Assembly (NCBI GenBank): GCA_017455565.1 | Contig: JAFSZV010000034.1 | Location: 1-64,000 of the forward strand | Source of the DNA: Clostridia bacterium | GTDB taxonomy: Bacteria; Bacillota; Clostridia; Oscillospirales; Butyricicoccaceae | Length of the DNA stretch: 64,000 bases | Reading direction: 5' to 3' | Shown here: positions 1 to 64,000 of the stretch, one piece after another | Layout: every line of letters starts with the position of its first letter | Position numbering within the stretch: position 1 is the stretch's first letter | Position numbers and translations under genes: made by a program | Notes under the pieces: generated by a model | Databases searched by the model: none | What the model was told of the DNA's origin: nothing | What the model saw: the letters and a program-made list of their open reading frames with translations, nothing else

Positions 1-198
1 CCGTCATATTCTCCAGAATATAATCCAGATGAGTATTTGAATAATGATTTGAAACAGAACGTTGCACTAAAACCGCAGGCCAAAAATATAGAAGAAATAC
101 AAGAACATACTGAAGCCTTTATGGATGGGCTTCAGAAAAATTCAAATCATGTGAAGGGTTATTTCAACCACGAAAAACTTAAAACATACAAGGAATAA
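1..198 (+). CDS. IS630-family transposase, C-terminal fragment (cut by window edge)
   Basis: The first 65 codons read open from base 1 to a TAA at 196-198. They begin PSYSPEYNPDEY, the hallmark of the DDE_3 (IS630/Tc1-mariner) endonuclease C-terminus. The Glu at fragment residue 11 is the expected third catalytic acid, and the following NNDLKQN is also typical. The stretch is AT-rich and lysine-rich, unlike the GC-rich genes that follow, which fits a recent insertion. The N-terminal half lies outside the window, so I cannot tell whether the element is intact. No inverted repeat could be confirmed in 199-255, and I see nothing else in that gap. The transposase would cut and join DNA at TA targets. 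Confidence 0.8.
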   Translation, partial: PSYSPEYNPDEYLNNDLKQNVALKPQAKNIEEIQEHTEAFMDGLQKNSNHVKGYFNHEKLKTYKE

Positions 199-255
199 AG
201 CAATACCTGATTCAACCATCAGTTAATTGCCGGTATAATATTATGTGTGAAGCAT

Positions 256-879
256 TCATCCGCGCCGTCCCGGAAAAATTTCCGCCACCGCCGCGAGGTC
301 GGGAATCGCGCAATCCGCCGCGGGACAGTCTTCCGGCATAAGCGCCGCCAGACCCTGCCGAACCCAAACCGTTCCCATCCCCAGCGCCTTGGCGGGGACC
401 AGGTCGTTGTCAGGCCGGTCGCCGATCATCACAGCCTGCTCCGGGTGGCATTCTGCCAGGGAAAGCGCCCGCGCAAAAATTGCCCGGTCCGGCTTGGAAA
501 CGCCAACCTCCGACGAAGACACGACCACATCGAAAAACTCGTCCAGCCCCCACGCCTTCAGCCGTTCCGAAAGCCCTGGTGCCTGATTGGCGATGACGCC
601 AAGGCGGTATCCCCGGCTTTTCAGATTCCGCAGCGTTTCCGGGACAGCGGGATAAAGGCGCTCTTCTTCCACAGGCCACGGCGTTTTGACAAGGCCGAAA
701 AACCGGATGGCCTCGGCGTTGCCGTCTTTTCCCTGCTTCGCAAAATCCCGCCGCTTTTCATCAAAGGCCGCGAAAGGGATCCCACTCCCCTTCAGCGTTT
801 CCCGCGCCCGGCGGTCATAGGCCGCGGTTTCGTCCACAAGAGTGGTCCCCACATCAAAAAACAGCCATCGAACAGTCAT
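256..879 (-). CDS. HAD-superfamily hydrolase (phosphatase-like)
   Basis: 207 residues. The start is the ATG at 879 because GAGGGGAAGAAA precedes it; the frame stays open further upstream but that stretch has no coding look. Motif I is FFDVGTTL with nucleophile Asp9. The second Asp of the usual DxD is Gly11, a variant seen in some Firmicute HAD proteins. Motif III is Lys129 (VSKPD) and motif IV is GDRPDND at 153-159. The family removes phosphate from small metabolites in the cytosol; the substrate is unknown. The gene is monocistronic, with its own promoter (917-945), and is followed leftwards by AT-rich IS DNA. Confidence 0.85.
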   Translation of the reverse strand: MTVRWLFFDVGTTLVDETAAYDRRARETLKGSGIPFAAFDEKRRDFAKQGKDGNAEAIRFFGLVKTPWPVEEERLYPAVPETLRNLKSRGYRLGVIANQAPGLSERLKAWGLDEFFDVVVSSSEVGVSKPDRAIFARALSLAECHPEQAVMIGDRPDNDLVPAKALGMGTVWVRQGLAALMPEDCPAADCAIPDLAAVAEIFPGRRG

Positions 880-916
880 TTTCTTCCCCTCACGATCACA
901 CATTTCACTTTGCGCC

Positions 917-945
917 ATCATATACCGGAACCAAAGCGTTGTCAA
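917..945 (-). promoter_or_regulatory. Sigma-A-type promoter of the HAD hydrolase gene
   Basis: On the minus strand TTGACA (940-945) and TATGAT (917-922) are separated by 17 bp. This is 38 bp upstream of the ATG at 879. Confidence 0.65.
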
Positions 946-963
946 CTTCTCCCTGCAACGATT

Positions 964-989
964 AAAAAAGCCGGAGCGGACGCTCCGGC
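964..989 (-). terminator. Intrinsic terminator of the peptide ABC operon
   Basis: The 8-bp stem GCCGGAGC/GCTCCGGC with a 4-nt loop is followed on the minus strand by six T (A-run at 964-969). It lies 13 bp after the OppF-type stop. Confidence 0.85.
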
Positions 990-1001
990 GTTTCCGGGTG
1001 C

Positions 1002-1943
1002 TCAGGCCTCCAGCCTGACCCGATACTGTTCCAACTCCTCCCGGTTGCCCATGACGAAATGGCCCGACTCGATCTCTGTCCAAATCGGCTTGTCGGTCTC
1101 ATAATGGTGCTGGGTGGGATCATAGATCTCCAAAATCTTTCGTTTTTCCGAATCGGGATCGGGCAGCGGGATGGCGGAAAGCAGGGCGCGGGTATAGGGA
1201 TGCAGCGGATGTTCAAAGAGCTTTTCGGTCTCGGAGAGCTCCACGATCACGCCCTTATGAATCACGGCGATCCGGTCGCAGATAAAACGCATGACCGAAA
1301 GGTCGTGTGCGATAAACAGATAGGTCAGGCCGCGCTCCTTTTGCAGGCGGCTCAACAGGTTGAGCACCTGTGCGCGGATCGACACGTCCAGCGCGGAGAT
1401 GGGCTCATCGGCGATGATGAACTCCGGCTCCATGATAAGGCTGCGGGCGATGCCGATGCGCTGCCGCTGGCCGCCGGAAAACTCGTGAGGAAAGCGGCTG
1501 GCAAACTCGGGCAGCAAGCCCACCTCCAGCAGGGCTTTTGTTACCATTTCCGAGCGCTCCTGCTTCTTCAGGTCGGGGCGCACGTTGATCAGGCCTTCAG
1601 AGACGATATAGTCCACCTTGGCACGCTCATTCAGCGAGGCCATGGGGTCCTGAAAGATCATCTGGATCTGCTGGGTGACTTTTTTATCCAACTCCTTGGA
1701 GATCTTGCCGCTGATGCGCTGGCCCTTGTAAATGACTTCGCCATGGGACATGGGATTGATGCGGATGATGGCGCGGCCGATGGTGGTCTTTCCCGAGCCG
1801 GACTCGCCCACCAGGCCGAAGGTCTCGCCCTTGTAAATATCGAAGCTGACGCCCTTGACCGCCACAAACCTGTTTCTGCGGCTGCCGAAGGTCACTTCCA
1901 TATTCCGGACGCTGACCAGGATTTCACCGAGTGATTTGCTCAT
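1002..1943 (-). CDS. oppF: Peptide/nickel ABC transporter ATP-binding protein (OppF/DppF type)
   Basis: 313 residues; one of two ATPases that power import of oligopeptides or related solutes at the inner face of the membrane. Walker A is GESGSGKTT (46-54), the Q-loop Gln is in FQDP (about 98), the signature is SGGQR (156-160), and Walker B is FIIADEP (175-181). The C-terminal [13 protein letters not shown] block is the Opp/Dpp-specific oligopeptide-binding region. It is the last gene of the cluster and overlaps the OppD-type gene by 20 bp, so translation is probably coupled. It is the only F-type ATPase for two importer clusters. The peptide specificity cannot be read from sequence. Confidence 0.93.
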
Positions 1944-3003
1944 TGACAGCGTCCTCCTTTTTCAGGTTCCGAATGTTGCGGATATTCTTAATGTGTTCCG
2001 GCGGCTCAACGCCGGGAGAACGGGGATCCAGCAGCCAGGTCCGGGCTTTATGGGTGGGGCTCACCTCAAAATAAGGCGGGCGGGCCACAAAATCCACCTT
2101 GAGGGCTCTGGGATTGCGCGGGGCGAAGGCGTCGCCGTGGATCTCGTGGAACAGGTTGGGCGGCGTGCCCTGGATGGAATAGAGTTCCTCGCCCTTGACG
2201 CCGAGCTGGGGCAGCGAAGACAAAAGCGCCCAGGTATAGGGATGCCTAGAGTCGTAAAACACCTCGTCGCAGGTGCCGATTTCCACGATATCGCCGGCAT
2301 ACATCACGGCGATCCGGTCGGCCACGTTGGCCACCACGCCCAGATCGTGAGTGATGTAGATAATGGTCAGCCCGTATTTCCGCTGCAGCGCCTTCAAAAG
2401 CTCCAGGATCTGCGCCTGAATGGTCACGTCCAGCGCGGTGGTGGGCTCGTCGCAGATCAGGATCTCGGGCACGCAGGCCATGGCGATGGCGATGACCACC
2501 CTCTGGCGCATGCCGCCGGAAAACTCGTGGGGATATTGCTTATAGCGGCGCTCGGGTTCGGGGATGCCCACGTCGGCCAGCAGCTCCAGCGTGCGCTTTT
2601 TCGCCTCGGCGGCACCCACCTTGTTGTGCAGGGTAAAGGCCTCCTGGATCTGCTTGCCCACAGGCTTTAAGGGGTTGAGAGAGGTCATGGGATCCTGAAA
2701 CACCATAGCGATCTTTTTGCCGCGGATGTGGATCCATTCCCTTTCCTTCTGAAAGGCAGCCAGATCCTGCCCGCCGTATTCGATGGAGCCGGAATCCACC
2801 CAGCCGTTGTTGTCCAGAAGGCCCATAAAGGTCTTGCAGAACACGCTTTTGCCCGAGCCGGATTCGCCCACGACGGCAAGATTCTCGCCCTTGTGCAGAT
2901 CCATGCTGATGCCGCGGATGGCCGTCAGCACCTGACCGCGCAGGTTGAATTTGACCACCAGATCTCTGACGCGCAGAATCACATCTTTCTTCATTTCACA
3001 CAT
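1924..3003 (-). CDS. oppD: Peptide ABC transporter ATP-binding protein (OppD/DppD type), cluster 1
   Basis: 359 residues. Walker A is GESGSGKS (46-53), the Q-loop is in [12 protein letters not shown], the signature is SGGMR (162-166), and Walker B is [11 protein letters not shown] (182-192). The oligo_HPY region contains [14 protein letters not shown]. The start at 3003 has GGGGGAGG seven bases upstream; the internal Met4 would be too far. It pairs with the OppF-type protein as a heterodimeric ATPase. It is very similar over its whole length to the second OppD-type protein at 7555-8622, including an unusual C-terminal extension ([24 protein letters not shown]), so the two clusters are duplicates. 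Confidence 0.93.
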
Positions 3004-3018
3004 CTTCTTTCCTCCCCC

Positions 3019-4161
3019 TTAACGATGGTTCCGCGGATCGGAAGCGTCCGCAAACGCGTTGCCCAGCGCATAGAACGAGATGGTGATAGCCGCCACCACG
3101 ATCACTGGGAAGATCAACTGATACTGCTGCGACGGCACAAGCATCACTTTGCGGCCCTCGTTGATCAGGTTGCCAAGCGATGGCAGCGAGATGGGAAGTC
3201 CCAGACCGATATAGGTGAGGAACACCTCGGAGCCGATGGCGTCGGGAATGGCCAGCGCCGTCTGCAGCATAATGACCGACACCAGCTGCGGCAGGATGTT
3301 CCTGAGAACGATCTGCAGGCCCGGAGTGCCAAGGCAGCGGGAGGCCAGGTTGTATTCCCGGTCGCGGTAGATCAAAATCTGGTTGCGGATATACTTGGAC
3401 ATGCCGATCCATCCCGTCAGACACATGACGAAGATCATGGTCTTGAGGCTGGGCTTCATGATATAAAGCAAGAGCATCCGCAAAATGGTATAGGGAATGT
3501 TGTCGAACAGGTTGTAGATCTCGGTAAACAGCCAGTCCATCTTGCGGGCATAGCCCCAAATCGAGCCTAGGACAATGCCGATGATATTGTTGGTGATGGC
3601 CACGCACAGCCCGATGAACAGTGAGGTGCGGGTGCCGCGCCAGATGCGGGACCAGAGATCCTGGCCGATGGAATTGGTGCCGAACCAGAACTCCTTGTTG
3701 GGCTGGACGTTGCGCAGGTGGGTCTCCCGGCCTCCGACAATGGTGTTGTAGATCTTCAGCGGATCCTTCTGGTTGGGGAGCAGCGGCTGGATAAAGGTGA
3801 ACACCAGCAGCAGCACCAAAAAGATCAGCAAAAACACCGATATCTTCTTTTTCAAAAAGACCCGCAGGGTGCTTCCCCAGTAAGAATAGTTGGAATACCC
3901 CGAACGCTCGGCCTCCGCCGCATTGTATTCCGCCTCGGTGAACAGGTCGTCGGTGATGGGAGTCGTCCCGTCGTCGCAGAAGATGGCGGAGTCACCGGGA
4001 GGCGGCTGATTCTTCAGCTCGTCCAGTTGATCGGTCTCTTCAAAGCCCTTGCTCAGCTTTTCGATCTTGCGGTCCATGAAGCTACGGAACATGGGCACGC
4101 CGTGCTCCTCTTCCTCGCGGCGGATCTTTTCCCGGGCGCTTTTATCCTTCTTGTCGATCAT
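3019..4161 (-). CDS. oppC: Peptide ABC transporter permease (OppC/DppC type), cluster 1
   Basis: 380 residues. The start is the ATG at 4161, which overlaps the stop of the upstream permease as TGATG and has GGGAGG in front. The longer upstream frame is not coding. A hydrophilic, acidic N-terminal tail of about 105 residues precedes the first membrane span, longer than in classical OppC. About six spans follow, and the cytoplasmic coupling loop (LASRCLGTPGLQIVLRN) is of the EAA type. It forms the membrane channel with the OppB-type partner. The same long tail, with the shared YSNYSYW segment just before span 1, occurs in the cluster 2 OppC. Confidence 0.9.
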   Translation of the reverse strand: MIDKKDKSAREKIRREEEEHGVPMFRSFMDRKIEKLSKGFEETDQLDELKNQPPPGDSAIFCDDGTTPITDDLFTEAEYNAAEAERSGYSNYSYWGSTLRVFLKKKISVFLLIFLVLLLVFTFIQPLLPNQKDPLKIYNTIVGGRETHLRNVQPNKEFWFGTNSIGQDLWSRIWRGTRTSLFIGLCVAITNNIIGIVLGSIWGYARKMDWLFTEIYNLFDNIPYTILRMLLLYIMKPSLKTMIFVMCLTGWIGMSKYIRNQILIYRDREYNLASRCLGTPGLQIVLRNILPQLVSVIMLQTALAIPDAIGSEVFLTYIGLGLPISLPSLGNLINEGRKVMLVPSQQYQLIFPVIVVAAITISFYALGNAFADASDPRNHR

Positions 4162-5117
4162 CAGCGGCTGCCTCCCTTCTTGGTCAGCGAGATCCGGGGA
4201 TCGCAGATCATCATCATGATATCGCCCAGCAGCAGGCCGATCACGCTGATGGCGGAATAGAGCAGCACCATCGCCTGCACCATGGTGTTGTCCTGCCGCT
4301 GGATCGAGGTGATGAGCAAGCCGCCCATGCCGGGGATCGAGAACAGCGACTCCACGTAAAGCGAGCCGGAAATGGTGAACAACAGCGTGGTGGGAAGGCT
4401 CTGCGCCATGGGGATAAAGGCGTTTCGCATCACATGGCGGAAGGCCACCTGCGACGACGTCATGCCCTTGGCCCGGGCCAGACGGATATAGTCCAGATTC
4501 ATCTGGTCCACCATATAGCGGCGCATCCACATGGCGTTGGAGGCGATGCCTCCCAGCGACAGACAGAGGATTGGCAAGATGCGGCTGACGGGATTATATC
4601 GCTCGAAGAGCATTGGCAGGCCGAGCGCCTTTGACACATAGATCTGGATAAACAGGAAATACACCGCCGCAGGCAGCGCGTTGATCAGCAGAATGTAAAG
4701 GTTGCCCAGCGAATCAAAAAACCTGCCCTTCCATCTGGCCATCATAACACCCATGGAATAGCCAATGAGCATCTGGAAGATCATGGCGATGGCGCCAAAC
4801 TGGAAGGACCATTTCGCCTTTGGGATGATCAGATCGACGCATTTGGCGCCCTGCTGGATCACGATGGATTCTCCCAGGTCGCCGTGAAGCAGCAGTTTCT
4901 TCCAAAAATTCCCAAGCTGAACATACCATGGGTCAAACAGGCCAAGCTGCTTGAGAATGTTTTCTTTGACCGTATCGCTCATGGAGTCGGACCGGCCGCC
5001 AAAATAGGTGTCTGTCGGCAGCAGGCGCATCAGCATAAAAACGATGGACAGCACCAGGAACATGGTGATCATGGCGCGTCCCAGACGGCCAACCGTATAT
5101 CGTAGCAAAAAAGTCAC
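4161..5117 (-). CDS. oppB: Peptide ABC transporter permease (OppB/DppB type), cluster 1
   Basis: 318 residues, six predicted spans, with the EAA-type loop LARAKGMTSSQVAFRHV near residue 200. The frame opens at a GTG (5115-5117). A TTG three codons inside has better spacing from the AAAGGGG ribosome site, so the true start may be 5108. It dimerises with the OppC-type protein. It is separated from the binding-protein gene by a long hairpin (5144-5181), the usual arrangement when the binding protein must outnumber the channel. Confidence 0.9.
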   Translation of the reverse strand: MTFLLRYTVGRLGRAMITMFLVLSIVFMLMRLLPTDTYFGGRSDSMSDTVKENILKQLGLFDPWYVQLGNFWKKLLLHGDLGESIVIQQGAKCVDLIIPKAKWSFQFGAIAMIFQMLIGYSMGVMMARWKGRFFDSLGNLYILLINALPAAVYFLFIQIYVSKALGLPMLFERYNPVSRILPILCLSLGGIASNAMWMRRYMVDQMNLDYIRLARAKGMTSSQVAFRHVMRNAFIPMAQSLPTTLLFTISGSLYVESLFSIPGMGGLLITSIQRQDNTMVQAMVLLYSAISVIGLLLGDIMMMICDPRISLTKKGGSR

Positions 5118-5143
5118 CCCTTTATTCAGGAATGTTTCAAATT

Positions 5144-5181
5144 ACGCAAAGAGCCCCCAAACGGGGGCTCTCCGTTTGCGT
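5144..5181 (-). terminator. Long hairpin between binding-protein and permease genes (attenuator or RNA-stability element)
   Basis: Perfect 8-bp stem GAGCCCCC/GGGGGCTC (5151-5158 with 5163-5170, loop AAAC), extended by ACGCAAA/TTTGCGT (5144-5150 with 5175-5181) across a 4-nt bulge. On the minus strand it is followed by only a weak T-rich tail, so partial termination or 3'-end protection of the binding-protein mRNA is more likely than full stop. Confidence 0.65.
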
Positions 5182-5218
5182 TTCAGGGAAGCTCAGGATC
5201 AAACGCGGGGACCTTCAA

Positions 5219-7261
5219 TCAATAATCGCGACCTTCGGCCTGCGCCTTTGCGATACGATCGGCACGCTCGGCCTCCCAAATGGGCAGCTTCTCCAGATAG
5301 GTTTCCGTGTCCATGGGGGTCTTCATGACCACCTGATACTTATAGCGGTCTTCGGACATGCCAAAGGGCGCGAACTGAGATTCAAAGGGATTCATATAAG
5401 AGGACAGGTAGCCGCAGCCGCCCAAGGTGCCCAAGGGCATCACAACGGCGTTGTCCAGCAGATAAGCCTCAACTTTGGCAAAGGCGTGATACCGCTTACT
5501 CAGATCGTTTACCTCGGCGGAGGCCTCGCGGACCATATCGCTGTAGGGGAAATTCTTCCAGTAGGTCTCGTCGTACTCGCGGCGGCCCTTGCGTCCGTCG
5601 GGGTCGTTTTCGTCGGTCTGGGTGGCCATGCCGTCCAGATGCCACCAGTAGTTGTAAGCCTGGCCCAGGTTGAAGGGGTCGGTCCAAGTCTCGGGGTCGG
5701 CGTAGTCGGGGCCCCAGTAAGACATCATGAAAGAATAGTTGCCGGCGCGGCGGGTGATGGCCAGATAGTCGGTGGAGGGATAGCCTTCCAGCACGAACTT
5801 GATGTAATCAGAGCCCAGATCGTTTTCGATCTGCTGCGACACCACCTGCGCCAACTCCACCTGGCTGGAGTCGGTCATATAGGGCATATAGGCCACGATA
5901 GGGAAGGTGACGCCCTGCGCGGTCAGCTCCTCAATGGCCTTGTCGCGGTATTCACATGCCTTTTCGACCTGATACTGAGATTGCTCGGTGAACTCCTTCA
6001 GCTCATCGAAGTCGGTGAAATCCTTCCCGTCGGCGGCGCAGAAGTTCTCAGGCGTGATGGTGCGGAGCTCATAGGTTTCGGGGGTGTAGGGATCATAGCA
6101 GGAAATGGCGCGGATCCGGTCCAGACCCCAGAACAGGGATTTGCGGAAGTTCAGGTTGTTGGCGGCGGCGATCCACTGCGCGTGGCTCAACTGATAGCCG
6201 TCGATCTTTTTTTCATCGTAGGTGGGCATACAGTTGATCAGATAGAAGTAGCTGTAAGAGCCGGGACGGTTGGGGCGGATGAGCTTTGCCTTCTCGGGGT
6301 CTCTTAGCCATTCGTCGATCTGGGTAGTGGGGATGTCGGCGTAGGTGACGTCGCCTCTCAGCAGCGCCTGAGGCGCCAGGGTGTTGGCCTCAGCGTTGTA
6401 GAGGTTTTCAATGCGCTCGACGTGGATATCCTCGATATCCCAGTATTCGGGGTTGCGCTCTTCAATATAATAAGAGTTCTGCTCCCACTCCTTGCAAAGG
6501 AACGCGCCGCAGTAAAGGATGGTCTTGTTGTTGGTACCGAAGCGGTCGCCCTGCTCCTCCAGGAATTTGGCGCAGGTGGGATAGCCCCAGTTATAGGTCA
6601 GACGGGACAGGAAGTAAGGGCAGGCCTTGGTGAGCTCCATGGACAGCTCATACTTGCTGACAGCCTTCATGCCGACGGTGGCAAAGTCGGGCTCGGTGTC
6701 AATGACGCCGTCTTCAAACTGCTGCATGTCTTTGAAATACTTCTCAGCGCCGATAAAGTCAAACAACAGGTCGGCGGTCCGGGCGCCGTTGGCGGGGTTC
6801 AGGATCCACTTGGCGGTGGTGACCCAGTCTTCTGCGATTACTTCTTCTTCGCCATAGAAGGATCCGTCATAGTTCTGCCACCGGATGCCCTCGCGGAGCT
6901 TGAAGATCCAGCGCTGGCCCTCTTTTTCGTCGCCCTTCTCATCGATATAAACGAAGCTCTCCTTGGTCCAGCTTTCCGCCAGGCAGGGCTGGCACAAGCC
7001 GAAGTTGTCGTACTCCACCAGAGAATCAATCCAGTTGGCCCATGTGCTGGCCGACGAGGGATGTAGGGGGTTCCAGTCGGAAATTTCGCTGTGATACAGC
7101 AGCTTGACAACCTGCTTTTCGTTGATGTTTTCGGCAGACGTCGCCGCAGCACTGCCCTGACCGCCAATGACGTTGCCGGTGCCCCCGCCGGTCTTTCCGC
7201 AGCCGGCAAACACCGCAGACATCATTGCAAAAGCGAGCAGCAATGCGATCCATTTTTTCAT
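5219..7261 (-). CDS. Peptide-type ABC transporter substrate-binding lipoprotein, cluster 1
   Basis: 680 residues; a family 5 solute-binding protein (SBP_bac_5), longer than the usual 520-600. The ATG at 7261 has AAAGGAGAG upstream. A type II signal peptide ends in the lipobox VFAG-Cys21, so the mature protein is anchored outside the membrane. A Gly/Ser-rich linker follows. Family features include the EGIRWQNYDGSFYGEEEV segment, which lines up with the usual RxGVxWxDG motif. It captures the solute for the permeases encoded downstream. It shares the MKKWIA leader and overall layout with the cluster 2 binding protein, but the two have diverged more than the ATPases, suggesting different ligands. 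Confidence 0.9.
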   Translation of the reverse strand: MKKWIALLLAFAMMSAVFAGCGKTGGGTGNVIGGQGSAAATSAENINEKQVVKLLYHSEISDWNPLHPSSASTWANWIDSLVEYDNFGLCQPCLAESWTKESFVYIDEKGDEKEGQRWIFKLREGIRWQNYDGSFYGEEEVIAEDWVTTAKWILNPANGARTADLLFDFIGAEKYFKDMQQFEDGVIDTEPDFATVGMKAVSKYELSMELTKACPYFLSRLTYNWGYPTCAKFLEEQGDRFGTNNKTILYCGAFLCKEWEQNSYYIEERNPEYWDIEDIHVERIENLYNAEANTLAPQALLRGDVTYADIPTTQIDEWLRDPEKAKLIRPNRPGSYSYFYLINCMPTYDEKKIDGYQLSHAQWIAAANNLNFRKSLFWGLDRIRAISCYDPYTPETYELRTITPENFCAADGKDFTDFDELKEFTEQSQYQVEKACEYRDKAIEELTAQGVTFPIVAYMPYMTDSSQVELAQVVSQQIENDLGSDYIKFVLEGYPSTDYLAITRRAGNYSFMMSYWGPDYADPETWTDPFNLGQAYNYWWHLDGMATQTDENDPDGRKGRREYDETYWKNFPYSDMVREASAEVNDLSKRYHAFAKVEAYLLDNAVVMPLGTLGGCGYLSSYMNPFESQFAPFGMSEDRYKYQVVMKTPMDTETYLEKLPIWEAERADRIAKAQAEGRDY

Positions 7262-7324
7262 AATGCTCTCTCCTTTCCTGTGTCTGTTCTGTTCATTCAA
7301 ATAAAAATCCCATATTTTGGAATA

Positions 7325-7347
7325 ATTATATGGATACTGTATCATAT
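7325..7347 (-). promoter_or_regulatory. Candidate -10 element and overlapping palindrome upstream of the cluster 1 binding-protein gene
   Basis: The 293-base gap 7262-7554 is AT-rich and holds no gene. On the minus strand TATAAT lies at 7325-7330. It is overlapped by the inverted repeat GATAC-T-GTATC (7333-7343) with ATAT flanks, a plausible operator. No good -35 was found, so the promoter is tentative. Confidence 0.4.
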
Positions 7348-7554
7348 TTCCGTACTTTTTTCCAGAGAAAAGTCTTTATTTGGGGCTGTAAGCAAAGAAA
7401 ATCCGACAATTTTGTAAGTTTTTACCGATTTAGCGCTTTAAAACTGTATGTTTTCACAACAGCCATTCCCACTTTCTCCGGTTTTTCAATCGGCCCTTTG
7501 TCCGGTTTGCGGACCGCCGCCTGTTTTTGCGCGGGGCGGCGATCGTTTCCCGCA

Positions 7555-8622
7555 TCACGCCGGCCCGCTTTTTTCTCTCTTTCGAATACTGCGGATGTTT
7601 TTAATCGCCGCGGGCGGCTCGATCCGCGGCGCACGGGGATCCAGCAGCCAGGTCCGGGCCTTGTGGGTGGGGCTCACATCAAAATATGGCGGGCGGTGCT
7701 TGAAATCGATTTTGAGCGCACGGGGATTGCGGGGCGCGAAAGCGTCGCCCCGAATGATGTTGAACAGGTTGGGCGGCGTGCCCCGGATGGAATAAAGCTC
7801 CTCGCCCTTGACGCCGAGCTGGGGCAGCGAAGACAAAAGCGCCCAGGTATAAGGATGTCTGGGGTCGTAAAACACCTCGTCGCAGGTGCCGATTTCCACA
7901 ATGTCGCCGGCGTACATTACAGCGATCCGGTCGGCCACGTTTGCCACCACGCCCAGGTCGTGGGTGATATAGATCGTAGTCAGCCGGTATTTTTTCTTCA
8001 GCTCTTTAATCAAGTGAAGGATCTGAGCCTGAATGGTCACGTCCAGCGCGGTGGTAGGCTCGTCGCAGATCAGGATCTTGGGATTGCAGGCCATGGCGAT
8101 GGCGATGACCGCCCGCTGGCGCATCCCGCCGGAAAACTCGTGAGGATATTGCTTATAGCGGCGCTCGGGCTCAGGGATGCCCACGTCGGTCAGGATCTCC
8201 ACCGCCTTTTGCCGGGCGGCCTCGCCCTTCAGCCCCTGATGAAGCTCCAGCGCCTCGCCGATCTGCCAGCCCACGGTCTTCAGCGGATTCAAGGAGGTCA
8301 TGGGGTCCTGCATAACCATGGCGACCTCCCGGCCGCGGATGCGGCTCCATTCTTTTTCCGTTTTGAACTTTGCCAGATCCTCCGGCTCGCCGCCCATGCC
8401 GTAATACAGGATTGAGCCAGAATCCACCCAGCCGTTTTTATCCAGCAGGCCGATGAAATTCTTGGTGAACACGCTTTTCCCCGAGCCGGATTCTCCCACG
8501 ATGGCAAGGCTCTCACCCCGGTAAAGATCCAGGCTGATGCCCCGGATGGCGTGCAGCACCTTTCCCCGCAGCGTGAACTTCACGTGCAGGTCACGAACGG
8601 ATAAGATCACGTTTTGCTCCAT
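7555..8622 (-). CDS. oppD: Peptide ABC transporter ATP-binding protein (OppD/DppD type), cluster 2
   Basis: 355 residues. Walker A is GESGSGKS, the signature is SGGMRQR and Walker B is [11 protein letters not shown]; the oligo_HPY block [14 protein letters not shown] is identical to that of the cluster 1 paralogue. The ATG at 8622 has GGAGG upstream. It lies 12 bp after the OppC-type gene. No F-type partner follows it: after this gene comes a 293-bp gap and then the cluster 1 binding protein. It must either work as a homodimer or borrow the F-type ATPase encoded at 1002-1943. Confidence 0.92.
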
Positions 8623-8634
8623 ACCGCCGCCTCC

Positions 8635-9741
8635 TTACAAATGGTTTCGCGGGTCGGCAGCGTCGGCAAAGGCGTTGCCCACCAGATAAAAGCAGATGGT
8701 GATGACGCTGAGAATCACCGCCGGGAAAATAAGCTGATAGCGCAGCCGGGGCGCGCTGATCATGGCCCGGCCGGTGTTGACCAGATTGCCCAGCGAGGGC
8801 GTATCCACCGAGAGCCCCAGCCCGATATAGCTGAGGAACACCTCCCAGCCGATGGCTCCCGGCACCGCAAGCGCCATCCGCAGCATGATGACCGACACCA
8901 TCTGGGGGATGAGGTTCTTGACGATAATCCGGTCGGTGGGCGTTCCCAGGCAGCGCGAAGCCAGATTGAAGTCCCGGTCGCGGATCATCAGCACCTGGTT
9001 GCGGATGAACCGGGCCAGACCCATCCAGCCCGTCAGCGACATGGCCAAAATCAGCGTGGGGATGCTGGCTCGCATCACGTAGGTGCACAGGATGAGCACG
9101 ATGGTGGTGGGGATGTTGTTGAGCACGTTATATAATTCGGTGAAGAAAAAATCCAGCTTTCGGATATAGCCCCACAGCAGCCCGGTAAAGGTACCCACCA
9201 CGGCTTCGATCAGAGCCACGGCAAAACCGATGATCAGCGAGGTTCGCGTCCCGGACCAGATCATGGACCACAGATCCTGGCCGATGGCGTTGGTGCCGAA
9301 CCAGAATGCGCCACTCGGGCGCTGGTTTTTCATGGGCAGGCCGGCGTCCTTTGTCCCATCGGGCCAGTTATAGATCCGGATGGCGTTCTGCGGGCCCTGG
9401 GCCGGAAGGATCCCTTCGGTCAGGCCCCGGGTGCCCTGTCCGGGTAGATACGCCTGCACGATGGCAAAGCCCATCAACAGCACGATGACGATCAGCATGG
9501 CCACGGCCAGCCGGTTTTTCAGAAACATCCGCAGGGTCGAGCGCCAATAGGAATAATTGGAATACCCGATCCGCTCGGCGCCCTCGGCGCTGTAGGGCAC
9601 GGTCTCAAACTCCTCAGGATCCAGCGACTCAATCTCCCCGGCCGTCAGTTCGTCGCGCTCCGCCGCGGTCTGCTCTATCTGTTCCAGAAGGGCCTCCTCC
9701 AGCCTGTTCGCGCGGTTTTCTTTTACGCTGAACCTGCTCAT
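8635..9741 (-). CDS. oppC: Peptide ABC transporter permease (OppC/DppC type), cluster 2
   Basis: 368 residues. A charged N-terminal tail of about 100 residues precedes span 1 and shares RIGYSNYSYWRSTLRMFL with the cluster 1 homologue. The EAA-type loop is LASRCLGTPTDRIIVKN. The gene starts on the base next to the stop of the OppB-type gene, so the two are translationally coupled. It is a channel subunit in the cytoplasmic membrane. Confidence 0.9.
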   Translation of the reverse strand: MSRFSVKENRANRLEEALLEQIEQTAAERDELTAGEIESLDPEEFETVPYSAEGAERIGYSNYSYWRSTLRMFLKNRLAVAMLIVIVLLMGFAIVQAYLPGQGTRGLTEGILPAQGPQNAIRIYNWPDGTKDAGLPMKNQRPSGAFWFGTNAIGQDLWSMIWSGTRTSLIIGFAVALIEAVVGTFTGLLWGYIRKLDFFFTELYNVLNNIPTTIVLILCTYVMRASIPTLILAMSLTGWMGLARFIRNQVLMIRDRDFNLASRCLGTPTDRIIVKNLIPQMVSVIMLRMALAVPGAIGWEVFLSYIGLGLSVDTPSLGNLVNTGRAMISAPRLRYQLIFPAVILSVITICFYLVGNAFADAADPRNHL

Positions 9742-10683
9742 TTAGCGGGATCCCTCCTTCTTAACGAAGCTGATGCGGGGATCCACAATCCCCATCAGAA
9801 TATCGCCCAGCAGCAGCCCCAATATACCCATGATGGAATAAAGGATCACCAGCGCCTGGACCATGTTGTTGTCCTGCCGTTTGATCACGTCCACCAAAAG
9901 CCCGCCCATCCCGGGGATGGAATAGAGCGATTCCACATAGATCGAACCAGAAATAGTCATCAGGATCGAGCCGGGAATGAGCTGCACCATGGGCACCACG
10001 GAATTGCGGAACACATGTCTGCGCCAGATCACCGATTCGGGAACGCCCTTTGCCCGGGCCAGCTTGATATAGTCCTTATTCGTTTCGTCTACCATATAGC
10101 GGCGCAGCCACATGGCGTAGCCCGCGATCGAGGGCAGCGCCAGCGAAAGGATGGGCAGGATCGCCGTGCGCAGATCGGAGGCCTTGTAAAGCATGCTGCA
10201 GCGGATGAGCATAGCGCCGTAAAGCTGGATAAAAAGGAAATAAACCGCGTTTGGCACCGCCTGGATAAAGACGATATAGGCGTTGCCCAGCTTATCCGCC
10301 AGTTTCCCCTTGCCCCGCGCCATCGCCACGCCCAGCAGCATGCCCAGCGGCAGCGATACCGCCATGGCAAGGATACCGAAGCGAAAGGAGATCAAGATTT
10401 TTTTTCCCAAAATCCCCGTGATAGGCACCCCGACCCGGTAGCGGGTGGACGTGCCCAGATCCCCGTGGATCAGGCGCCATATAAAGCGGCCAAGCTGCTT
10501 GTAAAGAGGGTCGTTCAGGCCCATCAGTGTGAGCTTGTTCTGGATCTGGGTGGGCGACATCTTGTCAAAATTGTCGAAATAGCCCTCGATGGGCATCAGC
10601 CGCAGCAGCGAAAACACCACGGCGATGATGATGATCAGCGTCAGCAGCGACCGCAGCAGGCGGTTAAGAGAATATCGCAGCAT
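9742..10683 (-). CDS. oppB: Peptide ABC transporter permease (OppB/DppB type), cluster 2
   Basis: 313 residues with six predicted spans and the coupling loop LARAKGVPESVIWRRHV. The N-terminal span carries the typical RYSLNRLLRSLLTL start. It partners the OppC-type protein immediately downstream. The leader between it and the binding-protein gene holds a GC-rich hairpin (10724-10749), mirroring cluster 1. Confidence 0.9.
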   Translation of the reverse strand: MLRYSLNRLLRSLLTLIIIIAVVFSLLRLMPIEGYFDNFDKMSPTQIQNKLTLMGLNDPLYKQLGRFIWRLIHGDLGTSTRYRVGVPITGILGKKILISFRFGILAMAVSLPLGMLLGVAMARGKGKLADKLGNAYIVFIQAVPNAVYFLFIQLYGAMLIRCSMLYKASDLRTAILPILSLALPSIAGYAMWLRRYMVDETNKDYIKLARAKGVPESVIWRRHVFRNSVVPMVQLIPGSILMTISGSIYVESLYSIPGMGGLLVDVIKRQDNNMVQALVILYSIMGILGLLLGDILMGIVDPRISFVKKEGSR

Positions 10684-10723
10684 GATCGTCTCACGTCCTT
10701 TGTCAGAAATATCGTTCCCGTCG

Positions 10724-10749
10724 AAAAAGCGCCCCCTCCGCGGGGCAGC
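10724..10749 (-). terminator. Attenuating hairpin between cluster 2 binding-protein and permease genes
   Basis: On the minus strand the stem GCCCC/GGGGC (extended by AGC/GCT across a bulge) is followed by TTTTT (A-run at 10724-10728). The position matches the hairpin in cluster 1 and would reduce permease expression relative to the binding protein. Confidence 0.55.
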
Positions 10750-10820
10750 TTCGGCCGTTTCTGCGAAGGGAGCGCTGCTTCATTTGCGGGTCGGGTTCCG
10801 CCGGATGGGCGGCCGTCCGG

Positions 10821-12764
10821 TTATTTGCCGGCAGCCTTGCCCGCTGCCGCCCGCTCTTTCTCCCATTCGGTCAGGCGTGCGTCAAACATCTCCTGGCTCA
10901 TGGCCGTGGTGTAGATATGCTGATTGACGTAGCTGAGATAGGTCCAGCCGCAGGAGCTGTAGGGCGACTCAAAGGGATCCAGCGTGGTGGCTACATAGCC
11001 CCCGCCGGTGCAGCGATAGGGGATCATCATGGCGTGGTCGATGTAGAACGCCTCGGCATCGGCAAACAGCTCGTAGCGCCGGTCGATATCCAGCCGCTCG
11101 GCCTTAGCCGCATCCTGCATGGTGAAAAACTCGTCCGCGATGGCCAGGGTCTCGGCGGTCTTGGTGTTGACCTCGTATTTTTCCATGGTGTCATAAGCGA
11201 AGCAATAGTTGTTACCCGGCTCGGTGATGAAGGTCCAGGTCTCGGGGTCCATATAGTCGGCACCGCCGTTGAGCTTCTGTATGCAGTAGTTGCCGCAGCG
11301 GCGGGTGCCCGCCAAAAAGCCGGAGGAACCGAAGTTCAGGATGGTGACGGTGATATAGTCGGAGCCCAAAAGCGTCTCAAGCTGCTGCTTGATGACCATG
11401 CACTCCTGCCCCCAGTCGGAAGAGCCGTTGTACTGGGTGACGATCTCGATGGGGAAATCATAACCCTTCGCCTGCAGAAGCGGACGCATTTCCTCCATGG
11501 CCTTGTCCCGGTATTCCTTCGCCTTGTTTTCGTCAAAATAGTCGTCCTTCATCAGCGCCGCAAGATTGCCGTATTCGGTGTAATCCCGCCCGTTGTGCGC
11601 CACGAAGCCGGGCGGCACCAGCGAGTTGATCATCAACTCGTCGGCATTGGTGGGATAAGATACGCCCAGCGCGCGCTTGCGGTCCATGCCGTGGAAGATC
11701 GACTTACGGAAGTTTTCGTTGTTGACGGCGATGGTCCATTTGGCGTTGATCTCGTCGTTGTGGTCGGTGTCGGTGACGCGGGGCTCAAAGTTAAAGCCCC
11801 AAAAATAGGAGTAGTTGGTCTGGACACGGGTGGTGGTGATCATCTTCGCCTTTTCGGGATCGTTCTGCCATTCGCTCAGCAGGTCGGCGCTGACGCCGGT
11901 CTCGTTGACCTCGCCCTGCAGGAACATGGTGGGCTGCAGCGTGCCGGCCTCGGCGTTGTACTTGGACTCGATCTCGGTGATATAGACGTGATCGGCGTTC
12001 CACCAGTTCTCATTTTTGACGTAATGGTGGATCTCCTGCGGCTCGAACTGATCCATGATATAGGGCCCGCAGTACCACATATACTCGTTGTCAGTGGCAA
12101 ACCGCTCGCCGAACTCGTCCAGACATGCCTGGCTGGTGGCGAAATAGCTTCCGAACTCCAGAATGCTCAGGAAATACGGGGTGGCGTGCTCCAGCTCAAA
12201 GACCAGGGTATAATCGTCCTCGGCGCGCACGCCAACGTCCTCCAGCGTCAGAGAGGTGGCGGGCGTCTGGCCGGACAGCACTGCCGAGGTCTGGTTGTAA
12301 TAGGCCTCGGCGTTCTTGATTGGGAAGCAGGAGTCGGAGTTGCCCGAATCGTTGGCGGCCTCGATGCACCATCGCAGCGCAGCCACCCAGTCGTGGGCGG
12401 TGACGGGGCCCTTGTCGTTGCCCTGATAGTCATACCAGCGCTGCCCCTCGCGGATGTGGAAGGTCCAAGTCAGGCCGTCGTCGCTGACCTCGTAGCCCGT
12501 GGCGCCGTTGGGCTGCAGAATGCCGTAATGATCCGAGGAATACAGCGTCATGGTGCCGTTGACGCCGGTACTCATGTCCACCTCGGTGGTGGAATACAGG
12601 TAGTTCAGCGTAGAGCTCTCGCTGCTGTAAAGCGTGCGGTAGACCTGCTCCGGCGCCAGCTCACGGCCGCTGCCGCCGACACCCTGCTTGCCTCCGCCGT
12701 TGCATCCAGCCAGCATCGCTGCCAGCATGGAGGCCGATAGCAGAATCGCGATCCATTTCTTCAT
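10821..12764 (-). CDS. Peptide-type ABC transporter substrate-binding lipoprotein, cluster 2
   Basis: 647 residues, SBP_bac_5 family. The ATG at 12764 follows AAAAGGAGGAG. The lipobox is MLAG-Cys21, then a Gly-rich linker, so it is a surface lipoprotein. The family motif appears as HIREGQRWYDYQG. First gene of the cluster 2 transcription unit, divergent from rpsO. The 310-base gap 12765-13074 holds the rpsO promoter and leader; for this gene a weak TTGTAA/TAGAAT pair with a 19-bp spacer may serve. Confidence 0.9.
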   Translation of the reverse strand: MKKWIAILLSASMLAAMLAGCNGGGKQGVGGSGRELAPEQVYRTLYSSESSTLNYLYSTTEVDMSTGVNGTMTLYSSDHYGILQPNGATGYEVSDDGLTWTFHIREGQRWYDYQGNDKGPVTAHDWVAALRWCIEAANDSGNSDSCFPIKNAEAYYNQTSAVLSGQTPATSLTLEDVGVRAEDDYTLVFELEHATPYFLSILEFGSYFATSQACLDEFGERFATDNEYMWYCGPYIMDQFEPQEIHHYVKNENWWNADHVYITEIESKYNAEAGTLQPTMFLQGEVNETGVSADLLSEWQNDPEKAKMITTTRVQTNYSYFWGFNFEPRVTDTDHNDEINAKWTIAVNNENFRKSIFHGMDRKRALGVSYPTNADELMINSLVPPGFVAHNGRDYTEYGNLAALMKDDYFDENKAKEYRDKAMEEMRPLLQAKGYDFPIEIVTQYNGSSDWGQECMVIKQQLETLLGSDYITVTILNFGSSGFLAGTRRCGNYCIQKLNGGADYMDPETWTFITEPGNNYCFAYDTMEKYEVNTKTAETLAIADEFFTMQDAAKAERLDIDRRYELFADAEAFYIDHAMMIPYRCTGGGYVATTLDPFESPYSSCGWTYLSYVNQHIYTTAMSQEMFDARLTEWEKERAAAGKAAGK

Positions 12765-12939
12765 GATTTCTCCTCCTTTTGCAATATGGCACGGCTGTGT
12801 TGCCGCGCTCTTTTGGTTTATTCTACCACGTGTCTCATAACGCCTTACAAACGCCGCTCCGCCACGAAGGACGAACGACACTTTTTGCCCCGCACGAACC
12901 GCAATTTTAAAAAATTTCCCCGTTTTTTCACAATTTTCC

Positions 12940-12968
12940 TTTACAAGCCGAACTCTCTGTGTTAAAAT
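12940..12968 (+). promoter_or_regulatory. Sigma-A-type promoter of rpsO-pnp
   Basis: TTTACA (12940-12945) and TAAAAT (12963-12968) are separated by exactly 17 bp, about 107 bp before the rpsO start. That leaves room for a structured leader. Confidence 0.7.
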
Positions 12969-12991
12969 AATTCTTGTCTGTCCGGGTGCTT

Positions 12992-13038
12992 AGTGAAGGG
13001 GATATCGGCGCACCGCCGCATTTCCTCATCCCTTTACT
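12992..13038 (+). promoter_or_regulatory. Structured leader of rpsO (possible S15 autoregulatory element)
   Basis: AGTGAAGG (12992-12999) pairs with CCTTTACT (13031-13038), with one G-U pair. It encloses a perfect CGGCG-CAC-CGCCG hairpin (13006-13018). Ribosomal protein S15 represses its own mRNA through leader structures in several bacterial groups, but which class, if any, this is cannot be told by eye. Confidence 0.45.
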
Positions 13039-13074
13039 CAGCCCTTGGAGAATATGATGAAGGAGGAAACCCCC

Positions 13075-13341
13075 ATGATGCAGAAAGAAGCCAAGACTCA
13101 GGTCATCGAAAGCCACCGCCTCCACGAGACCGACACCGGGTCTCCCGAGGTCCAGATCGCGATCCTCACCGTTCGCATCAACGAGCTCAACGAGCACTTG
13201 AAGCTGCACAAGAACGACAAGCACAGCCAGCGCGGCCTGCTGAAGATGGTCGGTAAGCGCCGTCGCCTGCTGGATTATCTCCAGAAGATCGATATCGAGC
13301 GCTACCGCGCCGCTGTCGCTGCCAACAATCTGCGCAAGTAA
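13075..13341 (+). CDS. rpsO: 30S ribosomal protein S15
   Basis: 88 residues, the standard length. The core [16 protein letters not shown] is diagnostic, followed by [20 protein letters not shown] and ERYR, which contact 16S rRNA in the central domain of the small subunit. The start at 13075 is set by AAGGAGG eight bases upstream; the in-frame ATG codons before it overlap that ribosome site. First gene of the rpsO-pnp unit, an order conserved across bacteria. Confidence 0.97.
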
Positions 13342-13349
13342 AGTCTTGG

Positions 13350-13375
13350 AAGGGGGACGGATCCGCGTCCCCCTT
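13350..13375 (+). terminator. rpsO-pnp intergenic hairpin (partial terminator or RNase III target)
   Basis: 10-bp stem AAGGGGGACG/CGTCCCCCTT with loop GATCCG, eight bases after the rpsO stop. There is no T-run behind it, so processing or attenuation is more likely than full termination. Confidence 0.6.
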
Positions 13376-13411
13376 CTGCTCCATTCCGAAACCCTCCCGG
13401 CCGCGCCTTTT

Positions 13412-13474
13412 AGCAGTTGAAGGTGAAAAGGGCCCCGCAACGCCGCGCGCGCTCCCTTGTCAGCTTCAAGTGCT
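13412..13474 (+). promoter_or_regulatory. Long-range leader stem upstream of pnp
   Basis: AGCA..TTGAAG (13412-13422) can pair with CTTCAA..TGCT (13464-13474) with two mismatches, closing a GC-rich loop. In enterobacteria pnp is autoregulated through RNase III cleavage of a leader stem; equivalence here is only an analogy. Confidence 0.35.
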
Positions 13475-13519
13475 AAGGGTCGCCCCGGGTAACTTCAAAT
13501 GAAAGGTGGTACCCGTACA

Positions 13520-15646
13520 ATGGTCAAACACGCAACCTTCCCCGAGCATCGAATTTACGAAACCACGCTGGGCGGCCGCAAGCTCAAGGTCGAGCTGGGC
13601 AAGATGGCCGGCCTGGCCAACGGCGCCGCGCTGGTTTCCTTTGGCGACACCAGCGTTCTCACCTGCGTCACCATGGCGAAAGCCCCCCGCGACGGCATCG
13701 ACTTCTTCCCCCTGAGCGTGGACTTTGAAGAAAAGCTCTACGCCGTGGGCCGCGTCCCCGGCAGCTTCATGCGCCGCGAGGGCCGTCCCGGCGAAAAGGC
13801 CATCCTGGTTTCCCGGATGATCGACCGCCAGATCCGCCCCTTCTTCCCCTCCGACATGCGCAACGACGTGTGCGTCAACTGCACCACGCTGAGCGTGGAT
13901 CACAACGAGTCTCCCGAGATCCCCGCCATGCTGGGCACCTCCATCGCCCTGTCCGTTTCCGACATCCCCTGGCGTGGCCCCATCGCCGGCATCCAGATGG
14001 GCTATACCGAGGAAGAGGGCTTTATCGTCTGCCCCAACAGCGACCAGCGCAAGCGTTCCCAACTCCAGCTCACCGTGGCCGGCAGCATGGAAAAAGTGGT
14101 CATGATCGAGGCGGGCGCCGACCAGTTCCCCGACGACATGATGCTCACCGCCATCAAGAAGGGCCACGCCGTCATTCAGGAGCTGATCCAGTTTATCCGC
14201 AACATCAAGGCCGAAAACTTCAAGGAGCCCGCCGTCTATCCCAGCATGAAGGTCTCCGACGAGATGTTCGAGGCCGTGAAGGGCTACGCCATGAACGCCG
14301 TGAAGGAAGCCGTGGACACCGATGACAAGACCGTCCGCGATGAGCGCATCGACGTCATCTCCGCTGACGTTTACGAGCATTTTGCCGAGGAATATCCCGA
14401 CAGCCAGGCGCAGCTTGCCGAATGTATGTACAAGCTCCAGAAATATGTGGTGCGCCGCCTGATCCTGGACGAGGGCCGTCGGGTAGACGGCCGCAGCCTC
14501 ACCGAGGTCCGTCCGCTGGCCGCCGAGGTCGGTCTGATTCCCCGTGTCCACGGCAGCGGCATGTTCACCCGCGGCCAGACCCAGGTGCTCACCATCTGCA
14601 CCCTTGGCACCCTGCGGGACGCGCAGGAGCTGGACACCACCTTTGAAGAAACCGAAAAACGGTATATGCACCACTACAATTTCCCCAGTTATTCCGTGGG
14701 CGAAGCCCGGCCCTCCCGCAGCCCCGGCCGCCGTGAGATCGGCCACGGCGCGCTGGCCGAAAAGGCCCTGCTGCCCGTCATCCCCTCTGAGGAAGAGTTC
14801 CCCTATTCCCTTCGCCTGGTAAGCGAGGTGCTGTCCTCCAACGGCTCTACCACTCAGGGCTCCATCTGCGGCAGCACGCTGGCGCTGATGGACGCGGGCG
14901 TCCCCATCAAGGCCCCCGTGGCGGGCATCTCCTGCGGTCTGGTCACCGAGGGCGACCGTCACATCACCTTTACCGACATCCAGGGCATCGAAGACTTCTT
15001 CGGCGACATGGACTTTAAGGTGGGCGGCACCAAGAAGGGCATCACCGCCATCCAGGTGGACATCAAGAACGACGGCCTGACCTATGAGATCATCGAGGAG
15101 GCCTTTGAAAAGACCCGCAACGCCCGCTTCGACATTCTGGACGAGGTCATGCTCAAGGCCATCCCCGCGCCCCGTCCCGAGGTCAGCCCCTACGCCCCCA
15201 AGATGCTCAAGATCACCATCCATCCCGATAAGATCCGCGAAGTCATCGGCAAGGGCGGCGCTGTGATCCAGAAGATCACTGCTGAGACAAACACCAAGAT
15301 CGACATCGACGACGACGGCACCGTCTGCATCGCGGCCATCAACGCCGCCGACGGCGAAAAGGCCCGCCAGATGATCGAGGCCATCGCCAAGGATCCCGAG
15401 GTGGGCGACCTGTTCTACGGCAAGGTCACCCGCATCATGAATTTCGGCGCCTTCGTGGAGATCGCCCCCGGCAAAGAGGGCCTGATCCGCATCAACCAGT
15501 TGGACAACCACTTTGTGGAAAAGGTGGAGGACGTGCTCAACATCGGCGACGAAACCTGGTGCAAGGTCATTGAGATTGACGAAAAGGGCCGCATCAATCT
15601 TTCCCGCAAGCAGGCGCTGAAGGAAATGGCCGAAAAGTCCGAATAA
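13520..15646 (+). CDS. pnp: Polyribonucleotide nucleotidyltransferase (PNPase)
   Basis: 708 residues, the normal size. It degrades RNA 3' to 5' with phosphate and can add tails. Two RNase PH cores (about 1-220 and 310-540) flank an alpha-helical domain. A KH domain with the GKGG loop (VIGKGGAVIQKI) and a C-terminal S1 domain (GKVTRIMNFGAFVEI) bind RNA. The start at 13520 (MVKHATFPEH) is preferred over an upstream ATG at 13499 because AAAGGTGG lies ten bases before it. A run of positive-strand C-ending codons gives very strong codon bias, consistent with high expression. Confidence 0.97.
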   Translation: MVKHATFPEHRIYETTLGGRKLKVELGKMAGLANGAALVSFGDTSVLTCVTMAKAPRDGIDFFPLSVDFEEKLYAVGRVPGSFMRREGRPGEKAILVSRMIDRQIRPFFPSDMRNDVCVNCTTLSVDHNESPEIPAMLGTSIALSVSDIPWRGPIAGIQMGYTEEEGFIVCPNSDQRKRSQLQLTVAGSMEKVVMIEAGADQFPDDMMLTAIKKGHAVIQELIQFIRNIKAENFKEPAVYPSMKVSDEMFEAVKGYAMNAVKEAVDTDDKTVRDERIDVISADVYEHFAEEYPDSQAQLAECMYKLQKYVVRRLILDEGRRVDGRSLTEVRPLAAEVGLIPRVHGSGMFTRGQTQVLTICTLGTLRDAQELDTTFEETEKRYMHHYNFPSYSVGEARPSRSPGRREIGHGALAEKALLPVIPSEEEFPYSLRLVSEVLSSNGSTTQGSICGSTLALMDAGVPIKAPVAGISCGLVTEGDRHITFTDIQGIEDFFGDMDFKVGGTKKGITAIQVDIKNDGLTYEIIEEAFEKTRNARFDILDEVMLKAIPAPRPEVSPYAPKMLKITIHPDKIREVIGKGGAVIQKITAETNTKIDIDDDGTVCIAAINAADGEKARQMIEAIAKDPEVGDLFYGKVTRIMNFGAFVEIAPGKEGLIRINQLDNHFVEKVEDVLNIGDETWCKVIEIDEKGRINLSRKQALKEMAEKSE

Positions 15647-15672
15647 GGCGCCTTCACGTTTCACAAACTTCT

Positions 15673-15706
15673 AAGGGCAGGCAAAGCCTGCCCTTCTTTC
15701 CTTTCT
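15673..15706 (+). terminator. Terminator after pnp
   Basis: Perfect 10-bp stem AAGGGCAGGC/GCCTGCCCTT with an AAA loop, followed by CTTTCCTTTCTTT. The interrupted T-run suggests some read-through into the peptidase gene. Confidence 0.75.
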
Positions 15707-15728
15707 TTGATCGTAAGGAGGCTTTTTA

Positions 15729-16991
15729 ATGGTTGAAAAACGGATCCTTCCCAACGGCGTCCGGGTGCTGTATGAGCATCTGGCGTCTGTCCGCTCCTGT
15801 GCCGTGGGCGTCTGGGTGGAAAACGGAAGCTGCCACGAGCCCGCAGATCTGAGCGGGATGTCCCATTTCATCGAGCATATGCTTTTCAAGGGCACCGAGA
15901 CCCGCTCGGCCGCCGATCTGGCCGAAGCCTTCGACGCCATCGGCGGTCAGGTCAACGCTTTTACCACCAAGGAGCACACCTGCTTTTATGCCCGCACGCT
16001 GGACACCCATCTGCAAACGGCAGCGGCGCTTTTGTGCGACATGGTGCGCCGCCCAGCGTTCGCGCCGCAAGAGCTGGAGCTGGAGCGGGGCGTGGTGCTG
16101 GAGGAGATCGATATGTACGAGGACGCCCCGGAGGATTTGGTGGCAGAAATTCTTTCCGCCGCCTGCTATCCCGGCCAACCGCTGGGCCGGCCCATCCTGG
16201 GGCGGGAAGAAACGCTGCAAAGCATCGACCACAACGCCATGCTGGCCTATTGCCGTGAGACCTATGTGGGCAAAAATATCCTGATCTCGCTGGCGGGCAG
16301 CTTTACCGACGCCGATCTGGACGCGGTGTGCGGCCTGTTTGCCGCCATTCCCGCAGGCAATCGGCTCTGCCTTCCGCAGGCGGACTACCGCCCCGCTGTG
16401 ACAGAAAAAGAAAAGCCCATTGAGCAGAATCATCTGCTTCTGGTCTTTCCCGCCTTTCCCGCCGCAGACCCGCGGCGCTACGCCCTTGCTGTGCTCAACA
16501 ACATTCTGGGCGCGGGCATGAGCAGCCGCCTTTTCCAGCGGGTGCGGGAAAAGGCCGGCCTGTGCTATTCCATTTACAGCTTTACCACCCTTTACGCCAG
16601 CACCGGCGTTCTGGGCGTCTATACCGCGCTGGGCCGCGAAATGCAATTTGACGCGCTGCGCCTCATCCGCGAGGAGCTTTGCGCCCTGCGGGATGCGGGG
16701 GTCACGGAAGCCGAGCTCGCCCGCACCAAGCAGCAGCTCAACGCCGCCCTTCTTTTGGGGCAGGAGGGCTCCGCCGCCCGCATGAACGCCATCGCCCGTT
16801 CAGAGATGACCTACGGCTGCCAGCTTACGCCGGAGGAAACGGCCGCCGCGCTGGACGCCGTCACGGCGGGGCAGGTGCTGGCGCTGGCCCGGGAGCTGAT
16901 CGACTTTTCCGCCGCCTCCTTCGCGGCGGTGGGCAAGAACCCTGTGGCCGCCGCCTCTCTGGCGCTGCTGCGGGGCGAGCAGGAGAGTTAA
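15729..16991 (+). CDS. M16-family zinc peptidase (processing-peptidase-like, MlpA/YmxG type)
   Basis: 420 residues. The inverted zinc motif HFIEH sits at 46-50, with the third ligand Glu in VVLEEID (about 125-126), the spacing expected for M16. The second half is the usual inactive partner domain (AGLCYSIYSF). The ATG has TAAGGAGG upstream. Members of this family cleave short peptides, and a homologue follows pnp in bacilli and clostridia, so the location supports the call. The substrate is unknown. Confidence 0.92.
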   Translation: MVEKRILPNGVRVLYEHLASVRSCAVGVWVENGSCHEPADLSGMSHFIEHMLFKGTETRSAADLAEAFDAIGGQVNAFTTKEHTCFYARTLDTHLQTAAALLCDMVRRPAFAPQELELERGVVLEEIDMYEDAPEDLVAEILSAACYPGQPLGRPILGREETLQSIDHNAMLAYCRETYVGKNILISLAGSFTDADLDAVCGLFAAIPAGNRLCLPQADYRPAVTEKEKPIEQNHLLLVFPAFPAADPRRYALAVLNNILGAGMSSRLFQRVREKAGLCYSIYSFTTLYASTGVLGVYTALGREMQFDALRLIREELCALRDAGVTEAELARTKQQLNAALLLGQEGSAARMNAIARSEMTYGCQLTPEETAAALDAVTAGQVLALARELIDFSAASFAAVGKNPVAAASLALLRGEQES

Positions 16992-16994
16992 CGC

Positions 16995-17498
16995 ATGAAA
17001 ATCGACGAATACCGCTTCCGCCCGGCCACCGAAGCCGATCTGGACGACATCGCGGCCCTTTACCGCTTGTGTGCCTCCCACGCCCACACCCACGGCAACG
17101 ACGACTGGGCGCCCGACGAATATCCCAACCGGCAGTTTGCCCAAGAGGACCTGGCGCAAAACGGTCTGTTTGTTCTGGAAAAGGACGGTGAGATCATCTC
17201 GGCGGTGAGCCTTCTGCCCCGCGGCGATCTGGACGAGCTGGACTGCTGGACCGTCGAGCCCGCTGCCTGCCCCACCCGCCTGTGCGTCCGTCCCGACCTG
17301 CAGGGAAAACACGTGGCGCAGATCACGGTGGAGCGCGTACTGGACGAGGCCCGCAGACGCGGCTACAGGGCCACCCGCCATCTTTCACTGTGCTCCAACG
17401 TGGCCAGCGACAAGCTCTATCGCCGTATGGGCTTTGTCCAGCGGGGACAGGCGGAAATGTACGGCTTCTCTCATTATTGCTTTGAATACATCTTGTAA
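16995..17498 (+). CDS. GNAT-family N-acetyltransferase
   Basis: 167 residues. The acetyl-CoA-binding core is seen in LCVRPDLQGKHVAQITVERVL (motif A, with Q-G-K-H in place of the classic Q/RxxGxG/A) and in the C-terminal SDKLYRRMGFVQRG (motif B). It begins three bases after the peptidase stop, so it is co-transcribed. The acceptor (amine of a small molecule, peptide or protein) is unknown. The substitution in motif A may weaken cofactor binding or define a subfamily. Confidence 0.85.
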   Translation: MKIDEYRFRPATEADLDDIAALYRLCASHAHTHGNDDWAPDEYPNRQFAQEDLAQNGLFVLEKDGEIISAVSLLPRGDLDELDCWTVEPAACPTRLCVRPDLQGKHVAQITVERVLDEARRRGYRATRHLSLCSNVASDKLYRRMGFVQRGQAEMYGFSHYCFEYIL

Positions 17499-17511
17499 GC
17501 GCGTTTTTCCC

Positions 17512-17539
17512 GCGCCTCTCCATTGGGAGGCGCTTTTTT
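17512..17539 (+). terminator. Terminator of the peptidase-GNAT unit
   Basis: GCGCCTC/GAGGCGC stem (17512-17518 with 17527-17533), strengthened by CC/GG, followed by TTTTTT. It reaches the stop codon of convergent spoIIID, so it may work against transcripts from both sides. Confidence 0.85.
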
Positions 17540-17795
17540 ATTCTCCGTGCATCCGCCGGTATTTTTCCCGGGTAGCCTCGCCGCCCCGCAGGTGGCGCTC
17601 CCGCTTGTTTTCCTCCAGCACCGCCCGCACCTGCGTCCAAAGGCTCCGGTCGATGTAATAAAGTCGTGCCGTCACGTCCTTGTGGACGCTGGACTTGCTC
17701 AGGCCAAACCGCCCGGCCGCCCCGCGGACGGTGGTTTTATTTTCCACGATATACCGTCCCAGCAGAAGGGCCCTGTCTTCAATGGTCTCGATCAC
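17538..17795 (-). CDS. spoIIID: Sporulation transcription factor SpoIIID
   Basis: 85 residues. SpoIIID is a small helix-turn-helix protein that switches mother-cell gene expression between sigma-E and sigma-K. The motif FGLSKSSVHKDVTARL is the recognition helix, and ERHLRGGEATREKY is the basic C-terminal DNA-contact segment typical of the family. I chose the GTG at 17795: it gives the family N-terminus (six residues before the Glu/Asp-Arg pair), has GGGAG nine bases upstream, and leaves a normal leader from the sigma-E-like promoter. An ATG at 17816 would add seven residues but would start within about five bases of the predicted transcript start. Confidence 0.93.
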   Translation of the reverse strand: MIETIEDRALLLGRYIVENKTTVRGAAGRFGLSKSSVHKDVTARLYYIDRSLWTQVRAVLEENKRERHLRGGEATREKYRRMHGE

Positions 17796-17827
17796 GCTGC
17801 CACGCTCCCATCGCATTTTCCTGCTCC

Positions 17828-17857
17828 ATCCTATGCTGAAGGGCGGACGGATATGCC
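17828..17857 (-). promoter_or_regulatory. Sigma-E-type promoter of spoIIID
   Basis: On the minus strand GGCATATC (17850-17857), 14 bp, then CATAGGAT (17828-17835). This matches the mother-cell sigma-E pattern GKCATATT-N14-CATACAMT at 7 of 8 and 6 of 8 positions. SpoIIID is sigma-E dependent in bacilli and clostridia. Confidence 0.65.
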
Positions 17858-17936
17858 GGAGCGTCTTTGAAACGGGGATTCATATCTTGTCCCCCCGGCG
17901 CATAGCTTGTACCAAACTGTGTTTGGGAGGGATCGT

Positions 17937-20540
17937 ATGCGCGAGACCGATCTGGTGATGGGCCTCACCCAAAAAGAGGCCGCGGCGGCCCTGGCTGCCG
18001 GTGAGGGAAATGCTTTGCCGCTCCGGCGGGGCAGGAACTTTTTCTCCCGCCTGCTGGAAAATCTCAGCGACCCGGTCATCAAGGTGCTTTTGACGGCGCT
18101 GTGCGTCAATTTTTTGTTTCTGCTGCGGGGCGAGGGATGGTTTGAAACGGTGGGGATTGCCATGGCCGTATTCGCGGCGGCTCTTCTGTCCACGCTCTCG
18201 GAGGCGGGGAGCGAACGGGCCTTTCTCCGGCTGGAGGCCGAAAACGCCCGCGCACTATGCCGGGTGCGGCGGGACGGGCGGCTGCTGGAGGTCCCCGCCG
18301 AGGAACTGGTAGAAGGCGACATCGTGCTGCTTCAAGCCGGAGAAGGCGTCCCCGCCGATGGCATCCTGCGAAAGGGCGCGCTGCGCTGCGATCAGGCGGC
18401 TCTGTCCGGCGAGAGCCGCGAAGTGGAAAAGCGTGCCGGGCCTGTCTGCGCCCCCGACCGATGGGATCCTGCCGACCCCCATCAACTCTTTCGCGGGACC
18501 GGCGTGGCCTCCGGCGAGGGGATCATGCAGGTGCTTCGCGTAGGGGAACGGACGCTGCTGGGCAGCATGGCTCTGTCGCTGAATGAGCGTCCGCCCGAAA
18601 GCCCGCTCCGTCTGAGGCTTACGCGGCTGGCAAAAGGCATGAGCCATCTGGGTTACGGCGCGGCGGCGCTGGTGGCGGCGGCCGATCTGTTTCACCGGAT
18701 CGTGCTGGACAACGGCTTCGCCCCTTCGCTGATCCTGTCTGAGCTGTCCCATCTTCCCACGCTGGCGGAGCATCTGCTCCATGCCGCCATGCTGGCTATC
18801 GGCGTAATCATTGTGGCGGTGCCCGAGGGTCTGCCCATGATGATTACCGTGGTGCTTTCCCGCAGTATGCTGCGAATGCAGCGGGATCAGGTGCTGGTGC
18901 GGACACTGACGGGTATTGAAACGGCGGGCAGTCTCAACATCCTGTTTACCGACAAGACCGGCACTCTCACCCGGGGACGGCTGACGGTAGAAGCCGTGCT
19001 TTTGGGCGACGGGACGCTGCGGGAACTGGGCGCGCTGCCCGAGCTGCCCCTTCTCTGGCCCGCCCTGCGAGAAAGCTGCCGCTTCAACACTGCCGCCCAA
19101 TGGAGCGACCGGGGGCTTTCCGGCGGCAACGCCACCGACCGGGCCCTGCTGGAGCTTTCGGGAAAAGAAGCCCTTGCCGCCCGCCGGACACGGCATCTCC
19201 CCTTTGACTCCTCCAAAAAATACGCCGCCTGCGCGCTGGAGGGCGGGCGCTTTCCCTGTTACGTCACCGGCGCGCCCGAGCTGCTGCTGCCCCGTTGCGT
19301 CCGCTGGCTCTCGGAAACGGGCCCTCTTCCCCTGCGGGAGCAGACCATGCTTGACCGACTGTGGCGGGAGCAGGCCGCCCGGGGAATGCGGGTGGTGTGC
19401 CTTTGCGCCGGCGAGGTGCAGGACGGCAGCGGTATGCTGATCCTGCTGGGTCTGGCTCTCATCCGCGACGGGCTGCGCCCCGAGACCCCCGGCGCCCTTC
19501 GCCGTATCAGCGGCGCGGGCGTCCATGTGGTAATGGTCACCGGCGACAGTCCTGACACCTCCCGCGCCATTGCCGCCTCTGCGGGGCTCCTGCGGGGCGG
19601 CGGCGAGGTGCTCACTTCCGAACAGCTCGGCGGCATGACCGACCGGCAGCTTCAGGAGCTTTTGCCCCGCCTGCGAGTGGTGGCAAGGGCCCTGCCCACC
19701 GATAAAAGCCGTCTGGTACGGGCGGCGCAGGCGGCGGGGCTAGTGGCGGGTATGACAGGCGACGGCGTTAACGACGCGCCCGCCCTCCGTCTGGCCGACG
19801 TGGGCTTTGCCATGGGCAGCGGCACGCGGGTGGCAAAGGAGGCCGGAGACATCGTCATTCTGGACGACAACATCGCCTCCATCGGCCGGGCCATCCTTTA
19901 CGGGCGCACGGTATTTCGCAGCATCCGCCGCTTTTTGGTGTTTCAGCTCACTATGAATCTGGCTGCGGTGGCAGTGTCGGTGCTGGGACCTTTTCTGGGG
20001 GTAGAAACCCCTGTGACGGTGATCCAGATGCTGTGGATCAACATGATTATGGACACGCTGGCCGGGCTAGCCTTTGCCGGCGAAGCACCCCGGGAAGAGG
20101 AAATGCGCCGCCCGCCCTATCCCCGCGACACGCCGGTTTTGACCCGGGGAATGCTGGGGCAGATTGCCGGATTGAGCCTCTGGCTGGCAGGTTTGTCCGT
20201 CGCCTTTTTGCGGCTTCCGGTATTTCGAGCCAGATTTGGCTGGGAAACGGGCGGATTTTTGACGGCTTTTTTTGCCCTGTTTGTCTTTTCCGGCCTGGCG
20301 GCGGCCTTCTGCGCCCGCACCGAGCGGAAAAACCTGCTGGCCGGATTGGGGCAAAACCGCTCGTTTTTGCTGGTGATGAGCTTTGCCGCCGCAGTGCAGC
20401 TTCTGCTGCTGTATTTCGGCGGCGCGGTCTTCCGCACCCAGCCTCTTTCCCTTCCCGTTTTGGGGCAGGTGATCCTGCTGGCCCTTTCGGTGGTCCCCGC
20501 CGACCTTCTTTGGAAAACGGTTTTTTCTTTGACAGAGTAA
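17937..20540 (+). CDS. Calcium-transporting P-type ATPase (PMCA/SERCA-like, type II)
   Basis: 867 residues. The phosphorylated Asp is D339 in DKTGTLT. The TGE loop appears as LSGESREVEK, and the hinge as MTGDGVNDAPA. The ion site PEGLP at 296-300 and the M6 segment LWINMIMDTLAGLA are the type II Ca2+ signatures. It would export Ca2+ using ATP. The start is the ATG at 17937, five bases after GGGAGGG; a TTG further up lacks a ribosome site. It is divergent from spoIIID, and the 110-bp gap is shared. Mn2+ transport is the main alternative. Confidence 0.92.
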   Translation: MRETDLVMGLTQKEAAAALAAGEGNALPLRRGRNFFSRLLENLSDPVIKVLLTALCVNFLFLLRGEGWFETVGIAMAVFAAALLSTLSEAGSERAFLRLEAENARALCRVRRDGRLLEVPAEELVEGDIVLLQAGEGVPADGILRKGALRCDQAALSGESREVEKRAGPVCAPDRWDPADPHQLFRGTGVASGEGIMQVLRVGERTLLGSMALSLNERPPESPLRLRLTRLAKGMSHLGYGAAALVAAADLFHRIVLDNGFAPSLILSELSHLPTLAEHLLHAAMLAIGVIIVAVPEGLPMMITVVLSRSMLRMQRDQVLVRTLTGIETAGSLNILFTDKTGTLTRGRLTVEAVLLGDGTLRELGALPELPLLWPALRESCRFNTAAQWSDRGLSGGNATDRALLELSGKEALAARRTRHLPFDSSKKYAACALEGGRFPCYVTGAPELLLPRCVRWLSETGPLPLREQTMLDRLWREQAARGMRVVCLCAGEVQDGSGMLILLGLALIRDGLRPETPGALRRISGAGVHVVMVTGDSPDTSRAIAASAGLLRGGGEVLTSEQLGGMTDRQLQELLPRLRVVARALPTDKSRLVRAAQAAGLVAGMTGDGVNDAPALRLADVGFAMGSGTRVAKEAGDIVILDDNIASIGRAILYGRTVFRSIRRFLVFQLTMNLAAVAVSVLGPFLGVETPVTVIQMLWINMIMDTLAGLAFAGEAPREEEMRRPPYPRDTPVLTRGMLGQIAGLSLWLAGLSVAFLRLPVFRARFGWETGGFLTAFFALFVFSGLAAAFCARTERKNLLAGLGQNRSFLLVMSFAAAVQLLLLYFGGAVFRTQPLSLPVLGQVILLALSVVPADLLWKTVFSLTE

Positions 20541-20570
20541 AAAAGAGGAGCATTTTGCTCCTCTTTTTTA
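20539..20570. terminator. Bidirectional terminator between the Ca-ATPase and MATE genes
   Basis: GAGGAGCA/TGCTCCTC stem with a TTT loop, flanked by A6 on one side and T6 on the other, so it serves both convergent genes. Confidence 0.92.
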
Positions 20571-20579
20571 TCGATCGTG

Positions 20580-21977
20580 TCAGGCAGCCGTTTGCCGTCT
20601 GGCGGCGTCCTCCTGCGCCCACTGCGCCATGCAGCGCTGGCGCCAATGGCTTTTTTTATAGTAGAGATACTGCAAAATGCTGCACAGCAGCCATCCCATG
20701 GGATAGCCCATGGCCACGAAGCGCACATCGTGAATAAACAGGCTGCCTACATACAGATAAATCTGGCGGAAAAAGACGAAGGAAAACAGCATCATGAACA
20801 TGGGCGCCTTGGAATCCCCCGCGCCGCGCAAAGCTCCGGCATACACCTGATTGATGCAGCAGATCACATAAAACGGCGAGTTCATGCGGATAAACAGCCG
20901 TCCGTATTCCAAAACGCCGGTCTCGTCGCTGAAAATCCGCAGCACGGACGTGCAAAACAGATTGACCAAGACGATAAGCGCCGCCGTCACGCCGACAGAC
21001 AGCCAGATTGCCGCGCTGACACCTTTTTCCGCCCGCTTGAGATCCCGCGCGCCGATATTTTGCCCCACGAAGGTGGTGCCGCCCATGGTGACGCTCTGCA
21101 TGGGGAGCAAAATGAATTGATCCAGCCGGTGATAGCAGCCCCAGCCCGCCATGCAGTCTGCGCCGAAATCGTTGATATAGCCCTGCACAAAGACGTTGGA
21201 GAATGCCGTGAGCGCCCGCTGCAGCGCCGAGGGCAGGCCGATGTTGAAAATGCTTTTGAGCACCGGAAGATAAATCCGCAGTCTTTTGGGGATGAAACGG
21301 TAATTTTCCCCGCTGCGGGAAAGCACCAGCAAAATAAGCCCCGCCGAAAGGAACTGGGCCAGAACGGTGGCGTAGGCCACACCCTCGACCCCCATGTGGA
21401 AGACCAGCACAAAAACCAGATCCAGCACGGTGTTGATCACCGAGCAGAACACCAGAAAATACAGCGGACGCCTGCTGTCGCCCACGGCGCGCAGGATACC
21501 GGAGCCCATGTTATAGAGCACCAGCCCCGATATCCCGGCAAAATAGATCTGCAAATAGGTCTTTGCCTCGGGAAACACGTCGGCGGGCGTTTTCATCAGG
21601 CGGAGCATCAGCGGCGCCATGGTCACGCCGGCGACGGTGAACAAAAGGCCGACGATCAGGGTCATGGCCACCGTGGTGTGGACAGCCCGATGGACGCCCT
21701 CGTCGTCCTTTGCCCCAAATCGCTGGGAAATGATTACCCCCGCGCCCACCGAAAGGCCCATGAAAAAGCCCACCAGCATATTGGTGATGGAAGAGGTGGA
21801 GCCCACGGCGGCCAGCGCCTCGGTGCTGACGAAGCGGCCCACCACGACGCTGTCCACCGTATTATACATCTGCTGAAACAGATTTCCCAGCATCAGCGGC
21901 AGGGCGAAGGCCACAAGCTGCTTCCAGATGACACCACGGGTCATGTCCCGGGAGCGTTTCGTCTTCGAGTCCTCCAT
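20580..21977 (-). CDS. MATE-family multidrug/sodium efflux protein
   Basis: 465 residues, twelve predicted spans in two repeats. The N-terminal repeat carries ALPLMLGNLFQQMYNTVDSVVVGRF, the family signature, and the second repeat has GLPSALQRALTAFSNVFVQGYINDFG. It exports cationic drugs or metabolites in exchange for Na+ or H+. I start at the ATG 21977; a TTG at 22004 would add nine residues. Its promoter lies at 22019-22047. Confidence 0.9.
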   Translation of the reverse strand: MEDSKTKRSRDMTRGVIWKQLVAFALPLMLGNLFQQMYNTVDSVVVGRFVSTEALAAVGSTSSITNMLVGFFMGLSVGAGVIISQRFGAKDDEGVHRAVHTTVAMTLIVGLLFTVAGVTMAPLMLRLMKTPADVFPEAKTYLQIYFAGISGLVLYNMGSGILRAVGDSRRPLYFLVFCSVINTVLDLVFVLVFHMGVEGVAYATVLAQFLSAGLILLVLSRSGENYRFIPKRLRIYLPVLKSIFNIGLPSALQRALTAFSNVFVQGYINDFGADCMAGWGCYHRLDQFILLPMQSVTMGGTTFVGQNIGARDLKRAEKGVSAAIWLSVGVTAALIVLVNLFCTSVLRIFSDETGVLEYGRLFIRMNSPFYVICCINQVYAGALRGAGDSKAPMFMMLFSFVFFRQIYLYVGSLFIHDVRFVAMGYPMGWLLCSILQYLYYKKSHWRQRCMAQWAQEDAARRQTAA

Positions 21978-22018
21978 ATGAGGGCTTGTCCCTTCTTTCG
22001 TCAATTATTTCCATTTCT

Positions 22019-22047
22019 ATGATACTGCAACCCCTCCCCGTTTGCAA
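22019..22047 (-). promoter_or_regulatory. Promoter of the MATE gene
   Basis: Minus strand TTGCAA (22042-22047), 17 bp, TATCAT (22019-22024), 42 bp before the ATG. Confidence 0.6.
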
Positions 22048-22114
22048 GCATGATTTTTGCACCGTTTTGATGAACAATTGCTGTCCGACGGCCGGATTTT
22101 TCCTTTTCCTCCTT

Positions 22115-22151
22115 AAAAGTCCGTTTTAACGGACTTTTATCCGGTTATACT
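22115..22151 (+). promoter_or_regulatory. Perfect 24-bp palindrome overlapping a promoter
   Basis: AAAAGTCCGTT-TT-AACGGACTTTT (22115-22138) is a perfect inverted repeat with 11-bp arms and a 2-base centre. A TATACT -10 element follows at 22146-22151, so the palindrome would cover the -35 of the small membrane protein gene. It could be an operator, or a compact hairpin ending in TTTT. Confidence 0.5.
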
Positions 22152-22181
22152 GAAACCAGAAAAACAAAGGGAGGACCGGAT

Positions 22182-22466
22182 ATGAACCGTCGGATCAAAC
22201 GAATCGCTTTCATTCTCGCGGCCTTGGGCAGCGCGGCGCTGCTCTGGGCGGCAATGCTTTCCGACGGCGGCGCGCCACTCAGGCCGGTGCTGCTGCTGGC
22301 CGCGCCGGGTCTGGCGGGCCTGCTGGCAGGGGCAGGTCTGCGGTATCTCTGCTCGCCCGAGGGCAAAACCTTCCGTCAACGTTTCTTTGCCCCGGATACC
22401 GCGCCCGCCGCGCCGTCCGTTCCCACCCAGGAGAGCCGCGTCATCCCCTTTCCGAAAGCAAGCTGA
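22182..22466 (+). CDS. Small membrane protein of unknown function
   Basis: 94 residues, start set by AAAGGGAGG. Basic N-terminus (MNRRIKR), then two hydrophobic helices (about 9-24 and 34-52), and an Ala/Pro-rich polar tail. I do not recognise the family. It stands alone between its own promoter, which carries a palindrome, and a bidirectional terminator, so it is likely a regulated single gene. Convergent to the RodA-like gene. Confidence 0.6.
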   Translation: MNRRIKRIAFILAALGSAALLWAAMLSDGGAPLRPVLLLAAPGLAGLLAGAGLRYLCSPEGKTFRQRFFAPDTAPAAPSVPTQESRVIPFPKAS

Positions 22467-22489
22467 CTCTTTTCTCATTTCTGCCGCAG

Positions 22490-22525
22490 AAAAGGCCTCC
22501 GTCGCAGTGCCGGAGGCCTTTTTCC
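22490..22525. terminator. Bidirectional terminator
   Basis: 10-bp stem AAGGCCTCCG/CGGAGGCCTT (22492-22501 with 22511-22520), T-rich on the plus side and TTTTC on the minus side; it separates the small membrane protein gene from the convergent RodA-like gene. Confidence 0.8.
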
Positions 22526-22539
22526 TATTCAAAACATAA

Positions 22540-23703
22540 TCAGTCGTCCGCCGAGCGGATCCATGTGGGCTTGATGCGCCTTACGGCGCCGCACACAAGT
22601 CCCAGCGACGTCAGCATAATGAGCACCGAGGTGCCGCCGTAGCTCACCAGCGGCAGCGTCAGGCCAATCACGGGGAAAATGCCCAGATTCATGCCCAGAT
22701 TGATGCCGATCTGCCACATGAACATGCCGCCCACGCCGGCGCACACCAGACGGCTGAAAGTGTCAGTGGAGCGCCATGCGTCGTAAAAGATCCGCAGCAC
22801 CAGCGCCGTCAGCAGAGACAGCAGCACCATGCAGCCGATGAAGCCGAACTCCTCGCCGCACACGGCAAAAATCGAGTCAGTGTGGCTCTCAGGCACCCAT
22901 CCGCCCTGGATGCGTGGTCCCTTCAGATAGCCTGAGCCTAAAAGCTCGCCGTTGCTGATGGCGGCCACCGTCTGCTTGGCCTGCCAGGAATAGCGGTCGA
23001 ACAGTGCCTGGTCAATCCCGGCGGCCCGGGCGGGGTCAAAGACCACCAAAATCCTCATTTTCTGCCCATCGCTCAAAAACCGCCACAGAAGCGGGAACGC
23101 CCCCGCGGCGCAGCCGCCCGCGGCGGCCAGCCACCACCAGGAAACGCCGCCCGCCACCAGCATCACCAGAAAAATCAGCGGATACATCAGCGCCACACCC
23201 AGATCCCGCGAGATGACGAAGACCGCCGCCATGGTGGCGCCCATGTGGACCGTGAGCTGGAGGATGGTCCAGAAGTTGTTCTTCCGCTCGCGCAGCAGGC
23301 TCATATGGCTGGCCATGGTATAAATAAAGATGACCTTTCCCACCTCGCCGGGCTGCACATTGATGCCGCCGGGCAGCGGGATCCAGCTCTTGTTGCCGCC
23401 CACTTCCTTTCCCAGCTTATACAGCGAAAGCTGGAACAGGATGTTGAAAACCGCCGCCACCACCCACAGCCATGGAAAGCGGCTGAAATCAAGGAAGGAA
23501 AAGAGGATCATGGCCACAAAGCCAGCGGCGATGCCGACGGTCTGCACCAGCATGATACGCTGGGGCCGCACCCGCGCCACGCTCTGACAGCCGCTGTAGA
23601 TCAGCACCAGGCCGATTACGCAGATCACCAGCGCCAGCAGCATCAGCGGCACGTCGCTTTGCGAGACATAACGCCGCAAACCGTTCCAGAACCTTTTTGC
23701 CAC
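22540..23703 (-). CDS. rodA: SEDS-family peptidoglycan glycosyltransferase (RodA/FtsW/SpoVE type)
   Basis: 387 residues with about ten spans. The C-terminal block GIFPVIGLTLPLVSYGGTSVL is the SEDS signature. The protein polymerises lipid II into glycan strands with a class B penicillin-binding protein. The start is the GTG at 23703 behind AGGAGGGGGG. It is not next to a PBP or mre/mur genes, so whether it serves elongation (RodA), division (FtsW) or the spore cortex (SpoVE) cannot be decided; RodA is my preference from the N-terminal region. Confidence 0.85.
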   Translation of the reverse strand: MAKRFWNGLRRYVSQSDVPLMLLALVICVIGLVLIYSGCQSVARVRPQRIMLVQTVGIAAGFVAMILFSFLDFSRFPWLWVVAAVFNILFQLSLYKLGKEVGGNKSWIPLPGGINVQPGEVGKVIFIYTMASHMSLLRERKNNFWTILQLTVHMGATMAAVFVISRDLGVALMYPLIFLVMLVAGGVSWWWLAAAGGCAAGAFPLLWRFLSDGQKMRILVVFDPARAAGIDQALFDRYSWQAKQTVAAISNGELLGSGYLKGPRIQGGWVPESHTDSIFAVCGEEFGFIGCMVLLSLLTALVLRIFYDAWRSTDTFSRLVCAGVGGMFMWQIGINLGMNLGIFPVIGLTLPLVSYGGTSVLIMLTSLGLVCGAVRRIKPTWIRSADD

Positions 23704-23811
23704 GGGTATCCCCCCTCCTGTTTATTACAAAAAATATTCTATCATTCTGCCGCAGCTTATGCAAGGAAAAGAGAAAAAACTAAAAAAAGTTCAGAAATCC
23801 CATAAATCCTC

Positions 23812-23840
23812 TTTCAAAAAGGGCGGTAAAGTGCTATACT
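23812..23840 (+). promoter_or_regulatory. Promoter of tsaE-tsaB-rpiB-upp
   Basis: TTTCAA (23812-23817), 17 bp, TATACT (23835-23840). The -35 is weak and the -10 good; 30 bp upstream of the TTG start. Confidence 0.55.
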
Positions 23841-23870
23841 TACATAGAATAAGATGGGGAGGTAGGAGTC

Positions 23871-24296
23871 TTGCAGGAAACCATGTACCGGACGTTCAGC
23901 GCCGAAGAGACCGAGGCGCTGGGCGAAACGCTGGCCAAAACGCTGGCGCAGGCCCCCGCCGTGGCGCTTTACGGCGATCTCGGCATGGGCAAGACCGCCT
24001 TTGTCCGCGGGCTGGTCCGGGGACTGGGCAGCCGGGCGCAGGTCTCGTCGCCTACCTTTGCCATCGTCAATGAATATGAAGGACCCCGCCGCGTCTGCCA
24101 CTTTGATATGTACCGCCTTCCCGACGCCGACGCCCTGTTCGACATTGGCTGGGAAGATTATCTGGCCTCGGGCGCGCTTTGCGTGGCCGAGTGGAGCGAA
24201 AATGTGGAAGGCGCCTTTCCAGAAGGGACCGCAGAAGTGGTCATCCGCAGACTGGACGGCGGCGACGGGCGGGAGATCACGGTGAGATTATGCTGA
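23871..24296 (+). CDS. tsaE: tRNA t6A biosynthesis ATPase TsaE
   Basis: 141 residues. TsaE hydrolyses ATP to turn over the TsaB-TsaD complex that makes N6-threonylcarbamoyladenosine at tRNA position 37. Walker A is GDLGMGKT (35-42), followed by the family motifs VSSPTFAIVNEYEG and FDMYRL, and a W-E-D-Y block (IGWEDYL). The frame opens at a TTG at 23871, eight bases after GGGAGG; the ATG at 23883 is the alternative. It overlaps tsaB. Confidence 0.95.
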   Translation: MQETMYRTFSAEETEALGETLAKTLAQAPAVALYGDLGMGKTAFVRGLVRGLGSRAQVSSPTFAIVNEYEGPRRVCHFDMYRLPDADALFDIGWEDYLASGALCVAEWSENVEGAFPEGTAEVVIRRLDGGDGREITVRLC

Positions 24297-24910
24297 TACT
24301 TGCTTTGGATACCTCCGGCGCCGCCCCCTCTTGCGCCCTTTTGCAAAACGGCGCGATGCTGGACGCCTGTTTCCACGATTCCATGCTGGATCACAGCCGT
24401 TTGCTTCTGCCCCTCTGTCAATCGCTTTTGGGAAAAAACGGTCTGACCCTCAACGACGTGGACGTTTTTGCCGCCGTCACCGGCCCTGGCTCCTTTACCG
24501 GGATCCGCATCGGCACGGCGGCCATCAAGGGTTTTGCCTGGGCGCAGGACAAGCCCTGCGCCGGGATTTCCTCCCTTTTGGCCATGGCCTGGGATTGGGA
24601 GCAGGCAGGAACGCTCTGCTGCTCGATCCGCGCCCGGGCTGGCGAGAGCTATTACGCCGTCTTTCAGCGGGAAAAAGATTCCGTCATCCGTCTGACCGAG
24701 GATGCCGTCGGCTCCGACGAGGAAATGGAAACCATCGCCCGGGAACACGGCTGCACCTTCTTTCCCCGGGATTGCCAGCAGGCCTCCGGCGCGGCAAAGG
24801 CCGCCTGGGCGCTGGCCCAGACCGGCGGACTGCAAACCTGTCACGAGATCGTTCCTTCTTACCTGCGGGCAACGCAGGCGGAGCGCATGAGAAAGGAGCA
24901 AGCAACATGA
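24290..24910 (+). CDS. tsaB: tRNA t6A biosynthesis protein TsaB
   Basis: 206 residues, an inactive actin-like partner of TsaD. The N-terminus MLILALDTSG and the VTGPGSFTGIRIG loop (about residues 64-76) are diagnostic. The ATG at 24290 lies inside the last codons of tsaE (ATGCTGA overlap). It also overlaps rpiB by four bases (ATGA). In many relatives rimI follows tsaB; here it is absent and rpiB takes its place. TsaD must be encoded elsewhere. Confidence 0.95.
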   Translation: MLILALDTSGAAPSCALLQNGAMLDACFHDSMLDHSRLLLPLCQSLLGKNGLTLNDVDVFAAVTGPGSFTGIRIGTAAIKGFAWAQDKPCAGISSLLAMAWDWEQAGTLCCSIRARAGESYYAVFQREKDSVIRLTEDAVGSDEEMETIAREHGCTFFPRDCQQASGAAKAAWALAQTGGLQTCHEIVPSYLRATQAERMRKEQAT

Positions 24911-25344
24911 AAATTGCCATCGGTGCCGATCACGGCGGCTATTCCCTCAAAGAGATCTTGAAACAGCATTTGCTGGAACGGGGCTTGAAAGTCGAGGACT
25001 TCGGCGCCTTCGATACCCAATCCTGCCATTATCCCGTCTACGCGGAAAAGGTGGCCCGTGCCGTGGCCGCGAAAGAGGCCGAGCTGGGCCTTCTGGTCTG
25101 CGGCACCGGCATCGGCATGTCCATCGCCGCCAACAAGGTGAAGGGCATCCGCGCCGCCGCCGTTTCCGACTGTTTTACCGCGCAGGCCACGCGGGAGCAC
25201 AACGATTCCAACATCCTCTGCCTGGGCGAGCGCACCGTCGGCCCCGGGCTGGCCATGCGCATCGTGGACACCTGGCTGGACGCCTCCTTTTTGGGCGGCC
25301 GCCACCAGATCCGGGTGGACATGATCTCCGCTCTGGAAAAGTGA
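24907..25344 (+). CDS. rpiB: Ribose-5-phosphate isomerase B
   Basis: 145 residues, RpiB/LacAB fold. It interconverts ribose-5-phosphate and ribulose-5-phosphate in the pentose phosphate pathway. The phosphate-binding start IGADHGGYSLK, the catalytic Cys65 in VCGTGIGMSIAANKVKGIRAA and the EHNDSN segment are all present. It starts on the last bases of tsaB (ATGA overlap) with AAGGAG in front. Its product feeds PRPP, the co-substrate of the next gene, upp. Allose-6-phosphate isomerase is the near alternative. Confidence 0.94.
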   Translation: MKIAIGADHGGYSLKEILKQHLLERGLKVEDFGAFDTQSCHYPVYAEKVARAVAAKEAELGLLVCGTGIGMSIAANKVKGIRAAAVSDCFTAQATREHNDSNILCLGERTVGPGLAMRIVDTWLDASFLGGRHQIRVDMISALEK

Positions 25345-25421
25345 GGCTCCGCCCCTTCCTGAGCGGTTTTTGCGAAACTGCCTGTGATTTCTGATACTTG
25401 AAATAAAAGGAGAAAAGCACT

Positions 25422-26060
25422 ATGGACATCATGGATCACGTTCACGTTATGGACCACCCCCTGGTGGCGCACAAGCTAACCATCCTCAGGGACAAAAACA
25501 CCAGCGTCAAGGATTTCCGCGAGCTGGTCTCGGAGATCGGCATGCTCATCACCTATGAGGCCACCCGTGACCTGCCGCTTACCACCAAAGAGGTGGAAAC
25601 CCCCATCTGTAAAGCCGAAGAGCCCACGCTGGCCGGCAAAAAGGTGGCCGTCGTGCCCATCCTTCGCGCCGGGCTGGGTCTGGTAGACGGCGTCCTTCGC
25701 ATGATCCCCTCTGCCCGCGTGGGCCACATCGGCATGTACCGCGACGAAGAAACGCTGGAGCCCCATGTCTATTTCTGCAAAATGCCCAAGGATGTGGCCG
25801 AGCGCGAGATCATGATCGTCGATCCCATGCTGGCCACCGGCGGCTCGGCCGACGCCGCCATCACCGAGATGAAAGCCCGCGGCTGCACCCACATCAAGCT
25901 GCTGGTGCTGGTGGCCGTGCCTGAGGGCATCAACCGAGTTCACAGCAAGCATCCCGACGTGGATATCTACGCCGGCGCGGTGGACAGCCACCTCAACGAG
26001 CGCGGCTATATCGTTCCCGGTCTAGGCGATGCCGGCGACCGCATCTTTGGCACGAAATAA
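25422..26060 (+). CDS. upp: Uracil phosphoribosyltransferase
   Basis: 212 residues. It makes UMP from uracil and PRPP, a salvage step. The [17 protein letters not shown] start and the PRPP loop [16 protein letters not shown] are signatures, and the C-terminal [13 protein letters not shown] closes the uracil site. The ribosome site is AAAAGGAGA. It is 77 bp after rpiB with no clear terminator between, so it is probably the last gene of the tsaE unit. No PyrR-type attenuator was seen upstream. Confidence 0.96.
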
Positions 26061-26133
26061 TTGCTTTTCTCATGCCCGCCGCCTGCCGTTTTTTGAACGG
26101 CTGGGAGCCCTGATCCGCCCGCTGCGCGCTTCA

Positions 26134-26170
26134 AACGAAAAAACAGCCCCGAGGGCTGTTTTTTTCGTTT
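26134..26170. terminator. Bidirectional terminator after upp
   Basis: The core stem ACAGCCC/GGGCTGT with a CGA loop is flanked by A6 and T7 tracts; convergent with the DUF5662 gene. Confidence 0.92.
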
Positions 26171-26175
26171 CGGCT

Positions 26176-26712
26176 TCAATAATCCCTGTGCTCCCGCCGG
26201 TACTGGCGGATCCAGGCAAAGGTCTTGTCCTCGCCCTCCTGCGCCAGCATGGTCAGCAGATTTTCCAGAAACGCTCCGGTTTCCTCGTGCATCACCTGCT
26301 TGCCCACGCCCCGGTTGAAATATTCCAGCGGCTTTGCGTCGGTATAGTTTTTTCCCTGATAGGTCTTGCAGGCCGCCACCCGGTCACAGAACATCTCGAC
26401 GACGTATTTCAGCGGCATTTTCACCGGCTCCACCTGATGAGTCTTCATGTTATAGTCGGTCCAGTATTCGTGATGATGCCGGTTACGTCCCTTGTGATGG
26501 AGCCAGGAGAGCGAGTAGCCCCGCGCCTCACGCTCGTGATCGTTGGGGCTGCGGTTTCCCTGATAATGGACGGCGGAGTTCCAGAACTCCACCGGGCTGT
26601 ATTTGGAAAGATCGTGACTCAGCCCCTGCCAGCCGATGCCTGCCTTGAAGCAGTGGCGGATGACCAGGCGGCGGTGGCGGGTAACGGTACGAAAATGCTT
26701 CCAGGGGTGCAT
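26176..26712 (-). CDS. DUF5662-family protein
   Basis: 178 residues, rich in His: the segment GLSHDLSKYSPVEF (about 30-43) and HHKGRNRHHHEYW (about 72-84) look like metal-ligand clusters of an HD-like helical fold. The family is common in gut Firmicutes and phages and has no assigned reaction; a phosphohydrolase is a guess. It is between two terminators and so monocistronic. The last ten residues (RREHRDY) are charged. Confidence 0.75.
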   Translation of the reverse strand: MHPWKHFRTVTRHRRLVIRHCFKAGIGWQGLSHDLSKYSPVEFWNSAVHYQGNRSPNDHEREARGYSLSWLHHKGRNRHHHEYWTDYNMKTHQVEPVKMPLKYVVEMFCDRVAACKTYQGKNYTDAKPLEYFNRGVGKQVMHEETGAFLENLLTMLAQEGEDKTFAWIRQYRREHRDY

Positions 26713-26765
26713 GGCTTCCCCCTCCCTTCCCGCTTATTTTACTCCCCCGGCGGTAAAAAAACAAG

Positions 26766-26803
26766 GCGTAAAAAGAAGGCCGGCAGCCGAAGCTGCCAGC
26801 CGG
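26766..26803 (-). terminator. Terminator downstream of the ECF S-component gene
   Basis: The hairpin CCGGC..AGC-CGAA-GCT..GCCGG (26780-26803, one internal bulge) is followed on the minus strand by a T-rich tract (CTTCTTTTT). Confidence 0.6.
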
Positions 26804-26874
26804 AAAAAATTTCATATTTCCCATCGTCCGCCTGACAAAGCGCCGTCCTGCGGGCGTTTTTGCGTTTTCCTTCG

Positions 26875-27399
26875 TCAATTGTCCGTCAGCTTTGCCTTCT
26901 GCAGCGCCGCCACGATGAGCGGCACCAGAATGAGCTGCAGAACGATGCCCGGGATGGCGTTGGTCACCGCGCCCGCCCAAAAGGCCGCCATGGGGAAGTT
27001 TTTCCCGTTGATCCCCATAACGACCGCCTGGGCGATGCCCCAGACGATGCGCCCGCCGATCATGGCGCCGATCAGGCTGAGATAGATGGCCGGCAGCTTT
27101 TTCCCCAGCTTCTTATACAGGATGGCCACGATCAGTCCATAGGCCGCCAGCTCAAAGGCCATGGAGATCGCCCCGGGCATGGGCGGCATATGGAACAGCA
27201 GATGCCGCAAAAGCGGCGCCGCAAAGCCCACGGCGGCGCCCCACTTCCAGCCGCAGAGATAGCCGCACAGCAGCACGGGCAGATGCATGGGCAGCAGCAT
27301 ACTGCCGATCTGGGGGATCTGCCCCGTCAAAAAGGGCAGCACCATGCACAGCGCCAGACACATCGCAGCATAGACCATTTTTTTCACAGAATCGTTCAT
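26875..27399 (-). CDS. ECF transporter S-component (vitamin or precursor uptake), substrate unknown
   Basis: 174 residues, five to six spans. The segment GSMLLPMHLPVLLCGYLCGW, then PLLRHLLFHMPPMPGA and FELAAYGL, is the pattern of a common clostridial S-component group. S-components bind a vitamin or similar solute and use the shared EcfAAT module, which is not encoded here, so this is a group II system. The start at 27399 (MNDSVKK) follows GGAAAGGAAG. Expression is controlled by a long attenuator leader (27400-27532), which may respond to the solute. No known ligand can be assigned from sequence. Confidence 0.85.
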   Translation of the reverse strand: MNDSVKKMVYAAMCLALCMVLPFLTGQIPQIGSMLLPMHLPVLLCGYLCGWKWGAAVGFAAPLLRHLLFHMPPMPGAISMAFELAAYGLIVAILYKKLGKKLPAIYLSLIGAMIGGRIVWGIAQAVVMGINGKNFPMAAFWAGAVTNAIPGIVLQLILVPLIVAALQKAKLTDN

Positions 27400-27532
27400 A
27401 TTTCTTCCTTTCCGCACGAAAAAAGGCATCCTTCTTCCTTGTGGAAAAAGGATACCTCGTGCATATCCGTAATTGCTTCCGCGCATTCAAAAAGCCGGGC
27501 TTCTGCCCCATGCCGGCGCTTGTGCCTCCGAC
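27400..27532 (-). promoter_or_regulatory. Attenuator leader (candidate riboswitch) of the ECF S-component gene
   Basis: About 133 nt lie between the predicted transcript start and the ATG. The 3' part forms a terminator (27419-27456). The upstream strand of its stem can instead pair with GGATAT (27463-27468 with 27450-27455), giving an antiterminator with loop GCACGAG. The 5' 65 nt hold GC-rich pairing segments such as GCCGG/CCGGC and GGGC/GCCC. I could not match it to TPP, FMN, cobalamin, THF, preQ1 or T-box consensus sequences. Confidence 0.55.
27419..27456 (-). terminator. Leader terminator (expression platform) of the ECF S-component gene
   Basis: 14-bp stem (27443-27456 with 27425-27438, two G-U pairs) and ACAA loop, followed by TTTTTT on the minus strand. 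It is complete before the ribosome site, so it would abort the transcript. Confidence 0.85.
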
Positions 27533-27538
27533 AGCTTG

Positions 27539-27567
27539 ATTATAGCCGTTTTTCTCGCTTCTGTCAA
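27539..27567 (-). promoter_or_regulatory. Consensus promoter of the ECF S-component gene
   Basis: TTGACA (27562-27567), 17 bp, TATAAT (27539-27544): a perfect sigma-A match on the minus strand. It overlaps the stop codon of the TM1266-type gene. Confidence 0.9.
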
Positions 27568-27836
27568 TCGTTCTTCCCGGCGTCCTGCGACACCACGTTG
27601 GAATAGGCCGTTTTGGAGCTTACGCCCGGCAGCCTGCCGATCTTGCCCGACAGGGCGCTGATCACGTCCTGCGGCGCGTCCACGGCCACGCTGATCACGC
27701 TGACGCCCCGCTTCGCATAGGGGATCCCCATCCTCCCGATGATCCATTCCCCGTATTCATGCAGCAGCCCGTTCAGCGCCGCCACCGATTCCTTGTCCTC
27801 TACCACGATCCCGATCACCGCGACTCTGCTTTCCAT
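27564..27836 (-). CDS. TM1266-family iron-only hydrogenase system putative regulator
   Basis: 90 residues, an ACT-like/NikR-C-like ferredoxin fold. The sequence RVAVIGIVVEDKESV, then GEWIIGRMGIPY and DVISALSGKIGRLPGVSSKTAYS, matches the small TM1266-type proteins usually found beside HydE/F/G maturases. They are predicted to sense a metabolite and regulate [FeFe]-hydrogenase genes. The ATG at 27836 follows GGAGGAGGATCG. No hydrogenase gene is in this window; instead it is 79 bp after the lipid-type reductase. Confidence 0.88.
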   Translation of the reverse strand: MESRVAVIGIVVEDKESVAALNGLLHEYGEWIIGRMGIPYAKRGVSVISVAVDAPQDVISALSGKIGRLPGVSSKTAYSNVVSQDAGKND

Positions 27837-27915
27837 CACGATCCTCCTCCAGTGTCCTTTTCGAAATAACAAAGCTCCCTTGTCCCGCTGCCGTTCAAGG
27901 CAAAGCGATCCCGCC

Positions 27916-28710
27916 TTACCCCGCATACAGCATCCCGATCAGCCGGTTGAGCAGCCTGCAGGGAAGCACCTTCGCCAAAAAGCAGAAAAACTGATAATCC
28001 GGCCGGATGGCGGTCAGCGGCTTTGGATGGGCCTTCAGCGCCATTTTGCAGACGCAGTTTCCCGCCTTTTGCGGGTCCATTCCCCCCTGCTCGTCCTTTT
28101 CCATCCGCGCCACCGAGCGGGATATCCGCCCCTGATACACGTCGTCGCCCGCCGCGCTCTTTACCCGGGCGGCGGTAAAGCCCGTGCGGATATCCCCGGG
28201 CCGCACGGCGCACACCGTGATGCCGAAGGGCCGCACCTCGTTGGCCAGCGCCATGGTATAGCTGTCGATGGCCGCCTTCGCCGCCGAGTAATAGGTCTGG
28301 AAGGGGATGGGGATGGGGGCCGCCACCGAGCTGATGTTGACGATCCGCCCGCCCCCCTGCTTCCGCAGGATGGGCAAAAAGACCCGGTTGACCCGCACCA
28401 TGCCGAAAAAGTTCACGTCAAACTGCCGCCTGGCCTCCTCGGTGTCGGTGAACTCCACCGCGCCCGAAATGCCAAAGCCCGCGTTGTTGATCACGATATC
28501 CACCCGGCCGGCCTCCCGCAGGATCTGCTCCGCCGCGGCGGCGATCTGCGCTTCGTCGGTCACGTCGGCCCGGATGTTCCGGATGCCCGGCGCGTCCTCG
28601 CCGCCCCTGCGGCTCAGGGTATACACCCGGCAGCCCTTTTGCGCCAACGCCCTTGCGGTGCACAGCCCGATGCCCGAGGTCCCTCCGGTGACGACGGCGA
28701 TCTTCTCCAT
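27916..28710 (-). CDS. Short-chain dehydrogenase/reductase, possibly 3-ketosphinganine-type reductase
   Basis: 264 residues. Rossmann motif TGGTSGIG (8-15), NNAGFG, Ser in NISSVAA and the YYSAAK active site are intact. The C-terminal third is longer and more hydrophobic (FFCFLAKVLPCRLLNRLIGMLY) than in typical SDRs, suggesting membrane association, as in lipid-substrate SDRs. It starts one base before the serine-palmitoyltransferase-like stop region, with AGGAAA in front, so it is the second gene of that operon. Reduction of the 3-keto product of its neighbour is the natural inference; a general acyl or hydroxy-steroid reductase is the alternative. Confidence 0.8.
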   Translation of the reverse strand: MEKIAVVTGGTSGIGLCTARALAQKGCRVYTLSRRGGEDAPGIRNIRADVTDEAQIAAAAEQILREAGRVDIVINNAGFGISGAVEFTDTEEARRQFDVNFFGMVRVNRVFLPILRKQGGGRIVNISSVAAPIPIPFQTYYSAAKAAIDSYTMALANEVRPFGITVCAVRPGDIRTGFTAARVKSAAGDDVYQGRISRSVARMEKDEQGGMDPQKAGNCVCKMALKAHPKPLTAIRPDYQFFCFLAKVLPCRLLNRLIGMLYAG

Positions 28711-28711
28711 G

Positions 28712-29884
28712 TTATTTTCCTCCCACCACAGACGCGATGATGTCGCTGGCCTCGTCCACCAGCGCCTCGGTCAGCGTTGCCATATAGCTGGTGCGCAGCA
28801 GGCAGTCCGAGGGCGGCGTTGCCGGCGGCAAAACGGGATTGACGTAGACGCCGCCCTCATAGATCTTCCGCGCCGTTTCCAGCGTGTTCATGATATCGTG
28901 GGTATAGATGGGGATGATGGGCGTTTCGGCCTCCCGGATGGAAACGCCCTTCTCCTTAAAGCACTTTCTGGCGTATCCGGCGATGTGCGCCAGCTTCTCG
29001 GGCAGCTCGGGATGCTCCTTAAGCTCCCGCAGCGCGGCCAGCGCCGTGGCGCAGCTTGCCGGCGGGATCGACGCGGAAAAGATAAAGGGCCGGCTGTTGT
29101 GGCGCACATAGTCCACCACCCGGGCCGAGGCCGCCATATAGCCGCCCAGCGAAGCCAGCGACTTGCTGAAGGTGCCCATATAGATGTCCACCTGATCCTC
29201 CATGCCGAAATAGCTGGCGGTGCCTCTGCCGCCTTCCCCGATCACGCCCAGGCCGTGGGCGTCGTCCACCATGACCCGTGCGCCGTACTTCTTCGCCAGC
29301 GCCACGATCTCCGGCAACTTGGCAATGTCGCCGCCCATGGAAAACACGCCGTCGGTGACGATCAGGCTACCCGCGTTCTCAGGCACCTTCTGAAGCTGCC
29401 GCTCCAGATCCTCCATGTCGGCGTGCTTGAAGCGCAGCATCTTTCCGTAGCTCAGCTTGATGCCGTCATAGATGCTGGCATGATTCTCCTTGTCCGAAAT
29501 GACATAGTCGCCCATGCCCACCACGGCGCTGATGATGCCCAGATTCGACTGGAATCCGGTGGAAAAAGTCATCACGGCGTCCTTATGCAAAAACTCCGCC
29601 AACTCCTGTTCCAGCTCCAAGTGCATCTCCAGCGTCCCGTTGAGGAATCGGGAGCCCGAGCAGCCGGTTCCGTATTTTTCCAGCGCCTTGATGCCCGCCT
29701 CGATGACTCGCTGGTTGGTGGTCAGGCCCAGATAATTGTTGGAGCCCAGCATGATCCGCCGCTTGCCCTCCATCTGCACCACGGCGTCCTGCCGGGATTC
29801 CAGCGCGTGAAAATAGGGATAAACATCCTTTTCCCGCAGTTCGTCGACCATGCTCGGCCGCATCATTTTCTCAAAAATATCCAA
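28712..29884 (-). CDS. Alpha-oxoamine synthase, serine palmitoyltransferase-like
   Basis: 390 residues, PLP-dependent fold type I. PLP lysine K241 lies in GTFSKSLASLGG, the cofactor-stacking His135 in NHASI, and Asp207/His210 in VDDAHGLG. The blocks YPYF, GCSGSRFLNGTLEMH, FKHADMEDLE and RHNSRPFIFSASIPPAS are those of bacterial serine palmitoyltransferases rather than of Kbl or BioF. Such enzymes join serine (or another amino acid) to a long acyl thioester, giving 3-ketosphinganine-type lipids. It starts at a TTG (29884) with AGAGG upstream and has its own strong promoter. Partners for acyl supply are not in the window. Confidence 0.8.
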   Translation of the reverse strand: MDIFEKMMRPSMVDELREKDVYPYFHALESRQDAVVQMEGKRRIMLGSNNYLGLTTNQRVIEAGIKALEKYGTGCSGSRFLNGTLEMHLELEQELAEFLHKDAVMTFSTGFQSNLGIISAVVGMGDYVISDKENHASIYDGIKLSYGKMLRFKHADMEDLERQLQKVPENAGSLIVTDGVFSMGGDIAKLPEIVALAKKYGARVMVDDAHGLGVIGEGGRGTASYFGMEDQVDIYMGTFSKSLASLGGYMAASARVVDYVRHNSRPFIFSASIPPASCATALAALRELKEHPELPEKLAHIAGYARKCFKEKGVSIREAETPIIPIYTHDIMNTLETARKIYEGGVYVNPVLPPATPPSDCLLRTSYMATLTEALVDEASDIIASVVGGK

Positions 29885-29943
29885 ACTCGGCTCGCCTCTT
29901 TCCGTTTTCTGAAATTACATTAAAAAATTGAAGTATTTGATTT

Positions 29944-29972
29944 ATTATAGCAAAGCCTGTTGCTTCCGTCAA
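29944..29972 (-). promoter_or_regulatory. Strong promoter of the SPT-like operon
   Basis: TTGACG (29967-29972), 17 bp, TATAAT (29944-29949) on the minus strand, 60 bp before the TTG start. Confidence 0.85.
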
Positions 29973-29995
29973 GGCGGCGCGGTTTTTTCCGCGGA

Positions 29996-30892
29996 TTATT
30001 TCTTTTTCCGCAGCGGCATGACAAAGGGCACGCGCCGCTTCAGATTTTCAATGACGAAGCGCCCCTCCGCCAGCTCCTGCTCGCCGTCCAGCGACCAGGA
30101 CACCGGCTCGCCGCACCAGACCTCTATCTGCCGCGCCTGCCGACGCACCACCAGAGGCGATTCCTCCCCCATCCGCAGCGCCGCCACCAACTGCGCGCTT
30201 TCCTGCGGAGTGTTGGGGAAACGGGCCAGCGTCACCTCAAAATTCCCGTCGCTCAGATCGGTCTCCACCGTGGGGGTGATCAGGCCCGCCATGGGAGCGG
30301 AATTGCTCACCGTCCCAAAGATGAAATCGCTCTCGATCTGCTCCTCGCCGCATTTCAGCGCCATATGGATAGGCCGGATGTCCTGAAGCTCCTTCATGCC
30401 CTCCAGCAAAAATGCCATCCGACCCAGCATGTTTTTTGCCGCCTGCGGTGTACGGTAGCTCACTTCGGTAAAGGCACCGAAGGCCGCTACATAGGCAAAG
30501 ATCCGTCCGTTGAAGCGCCCCGCGTCGATGGACACGACCTCTCCGCCTGCGGCGTCCTTCGCCGCCTTCAGCAGATCGGCGTTCAGCCCGATGCTGTTGG
30601 CGAAATCGTTGGTGCTCCCCGCAGGCAGATAGCCCAGCTCAGTTTCCGCGCCGCTTTCCAACAGCCCGCGCATTACCTCGTTGAGCGTCCCGTCGCCGCC
30701 GACGCACACCACCCGGTCATATTCTTTTCCCCAGCGCCGCGCGGCCGCCGTGCCGTCGCCCGGGCCCTCCGTCAAATGGACCGAGACTCGGTATCCCGCC
30801 TTCTGAAAAATCTCCACCAGCCTGGTAAGCTGGCGCGCGGCCCGCATCATCCCCGCTTGGGGGTTCAAAATCAGCAGCAGCCTCTTGTCCAT
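29996..30892 (-). CDS. Diacylglycerol/lipid kinase family protein (DagK/YegS-like)
   Basis: 298 residues. It phosphorylates a lipid hydroxyl at the membrane. The catalytic GGDGTLNEV, the PAGSTNDFA loop and the C-terminal LDGEQ motif define the family, which also includes eukaryotic sphingosine kinases. I start at the ATG 30892, with GAGGGG eleven bases upstream. An ATG at 30916 overlapping the previous stop as ATGA would add eight residues. The usual role is recycling diacylglycerol, but its place beside an SPT-like operon makes a sphingoid-type substrate possible. Confidence 0.88.
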   Translation of the reverse strand: MDKRLLLILNPQAGMMRAARQLTRLVEIFQKAGYRVSVHLTEGPGDGTAAARRWGKEYDRVVCVGGDGTLNEVMRGLLESGAETELGYLPAGSTNDFANSIGLNADLLKAAKDAAGGEVVSIDAGRFNGRIFAYVAAFGAFTEVSYRTPQAAKNMLGRMAFLLEGMKELQDIRPIHMALKCGEEQIESDFIFGTVSNSAPMAGLITPTVETDLSDGNFEVTLARFPNTPQESAQLVAALRMGEESPLVVRRQARQIEVWCGEPVSWSLDGEQELAEGRFVIENLKRRVPFVMPLRKKK

Positions 30893-30912
30893 GACCGGTT
30901 TTTCCCCTCTGG

Positions 30913-31137
30913 TCATGGCAGCTTTTTCACCCATCTTTCCAACTGGGAAAAGGGCAGCGTCACTTCGGCGGTCTTTCCGTTTTCGTCGGTGCCGAACACG
31001 GCCAGCTCCTCAAAATCATGATAGATCTCGCAGTTGCAGTCCCGCAGGCCCTTGGTCTCGCCGTACAAGGCGGCGACGGCGTCCAGCACGCTCTGGGGAT
31101 ATCCTTTTTTTCGATAGCGCAAAACGAACTTTTCCAT
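30913..31137 (-). CDS. Small conserved protein of unknown function
   Basis: 74 residues, mixed charge, no membrane span: basic N-terminus (MEKFVLRYRKKGYP), then an acidic middle. I do not recognise a family. It starts 21 bp after the LysR gene behind a GGAAGAA site and reaches the upstream part of the lipid kinase frame, so the three genes form one transcription unit. Its coding look and codon use match its neighbours. Confidence 0.6.
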   Translation of the reverse strand: MEKFVLRYRKKGYPQSVLDAVAALYGETKGLRDCNCEIYHDFEELAVFGTDENGKTAEVTLPFSQLERWVKKLP

Positions 31138-31158
31138 TTTTTCTTCCTCCGTGCTTCA

Positions 31159-32109
31159 CTATGCCTTTTTTATTATACCGCTTTCCGCCGCCGTTACAAG
31201 GGTTTCCGGCAATTTTTCCGGTGTCCTTCCCCGGCGGATATCCTCCATAAAATGCTCTGCCGCCGCGCTCAGCCGCCCCCGCTCGGGAGTGCACATGGCC
31301 ACCTGCCGGGCGGGGATCTCCCAGTCGACGCGCAGCGGGCGCACGGCGCCCGCCTCCAGCGCATGCCCTGAAAACTGCTTTGTCACGCAGGCCACGCCCA
31401 GCCCGCTTTTCGCCACCGCAAGCGCCAGCTCGTGGGTCGCCAGCTCAAACTCCGGCTTGAGCCGCAGCCCCATCTTGGCAAACGCCTCCTCCAGAAACAG
31501 CCGAGAGCTTGCCTTACGGTCCAGTAGGATCAGCGGCATGGCCGCCACCTCCGCCGGTGTATACGTCCGGCTGAAATCACAGGGATAATCGGGCGCCGCC
31601 GCAAAGATCATATGAGTGTCAAAGCAGACCTCCACCCGAAACTGCTCGCCTTGCTCCGGCTTGCTGGCAAAGGCCACGTCCACCTTGCCCTCTCGCAGCA
31701 GGTCCAGCACCTGGCGGCTGGTACCGTTTCGCAGGGTCAGCCGCACGCCGGGATGGTTCCGGCGGAACCGCTGCAGATAGGGCAGCAGCCACCACCGGGT
31801 CAGCGTGTCGCTGGCGCCGATGATCAGTTGCCCGATCTCCAGCTCCCGCGCCTGCCGCAGCTTGCTTTCCCCGCTTTCCAGCAGGCTCATGGCGTCGCGG
31901 ACATAATCATACAGCATCCGTCCCTCTTCGGTGAGCGCCACGCCCTTTCTTCCCCGCAAAAAGAGCTTCGTCTCAAGCTGCCGCTCCAGCTGCTGCACCG
32001 ACTGACTCACCGCCGACTGCGAAAGATACAGCATCCGCGCCGCCGCCGAGATGCTCTCCTGCTCCGCCACCGCCCGAAAGATCCGATACAGCTCCAGCTT
32101 TCCTTCCAT
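31159..32109 (-). CDS. LysR-family transcriptional regulator
   Basis: 316 residues. N-terminal winged helix-turn-helix with SISAAARMLYLSQSAVSQSVQQLE (about 21-44) and a periplasmic-binding-like effector domain from about 90. The ATG at 32109 begins a normal LysR N-terminus; an ATG at 32124 has no ribosome site. It ends with TAG, so amber does serve as a stop in this genome. It is divergent from purA, and the two promoters overlap, so it may control purA, itself, or the downstream lipid kinase gene. Effector unknown. Confidence 0.9.
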   Translation of the reverse strand: MEGKLELYRIFRAVAEQESISAAARMLYLSQSAVSQSVQQLERQLETKLFLRGRKGVALTEEGRMLYDYVRDAMSLLESGESKLRQARELEIGQLIIGASDTLTRWWLLPYLQRFRRNHPGVRLTLRNGTSRQVLDLLREGKVDVAFASKPEQGEQFRVEVCFDTHMIFAAAPDYPCDFSRTYTPAEVAAMPLILLDRKASSRLFLEEAFAKMGLRLKPEFELATHELALAVAKSGLGVACVTKQFSGHALEAGAVRPLRVDWEIPARQVAMCTPERGRLSAAAEHFMEDIRRGRTPEKLPETLVTAAESGIIKKA

Positions 32110-32159
32110 GGTTTCACCATCCATTAGTAAAAAATATGGTAATTATAAAAAATAGTAAT

Positions 32160-32188
32160 TTTACTTATACCATTTTTTATAGTATAAT
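32160..32188 (+). promoter_or_regulatory. Promoter of purA-purB
   Basis: TTTACT (32160-32165), 17 bp, TATAAT (32183-32188), 53 bp before the purA start, in very AT-rich DNA with inverted repeats such as ATAAAAAAT/ATTTTTTAT. Confidence 0.65.
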
Positions 32189-32191
32189 CAA
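32164..32191 (-). promoter_or_regulatory. Divergent lysR promoter overlapping that of purA
   Basis: Minus strand TTGATT (32186-32191), 16 bp, TATAAG (32164-32169). It occupies the same 30 bp as the purA promoter, so the two cannot be used at once. Confidence 0.5.
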
Positions 32192-32241
32192 GATGTACGA
32201 ATTTCGCAACCGTTTTTCAAAATAAACAGGAGGGATCCCAT

Positions 32242-33516
32242 ATGTCCAATTGCGCCATCGTAGGCATCAACTGGGGCGACGAGGGTAAGGGCCGCATGGT
32301 CGACCTTGTCACCGAGCAGTACGACGTGGTCGTCCGCTATCAGGGCGGCAACAACGCCGGTCACACTGTCATCAACGAATACGGAAAATTCGCGCTCCAT
32401 CTGATCCCCTCGGGCATTTTCCGCAAGGGCGTCGTCAACGTACTGGGCAACGGCGTCGTCATCGACTGCGAGCATCTGTGGAAGGAGATCTCCGCTCTCC
32501 GCGCCGCCGGCATCGAAATCACGCCGGATAACTTCCGCATCTCCGATCGCGCCACGCTGGTCTTTCCCTTCCACCGGGATCTGGACGCGCTGGAAGAGGC
32601 CCGCCTCAAGGACCGGGCCTACGGCTCCACCAAGCGGGGCATCGCGCCGGTTTACAGCGACAAATACCAGAAAAAGACCGTTCAGGCCGGCGAGCTGCTC
32701 TATCCCGACTATCTCCGCGGCCGTCTGGCCGGCATTCTGGAATGGAAGAATCTTACCATTGAAAACGTCTATCACGCCAACCCCTAGTCCCTCGACGAGA
32801 TGATGGCATGGGCAGGCCTCTACGGCGCTAATCTCACGCCCTTTATCTGCGACACTGGCGCTTTCCTCCGCCAGGCCGAGGCCCAGGGTAAGAGCATCCT
32901 CTTTGAGGCCCAGCTGGGCGCGCTGCGGGATCTGGATTTCGGCATCTGGCCCTACACCTCCTCCTCCAACAACATCGCTGCCTACGCTCCCGTGGGCGCC
33001 GGCATTCCCGGCAGCCGGGTCGACCGGGTCCTGGGCATCGCCAAGGCCTATTCCACCTGCGTGGGCGAAGGGCCCTTCGCCTGTGAATGGTTCGGGGAAG
33101 AGGCGGAGAAGCTCCGCGAGGCCGGCGGCGAATACGGCGCCTCCACCGGCCGTCCCCGCCGGGTCGGCCCGCTGGATCTGGTGGCCACCCGCTACGGCGT
33201 AATCATGCAGGGCGCCACCGAGCTGGCCTTTACCAAGCTGGATATCCTCTCTTACATGAAAGAGATCCCCGTCTGCACCCATTACGAGATCGACGGCGTT
33301 AAGACCGCCGACTTCCCCTTCCCCGCGCTGCTGGAAAAGGCTCGTCCGGTCTACACCGTCCTTCCCGGCTGGCAGTGCGACATCAGCGGCGTCCGCCGCT
33401 TTGAGGATTTGCCCGCCGCCGCGCAGGATTATGTTCTCTTTGCCGAAAAGGCGCTGGGCTGCCCCATCAAATATGTCTCCGTCGGCGCCGCGCGCGACGA
33501 GATCATCGAGCGATAA
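32242..33516 (+). pseudogene. purA: purA, adenylosuccinate synthetase, interrupted by one in-frame TAG
   Basis: Full frame is 424 sense-length codons, normal for PurA, broken only by TAG at 32785-32787 (codon 182) between His-Ala-Asn-Pro and Ser-Leu-Asp-Glu. Both halves are otherwise perfect: P-loop GDEGKG with catalytic Asp13, His41 in NNAGHTV, LLFEAQLG, and the C-terminal GRPRRVGPLDLVA. The enzyme joins IMP and aspartate with GTP, the first AMP-specific step. CAG to TAG needs one change. Options are a sequencing error, a true nonsense mutation (surprising for a key gene followed by purB), or amber read-through. The ribosome site is CAGGAGG. Confidence 0.85.
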
Positions 33517-33528
33517 GGAGGTCGTTTT

Positions 33529-34950
33529 ATGGCAACCGATCGTTACGAATCCCCTCTCTCTTCCCGCTATGCCTCCGACTATATGCTCCGTCTTTTCTCC
33601 GCCGATGTCCGCTATCAGACCTGGCGGCGCCTGTGGGTTGCGCTGGCCCGCGCCGAACACCGGCTGGGTCTTCCCATCACCCGGGAACAGGTGGATGAGC
33701 TGGAAGCCCACATCACCGACATTGACTACGAGGCCGTGCGTCAGCGGGAAAAAGAAGTCCGCCACGACGTGATGGCCCACGTCTACGCTTACGGTCTGGC
33801 GGCCCCCTCCGCCAAAGGCATCATCCATCTGGGCGCCACCTCCTGCTATGTTACCGACAACGCCGACCTCATCCTTTACCGCGACGGTCTTTGCTATCTC
33901 CGGGGCCAACTTCTCAATGTGATGAAAAATCTGGCCGCCTTTGCGGAGGAATACAGGGCCCTCCCCACGCTGGGCTACACCCATTATCAGCCCGCCCAGC
34001 TTGTGACGGTGGGCAAGCGCGCCACTCTCTGGCTGCAGGATCTGCAGCTCGATCTGGAGGAGTTGGACTTCGTGCTTTCCTCCTTCCGCTTTTTGGGCAG
34101 CCGCGGCACCACAGGCACCGAGGCCAGCTTCCTCGATCTCTTTGAGGGCGACGAGGCCCGCATCGACGAGATGAACCGCATGATCGCCGCCGAGTTCGGC
34201 TTTGACCGCCGCTTCCCGGTTTCCGGCCAGACCTATGCCCGCAAGTTCGACAGCCGCATCCTCAACGTGCTGTCCTCCATCGCCCAGAGCTGCTACCGAT
34301 TTGCCAACGATATGCGTCTTCTCCAGCACGACCGTCAGTTGGAAGAGCCCTTTGAGAGCACCCAGATCGGCTCCTCCGCCATGGCTTACAAGCGCAATCC
34401 CATGCGCTCCGAGCGCATTTGCTCGCTGGCCCGCTATCTCATGGCCGACGCCCTCAACGCTCCCATGACCGCCTCTGTCCAGTGGATGGAGCGGACGCTG
34501 GACGATTCCGCCAACCGACGCATTTCTCTGCCCGAGGGCTTCCTCTGCGCCGACGCCATCCTGCGCCTGATGCAAAACGTCACGAAAGGCATTCGCGTGA
34601 ACGAAAAAATCATCGAACGCACGGTCAACGAATATCTTCCCTTCATCGCCACCGAAAATCTGATGATGGAGGCCGTCAAGCGTGGCGGCGACCGGCAGCA
34701 GCTCCACGAGATCATCCGCACCCACTCCATGGCCGCCACCGCCCGGATGAAGGAGGGCGAGCCCTGCGATCTGCTGGAGCGCCTGGCCGGAGATCCCGCC
34801 TTCGGCATGACCCTGGCCGAGCTGCGGGAGCTGATGGACGGCCGCCGTTATACCGGCCGCAGCGCCGCGCAGGTGGATGCTTATCTGTCCGAGCTCCGCC
34901 CCATTCTCGCGCAGGAGGGCGGCGCCGAAGCGCAGGACATCAATCTCTGA
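33529..34950 (+). CDS. purB: Adenylosuccinate lyase
   Basis: 473 residues, fumarase/aspartase superfamily. It cleaves adenylosuccinate and SAICAR in purine synthesis. The signature loop SSAMAYKRNPMRSER carries the catalytic Ser; His in LGYTHYQPAQ and the TSCYVTDNAD block are also present. Start 12 bp after purA with AAGGAGG, so it is co-transcribed and would suffer polarity if purA translation stops at the amber codon. It is followed by a strong terminator. Confidence 0.96.
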   Translation: MATDRYESPLSSRYASDYMLRLFSADVRYQTWRRLWVALARAEHRLGLPITREQVDELEAHITDIDYEAVRQREKEVRHDVMAHVYAYGLAAPSAKGIIHLGATSCYVTDNADLILYRDGLCYLRGQLLNVMKNLAAFAEEYRALPTLGYTHYQPAQLVTVGKRATLWLQDLQLDLEELDFVLSSFRFLGSRGTTGTEASFLDLFEGDEARIDEMNRMIAAEFGFDRRFPVSGQTYARKFDSRILNVLSSIAQSCYRFANDMRLLQHDRQLEEPFESTQIGSSAMAYKRNPMRSERICSLARYLMADALNAPMTASVQWMERTLDDSANRRISLPEGFLCADAILRLMQNVTKGIRVNEKIIERTVNEYLPFIATENLMMEAVKRGGDRQQLHEIIRTHSMAATARMKEGEPCDLLERLAGDPAFGMTLAELRELMDGRRYTGRSAAQVDAYLSELRPILAQEGGAEAQDINL

Positions 34951-34990
34951 TCTCTTTGCCGCGCCTTTCCTCTTTCACAAAATGCACATT

Positions 34991-35023
34991 GGTGGAGCGG
35001 CCCGCCCGCTCCGCCGATTTTTT
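34991..35023 (+). terminator. Terminator after purB
   Basis: 10-bp stem GGTGGAGCGG/CCGCTCCGCC (34991-35000 with 35006-35015), loop CCCGC, followed after GA by TTTTTT. Confidence 0.9.
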
Positions 35024-35024
35024 G

Positions 35025-35053
35025 TTGACGAAATCGCTTTTTTCCGCTATACT
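35025..35053 (+). promoter_or_regulatory. Promoter of tRNA-Arg
   Basis: TTGACG (35025-35030), 17 bp, TATACT (35048-35053), 18 bp before the tRNA. Confidence 0.85.
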
Positions 35054-35070
35054 GTGTTTACTGTCCATTC

Positions 35071-35147
35071 GCCCACGTAGCTCAGCAGGATAGAGCGGCC
35101 GCCTCCTAAGCGGCAGGTCAGAGGTTCGAATCCTCCCGTGGGTGCCA
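35071..35147 (+). tRNA. tRNA-Arg (anticodon CCT)
   Basis: 77 nt including an encoded CCA. Acceptor GCCCACG/CGTGGGT (G1-U72, common in bacterial tRNA-Arg), D-arm GCTC/GAGC, anticodon stem GCCGC/GCGGC with loop CTCCTAA giving anticodon CCT (reads AGG), and T-loop TTCGAAT. The T-stem has one A-C mismatch at its base. Confidence 0.93.
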
Positions 35148-35148
35148 C

Positions 35149-35190
35149 AATAGGATTGCTATTTAAACAGTAGCAATCCTATTGTTTTTT
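35149..35190 (+). terminator. Terminator after tRNA-Arg
   Basis: Perfect 13-bp stem AATAGGATTGCTA/TAGCAATCCTATT, 9-nt loop, then G and TTTTTT. Confidence 0.95.
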
Positions 35191-35232
35191 GCTATAATCA
35201 TCTTGTAGCTTGCTTGTGGAGGTAAAAAATAG

Positions 35233-35746
35233 TTTATAATTGACTTAAAAAGCAAACGCTATCATACCTATCTCAAAGTTGTATTCGCTGAAATAAATGA
35301 CAGACAAACAGATTGCAATTAGCTGATTACAGATACCGAAATCATAGCACATAGCAAAGAATTAGATTCGCTTAATACCCGTATCCATTGGCAGTACGAA
35401 AACGGGAGGCCGATTACTGATCCTGCAGCGGAATACTATTTTCTTTCCGAAGAAGAACTGTCAAGAATTGTTATGCAGGATGGTTCCCAGTGGATCTGAG
35501 GTGTTTTCTCCGGGTTCGACAAAAGCATTCCGCTGGAAGAGATTCTAAAATACCCGCTCCCAGAAGCGAATGGATACGAAAGCTTTTGAAAGAACCCCCC
35601 CTTCTATTCAGCACCCTCTTGCGTCGGTCGAAATTGTACCGTGGGATTGCTTTTTGGTTCTTATCTTCAGCAAAAGCAAAGTAATCGTCGACAGTTTCAG
35701 AATGGCGTTTCCAAAATGTCAAGACCAAAGTAAGTATAATGCGTAA
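35233..35746 (+). pseudogene. Decayed gene of an unrecognised family with three nonsense codons and a frameshift
   Basis: A single frame from about 35233 reads FIIDLKSKRYHTYLKVVFAE and continues with recognisably protein-like sequence (HWQYENGRPITDPAAEYYFL, GVFSGFDKSIPLEEILKYPLP), but has TAG at 35320-35322 and TGA at 35497-35499 and 35587-35589. A run of seven C (35595-35601) then shifts frame, and the new frame runs PSIQHPLASVEIVPWD to KYNA-TAA at 35744-35746. The contexts QWI-stop-GVFSGF and ESF-stop-KNP suggest Trp codons turned to stops by G-to-A changes. GGAGG precedes the start, where the initiation codon looks lost. The family is not known to me. Confidence 0.7.
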
Positions 35747-35867
35747 CTCCAGACGTTACGAAAAATAGCGATAACCTCAGTTTTGTTGAAATAGCAATTC
35801 TTATCCATGAAAGCACTTGCAAATGCAAATGCTTTTTCAGCAAAACCTATCCTTGCGAACGGGTGAG

Positions 35868-35919
35868 ATCCACCTTCGGTGGATGAAATCGCTGAAGCGG
35901 TGAAATCCCGCTTCGCGGG
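35868..35919. repeat. Modular hairpin repeat: three small hairpins joined by TGAAATC
   Basis: ATCCACC-TTC-GGTGGAT (35868-35884), TGAAATC, GC-TGAA-GC, then TGAAATC again, CCCGC-TTC-GCGGG (35907-35919). The spaced TGAAATC linkers resemble IS200/IS605-associated or REP-like elements of gut Firmicutes. It lies in the gene-free stretch 35747-36032, where I see no other feature. An 81-codon-scale frame on the minus strand here has no ribosome site and no protein character. Confidence 0.6.
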
Positions 35920-36032
35920 AAAAAAGACGGTTTTTCCTTCCGAAGTCCTGGCAAACAGAACCGATCCGATATGCGCTTTCTCAATCGCGCAGTTTTTCAC
36001 CTGATTTTTCCTTCTTTTTTGGAAAAAAGTTC

Positions 36033-36061
36033 TTGCTTTTCTGCCAAAATGCTGGTATATT
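36033..36061 (+). promoter_or_regulatory. Candidate promoter of the SDR gene
   Basis: TTGCTT (36033-36038), 17 bp, TATATT (36056-36061). A second pair, TTGTCA/TATAGT, lies 35 bp further on but would start transcripts at the ribosome site. Confidence 0.5.
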
Positions 36062-36109
36062 GGATATTGTCAAAATATAAACAAACAATTATAGTAAGGA
36101 GTGTTTCAT

Positions 36110-36895
36110 TTGTTCAATTACAAGGGAAAAGTAGTTGCCATTACCGGCGCATCCTCCGGACTTGGCAAGCAGATGGCTGAGGGTTATGCTCAGTGCGGCG
36201 CCAACCTGGTGCTGATGGCCAGAAGAGTCGAACGGCTGGAAGCCAGCGCCAAGGAATGGGAAGCCAAATACGGCGTCCAGGTCCTGCCCGTCGCTTGCGA
36301 CGTGACCAGCACCGAGTCGATCAATAAGGCCCTTGCCGCCGCCGACGCCAAGTTCGGTCATGTGGAAGTCATTGTCAACGACGCGGGCGGCGAGCGCGGC
36401 ACCGGCACGCAGCTGGTGGATTACAAGAAGGAAGACTGGGAATTCACCCTGAATCTGGACCTCACCTCTGTCTTTGAAGTCACCAAGATCTTCGCCGGTT
36501 ATATGAAGGCGAACATCGAGGCTGGCAAGCAGACCTATGGCCGCGTCATCAATATCGCTTCCATCTACGGTCTTGTTGGCAATACCGCTATTCCCACCAT
36601 CGCCTATCACGCCACCAAGGGCGCGGTCGTCAACTTCTCCCGCGGCGCGGCTGCCGAGCTGGCCAAGTCCGGCATTACCGTGAACGCCATCTGCCCCGGC
36701 TATTTCTACACCGAGCTGACCACCGAGACCCTGAACTCCGATTTCTTCCAGGCTTTCGCCAATCAGTCTGTCCCTATGGGCCGTTACGGCAATTCCGGCG
36801 AATTGAACTCTGCGGCCATCTTCCTGGGCGCCGAAGAGTCCAGCTATGTCACCGGTCAAATCATCGCGGTCGACGGCGGTTATACCTGCGTCTGA
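36110..36895 (+). CDS. Classical short-chain dehydrogenase/reductase
   Basis: 261 residues. Rossmann TGASSGLG, active-site Ser in NIASIYG, and YHATK. The family NNAG motif reads NDAGG, a small departure. The C-terminal CPGYFYTELT and VTGQIIAVDGGYT are of the gluconate 5-dehydrogenase/3-oxoacyl reductase type. I chose the TTG at 36110, eight bases after AAGGAG; the GTG at 36101 overlaps the ribosome site. The gene stands alone behind the decayed tRNA-Arg island. Substrate unknown; an alcohol or sugar-acid dehydrogenase is likely. Confidence 0.88.
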   Translation: MFNYKGKVVAITGASSGLGKQMAEGYAQCGANLVLMARRVERLEASAKEWEAKYGVQVLPVACDVTSTESINKALAAADAKFGHVEVIVNDAGGERGTGTQLVDYKKEDWEFTLNLDLTSVFEVTKIFAGYMKANIEAGKQTYGRVINIASIYGLVGNTAIPTIAYHATKGAVVNFSRGAAAELAKSGITVNAICPGYFYTELTTETLNSDFFQAFANQSVPMGRYGNSGELNSAAIFLGAEESSYVTGQIIAVDGGYTCV

Positions 36896-36912
36896 TCCTT
36901 TCCTGCACCATT

Positions 36913-36951
36913 AAAAGGCTGCATCGGTCATACGACCGATGCAGCTTTTTT
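36913..36951 (+). terminator. Terminator of the SDR gene
   Basis: 12-bp stem GCTGCATCGGTC/GACCGATGCAGC, ATAC loop, then TTTTTT. The rest of the gap 36952-37103 shows no gene. Confidence 0.94.
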
Positions 36952-37103
36952 CGTCAAGTTTTACGCCGCCGGAATCAGACTCATTGCGACTAAAGCCCTT
37001 AAAACATATGCATTTTTAGACTTCTCTTATTCCCACGGCAAGGTCCCGGCGGGCGCGGCAGCGTTTGTGCAGCATTTGTTTTTCGAATTTTTCGTTATAT
37101 CTC

Positions 37104-37132
37104 TTGTAAAAAGGATCCGTTTCGGATAAAAT
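37104..37132 (+). promoter_or_regulatory. Promoter of the lipoprotein gene at 37210
   Basis: TTGTAA (37104-37109), 17 bp, TAAAAT (37127-37132). Confidence 0.65.
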
Positions 37133-37209
37133 CATTCATGGCCCCGGGATATCCCGGTGAAAAACGCGCTGTCTGAGGATCAGCGCCTCAACAGAAAAGG
37201 AGATATCCT

Positions 37210-38442
37210 ATGAAAAAACTCGTCAGTACGATCCTGCTCATTTGTATGATCTTCTCCCTCACAGCCTGCGGAGCCCAGAAGACCCCCGCCGAAGAAAACG
37301 GGCAAAACCCCGTCATGAACTTCATTGGCCTGTACGGCGCCGGAAGAGGAAGCCTCTTTGTCGAAGCCGAAGGGCAGGAGAACGCCAAGATCACCGTCAC
37401 CTGGGGCAGCAGCGCCTTTGAAAGCAGCACCTGGGTCATGAGCGGCAAATTCGATCCCGAGACGCTGACGATGGAATACGCCGACTGTGTGAGGACCGAT
37501 TCCGTCTATGCGTCCGACGGCTCGGTGGCCTCCGAGATCGTCGCCTATGAAAACGGCGCCGGCCGCATCACCTTCCATGAAGATCCCCTCTCCCTCACCT
37601 GGGACGACGATCAGGATCACATGGCTGACGGCACTGTTTTCGAATACTGTTCCGTGGCGCCCCTGGAGCCCGCGGCGCCCACAGTCAACGGCAGCGACTT
37701 CGCCGGCATCTGGCAATGCGACAGGGTCACCATCGAGATCGTTCCGCTCAACGACGGCTATCACAGCCTCGTTTTCTGGCCCAGTAGCGCCTCCGAAAAC
37801 ACTGTCTGGTCCTACGACTGCTATTTTGACGGTCTGGAATCGATGACCTCTTTTGAAACAGGCACCAAGACCAATATGGTTTGGGACAACAACGGCGATC
37901 TCGTTTCCGAAGATGTCATATTCGGCGACGGGGCCGTCTGCTTCAACATCAACGAATCCGGGAAGCTGATCTGGCAGGAATTCAAGGAAAATGCCGGCGA
38001 AGGCATGGAATTTGAGCATCTTCTGCCCGACGGCATCGCCCCCTCTGCCAAAGAATTTGCCGACGGCTATTTCCGCGTGATCGGCAACTGTCAGTCCGGC
38101 GCCGGGGGATCTTCTCTCGCACTGGCCTCCGCCGCCTGCGCGGCTTATCAGTTTGCCTCTGCCCAGGCCATCTGGAACGTGGACCTTCCCCTCATGCGCG
38201 GCGAGATGCTGGCCGGCTGGGAAAGCCTGACCGACGGCGAGCGCGCCGCCTTTGACGCCAACCTTCTCGAAGTGGCACAGCTTATCGACAGTTGTCTTTT
38301 CGATTGGGAGGGCGTCCGCGGCGTCTTTGAAGATGCCGGCGTCGCCGATACGATGGAAACGCTTCTGGCCGATCCCCGCGCCCAGTCTTCCTGGTCCACG
38401 CTGTTTGCGCACACGCTGACCATGGGCAATTCAGAAGGCTGA
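37210..38442 (+). CDS. Lipoprotein of unknown function
   Basis: 410 residues. Signal peptide with lipobox SLTA-Cys20, so membrane-anchored outside. Residues 30-250 look like tandem beta-rich modules: two stretches share the pattern ‘acidic-aromatic, W-, DGL/EGL, and NGxGxxxxxE’, ending in VFEYCSV and EFEHLLP. The C-terminal 110 residues are helical (ALASAACAAYQFASAQAIW). I do not recognise a domain. It is a single gene with its own promoter and terminator. The ribosome site is AAAAGGAGA. Confidence 0.75.
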   Translation: MKKLVSTILLICMIFSLTACGAQKTPAEENGQNPVMNFIGLYGAGRGSLFVEAEGQENAKITVTWGSSAFESSTWVMSGKFDPETLTMEYADCVRTDSVYASDGSVASEIVAYENGAGRITFHEDPLSLTWDDDQDHMADGTVFEYCSVAPLEPAAPTVNGSDFAGIWQCDRVTIEIVPLNDGYHSLVFWPSSASENTVWSYDCYFDGLESMTSFETGTKTNMVWDNNGDLVSEDVIFGDGAVCFNINESGKLIWQEFKENAGEGMEFEHLLPDGIAPSAKEFADGYFRVIGNCQSGAGGSSLALASAACAAYQFASAQAIWNVDLPLMRGEMLAGWESLTDGERAAFDANLLEVAQLIDSCLFDWEGVRGVFEDAGVADTMETLLADPRAQSSWSTLFAHTLTMGNSEG

Positions 38443-38473
38443 TCCCGCCTCTTGCCGCAGCCCGATCCACAAC

Positions 38474-38503
38474 AAAAAGCCGCTTCTTTTGAAGCGGCTT
38501 TTT
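38474..38503. terminator. Bidirectional terminator
   Basis: AAAAAGCCGCTTC/GAAGCGGCTTTTT stem with TTTT loop, shared by the lipoprotein gene and the convergent response regulator gene. Confidence 0.92.
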
Positions 38504-38572
38504 GACAGCCTCAAAACAAACCGGAAGCCAGACAAAAACGCTTTTGTGAACGCGCACAAGCGCCCTCCTGCG

Positions 38573-39364
38573 TTACCAGCCCTCTTCGTTGAGGATGTTG
38601 GCCAGGATATATTCGCCCCAGGAATATTCCGAGAGGAATTCCCCCTCGAATTTATCCCGTGCGCCCATGTTCTTGTCCTGCCACGCATAATAGTCACAGT
38701 CAAACAAAGCGGTATTGATCATCTGCCCGCGGGTGGTGGAAATCAGGAGGTTTTCGCAGTTTGCCTCCTTCAGGGCCTTTTTCAGCCGATGGAGCGCGTT
38801 ATACAAAACGCTCATATTGGCGTTGCTGTATTCCCGCCCCTCCCAAAGCGTGCTGTAGATCTCTTCGTTGCTGATCTCCTTGCCCCGCCGGGTCACCACC
38901 AGCGCCAGGATCTCCTTTGCCTTTCCCGTCAGCGGCAGCGGGTTGCCGTCCCGCATCACCAGAAAACGCCCGAAAGTCTGGATATACAGCTCCTTGTGTT
39001 GCCTGCGGGAGATCAGCCGGATCCGCTCCATCGCCATCTCCAGCGTTTTTTTGCTGTAAGGCTTGATGATGTAATAGTCGCCGCCGATCTGGTTAAAATC
39101 CCAAAGATATTCGTCATAGGCAGTAACAAATACGATCAGGATGTCCCCGCGCAGGCTGCGCAGCTTTTTCGCCAGCTCCATGCCGCTCATTCCCGGCATG
39201 GCAATATCAAGAAACGCCAGATCGACGGGCATTTCCTGTACAAAATCCAGTGCCTCTTGGGCGCTCTGGAATTTCCCCACAATATTGATGTCGGGAATGC
39301 CCCCGCTCAATCGGGCAAACCGCTTCAGCATCAACTGTTCGTCATCAACGATGATCGTTCTCAC
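38573..39364 (-). CDS. Response regulator with winged-helix (SARP-like) output domain
   Basis: 263 residues. Receiver domain about 1-120 with acidic pocket VDDEQ, phospho-Asp in FLDIAMPGMSG, Thr in VTAY and Lys in IIKPYSKK. The output domain (IQTFGRFLVMRDGNPLPLTGKAKEILALV, then an OmpR-like wing and a short BTAD-like helix) binds DNA. The start is a GTG at 39364, nine bases after GGAGG, overlapping the kinase stop as GTGA. It is the partner of the kinase upstream. Confidence 0.9.
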   Translation of the reverse strand: MRTIIVDDEQLMLKRFARLSGGIPDINIVGKFQSAQEALDFVQEMPVDLAFLDIAMPGMSGMELAKKLRSLRGDILIVFVTAYDEYLWDFNQIGGDYYIIKPYSKKTLEMAMERIRLISRRQHKELYIQTFGRFLVMRDGNPLPLTGKAKEILALVVTRRGKEISNEEIYSTLWEGREYSNANMSVLYNALHRLKKALKEANCENLLISTTRGQMINTALFDCDYYAWQDKNMGARDKFEGEFLSEYSWGEYILANILNEEGW

Positions 39365-40878
39365 GCTTTGTTTCCTCCTTTCGGTATTGTAACAGTCACT
39401 TTCGTTCCGGACCCCACAGTGCTGGCAATGTCCACATCGGCATGCATCACCTTGTCCAGTCGGAAAATGATATTTTTCAATCCAGTCGAATCGCGCTTGC
39501 CGCTTTCCGTCTCGCGGCGATAGGCGCAAATATCAAAGCCAACGCCGTTGTCCTCCACCTCCACGCGCCAGGCGTCTCCCGCGTCCCGGGTGCGAAGCAC
39601 CACCGTTCCGCCTGCGGCGCCCCGCTGATAGATCCCGTGGCGAATGGCGTTTTCCACCAGGGGCTGGATACTCAACGGCACGATCAAAAAATCGTCGGCC
39701 TCGATCTCATACCGGACCTTCAGCCTTTCTCCAAATCGCATCCGCTCGATGTTGACATAGGCGCGGATATTGTCCAGCTCCATGGAAAAGGGCAGCGGCG
39801 CGTCGCTGTTCATGGCGCGAATGCAGCTCCGCAGATGGATGGTAAAATCCTCGATCAGCTCTGAAGCGTACTGTGGATCCTCCAAAAGCACCTCCTGGAT
39901 CGATCCCAGCGCGTTATACAGAAAATGCGGCTGCATCTGGCTGGTGGAATTGCGGATGCGGCTCATCCGCAACTCGTTTTCCAGCTTTTCCAGCTCCTGC
40001 TCTTTTTTCTGCTGCTCCGTCAGGTCATAGACTACGCAGAAGGCCATGATATCCCCCGTCGCGTTGTCCTGATAGAGATAAAACATCTTCCGGCAGGGCT
40101 GGTCCTCTCCCTTCAGCGTGCGAGCCGAAAACTCCACCGAGGATCTCCGCTCGCCCCGCTCAAAGCACGAGATCAAATACTCCCGATTGCTGATTCTTGC
40201 GTATTTCGCCCGATTGGCTACCACAGAATTCTCATATCGCCAGCGTTCCAGCTCGCTGAATTTCAACTGTCCGCCGGCAGTCAACTCCTTCCGCAGCGCC
40301 TCGTCGTCCTTCGCCAGATAAAGCGCCATATCCAGCACCAGATCCTGGGTAAGATTGGCCTCAAAATATCCCGCCGCACTGGCCAAGATCGCCTCCATAT
40401 GGTTCTTTTCCTTCTGATGCATCAGGGCGATCTCTTCTCCGTGCGCCTTGTTCTGACGAAACATCTCGTCCACGTTGCGAATGCCCATCAGCACATGGGG
40501 ACGGCCATTCACCGGCTCGATCGTGGCGCGGATCTGATGATACACCGGCTCGCCCTTCGATATCAGCCTGTAGACAAAGGAATATCGTCCTTCTTTTTTC
40601 AGAGCGGCGAGCAGGTTGTCCTTTTCCAGCATCCGCAGCACATACGCCTGATCCTCCGGACAAATCACCTGCTTCACATGTTTCCGCAGCGCCGCAAAAA
40701 AATCTCCGCCGCTTCTGGCCACGTGAAGCCCCTGATAGGCGTCGCTTTCGTGATAACACTGATAGGCCGACGTTTCCGCATCGATATCGTAAATGCTCTC
40801 ATAGGTCTCAAACAGCGCCGCAACGATGGCGTCGTAAGAAAGGGCGCGTTCTTTTTCGCCTGCTCTTTTTTTCGTCAT
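39361..40878 (-). CDS. Cytosolic sensor histidine kinase, LytS/His_kinase type
   Basis: 505 residues with no membrane span. The N-terminal 300 residues hold two PAS-like modules, including EEVIRPLISKGEPVY-like and VYDLTEQQKKEQE transitions into a coiled coil. The phospho-acceptor is in QMQPHFLYNALGSIQ, the hallmark of the His_kinase (LytS/YehU) family. The ATP site has QPLVENAIRHG and DNGVGFD. As it is soluble, it should read an internal signal such as redox state or a metabolite. Confidence 0.9.
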   Translation of the reverse strand: MTKKRAGEKERALSYDAIVAALFETYESIYDIDAETSAYQCYHESDAYQGLHVARSGGDFFAALRKHVKQVICPEDQAYVLRMLEKDNLLAALKKEGRYSFVYRLISKGEPVYHQIRATIEPVNGRPHVLMGIRNVDEMFRQNKAHGEEIALMHQKEKNHMEAILASAAGYFEANLTQDLVLDMALYLAKDDEALRKELTAGGQLKFSELERWRYENSVVANRAKYARISNREYLISCFERGERRSSVEFSARTLKGEDQPCRKMFYLYQDNATGDIMAFCVVYDLTEQQKKEQELEKLENELRMSRIRNSTSQMQPHFLYNALGSIQEVLLEDPQYASELIEDFTIHLRSCIRAMNSDAPLPFSMELDNIRAYVNIERMRFGERLKVRYEIEADDFLIVPLSIQPLVENAIRHGIYQRGAAGGTVVLRTRDAGDAWRVEVEDNGVGFDICAYRRETESGKRDSTGLKNIIFRLDKVMHADVDIASTVGSGTKVTVTIPKGGNKA

Positions 40879-40961
40879 TCGTCTCAGGTCCTTTCCGCGG
40901 ACGCTTCCTTTCCGCGCCCGTTTTTTTCGCAGGGCCTTCCTTGCGGCTATCCCTTAATCTT

Positions 40962-40990
40962 ATTGTATCAGAAAAACAACAACGTGTCAC
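40962..40990 (-). promoter_or_regulatory. Promoter of the two-component operon
   Basis: GTGACA (40985-40990), 17 bp, TACAAT (40962-40967) on the minus strand. Confidence 0.7.
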
Positions 40991-41008
40991 TAACGCATTT
41001 TCGCCGTT

Positions 41009-41428
41009 TTACCGTTTTCCGCTTTCAGACAGGTCTTTCAGCGTTATTTTTTGCAGAACAGCTTCCACTTCCTCCTGCGTTTTTTCCAGTTTTCCTCTGT
41101 TTTTTCTATACAGCGCCGTTTTCTTGTCAAAAACAGCAAACAGCTTGAAGCTTCCCTCCGTGGCCTTAATGGCGTCCAGCAGTGTCCGACCGTCAAAGCC
41201 TTCTGCCGGACGGTACATCAGATCGCCGCCAGCGGAGGTTTCCACGGAAAGGATCTTTTTGTGCTCCAGGTTCCGGCACACCCGGTTGACGCTCAGTTTT
41301 GGCACACCGGTCTGACTGCTGATGGCGCGCAGCGAGATCCCTTCCGGCAGCATCGTCCCCTCCGCGCTCCGGCTGCCGATGCAGGACAGAATGCGCAGCG
41401 CGTAATCCGTATCCCGTTTCAATTGCAT
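41009..41428 (-). CDS. Rrf2-family transcriptional regulator lacking iron-sulfur cysteines
   Basis: 139 residues. Winged helix with YALRILSCIG and the recognition segment ISLRAISSQTGVPKLSVNRVCRNLEHKKIL. IscR and NsrR carry three Cys in the middle; here only two isolated Cys occur (about 16 and 51), so no cluster is expected. That resembles CymR, the cysteine-metabolism repressor, and a cysteine desulfidase-like gene is encoded just upstream. It would act as a dimer on a palindrome such as the one in its own promoter (41492-41508). The ribosome site is AAGGAGGAGG. Confidence 0.88.
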   Translation of the reverse strand: MQLKRDTDYALRILSCIGSRSAEGTMLPEGISLRAISSQTGVPKLSVNRVCRNLEHKKILSVETSAGGDLMYRPAEGFDGRTLLDAIKATEGSFKLFAVFDKKTALYRKNRGKLEKTQEEVEAVLQKITLKDLSESGKR

Positions 41429-41483
41429 GTCGTTTCCTCCTCCTTATGCGTTTTTATGATCTTTGGATTTGATCCTTACTTTT

Positions 41484-41508
41484 ATCATAACAAACGATCA
41501 TCACGTTT
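41484..41508 (-). promoter_or_regulatory. Candidate operator and -10 of the Rrf2 gene
   Basis: Minus strand TATGAT (41484-41489); just upstream is the inverted repeat AAACG-N7-CGTTT (41492-41508), placed to block RNA polymerase. Autoregulation is typical of the family. Confidence 0.45.
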
Positions 41509-41536
41509 AACTAACGCGCCGCTTTTCCCCATCTTA

Positions 41537-41574
41537 TGAAAAGAGTGCCGAAACACTCCGGTTTCGGCACTCTT
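41537..41574 (-). terminator. Terminator of the cysteine desulfidase-like gene
   Basis: 14-bp stem AAGAGTGCCGAAAC/GTTTCGGCACTCTT with a 6-nt loop, followed by TTTTC on the minus strand. Confidence 0.88.
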
Positions 41575-41594
41575 CTTACATTGTTTTCTTCCGT

Positions 41595-42899
41595 TCAGCA
41601 GCTCCCGGTCATGATCTCCAAAATTTCCCGGTCTGTCTCGCGCATACCCAGGCGGGCCATCCGGCCCACGGTGCGGATGGTGTTGTCCACGCCCTTTTTC
41701 ACGATGCCCTCGCCGTCCACAAACTCGTTGTGTCCGTTAAGATACATTTCATAACCCATCAGCCCCGCTTCCACCGCCATGGCGATCTTCGCCGCGCACG
41801 ATGGCTTGGCCCCGTCGCACACCATGCCCGATAGAATGGCCAGCGTATTCACGATGGTGTGGGCCACCACCTCATACCCGTGTCCGTGAAGATAGGCGAT
41901 GCCCGCCGCCGCACCGCAGCCGGCGCTGACGGCGCCGCAAAAGGCCGACAGCCGCCCGATGCTGGTCTTCTGATGGATGGTCACCAGATCCGAAACTGCC
42001 AGCGAGCGGTAAAGCAGTTCCCTGTCCGCTCCCAACTCTTTGGCATATTCAATCACCGGCAGGCTGGCCGTCATGCCCTGATTTCCGCTGCCGGAAACGA
42101 TGACCACCGGCTTGTCGCAGCCGCTCATTCGCGCGTCGGACCCGGCAGCGGCCGCTGCCCGGGCACGGGTGCGAATGTCGTTTCCGTGCATGGCCAGCAG
42201 CGTCCGCCCGATCTGGGCGCCCCAATGTCCCGAAAGGCCCTCCTGGGAAATGGCGCTGTTATATTCGATCTGGCGGGCGATTACGCCCTCGACGTCACGC
42301 AGCTCCACCGAGCTTGCAAAATCCAAAATCCGCTCCACCGAGAGCATCCCGTAATTCAGCTTGTCCAAATGTCCCGGCGCTTCCTGAGACTCGGCGCATT
42401 CTTGTGAAAACAGACATCGGCCGTTCTTTTCGATCCGGGTGATGTTGGTATGGAAGTTTTCGATGGTCACGCGGGCCGAGTAGCCCGCCGCCTCCACGAA
42501 AACGTCGATGAAAAACACCTTGTCGCCGTCGGCAGGCGCCACCTCAATGCGATGACTCTCCCGATAGGCGCGGATGCACTCCCTCTGCTGCTCGTCCACA
42601 TGTGCAATCACCTGAAGCTGCCGGTCGGCTTTACCCGCAGCGATGCCGGCGGCAGCCGCCGCCTCGATGCCCCGCAGCCCGCCTGTGTTGGGGACCACCA
42701 CGCTTTTCACGTTTTTGATGATGTTCCCGCTGGCCGTTACGCGGCAGGTCTCGGGCAGCGCGCCCAGCACTTCCCGCGCCTTTGCCGCGGCATAGGCGAT
42801 GGCAATGGGCTCGGTGCAGCCGGTGGCCGGGATCAGTTCAGCCTCCAGGATGCGGACATATTCTCTGTAAAGGGGATCGTTCTTTTCGATCTTGTGCAT
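41595..42899 (-). CDS. cyuA: L-cysteine desulfidase / L-serine dehydratase-like protein (CyuA/YhaM, UPF0597)
   Basis: 434 residues, full length for the family. The N-terminal ELIPATGCTEPIAIAYA with Cys28 and the late GMVCDGAKPSCAAKI carry conserved Cys that are thought to bind a [4Fe-4S] cluster; SGSGNQGMTASLPV is the glycine-rich substrate loop. The reaction is breakdown of cysteine to pyruvate, ammonia and sulfide, or the serine equivalent. The ATG follows GGAGGAGCGACGT. The Rrf2 gene downstream may regulate it. Confidence 0.88.
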   Translation of the reverse strand: MHKIEKNDPLYREYVRILEAELIPATGCTEPIAIAYAAAKAREVLGALPETCRVTASGNIIKNVKSVVVPNTGGLRGIEAAAAAGIAAGKADRQLQVIAHVDEQQRECIRAYRESHRIEVAPADGDKVFFIDVFVEAAGYSARVTIENFHTNITRIEKNGRCLFSQECAESQEAPGHLDKLNYGMLSVERILDFASSVELRDVEGVIARQIEYNSAISQEGLSGHWGAQIGRTLLAMHGNDIRTRARAAAAAGSDARMSGCDKPVVIVSGSGNQGMTASLPVIEYAKELGADRELLYRSLAVSDLVTIHQKTSIGRLSAFCGAVSAGCGAAAGIAYLHGHGYEVVAHTIVNTLAILSGMVCDGAKPSCAAKIAMAVEAGLMGYEMYLNGHNEFVDGEGIVKKGVDNTIRTVGRMARLGMRETDREILEIMTGSC

Positions 42900-42937
42900 A
42901 CGTCGCTCCTCCGCATGATGGTTTTCGTTGTTCCGCG

Positions 42938-42967
42938 CAAAGACAGGAGAGGCCTCTGCCTCTCCTG
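42938..42967 (-). terminator. Hairpin between the HMA protein and cyuA genes
   Basis: 10-bp stem CAGGAGAGGC/GCCTCTCCTG with a 4-nt loop; the tail is only TCTTTG, so termination may be partial. Confidence 0.55.
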
Positions 42968-42989
42968 CCGGATCCTTGTTATCCGCGTC

Positions 42990-43199
42990 TTATTCGATGC
43001 CCCTGAAGGTAAACCCGCAGGACTCGACGGTCTGTTTCAGCAGCTCGTCGGAGATTTCGGCGGTGAGCGTCACCTCGACGGTGCCGTTCTGGTAGCTGGC
43101 TTCCGCCTTTTCCACCTGAGGCAACGCCTCCAGTATCCGTTTCAAGCGGCCCTCGCAGCCGCCGCAGCGCATTCCTTCGACCTTCATCAGCTTTTTCAT
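42990..43199 (-). CDS. Heavy-metal-associated (CopZ-like) protein
   Basis: 69 residues, one HMA domain with the metal site MRCGGC (residues 10-15, MxCxxC). It folds as a ferredoxin-like sandwich and hands Cu+ to a P-type ATPase. The Gly-Gly between the cysteines differs from the usual CxAC, so other soft metals are possible. The ATG at 43199 follows AAGGAGGG; an upstream ATG at 43232 does not. It has its own promoter. The CopA gene is 1.5 kb upstream on the same strand. Confidence 0.85.
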   Translation of the reverse strand: MKKLMKVEGMRCGGCEGRLKRILEALPQVEKAEASYQNGTVEVTLTAEISDELLKQTVESCGFTFRGIE

Positions 43200-43240
43200 A
43201 ATGCCCTCCTTCCGCGCAAGGCGGATCTCCATGATGATTA

Positions 43241-43269
43241 ATTATATCAGATTTCCCCGTTAAAATCAA
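43241..43269 (-). promoter_or_regulatory. Promoter of the HMA protein gene
   Basis: TTGATT (43264-43269), 17 bp, TATAAT (43241-43246) on the minus strand. The gap 43270-43430 holds no convincing gene. Confidence 0.75.
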
Positions 43270-43430
43270 TCAATCCCGCGAAAGAGATCTCCGCACGCCC
43301 GTAAATCTTGTCCAGATCCATGTCGGCAGCCGCTTGTTCTGTACGGGACATCTGCCGGACCGACGTTTTCCTGCACACCATAAAAAGGGCAAAACACCGA
43401 TCGTCGCTATTGCAAAGGAACGCTGCGATT

Positions 43431-44219
43431 TCAAAACAGGAATCCATCCGGATCCTCCATCCCCCGCAAATATTCCGCGATACCATCTTCATCGTTCTTT
43501 CCTATGACAACGTCTGCGATTGCTTTTACTTCATCAACTGCGTTGCCCATTGCCACACCGATGCCCGCCATTCTTAACATCCCAATATCCGCAAAATCAT
43601 CTCCGAAAGCGATAATCTCCTGCGGCGTCATATTACAGTTTTGGCACACGACATCAATCGCATGTTCTTTCGTGACGCCCGCTTTCGTATATTTATACCA
43701 TTCACCGTCAGAAAATCGTACTGCATCACAATCAACAAGCCTTTCTGTTAATTGATTTGCTTTTTCTTCGTCAAAAATTTCGACGCACATTTTTAACGTT
43801 TCCTCAGAAAAATCATGAAAATCCGTCCAAATACTGTCTCCCCAACTTTGATCTGATTCCCTCGGGTCGTTTTTGTAATTCCAATAATGCCCGTTCGGCG
43901 TGTCCATCGTAATCTCTACCGTTTCCCCGCAGATTTCTCTGGCAATTTGAATCAGTTCTCTGGAGCGCTCCGGTGTAAACACCGCTTTATAGATAATTTG
44001 CTTATGCTTCTTAACAAGAGCCCCTCCGCTGGCAATCAAAACGTCAGGGCGAAGCTGTCCAATAAAAGATAAACAATTTTGTTCGCCCCTTGATGTGGAA
44101 ACACCAATGAGGCAGTTCTTCTGTCTGCATCGCTCCAATTGGGCAAGGGTTTTTTCCGATATGGTTTTATCGGTTCTGAGAAGTGTTCCGTCTAAATCAA
44201 ACAGCAATAGTTTATTCAT
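43431..44219 (-). CDS. Cof-type HAD phosphatase
   Basis: 262 residues. Motif I LFDLDGTLLRT, motif II Ser in GVSTSRGE, motif III Lys in KAGVTKEHAID and motif IV GDDFADIGML are those of the Cof/YbjI (HAD-IIB) group, which removes phosphate from sugar phosphates and flavin mononucleotide. The ATG at 44219 follows GGGGG. The base composition is visibly lower in G+C than in the flanking copper genes, suggesting transfer. It is a single gene. Confidence 0.9.
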   Translation of the reverse strand: MNKLLLFDLDGTLLRTDKTISEKTLAQLERCRQKNCLIGVSTSRGEQNCLSFIGQLRPDVLIASGGALVKKHKQIIYKAVFTPERSRELIQIAREICGETVEITMDTPNGHYWNYKNDPRESDQSWGDSIWTDFHDFSEETLKMCVEIFDEEKANQLTERLVDCDAVRFSDGEWYKYTKAGVTKEHAIDVVCQNCNMTPQEIIAFGDDFADIGMLRMAGIGVAMGNAVDEVKAIADVVIGKNDEDGIAEYLRGMEDPDGFLF

Positions 44220-44306
44220 ATACGTTATCCCCCAAAGCAAAAAACAAACCGTTCGCGGGAAAGGATCATGGAATCATCCATTTCCGGTTTTTTCGTCAAA
44301 CGCTCG

Positions 44307-44618
44307 TTATCCCAACAGGCTGATAGTCCAAAAACTGGCGGCCAAAAAGAAGCAGAGGGCGCTTGGTATAAAACAGAACAGCCTTCTTGCAATTTTGCTT
44401 CCTTTCAAAACGAGAAACCACAATGCATTTGCAATAAGCATTGGAAAGAAGCCTATCGTAAGCGCCATTCCGCCTCTCTCCCATGTTTGAAACGGAATCA
44501 TAGCGTCGGGATTTACAACCGCCGTATCATGAGACAGAAATAAATACGCAAAATACGCCATGCAGAGCACGCCAATCAGATTGATAAACAAAACCCATCC
44601 TTTAACCTCTTTTTTCAT
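44307..44618 (-). CDS. Small membrane protein of unknown function
   Basis: 103 residues with three predicted spans: VKGWVLFINLIGVLCMAY (about 6-23), MALTIGFFPMLIANALWFLVL (about 50-70) and the C-terminal RRLFCFIPSALCFFLAASFW. The ATG at 44618 follows GGAAGGAGG. I do not recognise the family. Like the HAD gene downstream it is AT-richer than its surroundings, and both may have arrived together. Confidence 0.65.
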   Translation of the reverse strand: MKKEVKGWVLFINLIGVLCMAYFAYLFLSHDTAVVNPDAMIPFQTWERGGMALTIGFFPMLIANALWFLVLKGSKIARRLFCFIPSALCFFLAASFWTISLLG

Positions 44619-44752
44619 CACGCATCCTCCTTCCAATGCAAACCGATGTCCATCCTTTTCTGATCGGCCATTTTCTTCACCAATCCCGCACCGGTTTTTT
44701 GTTCTTACGATACTTCTACGCCTTATTAAAGAATGGCCCCGCCCGCTTGGAA

Positions 44753-47278
44753 TCACATCCCGAGGAAAAGATATCCCGCGCTCTCCACAGCCTTTCTCAG
44801 CGTATCCTCCGAAATCTCACGATCCAGTCTTACCACGGCGGCTCCGCGCTCGTGGCTCACAGCGATTACCTCCACGCCCTCCACGGCGGCCAGCGCCTGT
44901 TTCACGGCATTCTCACAGTGCTCGCACATCATACCTTCCACCCGTAAGGTCTTTTCCGTCCGTGCCGGGCTGATTTCCGCCTCTTCTGCTGCTTCCGCGG
45001 TCTTTTTCCGTTTGTCCCTTGCGGCGTCATATACGTCAAACAAATTGAGCCGCAGGGCGTTGGTCACCACGCAAAAGCTGCTCAGACTCATGGCGGCCGC
45101 GCCGATCATGGGATTCAGCGTGATCCCCCATTTGACAAAGACCCCCGCCGCCAGCGGAATACAGACACAGTTGTAAAAAAACGCCCAGAACAGATTCTCC
45201 TTAATGTTCCGCAGCGTAGCGCGGCTCAGCCGGATGGCGGCGGGCACGTCCAAAAGACGGCTCTTCATCAGCACTACGTCGGCGGCGTCGATGGCCACGT
45301 CGGCGCCCGCGCCGATGGCGATGCCCAGATCGGCCCGGGTGAGGGCCGGCGCATCGTTGATGCCGTCGCCCACCATGGCCACCTTTCCCTGCGCTTTCAA
45401 TTCGCGGATCACCCGCTCCTTGCCGTCTGGCAAAACCCCCGCGATCACCCGGTCCACCCCGGCCTGCGCGCCGATGGCGCGGGCGGTGCGCTCATTGTCG
45501 CCGGTTAGCATGACGACCCGGATCCCCATGTTTTGCAGTTCCCGCACCGCCCCGGCGCTGTCCTCCTTGATGACGTCAGCCACGGCGATCACACCCAAAA
45601 GCCGGTTGTCTTCGGCAAAGAACAGCGGCGTTTTACCCTGCTCGGCCAACCGTTCAAAGAGCGCCGCGCTCTCCTCCGGAATGGCGCACTGTCCGCTGAT
45701 AAAGGCATAGCTCCCGCCCATAAGTTTTCGCCCCTCCAGCACGGCGGTCAGACCGTTGCCGGGCAGGGCCGAAAAATCCTTCACTTCTCCCGACGCGATC
45801 CCCTCTTCCTCCGCCTTTCGCAAAATGGCCCGGGCCAACGGATGCTCGCTCTTTTGCTCCAATGCGCAGGCCAGCATCAGCAGCGTTTTTTCATCCGTCC
45901 CCTCCGCTGGAATCAGATCGGTGACGGCAGGCTCGCCCGCGGTGACGGTGCCGGTCTTATCCAGCGCCACAATGTCCACCTTGCCGGCCTCTTCCAGCGA
46001 AACGGCTGTCTTGAACAAAATGCCGTTTTTCGCTCCCTTGCCGTTGCCCACCATAATGGCTACCGGGGTGGCCAGTCCCAGCGCGCAGGGGCAACTGATG
46101 ACCAGCACCGAGATGCCCCGCGCCAGCGCAAAGCCAAAGGGTCTGCCCAAAATCAGCCATACCGCCGTCACCAGCGCGGCGATGCTGATGACCGCGGGGA
46201 CAAACACCCCCGACACCTTATCCGCGATCTTGGCAATGGGAGCCTTGGTAGCGGCGGCGTCGCTGACCATCTGGATGATCTGGCTCAGCGTGGTATCCTC
46301 GCCCACCCGGGTGGCCCGGCATTTTAAAAAGCCAGACTGATTGATGGTGGCGGCCGAAACGGCGTCGCCCTTCGCCTTGTCGGCGGGGATGCTTTCGCCG
46401 GTAAGCGCCGCCTCATTGACGGCACTGTGGCCCTCCAGCACCACCCCGTCCACGGGGATGCTCTCTCCGGGCCGCACCACGAACAGGTCGCCCTGCGCCA
46501 CGTCGCCGATGGAAACCAGGGTCTCCTGTCCGTCCCGCAGCACCACCGCCGTCTTGGGCGCCAGCTTCATCAGGCTTTTCAGCGCGTCGGTGGTCTTGCC
46601 CTTGGAGCGGGCCTCCAGCATCTTGCCCACGGTAATCAGCGTCAGGATCATAGCCGCCGACTCAAAATAAAGCGCGTGCAGCCCGCCCATCGCGGTTTCT
46701 ACGTCGCCCCGGGCCACAGCGTCGGTCATGCCGAACAGCGTAACCACGCTATATGCAAACGACACGCCTGAGCCCAGCGCCACCAGCGTGTCCATATTGG
46801 GCGCACGGTGAAGCAGGCTGGTAAAACCGCTGATAAAAAACCGCTTGTTGACCAGCATAACAACGGCGGCCAGCATCAGTTCCAGCAGTCCCACTGCCAC
46901 GGGATTCCCCGCAAACCAAGCAGGAAGCGGCCAGCCCCACATGGCGTGGCCCATGGAAACATACATCAGCGCCAGCAAAAATCCCAGCGACCAGACAAGC
47001 CGCCGCCTGATCGCCGGCGTTTCCCGGTCCTTCAGCGCCTCTTCTTCCCCGGTGCGAGCCGCGGCGCGGCTGTCTCGCGCGCCCTTTTCCGAGCAGCCAT
47101 AACCCGCCTGCTTTACGGCGGAAATAATCTCCGCCGCGCTGGCGTTCCCCTCCACACCCATGGAATTGGTCAGCAGGCTCACCGAACACGCCGTGACCCC
47201 CGGCACTCTGGAAACAGCCTTTTCCACCCTGGCGCTGCAGGCCGCGCAGGACATTCCCGTGATGTTGTATTGCTTCAT
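44753..47278 (-). CDS. copA: Copper-exporting P1B-type ATPase with N- and C-terminal HMA domains
   Basis: 841 residues. The N-terminal HMA domain has MSCAACS (Cys11, Cys14), the transport site is CPC at 396-398, the phosphorylated Asp440 is in DKTGTVT, and the hinge is VGDGINDAPA. The HP dipeptide (KSEHPLA) is present. Unusually, an acidic linker after the last span leads to a second HMA domain with MMCEHCE (Cys785, Cys788), so the metal-binding domains flank the pump. It exports Cu+. No CsoR or CopY gene is near, so the regulator is elsewhere. The ribosome site is GGAGGAACC. Confidence 0.95.
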   Translation of the reverse strand: MKQYNITGMSCAACSARVEKAVSRVPGVTACSVSLLTNSMGVEGNASAAEIISAVKQAGYGCSEKGARDSRAAARTGEEEALKDRETPAIRRRLVWSLGFLLALMYVSMGHAMWGWPLPAWFAGNPVAVGLLELMLAAVVMLVNKRFFISGFTSLLHRAPNMDTLVALGSGVSFAYSVVTLFGMTDAVARGDVETAMGGLHALYFESAAMILTLITVGKMLEARSKGKTTDALKSLMKLAPKTAVVLRDGQETLVSIGDVAQGDLFVVRPGESIPVDGVVLEGHSAVNEAALTGESIPADKAKGDAVSAATINQSGFLKCRATRVGEDTTLSQIIQMVSDAAATKAPIAKIADKVSGVFVPAVISIAALVTAVWLILGRPFGFALARGISVLVISCPCALGLATPVAIMVGNGKGAKNGILFKTAVSLEEAGKVDIVALDKTGTVTAGEPAVTDLIPAEGTDEKTLLMLACALEQKSEHPLARAILRKAEEEGIASGEVKDFSALPGNGLTAVLEGRKLMGGSYAFISGQCAIPEESAALFERLAEQGKTPLFFAEDNRLLGVIAVADVIKEDSAGAVRELQNMGIRVVMLTGDNERTARAIGAQAGVDRVIAGVLPDGKERVIRELKAQGKVAMVGDGINDAPALTRADLGIAIGAGADVAIDAADVVLMKSRLLDVPAAIRLSRATLRNIKENLFWAFFYNCVCIPLAAGVFVKWGITLNPMIGAAAMSLSSFCVVTNALRLNLFDVYDAARDKRKKTAEAAEEAEISPARTEKTLRVEGMMCEHCENAVKQALAAVEGVEVIAVSHERGAAVVRLDREISEDTLRKAVESAGYLFLGM

Positions 47279-47428
47279 GGTTCCTCCGTATCTCCGGCGG
47301 CAGAGACGCGCCCCGCCGCAGATGAAAGGGCCTTCGCCGCAGCCCCGTTTCGCAACGGTTTTCCGGCAAACGGCCGCCTTATCCGGGCCTTTTCCGCCCG
47401 CATGGACAGTGATCCAGTTTAATAAATT

Positions 47429-47458
47429 ATTATAGTATGCCTGTCACCCGATTGTCAA
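47429..47458 (-). promoter_or_regulatory. Promoter of copA
   Basis: TTGACA (47453-47458), 18 bp, TATAAT (47429-47434) on the minus strand. The leader to the ATG at 47278 is about 145 nt and GC-rich; no CopY- or CsoR-type operator was recognised in it. The 302-base gap 47279-47580 holds this and the divergent promoter. Confidence 0.7.
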
Positions 47459-47506
47459 TCCTGCCCGCTCCGCTGGGAAATTCCGCCGCCTTTTTGAAAA
47501 CGGGGC

Positions 47507-47535
47507 TTGCGCTTTTTCTCTTTCAGGCGTAAAAT
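47507..47535 (+). promoter_or_regulatory. Promoter of the acyltransferase-PAP2-GtrA-EEP operon
   Basis: TTGCGC (47507-47512), 17 bp, TAAAAT (47530-47535). Confidence 0.6.
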
Positions 47536-47580
47536 CATTTTGTTGTTGTGGCCCGTCCGTCTGCCCTTCAGGAGTTGCTT

Positions 47581-48336
47581 ATGAGCCGAAAAACCGCAAA
47601 GCCGCCTTCTCCCGCCTACCGTTTCATCAAGGCGGCGGTCCGCCTGTTTTATCATAACATGGAGGTCGTGAACGTGGGTCATCTGCCGCCCGGGCCCTGC
47701 ATCGTCGTGGGCAACCACACCCAGATGAACGGGCCCATCGCCTGCGAACTCTATTCGCCCCGGCCCCGCTACACCTGGTGCGCCGGCGAGATGATGCGCC
47801 TGCGGGACGTTCCCTCCTATGCTTATCGGGATTTCTGGTCGCAGAAGCCCCGTGCGGTGCGCTGGTTCTTCAGGATCGCCTCCTATCTCATCGCGCCCCT
47901 TTCGGTATGTGTGTTTAACGGGGCGAACACCGTTCCCGTTTATCGGGACAGCCGCCTGCTCACCACCTTTCGCCTGACGCTGGAGCATCTGCAGGAGGGG
48001 GCCGATATCGTCATTTTTCCCGAGCACGACGCGCCCTATAACCACATCCTCTGCGATTTTCAGGACAAATTCGTCGATGTAGCCCGTCTGTATTACAAAA
48101 AGACCGGCAAGGCCCTTTGCTTCGTGCCACTCTATCTGGCACCCGCGCTGAAAAAGATGGTCTACGGCGAGCCCGTCCGCTTTGACCCCGCCGCGCCCAT
48201 CGAGGCCGAGCGCAGGCGGATCTGCCGCGCCTGCATGGAGCAGATCACCGCCATGGCCGAATCGCTCCCCCTCCACACCGTGGTGCCCTACCGCAACATT
48301 CCCAAGCGCCTCTATCCCACCAATCTTCCGAGGTGA
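47581..48336 (+). CDS. PlsC-like acyltransferase, atypical motif
   Basis: 251 residues. The region VGNHTQMNGPIA (about 44-55) stands where acyl-glycerophosphate acyltransferases carry the NHX4D motif, but the Asp is Gly, and the usual FPEGT motif reads FPEHDAP. The substrate loops are thus altered, and the protein may be a divergent enzyme or may use another acceptor. The ATG at 47581 follows CAGGAG; the frame upstream is not needed. It is the first gene of an envelope operon, overlapping close to the PAP2 gene. Confidence 0.7.
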   Translation: MSRKTAKPPSPAYRFIKAAVRLFYHNMEVVNVGHLPPGPCIVVGNHTQMNGPIACELYSPRPRYTWCAGEMMRLRDVPSYAYRDFWSQKPRAVRWFFRIASYLIAPLSVCVFNGANTVPVYRDSRLLTTFRLTLEHLQEGADIVIFPEHDAPYNHILCDFQDKFVDVARLYYKKTGKALCFVPLYLAPALKKMVYGEPVRFDPAAPIEAERRRICRACMEQITAMAESLPLHTVVPYRNIPKRLYPTNLPR

Positions 48337-48341
48337 CTTTT

Positions 48342-49040
48342 ATGAAAAAACCTGCCGTTGATTACAGCGGTTTCCGCCTTTCCCTTCTTAAAGAGCCGCG
48401 TTTTTCCCATCTTCTGCTGCTTTTGGGCTGGGTCGGTTATTTCCTGTTCTATTTTCTAACGGAAAACTTTATCCCGGCTGAACGCTGTCATCCCATGCAC
48501 TGCGCTCTGGACGATCTCATCCCCTTCTGCGAGATCTTTCTTCTGGCCTATGCAGGCTGGTATCTTCTGGTATTTGGCTCGCTGCTCCACTATCTGCTCT
48601 ACGATGTAGGCAGCTTTAAAAAGCTCCAATATTTTATCATCATCACTCAGGTGGTCGCCATGGCCGTCTACATTTTTTATCCCACCCGACAGGACCTGAG
48701 GCCCGAATATTTTGAGCGGGACAACATTTTCACCCGGATTTTGGGTCTTATTTATTCCATTGATACCAACACGGGTGTCTGCCCCTCGCTTCACGTGGCC
48801 TATTCGATAGGCATCGCCTCGGTGTGCTGCAAGGACAAAAGTGCTTCGCTTCTAAAAAAGCTTCTTATCGTCGCGGCGGCGATCCTGATCTCCCTTTCCA
48901 CTCTGTTTGTCAAGCAGCATTCCGCCGTGGATGTGTTTGCCGCGCTGGCCCTCGGTCTTGTGGCCGAGCTCATTGTTTACGGAAACGATTGGCGTGAGCG
49001 GCTTTTCGGCCGTCGGCATAAGGAGGATGCGTCGTCATGA
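48342..49040 (+). CDS. PAP2-family membrane phosphatase
   Basis: 232 residues with six predicted spans. The catalytic motifs CPSLHVAYS and KQHSAVDVF (His and Asp of the chloroperoxidase-like site) are present, plus the family-specific TRQDLRPEYF. It likely removes phosphate from a lipid phosphate or undecaprenyl diphosphate at the outer face; transferases of the inositol-phosphorylceramide type belong to the same superfamily. The ATG at 48342 follows GAGGTG; a GTG three codons earlier overlaps the previous stop. It overlaps gtrA by four bases. Confidence 0.85.
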   Translation: MKKPAVDYSGFRLSLLKEPRFSHLLLLLGWVGYFLFYFLTENFIPAERCHPMHCALDDLIPFCEIFLLAYAGWYLLVFGSLLHYLLYDVGSFKKLQYFIIITQVVAMAVYIFYPTRQDLRPEYFERDNIFTRILGLIYSIDTNTGVCPSLHVAYSIGIASVCCKDKSASLLKKLLIVAAAILISLSTLFVKQHSAVDVFAALALGLVAELIVYGNDWRERLFGRRHKEDASS

Positions 49041-49465
49041 AAAATAAAAGCGAGCTTATCCGTGTGATCAAATTCGTCCTCTTTTCCATCAGCGCCGGGC
49101 TCATTGAGATGGGCTCCTTCGCCTTGCTGACCACCTTGACCGACTGGAGCTACTGGCCGCGCTATCTGATCGCGCTGACGCTCTCGGTGCTGTGGAACTT
49201 TACCCTCAACCGCAAGTTCACTTTCAAATCCGCTGCGAATGTGCCGGTCGCCATGTTGAAAGTGGCGGCCTACTACGCGGTCTTCACCCCGTTAAGCACC
49301 TGGGCCGGGCATTATCTGGCCGACAGGCTGAGCTGGAACGACTTCCTCGTCACCGCCCTCAACATGGCCGCCAATTTCATCACCGAATTCCTCTTTCAGC
49401 GATTCTTCGTCTTCGGCAAGAGCCTGGACACCAGCGCCGCCGCGCAGGCCGCAGAAACAAAATAA
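49037..49465 (+). CDS. GtrA-family membrane protein
   Basis: 142 residues, four spans. The second and third spans bracket WNFTLNRKFTF, the GtrA signature, and the C-terminal FQRFFVFG repeats it. GtrA proteins flip or assist transfer of polyprenyl-linked sugars across the membrane. It starts on the stop of the PAP2 gene (ATGA), so the two are coupled. A glycosyltransferase partner is not seen here. Confidence 0.9.
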   Translation: MKNKSELIRVIKFVLFSISAGLIEMGSFALLTTLTDWSYWPRYLIALTLSVLWNFTLNRKFTFKSAANVPVAMLKVAAYYAVFTPLSTWAGHYLADRLSWNDFLVTALNMAANFITEFLFQRFFVFGKSLDTSAAAQAAETK

Positions 49466-49532
49466 TCTCCGGCTACGTTTCACAGTATTCTGCCCGGTTT
49501 GCCCTCTTTTTTGATTTGAAAGGAGCCCTCTC

Positions 49533-50573
49533 ATGAAAACACTGCTGAAAGTCCTGGGGATCATGCTGTTGGCCGTCGTCGCCTGCGCCGTCTGTCTTGT
49601 GGGTTTCCTCACCTTGCGGGAATACAGGCCCGCCGCTGAGGAGCCGCTCTCTGGCTTTCAGGGCCCCGCCCTGCCGCAGGACGCTTCTTTGCGCATTCTG
49701 AGCTGGAACATCGGCTACGCCGGGCTGGATAAAAATGCCGATTTCTTTATGGACGGCGGGAACCACGTCCGCTCCGTCGGCAAAGCTGCCGTGGAGCGCA
49801 ATCTCGCCGCCATGTCCGGCGCTCTTTCCTCCCTCGCCCCCGATTTTACGCTGTTGCAAGAGGTGGATTCCGACTCTTCCCGTACAGATTTCATCGACCA
49901 GCGCGAGTCCTTCTCCGCCCTGGGCGGCGCTTACGCCCTTAATTATTCCTGCGATTTCGTACCCTTCCCGCTGCCGCCCATCGGCAAAGTACATAGCGGA
50001 CTTTTAACTCTCAGCAATTACAGCGTTTCCTCCGCCTCCCGCGTCGCCCTGCCTTGCCCCTTTTCCTGGCCGGTGTCGACGGTCAACCTCAAGCGCTGCC
50101 TGCTGGTCAGCCGCATCTCGCTGGAGGGCTCGGACAAGGAGCTGGTGCTCATCAACCTGCATCTGGAGGCCTATGACGACGGCGAAGGCAAGGCCGCCCA
50201 GACCGCCATGCTCAAGGAACTGATCGAAGCGGAATACGCCGCCGGAAATTACGTCATCGCCGGAGGCGACTTCAACCAATCCTTCCCCGACGCGGCGGTC
50301 GCCTATCCCATTCAGCGCGCCGATTTCTGGGCCCCGGGTCTTCTGTCCGCCGGCGATCTTGCCCCCGGCTGGCATTTTGCCTACGACGTGTCCGTCCCCA
50401 CCTGCCGCCTTTTGAATCAGCCCTATGATCCCGCCAGCCCCGACACCCAGTATTACGTGATCGACGGCTTCCTCCTCTCGCCCAACGTGACCCTGCAAAG
50501 CGTGGAAACGCTGGATCTCGCCTTTGAACATTCCGACCACAACCCCGTTTTGCTTACGGTAACGCTGGATTAA
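49533..50573 (+). CDS. Membrane-anchored endonuclease/exonuclease/phosphatase (EEP) family protein
   Basis: 346 residues. An N-terminal anchor (about 4-27) is followed by an extracellular EEP domain: LSWNIGYAG, FTLLQEVD, INLHLEAY, GGDFNQSF and HSDHNPVLLT supply the metal-binding and catalytic Asn, Glu, His and Asp. Secreted relatives cleave phosphodiesters of DNA, inositol phosphates or sphingomyelin. In this operon with PlsC-like and PAP2 proteins, a phospholipid-type substrate is plausible. The ribosome site is AAAGGAG. Confidence 0.87.
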   Translation: MKTLLKVLGIMLLAVVACAVCLVGFLTLREYRPAAEEPLSGFQGPALPQDASLRILSWNIGYAGLDKNADFFMDGGNHVRSVGKAAVERNLAAMSGALSSLAPDFTLLQEVDSDSSRTDFIDQRESFSALGGAYALNYSCDFVPFPLPPIGKVHSGLLTLSNYSVSSASRVALPCPFSWPVSTVNLKRCLLVSRISLEGSDKELVLINLHLEAYDDGEGKAAQTAMLKELIEAEYAAGNYVIAGGDFNQSFPDAAVAYPIQRADFWAPGLLSAGDLAPGWHFAYDVSVPTCRLLNQPYDPASPDTQYYVIDGFLLSPNVTLQSVETLDLAFEHSDHNPVLLTVTLD

Positions 50574-50584
50574 TCCAATAGTTG

Positions 50585-50624
50585 AAAAAATGCGCGCCGC
50601 AAATCAAAGCGGCACGCATTTTTT
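50585..50624. terminator. Bidirectional terminator after the EEP gene
   Basis: AAAAAATGCG.GCCGC/GCGGC.CGCATTTTTT stem with one C-A mismatch; flanked by A6 and T6, serving convergent genes. Confidence 0.88.
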
Positions 50625-50645
50625 ATTGCTGTTCTTCAATCAATC

Positions 50646-51374
50646 TCACGTTTCGCGGAAAAACGCGTCGATCGTTTGGGTCAGTTTCTTTGCAAACGCC
50701 ATGGGGATGTTGTGCTTGGCTCTGGGCCAGATCTCGCAGCGGCAGGCGGCACCTTTCGCCGCCATGGCCTGCACGCTCCGGCGGACCGCTTCCGATTCCT
50801 TTTCCCCAGCCAGCGCCAGCACGGAAACAGGGCAGCCGTCAAAGGGCCCATTCTCCCGCAAGGCGATGCCGTTGTCCACGCAGTTCCGCACGGTCTGCTC
50901 CGAAACGCGCTGCATCGCCTCCGCCAGTTCCCCGCGCTTTTCCTTCGGCATCCCGGAGGCAAAACCGATCATTTGGCAAACCATCCGGTTTTTCAACTGC
51001 GCCAGCATTTTCAGGTTGCCGCGCATCATTTTCTCGGGGATCTCGTCCTTGTCCACGAGCCACGGGCTCACCACCACCGCTTTTTGAAACAGCGCCGGCT
51101 CCTCCGCGAGCAGCTTGAACGCAAGCTGCGCTCCGAGAGAAAATCCCACCAAAAACACCGGCGCGCAGGGCCGGATCAGGCTTTTGATCTCCTCCGTCGC
51201 GGCGTCAGCCGTAAAGATTTCATCTGCCGCTTTGCCGAAGCCCCTGATGTGCGGGACGATCAGATGATACCGCTGGCCCAGCGCGTATTCTCCCCGGTAT
51301 GTATCCGTAAAAAACGCGCCGTGCAGCATGACGACGACGGGCGCGTCCCGCTTCCCGAACTCCTCGTAATACAA
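50646..51374 (-). CDS. Alpha/beta-hydrolase fold protein
   Basis: 242 residues. Oxyanion region MLHGAFF, nucleophile Ser79 in GFSLGAQ, and the C-terminal His in AKHNIPMAF; the acid is probably in the ALAGEKESE turn. I start at the TTG 51374, where the fold begins (YYEEFG), with GAGG upstream. The frame before it runs toward the aminopeptidase stop at 51397 without coding character. Esterase or lipase activity is likely, substrate unknown. Confidence 0.83.
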   Translation of the reverse strand: MYYEEFGKRDAPVVVMLHGAFFTDTYRGEYALGQRYHLIVPHIRGFGKAADEIFTADAATEEIKSLIRPCAPVFLVGFSLGAQLAFKLLAEEPALFQKAVVVSPWLVDKDEIPEKMMRGNLKMLAQLKNRMVCQMIGFASGMPKEKRGELAEAMQRVSEQTVRNCVDNGIALRENGPFDGCPVSVLALAGEKESEAVRRSVQAMAAKGAACRCEIWPRAKHNIPMAFAKKLTQTIDAFFRET

Positions 51375-51396
51375 GCGTCCTCTTCTCCTTCCGGTT

Positions 51397-52701
51397 TTAC
51401 AGGCGATAACCGCTCTCCGTAGCCCTGAGCGTCTTTCCAAAATATACCGTCATGGCCTTTGTGAGATAATCCAGATCCAAAGCGCCCGCCGTTTCAAAGG
51501 ACGAGTGCATGGCAAGCTGCGCCAGACCGATGTCCACGGTGTTCACCGCCACCTTGGTGTTGGCGATGCTGCCCAGCGTGCTGCCCCCCGGCAGATCCGC
51601 GCGGTTGGCATAGACCTGCACCGGCACTCCTGCCTCCTCGCAGACGCTGCGGAAAATACCGCAGGACACCGCGTCGGTGGTGTATTTCTGGTTGGCGTTG
51701 AACTTGATGACCACGCCCTCGTTGATCCACGGAGCGTTACCGCCGTCGGCATATTCAGGATGGTTGGGATGCTGGGCGTGGGCATTGTCCGCCGAAACCA
51801 TAAAGCTCTCGGCCAGCATGGCCAGATAACCCTCCTCGTCCCGGCCCAGCGCCGAAGCGATCCGCCGCAGCACGTCCCGCAAAAGGTTGGATCCGGCACC
51901 CTGCTTGGTGGAGCTGCCCACCTCTTCATTGTCAAAGATGCAGCAGACGGGCACGGCTTTGCTTTCCTTGGCCTGCAAAAATCCCTTCATACAGCCGAAG
52001 GCGCATTCCACATCATCCAGCTTGGGCGAGGCTAGATATTCCTCCGCCGTCCCCAGCACAACGCCCTCCTGCCGGCAATATAAAAACAGGTCGTGTCCCA
52101 AAATGTCCGCTTCCGCAACGCCGGCTGTCTCGGCCACCAGCTTCATAAAGCCGCCCTGAGCCTCCGTTCCGCCGTAAAGCGGCAGCGTGTCCACATTGGC
52201 CAAAAACTTTTTCCCGTCGTTCACTGTCCGGTCCATATGGATGGCCACGCTGGGAATGATGAGCAGATCCCGGTCCACGTCCACCAGTTTGACCGCCAGC
52301 CCATCCTTTTCCCGCACCAGTAGCCGCCCCGCCACCGAAAGGGGCCGGTCCAGCCAAGAGGACATAATCATCCCGCCGTATTTTTCAGTGCTCAACTGGA
52401 CATAGTGCCCGGCAGACAGCTTTTCGGGATTCTGCTTGAGCTTGAAGGTAGGCGAATCGGAATGGGCCGCCGCCAGCATAAAGCCGCCCTCAGGCTTTTG
52501 GGGCACGCGGAAGGCGATGAGCGACGAGCCGTTGCGGGTCGCAAAATACTTCCCGCCGGGCTGGATCGTCCAGCGCCCGGTCTCCCGCAGCTCGGTATAG
52601 CCCCGCTCCAGCAGCATGGCGCGGAAATTGGCGATCACGTGAAAGGCGCTGGGGCTTTTGCGGATAAAGGTCAAAAGCTCTTTTGAAGGTGTCTTTGCCA
52701 T
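51397..52701 (-). CDS. apeB: M18-family zinc aminopeptidase
   Basis: 434 residues, standard length. His80 and Asp82 in AAHSDSPTFKLK, DNEEVGSSTKQGAGS and SADNAHAQHPNHPEYAD provide the two-zinc site; the protein would form a large dodecameric cytosolic shell. It trims N-terminal residues (often acidic) from peptides, matching the peptide importers in the window. The start is the ATG at 52701 behind GGAGGAGAC; an upstream frame without a ribosome site was left out. It has its own promoter. Confidence 0.95.
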   Translation of the reverse strand: MAKTPSKELLTFIRKSPSAFHVIANFRAMLLERGYTELRETGRWTIQPGGKYFATRNGSSLIAFRVPQKPEGGFMLAAAHSDSPTFKLKQNPEKLSAGHYVQLSTEKYGGMIMSSWLDRPLSVAGRLLVREKDGLAVKLVDVDRDLLIIPSVAIHMDRTVNDGKKFLANVDTLPLYGGTEAQGGFMKLVAETAGVAEADILGHDLFLYCRQEGVVLGTAEEYLASPKLDDVECAFGCMKGFLQAKESKAVPVCCIFDNEEVGSSTKQGAGSNLLRDVLRRIASALGRDEEGYLAMLAESFMVSADNAHAQHPNHPEYADGGNAPWINEGVVIKFNANQKYTTDAVSCGIFRSVCEEAGVPVQVYANRADLPGGSTLGSIANTKVAVNTVDIGLAQLAMHSSFETAGALDLDYLTKAMTVYFGKTLRATESGYRL

Positions 52702-52737
52702 AACTGTCTCCTCCGTTTCGATATCTTCAACATGTTC

Positions 52738-52766
52738 AGCATACCATGTTCCTCGCTTCTTGGCAA
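52738..52766 (-). promoter_or_regulatory. Promoter of the M18 aminopeptidase gene
   Basis: TTGCCA (52761-52766), 17 bp, TATGCT (52738-52743) on the minus strand; its -35 is 13 bp from the -35 of the divergent promoter. Confidence 0.6.
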
Positions 52767-52779
52767 GCAAAATCCCCAC

Positions 52780-52808
52780 TTGCACCGTCCGCCCCTTTCT
52801 GCTATACT
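52780..52808 (+). promoter_or_regulatory. Promoter of the LURP-one protein gene
   Basis: TTGCAC (52780-52785), 17 bp, TATACT (52803-52808). Confidence 0.75.
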
Positions 52809-52862
52809 GAAGGAAATCTTTTTCATTCCCGTTTCCTTTCCCCTTTCCCTTGGGAGGTTTTT

Positions 52863-53336
52863 ATGAAACTCTTATTCAAGCAGCGCTTCTTTTCCTGGCT
52901 GGACAGCTATGATATTTTTGACGAAAACGGCTGCACCGTCTACACAGTCGAGGGCCGCGTTTCCTGGGGCCACAAGCTTCAGATCCTCGACGCCGACGGG
53001 TATCCCCTCGGGTGGGTCAAGGAGCAGGTTTTCCGCTTTCTTCCCCATTTTGATTTTTACGAGGGCGAAACACAGATCGGCACCCTGAAAAAAGAGTTCA
53101 CCTTCTTTCGCCCTTCCTTTACGCTGGATTTCAACGGCTGGCAGGTGGAGGGCAACTGGATGGGCTGGGATTACAGCATCACAGACGCGCAAGGCGCCCT
53201 TGTGGCCACCGTGACGAAGGAGCTGTGGAAGTGGACCGACACCTACTGCATCGACGTGGCCGACCCCAAAAACGCCCTGTACTGCCTGATGATCGTTTTG
53301 TCCATCGACGCGGAAAAGTGTTCCCGCAGCAAGTAA
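52863..53336 (+). CDS. LURP-one-related (tubby-like fold) protein
   Basis: 157 residues, one LOR/YxjI-type domain: a 12-strand barrel around a central hydrophobic helix. Repeated short beta-hairpin units (DENGCTVYTVEGR, DADGYPLGWVKEQ, DAQGALVATVTKE) end in the core helix LYCLMIVLSIDAE. The family may scaffold lipids or proteins at the membrane; no enzyme role is known. The ATG at 52863 follows GGGAGG. Confidence 0.85.
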   Translation: MKLLFKQRFFSWLDSYDIFDENGCTVYTVEGRVSWGHKLQILDADGYPLGWVKEQVFRFLPHFDFYEGETQIGTLKKEFTFFRPSFTLDFNGWQVEGNWMGWDYSITDAQGALVATVTKELWKWTDTYCIDVADPKNALYCLMIVLSIDAEKCSRSK

Positions 53337-53376
53337 ACCTTTCCCACATCCCGCAGCAAGTAAGCCTTTCCCGCAG
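53323..53376 (+). repeat. Short tandem duplication that copies the stop codon of the preceding gene
   Basis: CCCGCAGCAAGTAA(A/G)CCTTTCCC occurs at 53323 and again at 53350, a unit of 27 bp with about two differences. The first copy includes the TAA of the LURP-one gene; a third CCCGCAG follows at 53370. Confidence 0.8.
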
Positions 53377-53378
53377 CC

Positions 53379-53407
53379 TTGACTATCCGTTTGTTTTGTG
53401 TTATTCT
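53379..53407 (+). promoter_or_regulatory. Promoter of the BamE-like lipoprotein gene
   Basis: TTGACT (53379-53384), 17 bp, TATTCT (53402-53407). Confidence 0.7.
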
Positions 53408-53475
53408 TTTTGCGCTGTCCGCAAAGCGGCGTCGCGTTCCGTTTCGCGGATAAATACTGTCAAGGAGTATCCAAC

Positions 53476-54117
53476 ATGAAAACTCATTTCAGAATCATCG
53501 CCGTTCTTGCCGCTTTGCTGGCTGCGCTCTTTGTTCTCGCTTCCTGCGGAACCTCCGCCCAGCCGAGCGCGCCCGCGCAACAGCCTCAGAACGCCGATCC
53601 GGCCCCCGCGCCCGCCGAGTCCTCTCCCGCCGAGTCTGCCCCGCAGGAACCCGCCTCTTTTGCAGATTCCATCGACAACGACGGATATGAGAAGTTTTCT
53701 CAGCTTGAGATCGGCATGACCGAAAGCGACGTCCAGGCCATCCTGGGCGATCCTGTCCGGGTGGACAAGGCCTATCATTACTACAATGCAAAGGTCAATT
53801 CCCGGGATATCGAGATCGAGGTCTGGATCAATACCGTCACCGGTCAGGTGGTCTATTTCTATATCCCCATCTATAAAAACGATTACCGCGACGCTTTTTA
53901 CAGCAACGATACCGATCTCTCCGGTGTGAACGGTCTGGAAAACGGCACGATCAAAACCTACGACGACTGTGTCCAGGCTTTCAAAACGTCCGGCTATCTG
54001 ACTTCTCTGGACGACGCCGGCGCGGCCGACTATCTTTGGGTCAATTCCTACAGCGGCTATATCCAAGTCAGCTTCCGCGCCGACGGATCGGTGAAATCTT
54101 ACAACGGCGTCTGCTGA
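53476..54117 (+). CDS. Lipoprotein with SmpA/BamE-like domain
   Basis: 213 residues. Signal peptide with lipobox VLAS-Cys24, then a Pro/Ala/Glu-rich spacer to about 75. A segment EKFSQLEIGMTESDVQAILG, then DPVRVDK, is the SmpA/OmlA (BamE) fold, which in Gram-positives is a general extracytoplasmic binding module. The C-terminal 80 residues hold a YDDCVQAFKTSGYL helix and beta strands. The start follows CAAGGAG. It is a Gram-positive surface lipoprotein; role unknown. Confidence 0.8.
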   Translation: MKTHFRIIAVLAALLAALFVLASCGTSAQPSAPAQQPQNADPAPAPAESSPAESAPQEPASFADSIDNDGYEKFSQLEIGMTESDVQAILGDPVRVDKAYHYYNAKVNSRDIEIEVWINTVTGQVVYFYIPIYKNDYRDAFYSNDTDLSGVNGLENGTIKTYDDCVQAFKTSGYLTSLDDAGAADYLWVNSYSGYIQVSFRADGSVKSYNGVC

Positions 54118-54163
54118 TATCCCGCGCCCGTTTCGGGACTCAGCCCCCTCAGGAGGCATCTTT

Positions 54164-54469
54164 ATGAAAACCTGCCGCATCACCGTGGTCAAAACGGCCT
54201 TTTACCCCGATCTGGCCGCCCGTTATGAGAATCCCATTACCCACGCCTGCGACATGCGCGAGGGACAGGTCTTCCTTTCCCGCGGCGGCGAGATCCCCGC
54301 AGGCTTCTGCGCCAGCGCGTGGCAGAATCTCCAGCCTTTTGTTTTTGCACTGGCAAACGGCGCGGAAAATCTGTACGACGGCTGGATGCGTGACCCCCGC
54401 TCCGCCGTCATCTCCTGCAACGACGGCATCCGCCCTGTCAGCTTCCTCCTGGAAGCGCTGAACGAATAA
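54164..54469 (+). CDS. TIGR04076-family protein
   Basis: 101 residues, full length for the family, whose members carry paired Cys, an EGQVF-type turn and a GFCxxAW motif, seen here as AGFCASAWQNLQPFVFALA. His in THACDMREG may serve a metal. No reaction is assigned to the family; it occurs mostly in anaerobes. Ribosome site AGGAGGC, start 46 bp after the lipoprotein, so probably co-transcribed with it. Confidence 0.82.
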   Translation: MKTCRITVVKTAFYPDLAARYENPITHACDMREGQVFLSRGGEIPAGFCASAWQNLQPFVFALANGAENLYDGWMRDPRSAVISCNDGIRPVSFLLEALNE

Positions 54470-54482
54470 CGCATGAAAAAAC

Positions 54483-54518
54483 GCCCCTCCGGCCCTGCTG
54501 CCGGAGGGGCAGTTTTTT
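54483..54518. terminator. Bidirectional terminator
   Basis: 10-bp stem GCCCCTCCGG/CCGGAGGGGC with an 8-nt loop, T6 on the plus side and a T-rich stretch on the minus side. Confidence 0.92.
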
Positions 54519-54528
54519 CTCTTTTCTT

Positions 54529-55623
54529 TTAATGATCGGATTTCAATCCCGCGCCGCACATGGTGATCAGCGTGTCCGGCGTGTCGCCGTAAAGCCTGCA
54601 GTAGTTCAGATAGGCGGCATAGTTTGCGGCGGTGGTGTGCTCGCAATACACGCCCTTTTGGGCGAGCATCTCCCGTGCGCGCAGGATCTTATCCTCCGGC
54701 GCGTGGACAAAGCGCACGCCGTATTTGCGGGCATAGGCCAGAATCTCCCCGCCCCGCATGGGCTTGCCGATGGCGATGCCCTCGGCCATGGTGGGCCGCG
54801 GCTCGATCTCGGCGGGGGCGGTCCCGCCCCGCTCCCACGCCCGCAAAAGCGGGTCGCAGGTCTCGGTCTGCAGGGCAATGATCTGGGGCGCCTTGTCCAC
54901 CAGACCCGCGGCGATCAGCTCGTCCAGCGCGCGCATCACGCCCAGAAACAGCGTCCCGTTTCCCACGGGGATCACCAAGTTCCGGGGCAGCCGTCCCAGC
55001 TGCTCGTATACCTCATAAAGATAGGTCTTGGTCCCCTCGTAGAAAAAGGGGTTATATACGTGGTTGGCGTAATAAAGTCCCTCCCGCTCCGCCTTTTCCC
55101 GACAGACGTCGGCGCAGTGATCCCGCGTGCCGGGCACCACGGTGCAGGTGGCGCCGTGGGCACGGATCATATCGATCTTCTTCGGGCTCGTCCCCTCGGG
55201 AACAAAGATCTCGCATCCGATCCCCGCCCGGGCGCAATAGGCCGCCACGCTGTTGCCGGCGTTGCCGCTGCTGTCCTGCACCACCTTTTCCACGCCGATG
55301 GACTTGCAGTGCGCGATCAGCACCGCCGCGCCCCTGTCCTTGAAGGAAAGCGTCGGCATGAAATAATCCATTTTCAGCAGCACGTTCCCGTCCAGCCGGA
55401 CGATGGGCGTCATGCCCTCGCCCAGCGTGATCCCTCGCCAGCTCTCGTCCCGCAGGGCCAGAAACCGTCGGTAGCGGAACATGCTCCATTGGTTCCGGTC
55501 GATGCCGTCCAAATCAAACTCCGGCGGCGTAAAGTCCAGCTTCCACAGCCCGCCGCAGGCGCATTTGGCCGCCCGGGTTGTCACGCTCTCCCGTTTTCCG
55601 CATTTCGTACAGACGTATTCCAT
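54529..55623 (-). CDS. thrC: Threonine synthase
   Basis: 364 residues, PLP fold type II. Cys5, Cys8, Cys21 and Cys23 form a zinc-ribbon-like start, and PLP Lys95 sits in LSFKDRGAAV; SSGNAGNSVAAYC and PVGNGT bind the cofactor phosphate. The reaction converts O-phosphohomoserine to threonine. Related type II enzymes without a ribbon include cysteate or diaminopropionate synthases; the Cys-rich start favours ThrC. Start at 55623 behind GGAGG. Confidence 0.85.
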   Translation of the reverse strand: MEYVCTKCGKRESVTTRAAKCACGGLWKLDFTPPEFDLDGIDRNQWSMFRYRRFLALRDESWRGITLGEGMTPIVRLDGNVLLKMDYFMPTLSFKDRGAAVLIAHCKSIGVEKVVQDSSGNAGNSVAAYCARAGIGCEIFVPEGTSPKKIDMIRAHGATCTVVPGTRDHCADVCREKAEREGLYYANHVYNPFFYEGTKTYLYEVYEQLGRLPRNLVIPVGNGTLFLGVMRALDELIAAGLVDKAPQIIALQTETCDPLLRAWERGGTAPAEIEPRPTMAEGIAIGKPMRGGEILAYARKYGVRFVHAPEDKILRAREMLAQKGVYCEHTTAANYAAYLNYCRLYGDTPDTLITMCGAGLKSDH

Positions 55624-55644
55624 GCTTTTCCTCCGTTTTTAAGA

Positions 55645-55674
55645 CAAAAGGCCCCCGGGAGCCCCGGGGACCTT
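55645..55674 (-). terminator. Terminator of the nrdD-trxB unit
   Basis: GC-rich stem of about 11 bp (AAGG.CCCCGG with CCGGGG.CCTT) with a GGCT loop, followed by TTTTG on the minus strand. Confidence 0.65.
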
Positions 55675-55680
55675 GCTTTT

Positions 55681-56595
55681 TTACTGTTCGTTGAGATAGC
55701 GGCAGGCCGCCAGCGCGGCGGTGGCGCCGTCGGCCACGGCAGTGGTAAGCTGCCTCACGCCCTTGCTTCGGCAGTCGCCCGCCACATAAACGCCCTCGGT
55801 CCCGGTGAGGCACCGCTCGTCCGAATCGAAATATCCGTAGGAGTTGAGCGCCGCCAGACGGGCAAAGGGCTCATTCTCGGGGATCAGGCCGATGGCCTCA
55901 AACAGGCCGTCGCAGGCGATCTCCCGCTTTTCGCCGGAGGTGCGGTCCTCGATCTCCACGCCGGCAAGCCCGTTTTCGTTCCGCAAAAAGCGGTTGATCT
56001 TCACATTGGTAAAGCCTTTGACATTTTCCTTGGCAAACAGTACGTCCTGCAATCGCTGTTCACCGGTATAGAAGGGCAGATCCTGCAGCATAACCACCTT
56101 TTCGCACTTTTCCGCCAGCAAAATGGCCTCTTGCAGCGCGGAATTGCCGCCGCCGACCACGCAAACGGTCTGGCCCGAATAAAAATCGCCGTCGCACACC
56201 GCGCAGAACGAGATGCCCTCGCCCACCAGCTCATATTCGCCTTCCAGACCCAGCATCCGGTGCTTGACTCCGGCGGCCAGGACCACGGTGCGGCCCTCGT
56301 AGGCGCCGCCCTCTTCGGTCTCCACGATCTTGACCTTGCCCTCGTCTCGCACGGCGGTGACCTTTTCGATCTCGATCTCGGCGCCCTGGGCCAAAATCTG
56401 CTCCAGCATCTTGTCCGCCAGCTCGTTGCCGCTGATGGACAGCGACCCCGGGAAATTCTCCACCTTGGGAGAATGGGTGATCTGCCCGCCGAAGCCGGTC
56501 TTTTCGATCACCAAAACGGTCTTGCCGTTGCGCAGGGCATAAAGCGCCGCCGTCATCCCGGCGGGGCCGCCGCCCACCACGATCATATCATACAT
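55681..56595 (-). CDS. trxB: Thioredoxin reductase-like flavoprotein lacking the NADPH motif
   Basis: 304 residues. FAD motif GGGPAGMTAA (8-17), redox pair Cys131-Ala-Val-Cys134 in FCAVCDGD and C-terminal VYVAGDCR are intact. However, where classical TrxB binds NADPH through HRRxxxR, this protein reads VVMLQDLPFYTGEQ, and the second Rossmann motif is GGGNSA. Clostridial ferredoxin- or flavin-dependent reductases lack the same motif. It is 18 bp after nrdD, whose product carries a thioredoxin-like domain, so it likely reduces that domain. Start at 56595 behind GGGAGGATGAACT. Confidence 0.87.
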   Translation of the reverse strand: MYDMIVVGGGPAGMTAALYALRNGKTVLVIEKTGFGGQITHSPKVENFPGSLSISGNELADKMLEQILAQGAEIEIEKVTAVRDEGKVKIVETEEGGAYEGRTVVLAAGVKHRMLGLEGEYELVGEGISFCAVCDGDFYSGQTVCVVGGGNSALQEAILLAEKCEKVVMLQDLPFYTGEQRLQDVLFAKENVKGFTNVKINRFLRNENGLAGVEIEDRTSGEKREIACDGLFEAIGLIPENEPFARLAALNSYGYFDSDERCLTGTEGVYVAGDCRSKGVRQLTTAVADGATAALAACRYLNEQ

Positions 56596-56613
56596 AGTTC
56601 ATCCTCCCGGCGC

Positions 56614-59019
56614 TCAGCGGCTCATCAGCCAGCCCTTGATGTCGGAAACGCCGCGGTATTTCTCAAAGCCGTCGCCGTTCAGGATCACCACGGTGGGGGC
56701 CTGCTTCACGCCGTATTTCATCACCAGCTCCTTCTCCTCGTTGGAGTTGAGGGCGATGTAAGCGATGCCGGCCTTGTCCAGCAGGGCGGCCGCCGCCTTG
56801 CAGTTGGGGCAGGTGGGCGTTTTGAACAGCAGGACGCCGTCGCCGGACACGGCGGCCTCGGCCTTCCCGGGCTGCTCCGCTGCGGGGGCGGCCTTGGGCG
56901 CGGGCGCCTCGTCCACGGGGGCAGGCAGCGGGCCGGCATGGGTCAGCGTGGAATGGCCCACATTATAAACCTTGCGGTCCCGGTATTCCTGCGCTTTGCC
57001 GTCGTTCCAGTTTTGAACGGGCCGGTAATAGCCGGTGATGCGGCTGTAAACCTCGGTGGGCTGGCCGCAGATGGGGCACTTAAACTGCTCGCCGGTGAGA
57101 TAGCCGTGATCCTTGCACACCGAATAAGTGGGCGACATGGTGTAATAAGGCAGCTTGTAATTCTCCGCGATCTTGCGAACCAGATTGGCCGCCGCCTTCC
57201 AGTCGGGCAGCTTCTCGCCCAAGAAGGCGTGAAACACCGTGCCGGAGGTGTAAAGCGTCTGCAAATCGTCCTGGATGTCCAGCGCCGAGAACACGTCCTC
57301 AGTATAGCCCACGGGCAGATGCGAGGAGTTGGTATAGTAGGGCGTGCCGTTCATGTTGGCGGTGATGATGTCGGGATAGATCTCCTTGTCATGCTTGGCA
57401 AAGCGGTAGGTAGTGGATTCCGCCGGCGTGGCCTCCAGATTATACAGGTCGCCGTACATCTCCTGATAATCGCTCAGCCGTTCGCGCATGTGGTTGAGCA
57501 CGTCGCGGGTAAAGCGCTGGGTGCGCTCGTCGGTCAGATCGGCTCGCAGCCATTTGGCGTTGAGGCCCACCTCGTTCATGCCGATGAGGCCGATGGTGGA
57601 AAAGTGGTTGGCAAAGGTGCCAAGATACCGCTTGGTATAGGGATACAGGCCCTGATCCAGCAGTTTGGTAATGACGGTGCGCTTGGTTTTGAGACTGCGG
57701 GCCGCCAGATCCATCAGCTCGTCCAGCCGCTTGTAAAAGTCCTTCTCATCGGCGGCCAGATAGGCAATGCGGGGCATGTTGATGGTGACCACGCCCACAG
57801 AGCCGGTGCTTTCGCCCGAGCCGAAGAAGCCGCCGGACTTTTTCCGCAGTTCCCGCAGGTCGAGGCGCAGACGGCAGCACATGGAGCGCACGTCGGAGGG
57901 CTCCATATCGGAGTTGATATAGTTGGAGAAATAGGGGGTGCCGTATTTGGCGGTCATCTCAAACAGCAGCTTGTTGTTCTCGGTCTCGCTCCAGTCGAAA
58001 TTGCGGGTGATGGAATAGGTGGGGATGGGATACTGGAAACCTCGTCCGTTGGCGTCGCCCTCGATCATGATCTCGATGAAGGCCTTGTTCACCATGTCCA
58101 TTTCCTTCTGGCAGTCGCCGTAGGTGAATTCCATCTCCTTGCCGCCGATGATGGCGGGGAGGTTCTTCAGATCGTTGGGCACGGTCCAATCCAGCGTCAC
58201 GTTGGAGAAGGGCGCCTGCGTGCCCCAGCGGCTGGGAGTGTTGACGCCGTAGATAAAGGACTGTACGCACTGCTTGACCTCTTTTTGGCTCAGGTTGTCC
58301 ACCTTGACGAAGGGGGCCAGATAGGTGTCGAAGGACGAGAACGCCTGGGCGCCGGCCCATTCGTTCTGCATGATGCCCAGGAAGTTGACCATCTGGTTGC
58401 ACAGGGTGGACAGATGGTTGGCGGGGGAAGAGGTGATCTTGCCGGGAACGCCGCCCAGGCCCTCCTGGATGAGCTGCTTGAGGCTCCAGCCGGCGCAATA
58501 GCCGGTGAGCATGCTCAGATCGTGCAGATGGATGGCCGCCGAACGGTGGGCCTCGGCGATCTCCTCGTCATAGACCTCGCTGAGCCAGTAGTTGGCGGTG
58601 ATGGCGCCCGAGTTGGAGAGGATCAGGCCGCCCACGGAATAGGTGACGGTGGAGTTCTCCTTGACGCGCCAGTCGTTGATCTTGAGATAGTTGTCCACAA
58701 TGTCCTTGTAGTTGAGCAGCGTGGAATTGATGTTGCGGACTTTCTCCCGCTGCTTGCGGTAGAGGATGTAGGCCTTTGCCACGTCGGCATAGCCCGATTC
58801 CGACAGCACCTTCTCCACGCTGTCCTGGATCTCCTCCACGGTGATCTTGTCGTCCTTGATCTTGCTCTCGAAGTCCGACGTAACGTGCAGCGCCAGCAGC
58901 TCGATCACACTGGGATGGTACTGCTTGTTGATGGCGTCAAACGCCTTGGTGATGGCGGCGCTGATCTTGCCGATGGCAAAATCCACAACCTTTCCGTCAC
59001 GCTTTACGACCTGATACAT
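56614..59019 (-). CDS. nrdD: Anaerobic ribonucleoside-triphosphate reductase with fused C-terminal thioredoxin-like domain
   Basis: 801 residues. ATP-cone at about 1-95 (VVKRDGKVVDF), catalytic barrel to about 640, zinc site around CKDHG and CPICG, glycyl-radical Gly663 in RITGYY. In normal NrdD the radical Gly is near the end; here about 138 residues follow: a Pro/Ala-rich linker (PVDEAPAPKAAPAAEQ) and a thioredoxin/glutaredoxin-like domain with CPNC at 737-740 and cis-Pro in APTVV. It reduces ribonucleotides to dNTPs without oxygen. The fused domain and the adjacent reductase suggest a thiol-dependent class III enzyme. Start at 59019 behind GGGGGTAA. Confidence 0.95.
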   Translation of the reverse strand: MYQVVKRDGKVVDFAIGKISAAITKAFDAINKQYHPSVIELLALHVTSDFESKIKDDKITVEEIQDSVEKVLSESGYADVAKAYILYRKQREKVRNINSTLLNYKDIVDNYLKINDWRVKENSTVTYSVGGLILSNSGAITANYWLSEVYDEEIAEAHRSAAIHLHDLSMLTGYCAGWSLKQLIQEGLGGVPGKITSSPANHLSTLCNQMVNFLGIMQNEWAGAQAFSSFDTYLAPFVKVDNLSQKEVKQCVQSFIYGVNTPSRWGTQAPFSNVTLDWTVPNDLKNLPAIIGGKEMEFTYGDCQKEMDMVNKAFIEIMIEGDANGRGFQYPIPTYSITRNFDWSETENNKLLFEMTAKYGTPYFSNYINSDMEPSDVRSMCCRLRLDLRELRKKSGGFFGSGESTGSVGVVTINMPRIAYLAADEKDFYKRLDELMDLAARSLKTKRTVITKLLDQGLYPYTKRYLGTFANHFSTIGLIGMNEVGLNAKWLRADLTDERTQRFTRDVLNHMRERLSDYQEMYGDLYNLEATPAESTTYRFAKHDKEIYPDIITANMNGTPYYTNSSHLPVGYTEDVFSALDIQDDLQTLYTSGTVFHAFLGEKLPDWKAAANLVRKIAENYKLPYYTMSPTYSVCKDHGYLTGEQFKCPICGQPTEVYSRITGYYRPVQNWNDGKAQEYRDRKVYNVGHSTLTHAGPLPAPVDEAPAPKAAPAAEQPGKAEAAVSGDGVLLFKTPTCPNCKAAAALLDKAGIAYIALNSNEEKELVMKYGVKQAPTVVILNGDGFEKYRGVSDIKGWLMSR

Positions 59020-59116
59020 AAAAATTACCCCCTGCATCATGCGATTATCATATCACAAACGCCCCCGAAGGAACCGCAATGTGTTACATAATTACCTTAT
59101 CACGCAGAGGGTATAA

Positions 59117-59164
59117 TGTCAATATTTTGTGGTCAATTCTTTTGAAACATCATATATATTGTGT
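59117..59164 (-). promoter_or_regulatory. Pair of NrdR-like boxes upstream of nrdD
   Basis: ATCATATATATTGTGT (59149-59164) matches 13 of 16 positions of the NrdR box and TGTCAATATTTTGTGG (59117-59132) about 10 to 11. Their starts are 32 bp apart, three helical turns, as NrdR requires. The second box contains a TTGACA on the minus strand, a likely -35 of nrdD. Confidence 0.65.
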
Positions 59165-59219
59165 TTTTTACTGTTCTAGGCGCAAGCGGCCTTGGGGTCG
59201 GATCACCCCGTGCCGGAGC

Positions 59220-59912
59220 TCAATCCACGCCCCGCAAGCGGGTTTCGGGGACGTATTTCGCCGCGACATCCCGGCAATTCCGCAATTTTTCCTTTGACGG
59301 CGCGTGCAGTCCTTCAAAGGGGACGGCCTCACGGTCGGTGAAACTTTGAAGAAAATAGCGTTCGGCTCCCGCGATCCATTGCCCGATGGCCTCGAAATCC
59401 TCCGCCTCGTGCAGTTCGTCCACCACGGTGGTGCGGAATTCATAGTCGGTCTTTCCCTCCAGCAAAAGGGCGGCGCTTTCCCGCACCGGTCCCAGATCAA
59501 GGGCGGGCAGGCCGCAGGTGGCGGCATATTTTTCGGGGCTGTTTTTGATGTCCATGGCCACATAGTCCGCCAGTCCTCGTTCCAAAATCTCCCGCAGGCG
59601 CACCGGATGGCTGCCGTTGGTGTCCAGCTTGACGCCGAATCCCATCTCCCGGATGCGCTCCATCAGGCCGGGCAGTTCGGGCCGGAGACAGGGCTCGCCG
59701 CCGGTAAAGGCCACCCCATCCAAAAGCCCTTTCCGCTTGCGCAAAAACGCCAGCAGTTCCTCTTCCTCCATCATTGCCGGCGCGCTGCCGTCGATGAGCT
59801 GAAAATTATGGCAAAACGGGCAGCGAAAATCGCATCCGCCCAAAAAGACCGTGCAAGCCACCCGCCCAGGGAAGTCCAGCAGGGTCATCTTCTGCAATCC
59901 GTGAATCTTCAT
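59220..59912 (-). CDS. nrdG: Anaerobic ribonucleoside-triphosphate reductase activating protein
   Basis: 230 residues, radical SAM. Cys27, Cys31 and Cys34 (GCDFRCPFC) bind the [4Fe-4S] cluster; GGEPCLRPEL is the GGE SAM motif. It makes the glycyl radical on NrdD. The protein is of the long (PflA-like) type. It sits upstream of nrdD on the same strand, with 200 bp and two NrdR-like boxes between, so each may have its own start of transcription. Confidence 0.92.
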   Translation of the reverse strand: MKIHGLQKMTLLDFPGRVACTVFLGGCDFRCPFCHNFQLIDGSAPAMMEEEELLAFLRKRKGLLDGVAFTGGEPCLRPELPGLMERIREMGFGVKLDTNGSHPVRLREILERGLADYVAMDIKNSPEKYAATCGLPALDLGPVRESAALLLEGKTDYEFRTTVVDELHEAEDFEAIGQWIAGAERYFLQSFTDREAVPFEGLHAPSKEKLRNCRDVAAKYVPETRLRGVD

Positions 59913-59922
59913 GCGCCACCTC

Positions 59923-60864
59923 TCAAACCGCCGCTAAAATATGCGCGTTCCGCAACTGGGGGTCGCCGATCCCGTCGTTCACCGAATAAGCGTGCTTTTC
60001 CAGATCGCCGCACCCGGCCCGGGTCAACCCCTGCTCCGCCAGCTCGTCAATCATATCGGCGGCCACGCTTTCCATCACGTCGTATTTCTGTTCCGACTGC
60101 TCGGGCTCGTTGTCGGTGGTCAGCAGATATTCCATCAGCTCCGCCAGCAGCGAAAGCCGCGGCAGCCCCCGCATGGCGCGGAAGCTCCATTTATAATAAG
60201 GCTGATAGACCCGGTTAAGCAGAAACACCGCCGCCATGGTGCTTTTGACAAATTCCGCCGCCGCAAGCTGGGCGGCGCCGGTCTCGCCATGACGGATGCA
60301 GCGGAGATAATTGTACTGCCCCGCCTGCCCCATCAGCAAAAGCTGTCCCGCCAGCTTCTTTTTCCGCACATCCTCCGGATAGGCGGCCAGTTCCTGCCGG
60401 ATGCGGGTAACCGCGCCGTATCCGTCGAAAAACACCGCGCCGTTTACCGCTTCGGCCAGCATATGCTCCGGCGTGTGCATCCATTGGCCCAGCGTCAAAA
60501 CGCCGTCGGGCGCGCCCGCCTTTTCGGTAAAAAACTCCGCCGTGCGCAGCACACCCCGGCGCGGGCCGCCCACGGGCTGCATCAGTCCCCGCCGCACGCC
60601 CTGAAACTCCCGCGGGAGCTTAGCATAGGCCCGCTCCAGCAAAAAGGCCTGCCGGCGGTCCACCACGTCTTCTCCGGGCAGCAGCAGGCAAAATCCCGGC
60701 TCAAAATCGTGGTCCCGGGACACTTCGTCGTCGTAACCAAAGCACTCCGAGCCGCCGCCCATAAGCCCCGCCGCAAGATAGGGAAGCAAATGCGGAAACT
60801 GTTCCCGCAGCATGGGCGCGCCATAGGTCTCATAAAAAGCCCGCGACAACTCAAGCCCGTTCAT
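59923..60864 (-). CDS. DUF4037-domain protein (nucleotidyltransferase-like)
   Basis: 313 residues. The segment GGGSECFGYDDEVSRDHDFEPGF (about 37-59) has the spacing of a polymerase-beta-type GS-x-D-x-D metal site. A C-terminal helical region follows (about 130-310). The domain resembles aminoglycoside-nucleotidyltransferase-like proteins, with no proven activity. It overlaps the upstream TPR gene by 14 bp, and the same pair recurs in gut Firmicutes. It ends 10 bp before nrdG but may be read separately. Confidence 0.82.
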   Translation of the reverse strand: MNGLELSRAFYETYGAPMLREQFPHLLPYLAAGLMGGGSECFGYDDEVSRDHDFEPGFCLLLPGEDVVDRRQAFLLERAYAKLPREFQGVRRGLMQPVGGPRRGVLRTAEFFTEKAGAPDGVLTLGQWMHTPEHMLAEAVNGAVFFDGYGAVTRIRQELAAYPEDVRKKKLAGQLLLMGQAGQYNYLRCIRHGETGAAQLAAAEFVKSTMAAVFLLNRVYQPYYKWSFRAMRGLPRLSLLAELMEYLLTTDNEPEQSEQKYDVMESVAADMIDELAEQGLTRAGCGDLEKHAYSVNDGIGDPQLRNAHILAAV

Positions 60865-61693
60865 AAATCTCCCTCACCCGCTCTCGCAGTTCTTCCGCCG
60901 CTGCAAAATAGCCGTAATAGTCAAAGGTGGGCGCGCATTTTTCGCAGACAAAGGCGTAATAGCCGTCTCTCGGCGTCGTTTTCGTGTCCAGCAGCGCCAG
61001 CGCCTGATCCAGCAGCGCAAAAATCCGGCTTTCCGCCTGCTCCATGCCCAGTTTGCCCGCGTAGGCGTCGGCCATGTTCAGGCAGGTGATCCCCTGCTCC
61101 AGCTCGCCGCCGGACATCGTTCCCATGGTGTCAAAAGCCTTTTCATACAGAGCCAGCGCCTCGTCATACCGGCCGAGCGCCCCATAGGTCAGCGCCATGT
61201 TGTTGTAAAGCCCGCCCAGCAGCGCGGGGCTCACGCCCGCGGTCTTTTCATATACGTTTCTCGCCTTTTCAAACAGGACCAGCGCCCGCCCGTTTTCTCC
61301 AAAGGCGTTGCAGGCGGTGGCGGCGTTGACCCAGGTGGTGCCGGCGCTCACCGTGTTCTCCATTCCCAGCCGCTCCACCAGGTTTTCGGCCGCAGCGGCG
61401 TTTTCCAGCGCGCCGTCCCGATCTCCCGTTTTGCGGTAATGGCCGATGAGCTCGTTACGCACCAGCAGCTCGCCCCGCATGTCGCGGACCATTTTCGCCT
61501 CTTCCAGCCAATATTTCAGGTGCCGTTCCGCGCCGTCGTAATCCCGCCGGCTTATATACTCGTCCAGCTTTTCCATGACCCGCCTTTGCGGTATGGGACG
61601 GAGGGTATCTTCCTCCCCCATGGGATCCATCCCCAAAAGGCAGCGAGGCTCGACGTAATCCTCCCGCGGGATGCCGTTTTCCCGTCCGACCAT
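60851..61693 (-). CDS. TPR-repeat protein
   Basis: 280 residues. Five to six tetratricopeptide-type helical pairs (for example ALENAAAAENLVERLG, GLYNNMALTYGALGRYDEALALYEKAF, GITCLNMADAYAGKLG) after a polar N-terminus. It is probably a scaffold for the DUF4037 protein with which it overlaps. The ribosome site is CAGGAGGGG. Its promoter contains a GC-rich palindrome. Confidence 0.85.
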   Translation of the reverse strand: MVGRENGIPREDYVEPRCLLGMDPMGEEDTLRPIPQRRVMEKLDEYISRRDYDGAERHLKYWLEEAKMVRDMRGELLVRNELIGHYRKTGDRDGALENAAAAENLVERLGMENTVSAGTTWVNAATACNAFGENGRALVLFEKARNVYEKTAGVSPALLGGLYNNMALTYGALGRYDEALALYEKAFDTMGTMSGGELEQGITCLNMADAYAGKLGMEQAESRIFALLDQALALLDTKTTPRDGYYAFVCEKCAPTFDYYGYFAAAEELRERVREIYERA

Positions 61694-61729
61694 TGCGACC
61701 CCTCCTGTTCGTCCAAATCCGTTTCTATC

Positions 61730-61758
61730 ATTGTATCACGCCGCCGCAGGCGGCGCAA
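61730..61758 (-). promoter_or_regulatory. Promoter of the TPR-DUF4037 pair with a palindromic spacer
   Basis: TTGCGC (61753-61758), 17 bp, TACAAT (61730-61735) on the minus strand. The inverted repeat CGCCGCC-GCA-GGCGGCG (61739-61755) fills the spacer. Confidence 0.5.
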
Positions 61759-61767
61759 GAACGCTTT

Positions 61768-62328
61768 TTACAGCCGCAGTGCACAGCTTTCCGCCACGGC
61801 ACAGGCGGCAAAATACCGCTCCTCCAGCGGGATCCACTTTTCCAGAAAGGCCGCGGCGCCCGCTTCACCCTCCCGGGCCAGCAGCCGCCGTTTCTGCTCC
61901 TCCGGCTCCACGGTGAGGAAGATCCCCAGATCGTAAGCTGACCGTAGCGCGGGATGCATGCTATACGATCCCTCGATGATGGCAACCGGCTTCGGCTCCA
62001 CCCGTTTTTTCCCCGTGATGTCCATCACGCCGCAGTCAAAGACCCCGTAAGAAAAGGCCGTGCCCGCCGCAAGCGGTGCCAGAACCTCTTGCATGAACCG
62101 TTCGTGATGCACATTCCCGCCGGGCTGCGCCAGACGCTTTTCCGTCCGTAGCGTCGGCGGCAGAAAAAAATCGTCCATGGCGATCACGTTTGCCTCCAGC
62201 CGCCGGGCAAGTTCCAGTGCGAACGTGGTTTTTCCCGCGGCGCATCGCCCGTCTACGGCGACGATCACCCGCTCCTTGTTTTTCAGGATCCGGCGGATGG
62301 CCTTTTCCGCCCGCTCGATTTTGTTCAT
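61768..62328 (-). CDS. P-loop nucleoside kinase-like protein (uridine kinase family)
   Basis: 186 residues. Walker A GRCAAGKTT (27-35), then MDDFFLPP and a lid rich in Arg. This is the layout of the PRK/uridine-kinase group, shorter than Udk. It would phosphorylate a small nucleoside or pantothenate-like substrate in the cytosol. It has its own promoter and is followed by the TPR gene promoter. Exact substrate unknown. Confidence 0.8.
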   Translation of the reverse strand: MNKIERAEKAIRRILKNKERVIVAVDGRCAAGKTTFALELARRLEANVIAMDDFFLPPTLRTEKRLAQPGGNVHHERFMQEVLAPLAAGTAFSYGVFDCGVMDITGKKRVEPKPVAIIEGSYSMHPALRSAYDLGIFLTVEPEEQKRRLLAREGEAGAAAFLEKWIPLEERYFAACAVAESCALRL

Positions 62329-62355
62329 GCCGATCTCCTTTTCCCGTTTTTTCTT

Positions 62356-62384
62356 ATTGTACCACAGCTTTCTTCAGTTGGCAA
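62356..62384 (-). promoter_or_regulatory. Promoter of the kinase gene
   Basis: TTGCCA (62379-62384), 17 bp, TACAAT (62356-62361) on the minus strand. Confidence 0.65.
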
Positions 62385-62480
62385 AACTTCATTTATTTTC
62401 AGAATTTCCCTGCTGTCTTTTTTGGTCGCATCCTGTATAATAAGAGCATATCCGATTTGCTCATCTGGAAAGGAGACCCC

Positions 62481-64000
62481 ATGAAAAAAACCTCTTTCCG
62501 CGCCCTTGCGGGAGCGCTTTCCCTTCTCCTGCTGACGACGCTACTGCCCGTTTCCGCATTTGCCGCAGGACCCGTCAGTCATGTCGTCGAGACCGCGCTT
62601 GGCCCCGGCCTTACGCTGACTCAGGAAAACAGCCGCGCCGCCTCCGGCTCCATGCGCCAGCAGTTTCTGCTGGACTATGCCCCCGGCGACGTGGTGGAGC
62701 CGCTGGTTCTTTACGGCACCTATCTCCGGGGCAAATCCCCTATCCAAACCGTGATCTCTTACGCGCAAAGGCAGGGCTATCGGGTCCTGGCCGCCGTCAA
62801 CGCCGACTTTTTCTTTACCGATTCCGGCATTCCCATCGGCATGACGATCCAAAACGGACGCCTCTGCACCACCGACGGCGGACAGAACGCCGTGGGCATC
62901 CTGCCCGACGGCGGCGTGATCGCGGGCCGGCCCTCGCTTTCGCTGCCTGTGACGCTGCCCGACGGGACGCGGATTCCCATCGAAGCCCTCAACGTGGTGC
63001 GCTCCACCGACGCCACCTATCTTTACAGCCAGGATTTCGATCCCTCCACCGGCACCTCCGGCGGCACCGAAGTCCTGCTGCAGATCACCCGCGGAACCGA
63101 GCTCTGCATCGGCAGACGCCTGCAGGCTCGAGTCCTTTCGGTGATCCGGGGCGGCAATACGCCCATCGGAGAAGACCAACTGGTGCTCAGTTTTACCGAC
63201 CAAAATCGCTACTACACGCTTCTGTCGGCCCTTGTGCCAGGCGACGAGCTGATTTTTGAGCCTTCGACCCCCGATCCCCTGTGGGAAGACGTGGTCTGGA
63301 GTAGCGGCGCCGGCAATCTGCTGGCGGAAAACGGCGCTTTGACCTCCGCCGCCGCCACCGCTACGGCGCCCCGCACCGTGTTGGGCGTTCGGAGCGACGG
63401 CTCGGCCGTCATTCTGGAGTGCGACGGTCGCCAGCCCGCCGTCAGCATGGGCATTTCGCTACAGGAGGCCGCGCTCCAGCTCTTGGACCGTGGCTGCTCC
63501 ACTGTGGTCAATCTGGACGGCGGCGGATCTTCCGCCCTGGCGGCGGCTTTTCCCGGTTATGACCCGGCGCTGCTGTCCTCTCCCTCCGATGGCACGCCCC
63601 GCGGCTGCGCCACCTATCTGGTCTTTGTCACCAACGGCTCCGACAGCGGCCCGGCCTACGGCAGCGCGGTCTATCCCCGCTCGGCCACTCTGCTGACCGG
63701 TGCCTCCATGCCGGTGAGCGCCGTCTCCTACAACCGGGATTATCTGGGCTTTGCCGACGCCACCGACCAGCTGGAGAGCGACTATGGCGTCGTGTCCGGA
63801 GGCGTCTTTACCGCGCCGGATTTTGCCGCCGTGTGCACGGTCTCCGCAGGCCACCGTTCGCAGGACGCCTGTTATACCGTTACCGATCAGATCGACGCTC
63901 TTCACGTCACGCTGGACGGCAAGGCCGTTTCTTCTCTGACGCTGGAGCGCCGCCAGACCGTCGATTTGAATGTTTCCGCCTCCGACGGTGTCCGCCCCAT
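62481..64000 (+). CDS. Secreted phosphodiester glycosidase (NAGPA-domain) protein, cut by the window edge
   Basis: At least 506 residues; no stop before base 64000. The ATG follows AAAGGAG. Signal peptide of about 29 residues (basic MKKTSFR, hydrophobic core, AFA-A cleavage). The phosphodiester glycosidase domain spans about 80-370: VNADFFFTDSGIPIGM, VLGVRSDGSAVI and VNLDGGGSSAL are its conserved blocks. Beta-rich repeats follow. Relatives remove GlcNAc or similar sugars from phosphodiester-linked glycans; in Firmicutes they are often cell-wall associated. A TATAAT at 62436-62441 may be its -10. Confidence 0.88.
   Translation, partial: MKKTSFRALAGALSLLLLTTLLPVSAFAAGPVSHVVETALGPGLTLTQENSRAASGSMRQQFLLDYAPGDVVEPLVLYGTYLRGKSPIQTVISYAQRQGYRVLAAVNADFFFTDSGIPIGMTIQNGRLCTTDGGQNAVGILPDGGVIAGRPSLSLPVTLPDGTRIPIEALNVVRSTDATYLYSQDFDPSTGTSGGTEVLLQITRGTELCIGRRLQARVLSVIRGGNTPIGEDQLVLSFTDQNRYYTLLSALVPGDELIFEPSTPDPLWEDVVWSSGAGNLLAENGALTSAAATATAPRTVLGVRSDGSAVILECDGRQPAVSMGISLQEAALQLLDRGCSTVVNLDGGGSSALAAAFPGYDPALLSSPSDGTPRGCATYLVFVTNGSDSGPAYGSAVYPRSATLLTGASMPVSAVSYNRDYLGFADATDQLESDYGVVSGGVFTAPDFAAVCTVSAGHRSQDACYTVTDQIDALHVTLDGKAVSSLTLERRQTVDLNVSASDGVRP

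Follow-up and report, generated by a model that had tools for sequence, protein, structure and literature searches.

Among the described RNA elements, the NiCo (czcD) riboswitch serves nickel/cobalt homeostasis; it is a junction aptamer, larger than the element reported here, and is located before efflux genes. Nickel importers are controlled by NikR, a DNA-binding repressor that acts on transcription initiation of nik operons. NikR is found in less than half of the organisms that have NikABCDE (PMC2667541), thus an unknown regulator is to be expected. Other known systems are close to the present locus in architecture. The sites of ANTAR antiterminators (EutV, NasR, AmiR) are dual hairpins whose hexanucleotide loops have A at position 1 and G at position 4 (PMC3369931); the second hairpin overlaps the terminator, and antitermination is the expected outcome. 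In the guanidine-II riboswitch (mini-ykkC), two small hairpins resemble each other and carry C-G-closed tetraloops (ACGR), which form kissing loops. In the HMP-PP riboswitch (thiS motif) the sensor structure is placed within the terminator (PMC6478431).

Here we analyze a leader that is similar to each of these systems in some respects and differs from them in others. It precedes a gene of an ECF transporter S component in a stretch of DNA of 64,000 nucleotides, which we call the window. The features of the locus are as follows:

27567-27562, minus strand: -35 box TTGACA, perfect consensus (sequence)
27544-27539, minus strand: -10 box TATAAT, perfect consensus, 17-nt spacer to the -35 box (sequence)
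27532-27400, minus strand: 133-nt leader preceding the ATG at 27399
27512..27532, minus strand: hairpin 1, GUCGGAGGC-ACAA-GCGCCGGC, imperfect stem, loop C-ACAA-G (folding)
27497..27508, minus strand: hairpin 2, GGGC-AGAA-GCCC (folding and homologue comparison)
27450..27468, minus strand: hairpin 3, the antiterminator, GGAUAUGC-ACGA-GGUAUCC, forming in the nascent RNA (folding)
27432..27449, minus strand: hairpin 4, the terminator tip, UUUUUCC-ACAA-GGAAGAA (folding)
27423..27458, minus strand: intrinsic terminator stem of 16 bp with ACAA loop, mutually exclusive with hairpin 3
27424-27419, minus strand: T6 tract after the terminator (sequence)
27404..27410, minus strand: ribosome binding site AAGGAAG (sequence)
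26875..27399, minus strand: ECF transporter S component gene (PF12822, E = 2.7e-19 for ORF 26878-27399)

The first-pass annotation, made from the sequence alone, had reported a perfect TTGACA-17-TATAAT promoter and a 133-nt leader, and both are indeed found in the sequence. The terminator with T6 is present as well, but its stem measures 16 bp instead of the reported 14 bp. The minimum free energy of the leader is -56.7 kcal/mol (z = -5.8 relative to dinucleotide shuffles). GGATA at 27468-27464 is complementary to UAUCC in the 5' arm of the terminator, in accordance with the pairing proposed earlier. If the nascent RNA is cut before the 3' arm of the terminator, it folds into separate hairpins including the antiterminator, which has a single G.G mismatch adjoining its C-ACGA-G loop. 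The suggested on/off attenuator is thus supported by folding: the terminator and the antiterminator exclude each other. Forcing the antiterminator in the full leader gives -44.4 kcal/mol vs -56.7 kcal/mol, i.e., a penalty of about 12 kcal/mol, and the finished terminator is favoured.

The whole array comprises four short hairpins with C-G-closed loops (ACAA, AGAA, or ACGA) arranged in two pairs, and the second pair consists of the antiterminator and the terminator tip. The distance between the loop-closing G residues is 19 nt from hairpin 1 to hairpin 2 and 18 nt from hairpin 3 to hairpin 4. The upstream 65 nt had been described as GC-rich pairing segments with no recognizable match to known leaders. 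The pairing and the lack of a known match stand, and the segments are now resolved as hairpins 1 and 2 of a repeated motif.

The earlier reading of the leader as unassigned agrees with the Rfam check. No family reached its gathering score in the window. In the leader, only two meaningless matches were obtained at E up to 10 (sok, E = 0.79; FTX_2, E = 6.4), and in 20 homologous loci nothing except a tRNA was above gathering at E up to 2. In particular, the guanidine-II and NiCo models matched neither the window, nor the leader, nor the 20 homologous loci. A match to the AdoCbl-II riboswitch below the threshold (32.1 bits vs gathering 36.5) is present in a neighbouring region (L018 2627-2701, minus strand).

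Several observations concern the surroundings of the leader. The promoter immediately follows a gene of a TM1266-family iron-only hydrogenase regulator (27567-27836, minus strand), which reaches as far as the -35 box. Further upstream (27919-29884, minus strand), a short-chain dehydrogenase, with 3-ketodihydrosphingosine reductase as the best NCBIfam match, adjoins a BioF/Kbl-family acyltransferase, with serine palmitoyltransferase as the best match. Both matches are below the curated cut-offs; the two genes are possibly a sphingolipid gene pair in a Clostridium.

We studied 130 leaders of the S-component family; they come from about 128 genomes that belong to the same order and represent 19 families. 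Motif hairpins were counted by a fixed rule. The inner four base pairs were the selection criterion, so we put the weight on the outer pairs, the spacing, and the controls with shuffles and with DUF3842 (see below). The stems of homologous hairpins differ wholly in sequence with pairing kept, and the loops are conserved. The C-G-closed loops are AGAA, ACAA, ATGAA, TGAA, ACGAA (these five are dominant across homologues), and AGGAA; they belong to the types ANAA, NGAA, and ANGAA and have the consensus C-A-N-(G)-A-A-G with a length of 4-5 nt. These loop types are enriched 40-300 fold in the leaders compared to the surrounding DNA. Hairpin 1 starts 4-14 nt past the -10 box in 29 of 32 homologous leaders. 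Of 89 distances between neighbouring hairpins, 38 are 17-20 nt and only three are 10-16 or 21-30 nt. In the alignment of 32 hairpin pairs, 93% of cells are paired and there are 172 double changes vs 55 in the shuffled control. Thus, a covariation check in homologous leaders, which the first-pass annotation had recommended, reveals a conserved structure with strong covariation.

The attenuator itself is also seen in homologues, where the antiterminator segment is GGTATC-ACAA-GATAC or GATACT-ATGAA-GGTGTC. Under the strict rule, a motif hairpin overlaps the 5' arm of the terminator in 24 of 48 terminator-bearing leaders (in more of them if a mismatch is tolerated), and a motif hairpin is located at the terminator tip in 24 of 48. 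Most likely, the element belongs to a new class of RNAs for transcription attenuation.

In a site for an ANTAR response regulator the architecture would be the same: a pair of small hairpins whose loops are conserved, with an overlap between the second hairpin and the terminator (PMC3369931). However, ANTAR sites require hexanucleotide loops with A1 and G4 (PMC3369931), whereas the loops here are of 4-5 nt with the C-A-N-(G)-A-A-G pattern, there are two pairs and not one, the spacing of 18-20 nt is fixed, and the regulon is different. In addition, the own genome of the window (G000) lacks the ANTAR domain (PF03861), as do 24 of 30 relatives with arrays. An ANTAR site is refuted by the own genome, which has no ANTAR protein, and we assign it practically no probability. 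Unlike guanidine-II, the element has ANAA/NGAA/ANGAA loops, a second pair embedded in the terminator, a co-occurring protein, and nickel genes downstream. It shares the terminator-embedded sensor with the HMP-PP riboswitch but has no Rfam match, another regulon, and another proposed signal.

To describe the regulon we used a covariance model for a single pair of hairpins (R1), with which 60 and then 395 genomes were searched. The cut-off in the 395-genome set was E <= 0.05, and the resulting regulon size is a lower bound. In the window, no R1 match scores better than that at hairpins 1 and 2; the genome has just one other match (G000:C34:11377), which is inside a coding region and was rejected as a second array. 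At least 24 matches were found in the 395 genomes, of which 14 precede the S component, 7 precede other operons, and 3 are inside genes. The matches G264, G338, G165, G073, and G020:C8 are inside genes and were discarded. The array-bearing operons other than those of the S component are the following:

G021, G408: NikA/B-type importers with LarC or with FmdE-LarE-LarB-LarC
G322: methyltransferase-NikB-C-A-D-E
G220: LarE-LarB-LarC and importer genes
G138, G198: two small proteins and LarB/LarC/LarE
G272: LarB, FmdE, and a FecCD system
G074: FecCD-ATPase-binding protein (from the 60-genome set)
G019: CbiM/NikM-LarE-LarB-LarC (array at lar operon, direct inspection)
G056, G028: LarE-LarB-LarC-NikABCDE (array at lar operon, direct inspection)
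G035, G058: LarE-LarB-LarC (array at lar operon, direct inspection)
G023: LarE (array at lar operon, direct inspection)

The calls of LarB, LarC, and LarE exceed the NCBIfam equivalog cut-offs; CbiM, SBP_bac_5, FecCD, and FmdE are Pfam assignments. What the SBP_bac_5 and FecCD systems transport is presumed from the family and the neighbours alone. The shared theme of the array-bearing genes is nickel uptake and synthesis of the nickel-pincer nucleotide (NPN). In this the element differs from the NiCo riboswitch, since it precedes uptake and cofactor-synthesis genes, and it differs from NikR in using RNA attenuation.

Two small genes without a Pfam match (MACLIVPAAEA..., MTLLTTVFAAVICTVIWYK...; L164/L237 and L169/L238) precede LarB/LarE in several genomes and possibly encode new nickel-pathway proteins. 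FmdE-family proteins are recurrent in nickel, lar, and CbiM operons (L246, L242, L240, L270, L285), one of them with a dksA/traR-type zinc finger.

The composition of the regulon bears on the ligand. The first-pass annotation had proposed a riboswitch for a vitamin-like solute transported by the S component. The S component does resemble RibU/ThiT and is the commonest downstream gene, but the same element precedes LarB/C/E operons, nickel ABC importers, and CbiM/NikM, and the S-component leaders of genomes without DUF3842 do not have it. The vitamin-like ligand is therefore not supported, and we regard such a riboswitch as very unlikely.

The array often has the gene of DUF3842 (PF12953, as assigned by Pfam for the G079 member) immediately upstream of it. 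At least two motif hairpins were found in 49 of 74 S-component leaders from DUF3842-positive genomes and in 1 of 56 leaders from DUF3842-negative genomes (p = 7e-16); 25 of the 74 do not pass the strict two-hairpin rule. The single exception among the negative genomes (L136) looks like an ordinary chance terminator. The link holds within families (Mantel-Haenszel p = 8e-9; within-family permutation p = 5e-5). We rejected the explanation of the arrays as chance terminators using the background set by shuffles and DUF3842-negative leaders: the positive leaders contain 151 motif hairpins vs 5.4 in shuffles, and the negative ones contain 6 vs 3.3, i.e., are near the background. All 21 genuine R1 matches are in DUF3842-positive genomes (130 of the 395 are positive), and the three in-gene matches are in DUF3842-negative genomes. 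By the strict definition, an array is directly upstream of lar genes in 6 of 17 positive and 0 of 8 negative genomes (p = 0.13); anywhere at the lar operon, the numbers are 9 of 17 and 0 of 8 (p = 0.02, a small sample). In the six DUF3842-negative genomes that we inspected, no array was found upstream of the lar operons. The presence of the element thus depends on DUF3842 in the genome, which does not fit the self-contained riboswitch proposed earlier. Terminator and antiterminator in a 5' leader, with an occurrence tied to DUF3842, are what characterizes a protein-dependent attenuator, although co-occurrence is not a mechanism.

The own genome of the window encodes DUF3842 on the same contig:

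L229 6296-6709, i.e., contig C83 68295-68708, minus strand: DUF3842 gene, 4.3 kb past the window

There are no recognizable lar or nik genes around it. DUF3842 is found in 135 of 299 sampled genomes of the phylum (about 45%). In some other families of the phylum it adjoins CooT, CbiM/NikM, and FmdE. In another family of the phylum (L293, G526) arrays are found in front of both DUF3842 itself and CbiM/NikM, and CooT is between them; as for the DUF3842 genes of other families in the phylum, most of them lack an array within 1.5 kb. In L275, L277, L280, L282, and L287, also from other families, DUF3842 follows a gene that resembles, by eye, isochorismatase/nicotinamidase, which possibly links it to nicotinate, from which the pincer nucleotide derives.

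The predicted structure of DUF3842 is a Rossmann-like domain (pLDDT 96). Its best PDB matches are NAD(P) enzymes with a weak TM-score of about 0.5. D7, GG, GTN, and GEN are conserved, and one cysteine is invariant within the order of the window. Rather than reading the RNA, DUF3842 could make or bind the signal. In a true riboswitch of this kind, somewhat comparable to guanidine-II with its two hairpins, the tandem hairpins would bind Ni2+ or NPN directly, and DUF3842 would only make, carry, or consume the ligand. It is known that a ligand pocket can arise where the small conserved loops of two similar hairpins touch (PMC5486947), the controlled genes all belong to one small-molecule pathway, and the fold of DUF3842 is of a nucleotide-binding type. 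Against this, arrays track DUF3842 and are lacking in the LarB/C/E and S-component leaders of DUF3842-negative genomes; separate hairpins with variable stems and loops of 4-5 nt leave little room for an aptamer, and the self-complementary CG of guanidine-II is absent from most loops. We consider such a riboswitch rather unlikely.

The hairpins could also be read by another RNA-binding protein, CooT-like or uncharacterized and co-inherited, with DUF3842 being a co-regulated nickel-pathway protein. Of 30 loci from other families in the phylum, 15 have CooT (PF10133) next to DUF3842. DUF3842 itself is not basic (its net charge is near zero) and has no RNA-binding signature or precedent, and this is where its assignment as the regulator is weakest. 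Yet no CooT homologue was found in the examined loci of the window's order or in 43% of the own genome, and what is tightly linked to the arrays within families is DUF3842 itself, so another reader appears quite improbable.

The S component has a distant RibU/ThiT-like fold and not a CbiM-like one, with an invariant H39 and nearly invariant M38, C45, and C49. Its occurrence is complementary to that of LarC: among 99 relatives, 5 have both, 52 only the S component, and 20 only LarC (p = 1.5e-5). For the 51 DUF3842-positive genomes the numbers are 4, 34, and 13, and none has neither. The own genome has no LarC; approximate LarA sequence motifs had no match in the 43% of its bases that were searched. 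A uridine-kinase-type kinase follows the S component in several genomes. Because of this neighbour and the complementarity with LarC, we suggest that the S component may salvage NPN or its precursor, replacing de novo synthesis. The window also encodes a stand-alone P-loop uridine-kinase-like kinase (61768-62328, minus strand) with no array seen upstream; in its domain it shares about 41% identity with the kinase that in other genomes is fused to S components or encoded 3' of them.

Since nickel and LarB/C/E operons share the element and its presence follows DUF3842, we infer a nickel or nickel-cofactor signal and a protein partner. Probably, the paired loops are read by a factor acting in trans, and this factor, which is most likely DUF3842 (by itself or together with a partner), causes antitermination that tunes the supply of nickel or of the pincer cofactor. 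In the nascent RNA, hairpins 3 and 4 make up a second pair whose geometry matches that of hairpins 1 and 2. The factor bound to this second pair would stabilize hairpin 3, which would occupy the 5' arm of the terminator and allow read-through; without the factor, the longer terminator would win. Binding would thus mean ON, and the simplest logic for uptake and cofactor genes would be ON when nickel or NPN is scarce. More tentatively, it is possible that DUF3842 is the founder of an RNA-binding antitermination family with a Rossmann-type fold, which would sense NPN or nickel and read the arrays, and that the S component, often with the kinase 3' of it, serves NPN salvage. Our literature search revealed no paper mentioning DUF3842 and none on a nickel-pincer riboswitch or nickel antitermination.

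The leader is an RNA switch that stands before nickel-uptake and cofactor genes of many gut Clostridia, only in genomes that encode DUF3842. It looks like a control of nickel supply of a new kind and not like a vitamin riboswitch. This bears on the regulation of nickel uptake in Firmicutes, for which it provides a concrete RNA element, a set of target genes, and a candidate regulator. It also makes the function of an orphan S component testable, namely the putative uptake of the nickel-pincer cofactor or its precursor in bacteria without LarB/C/E.
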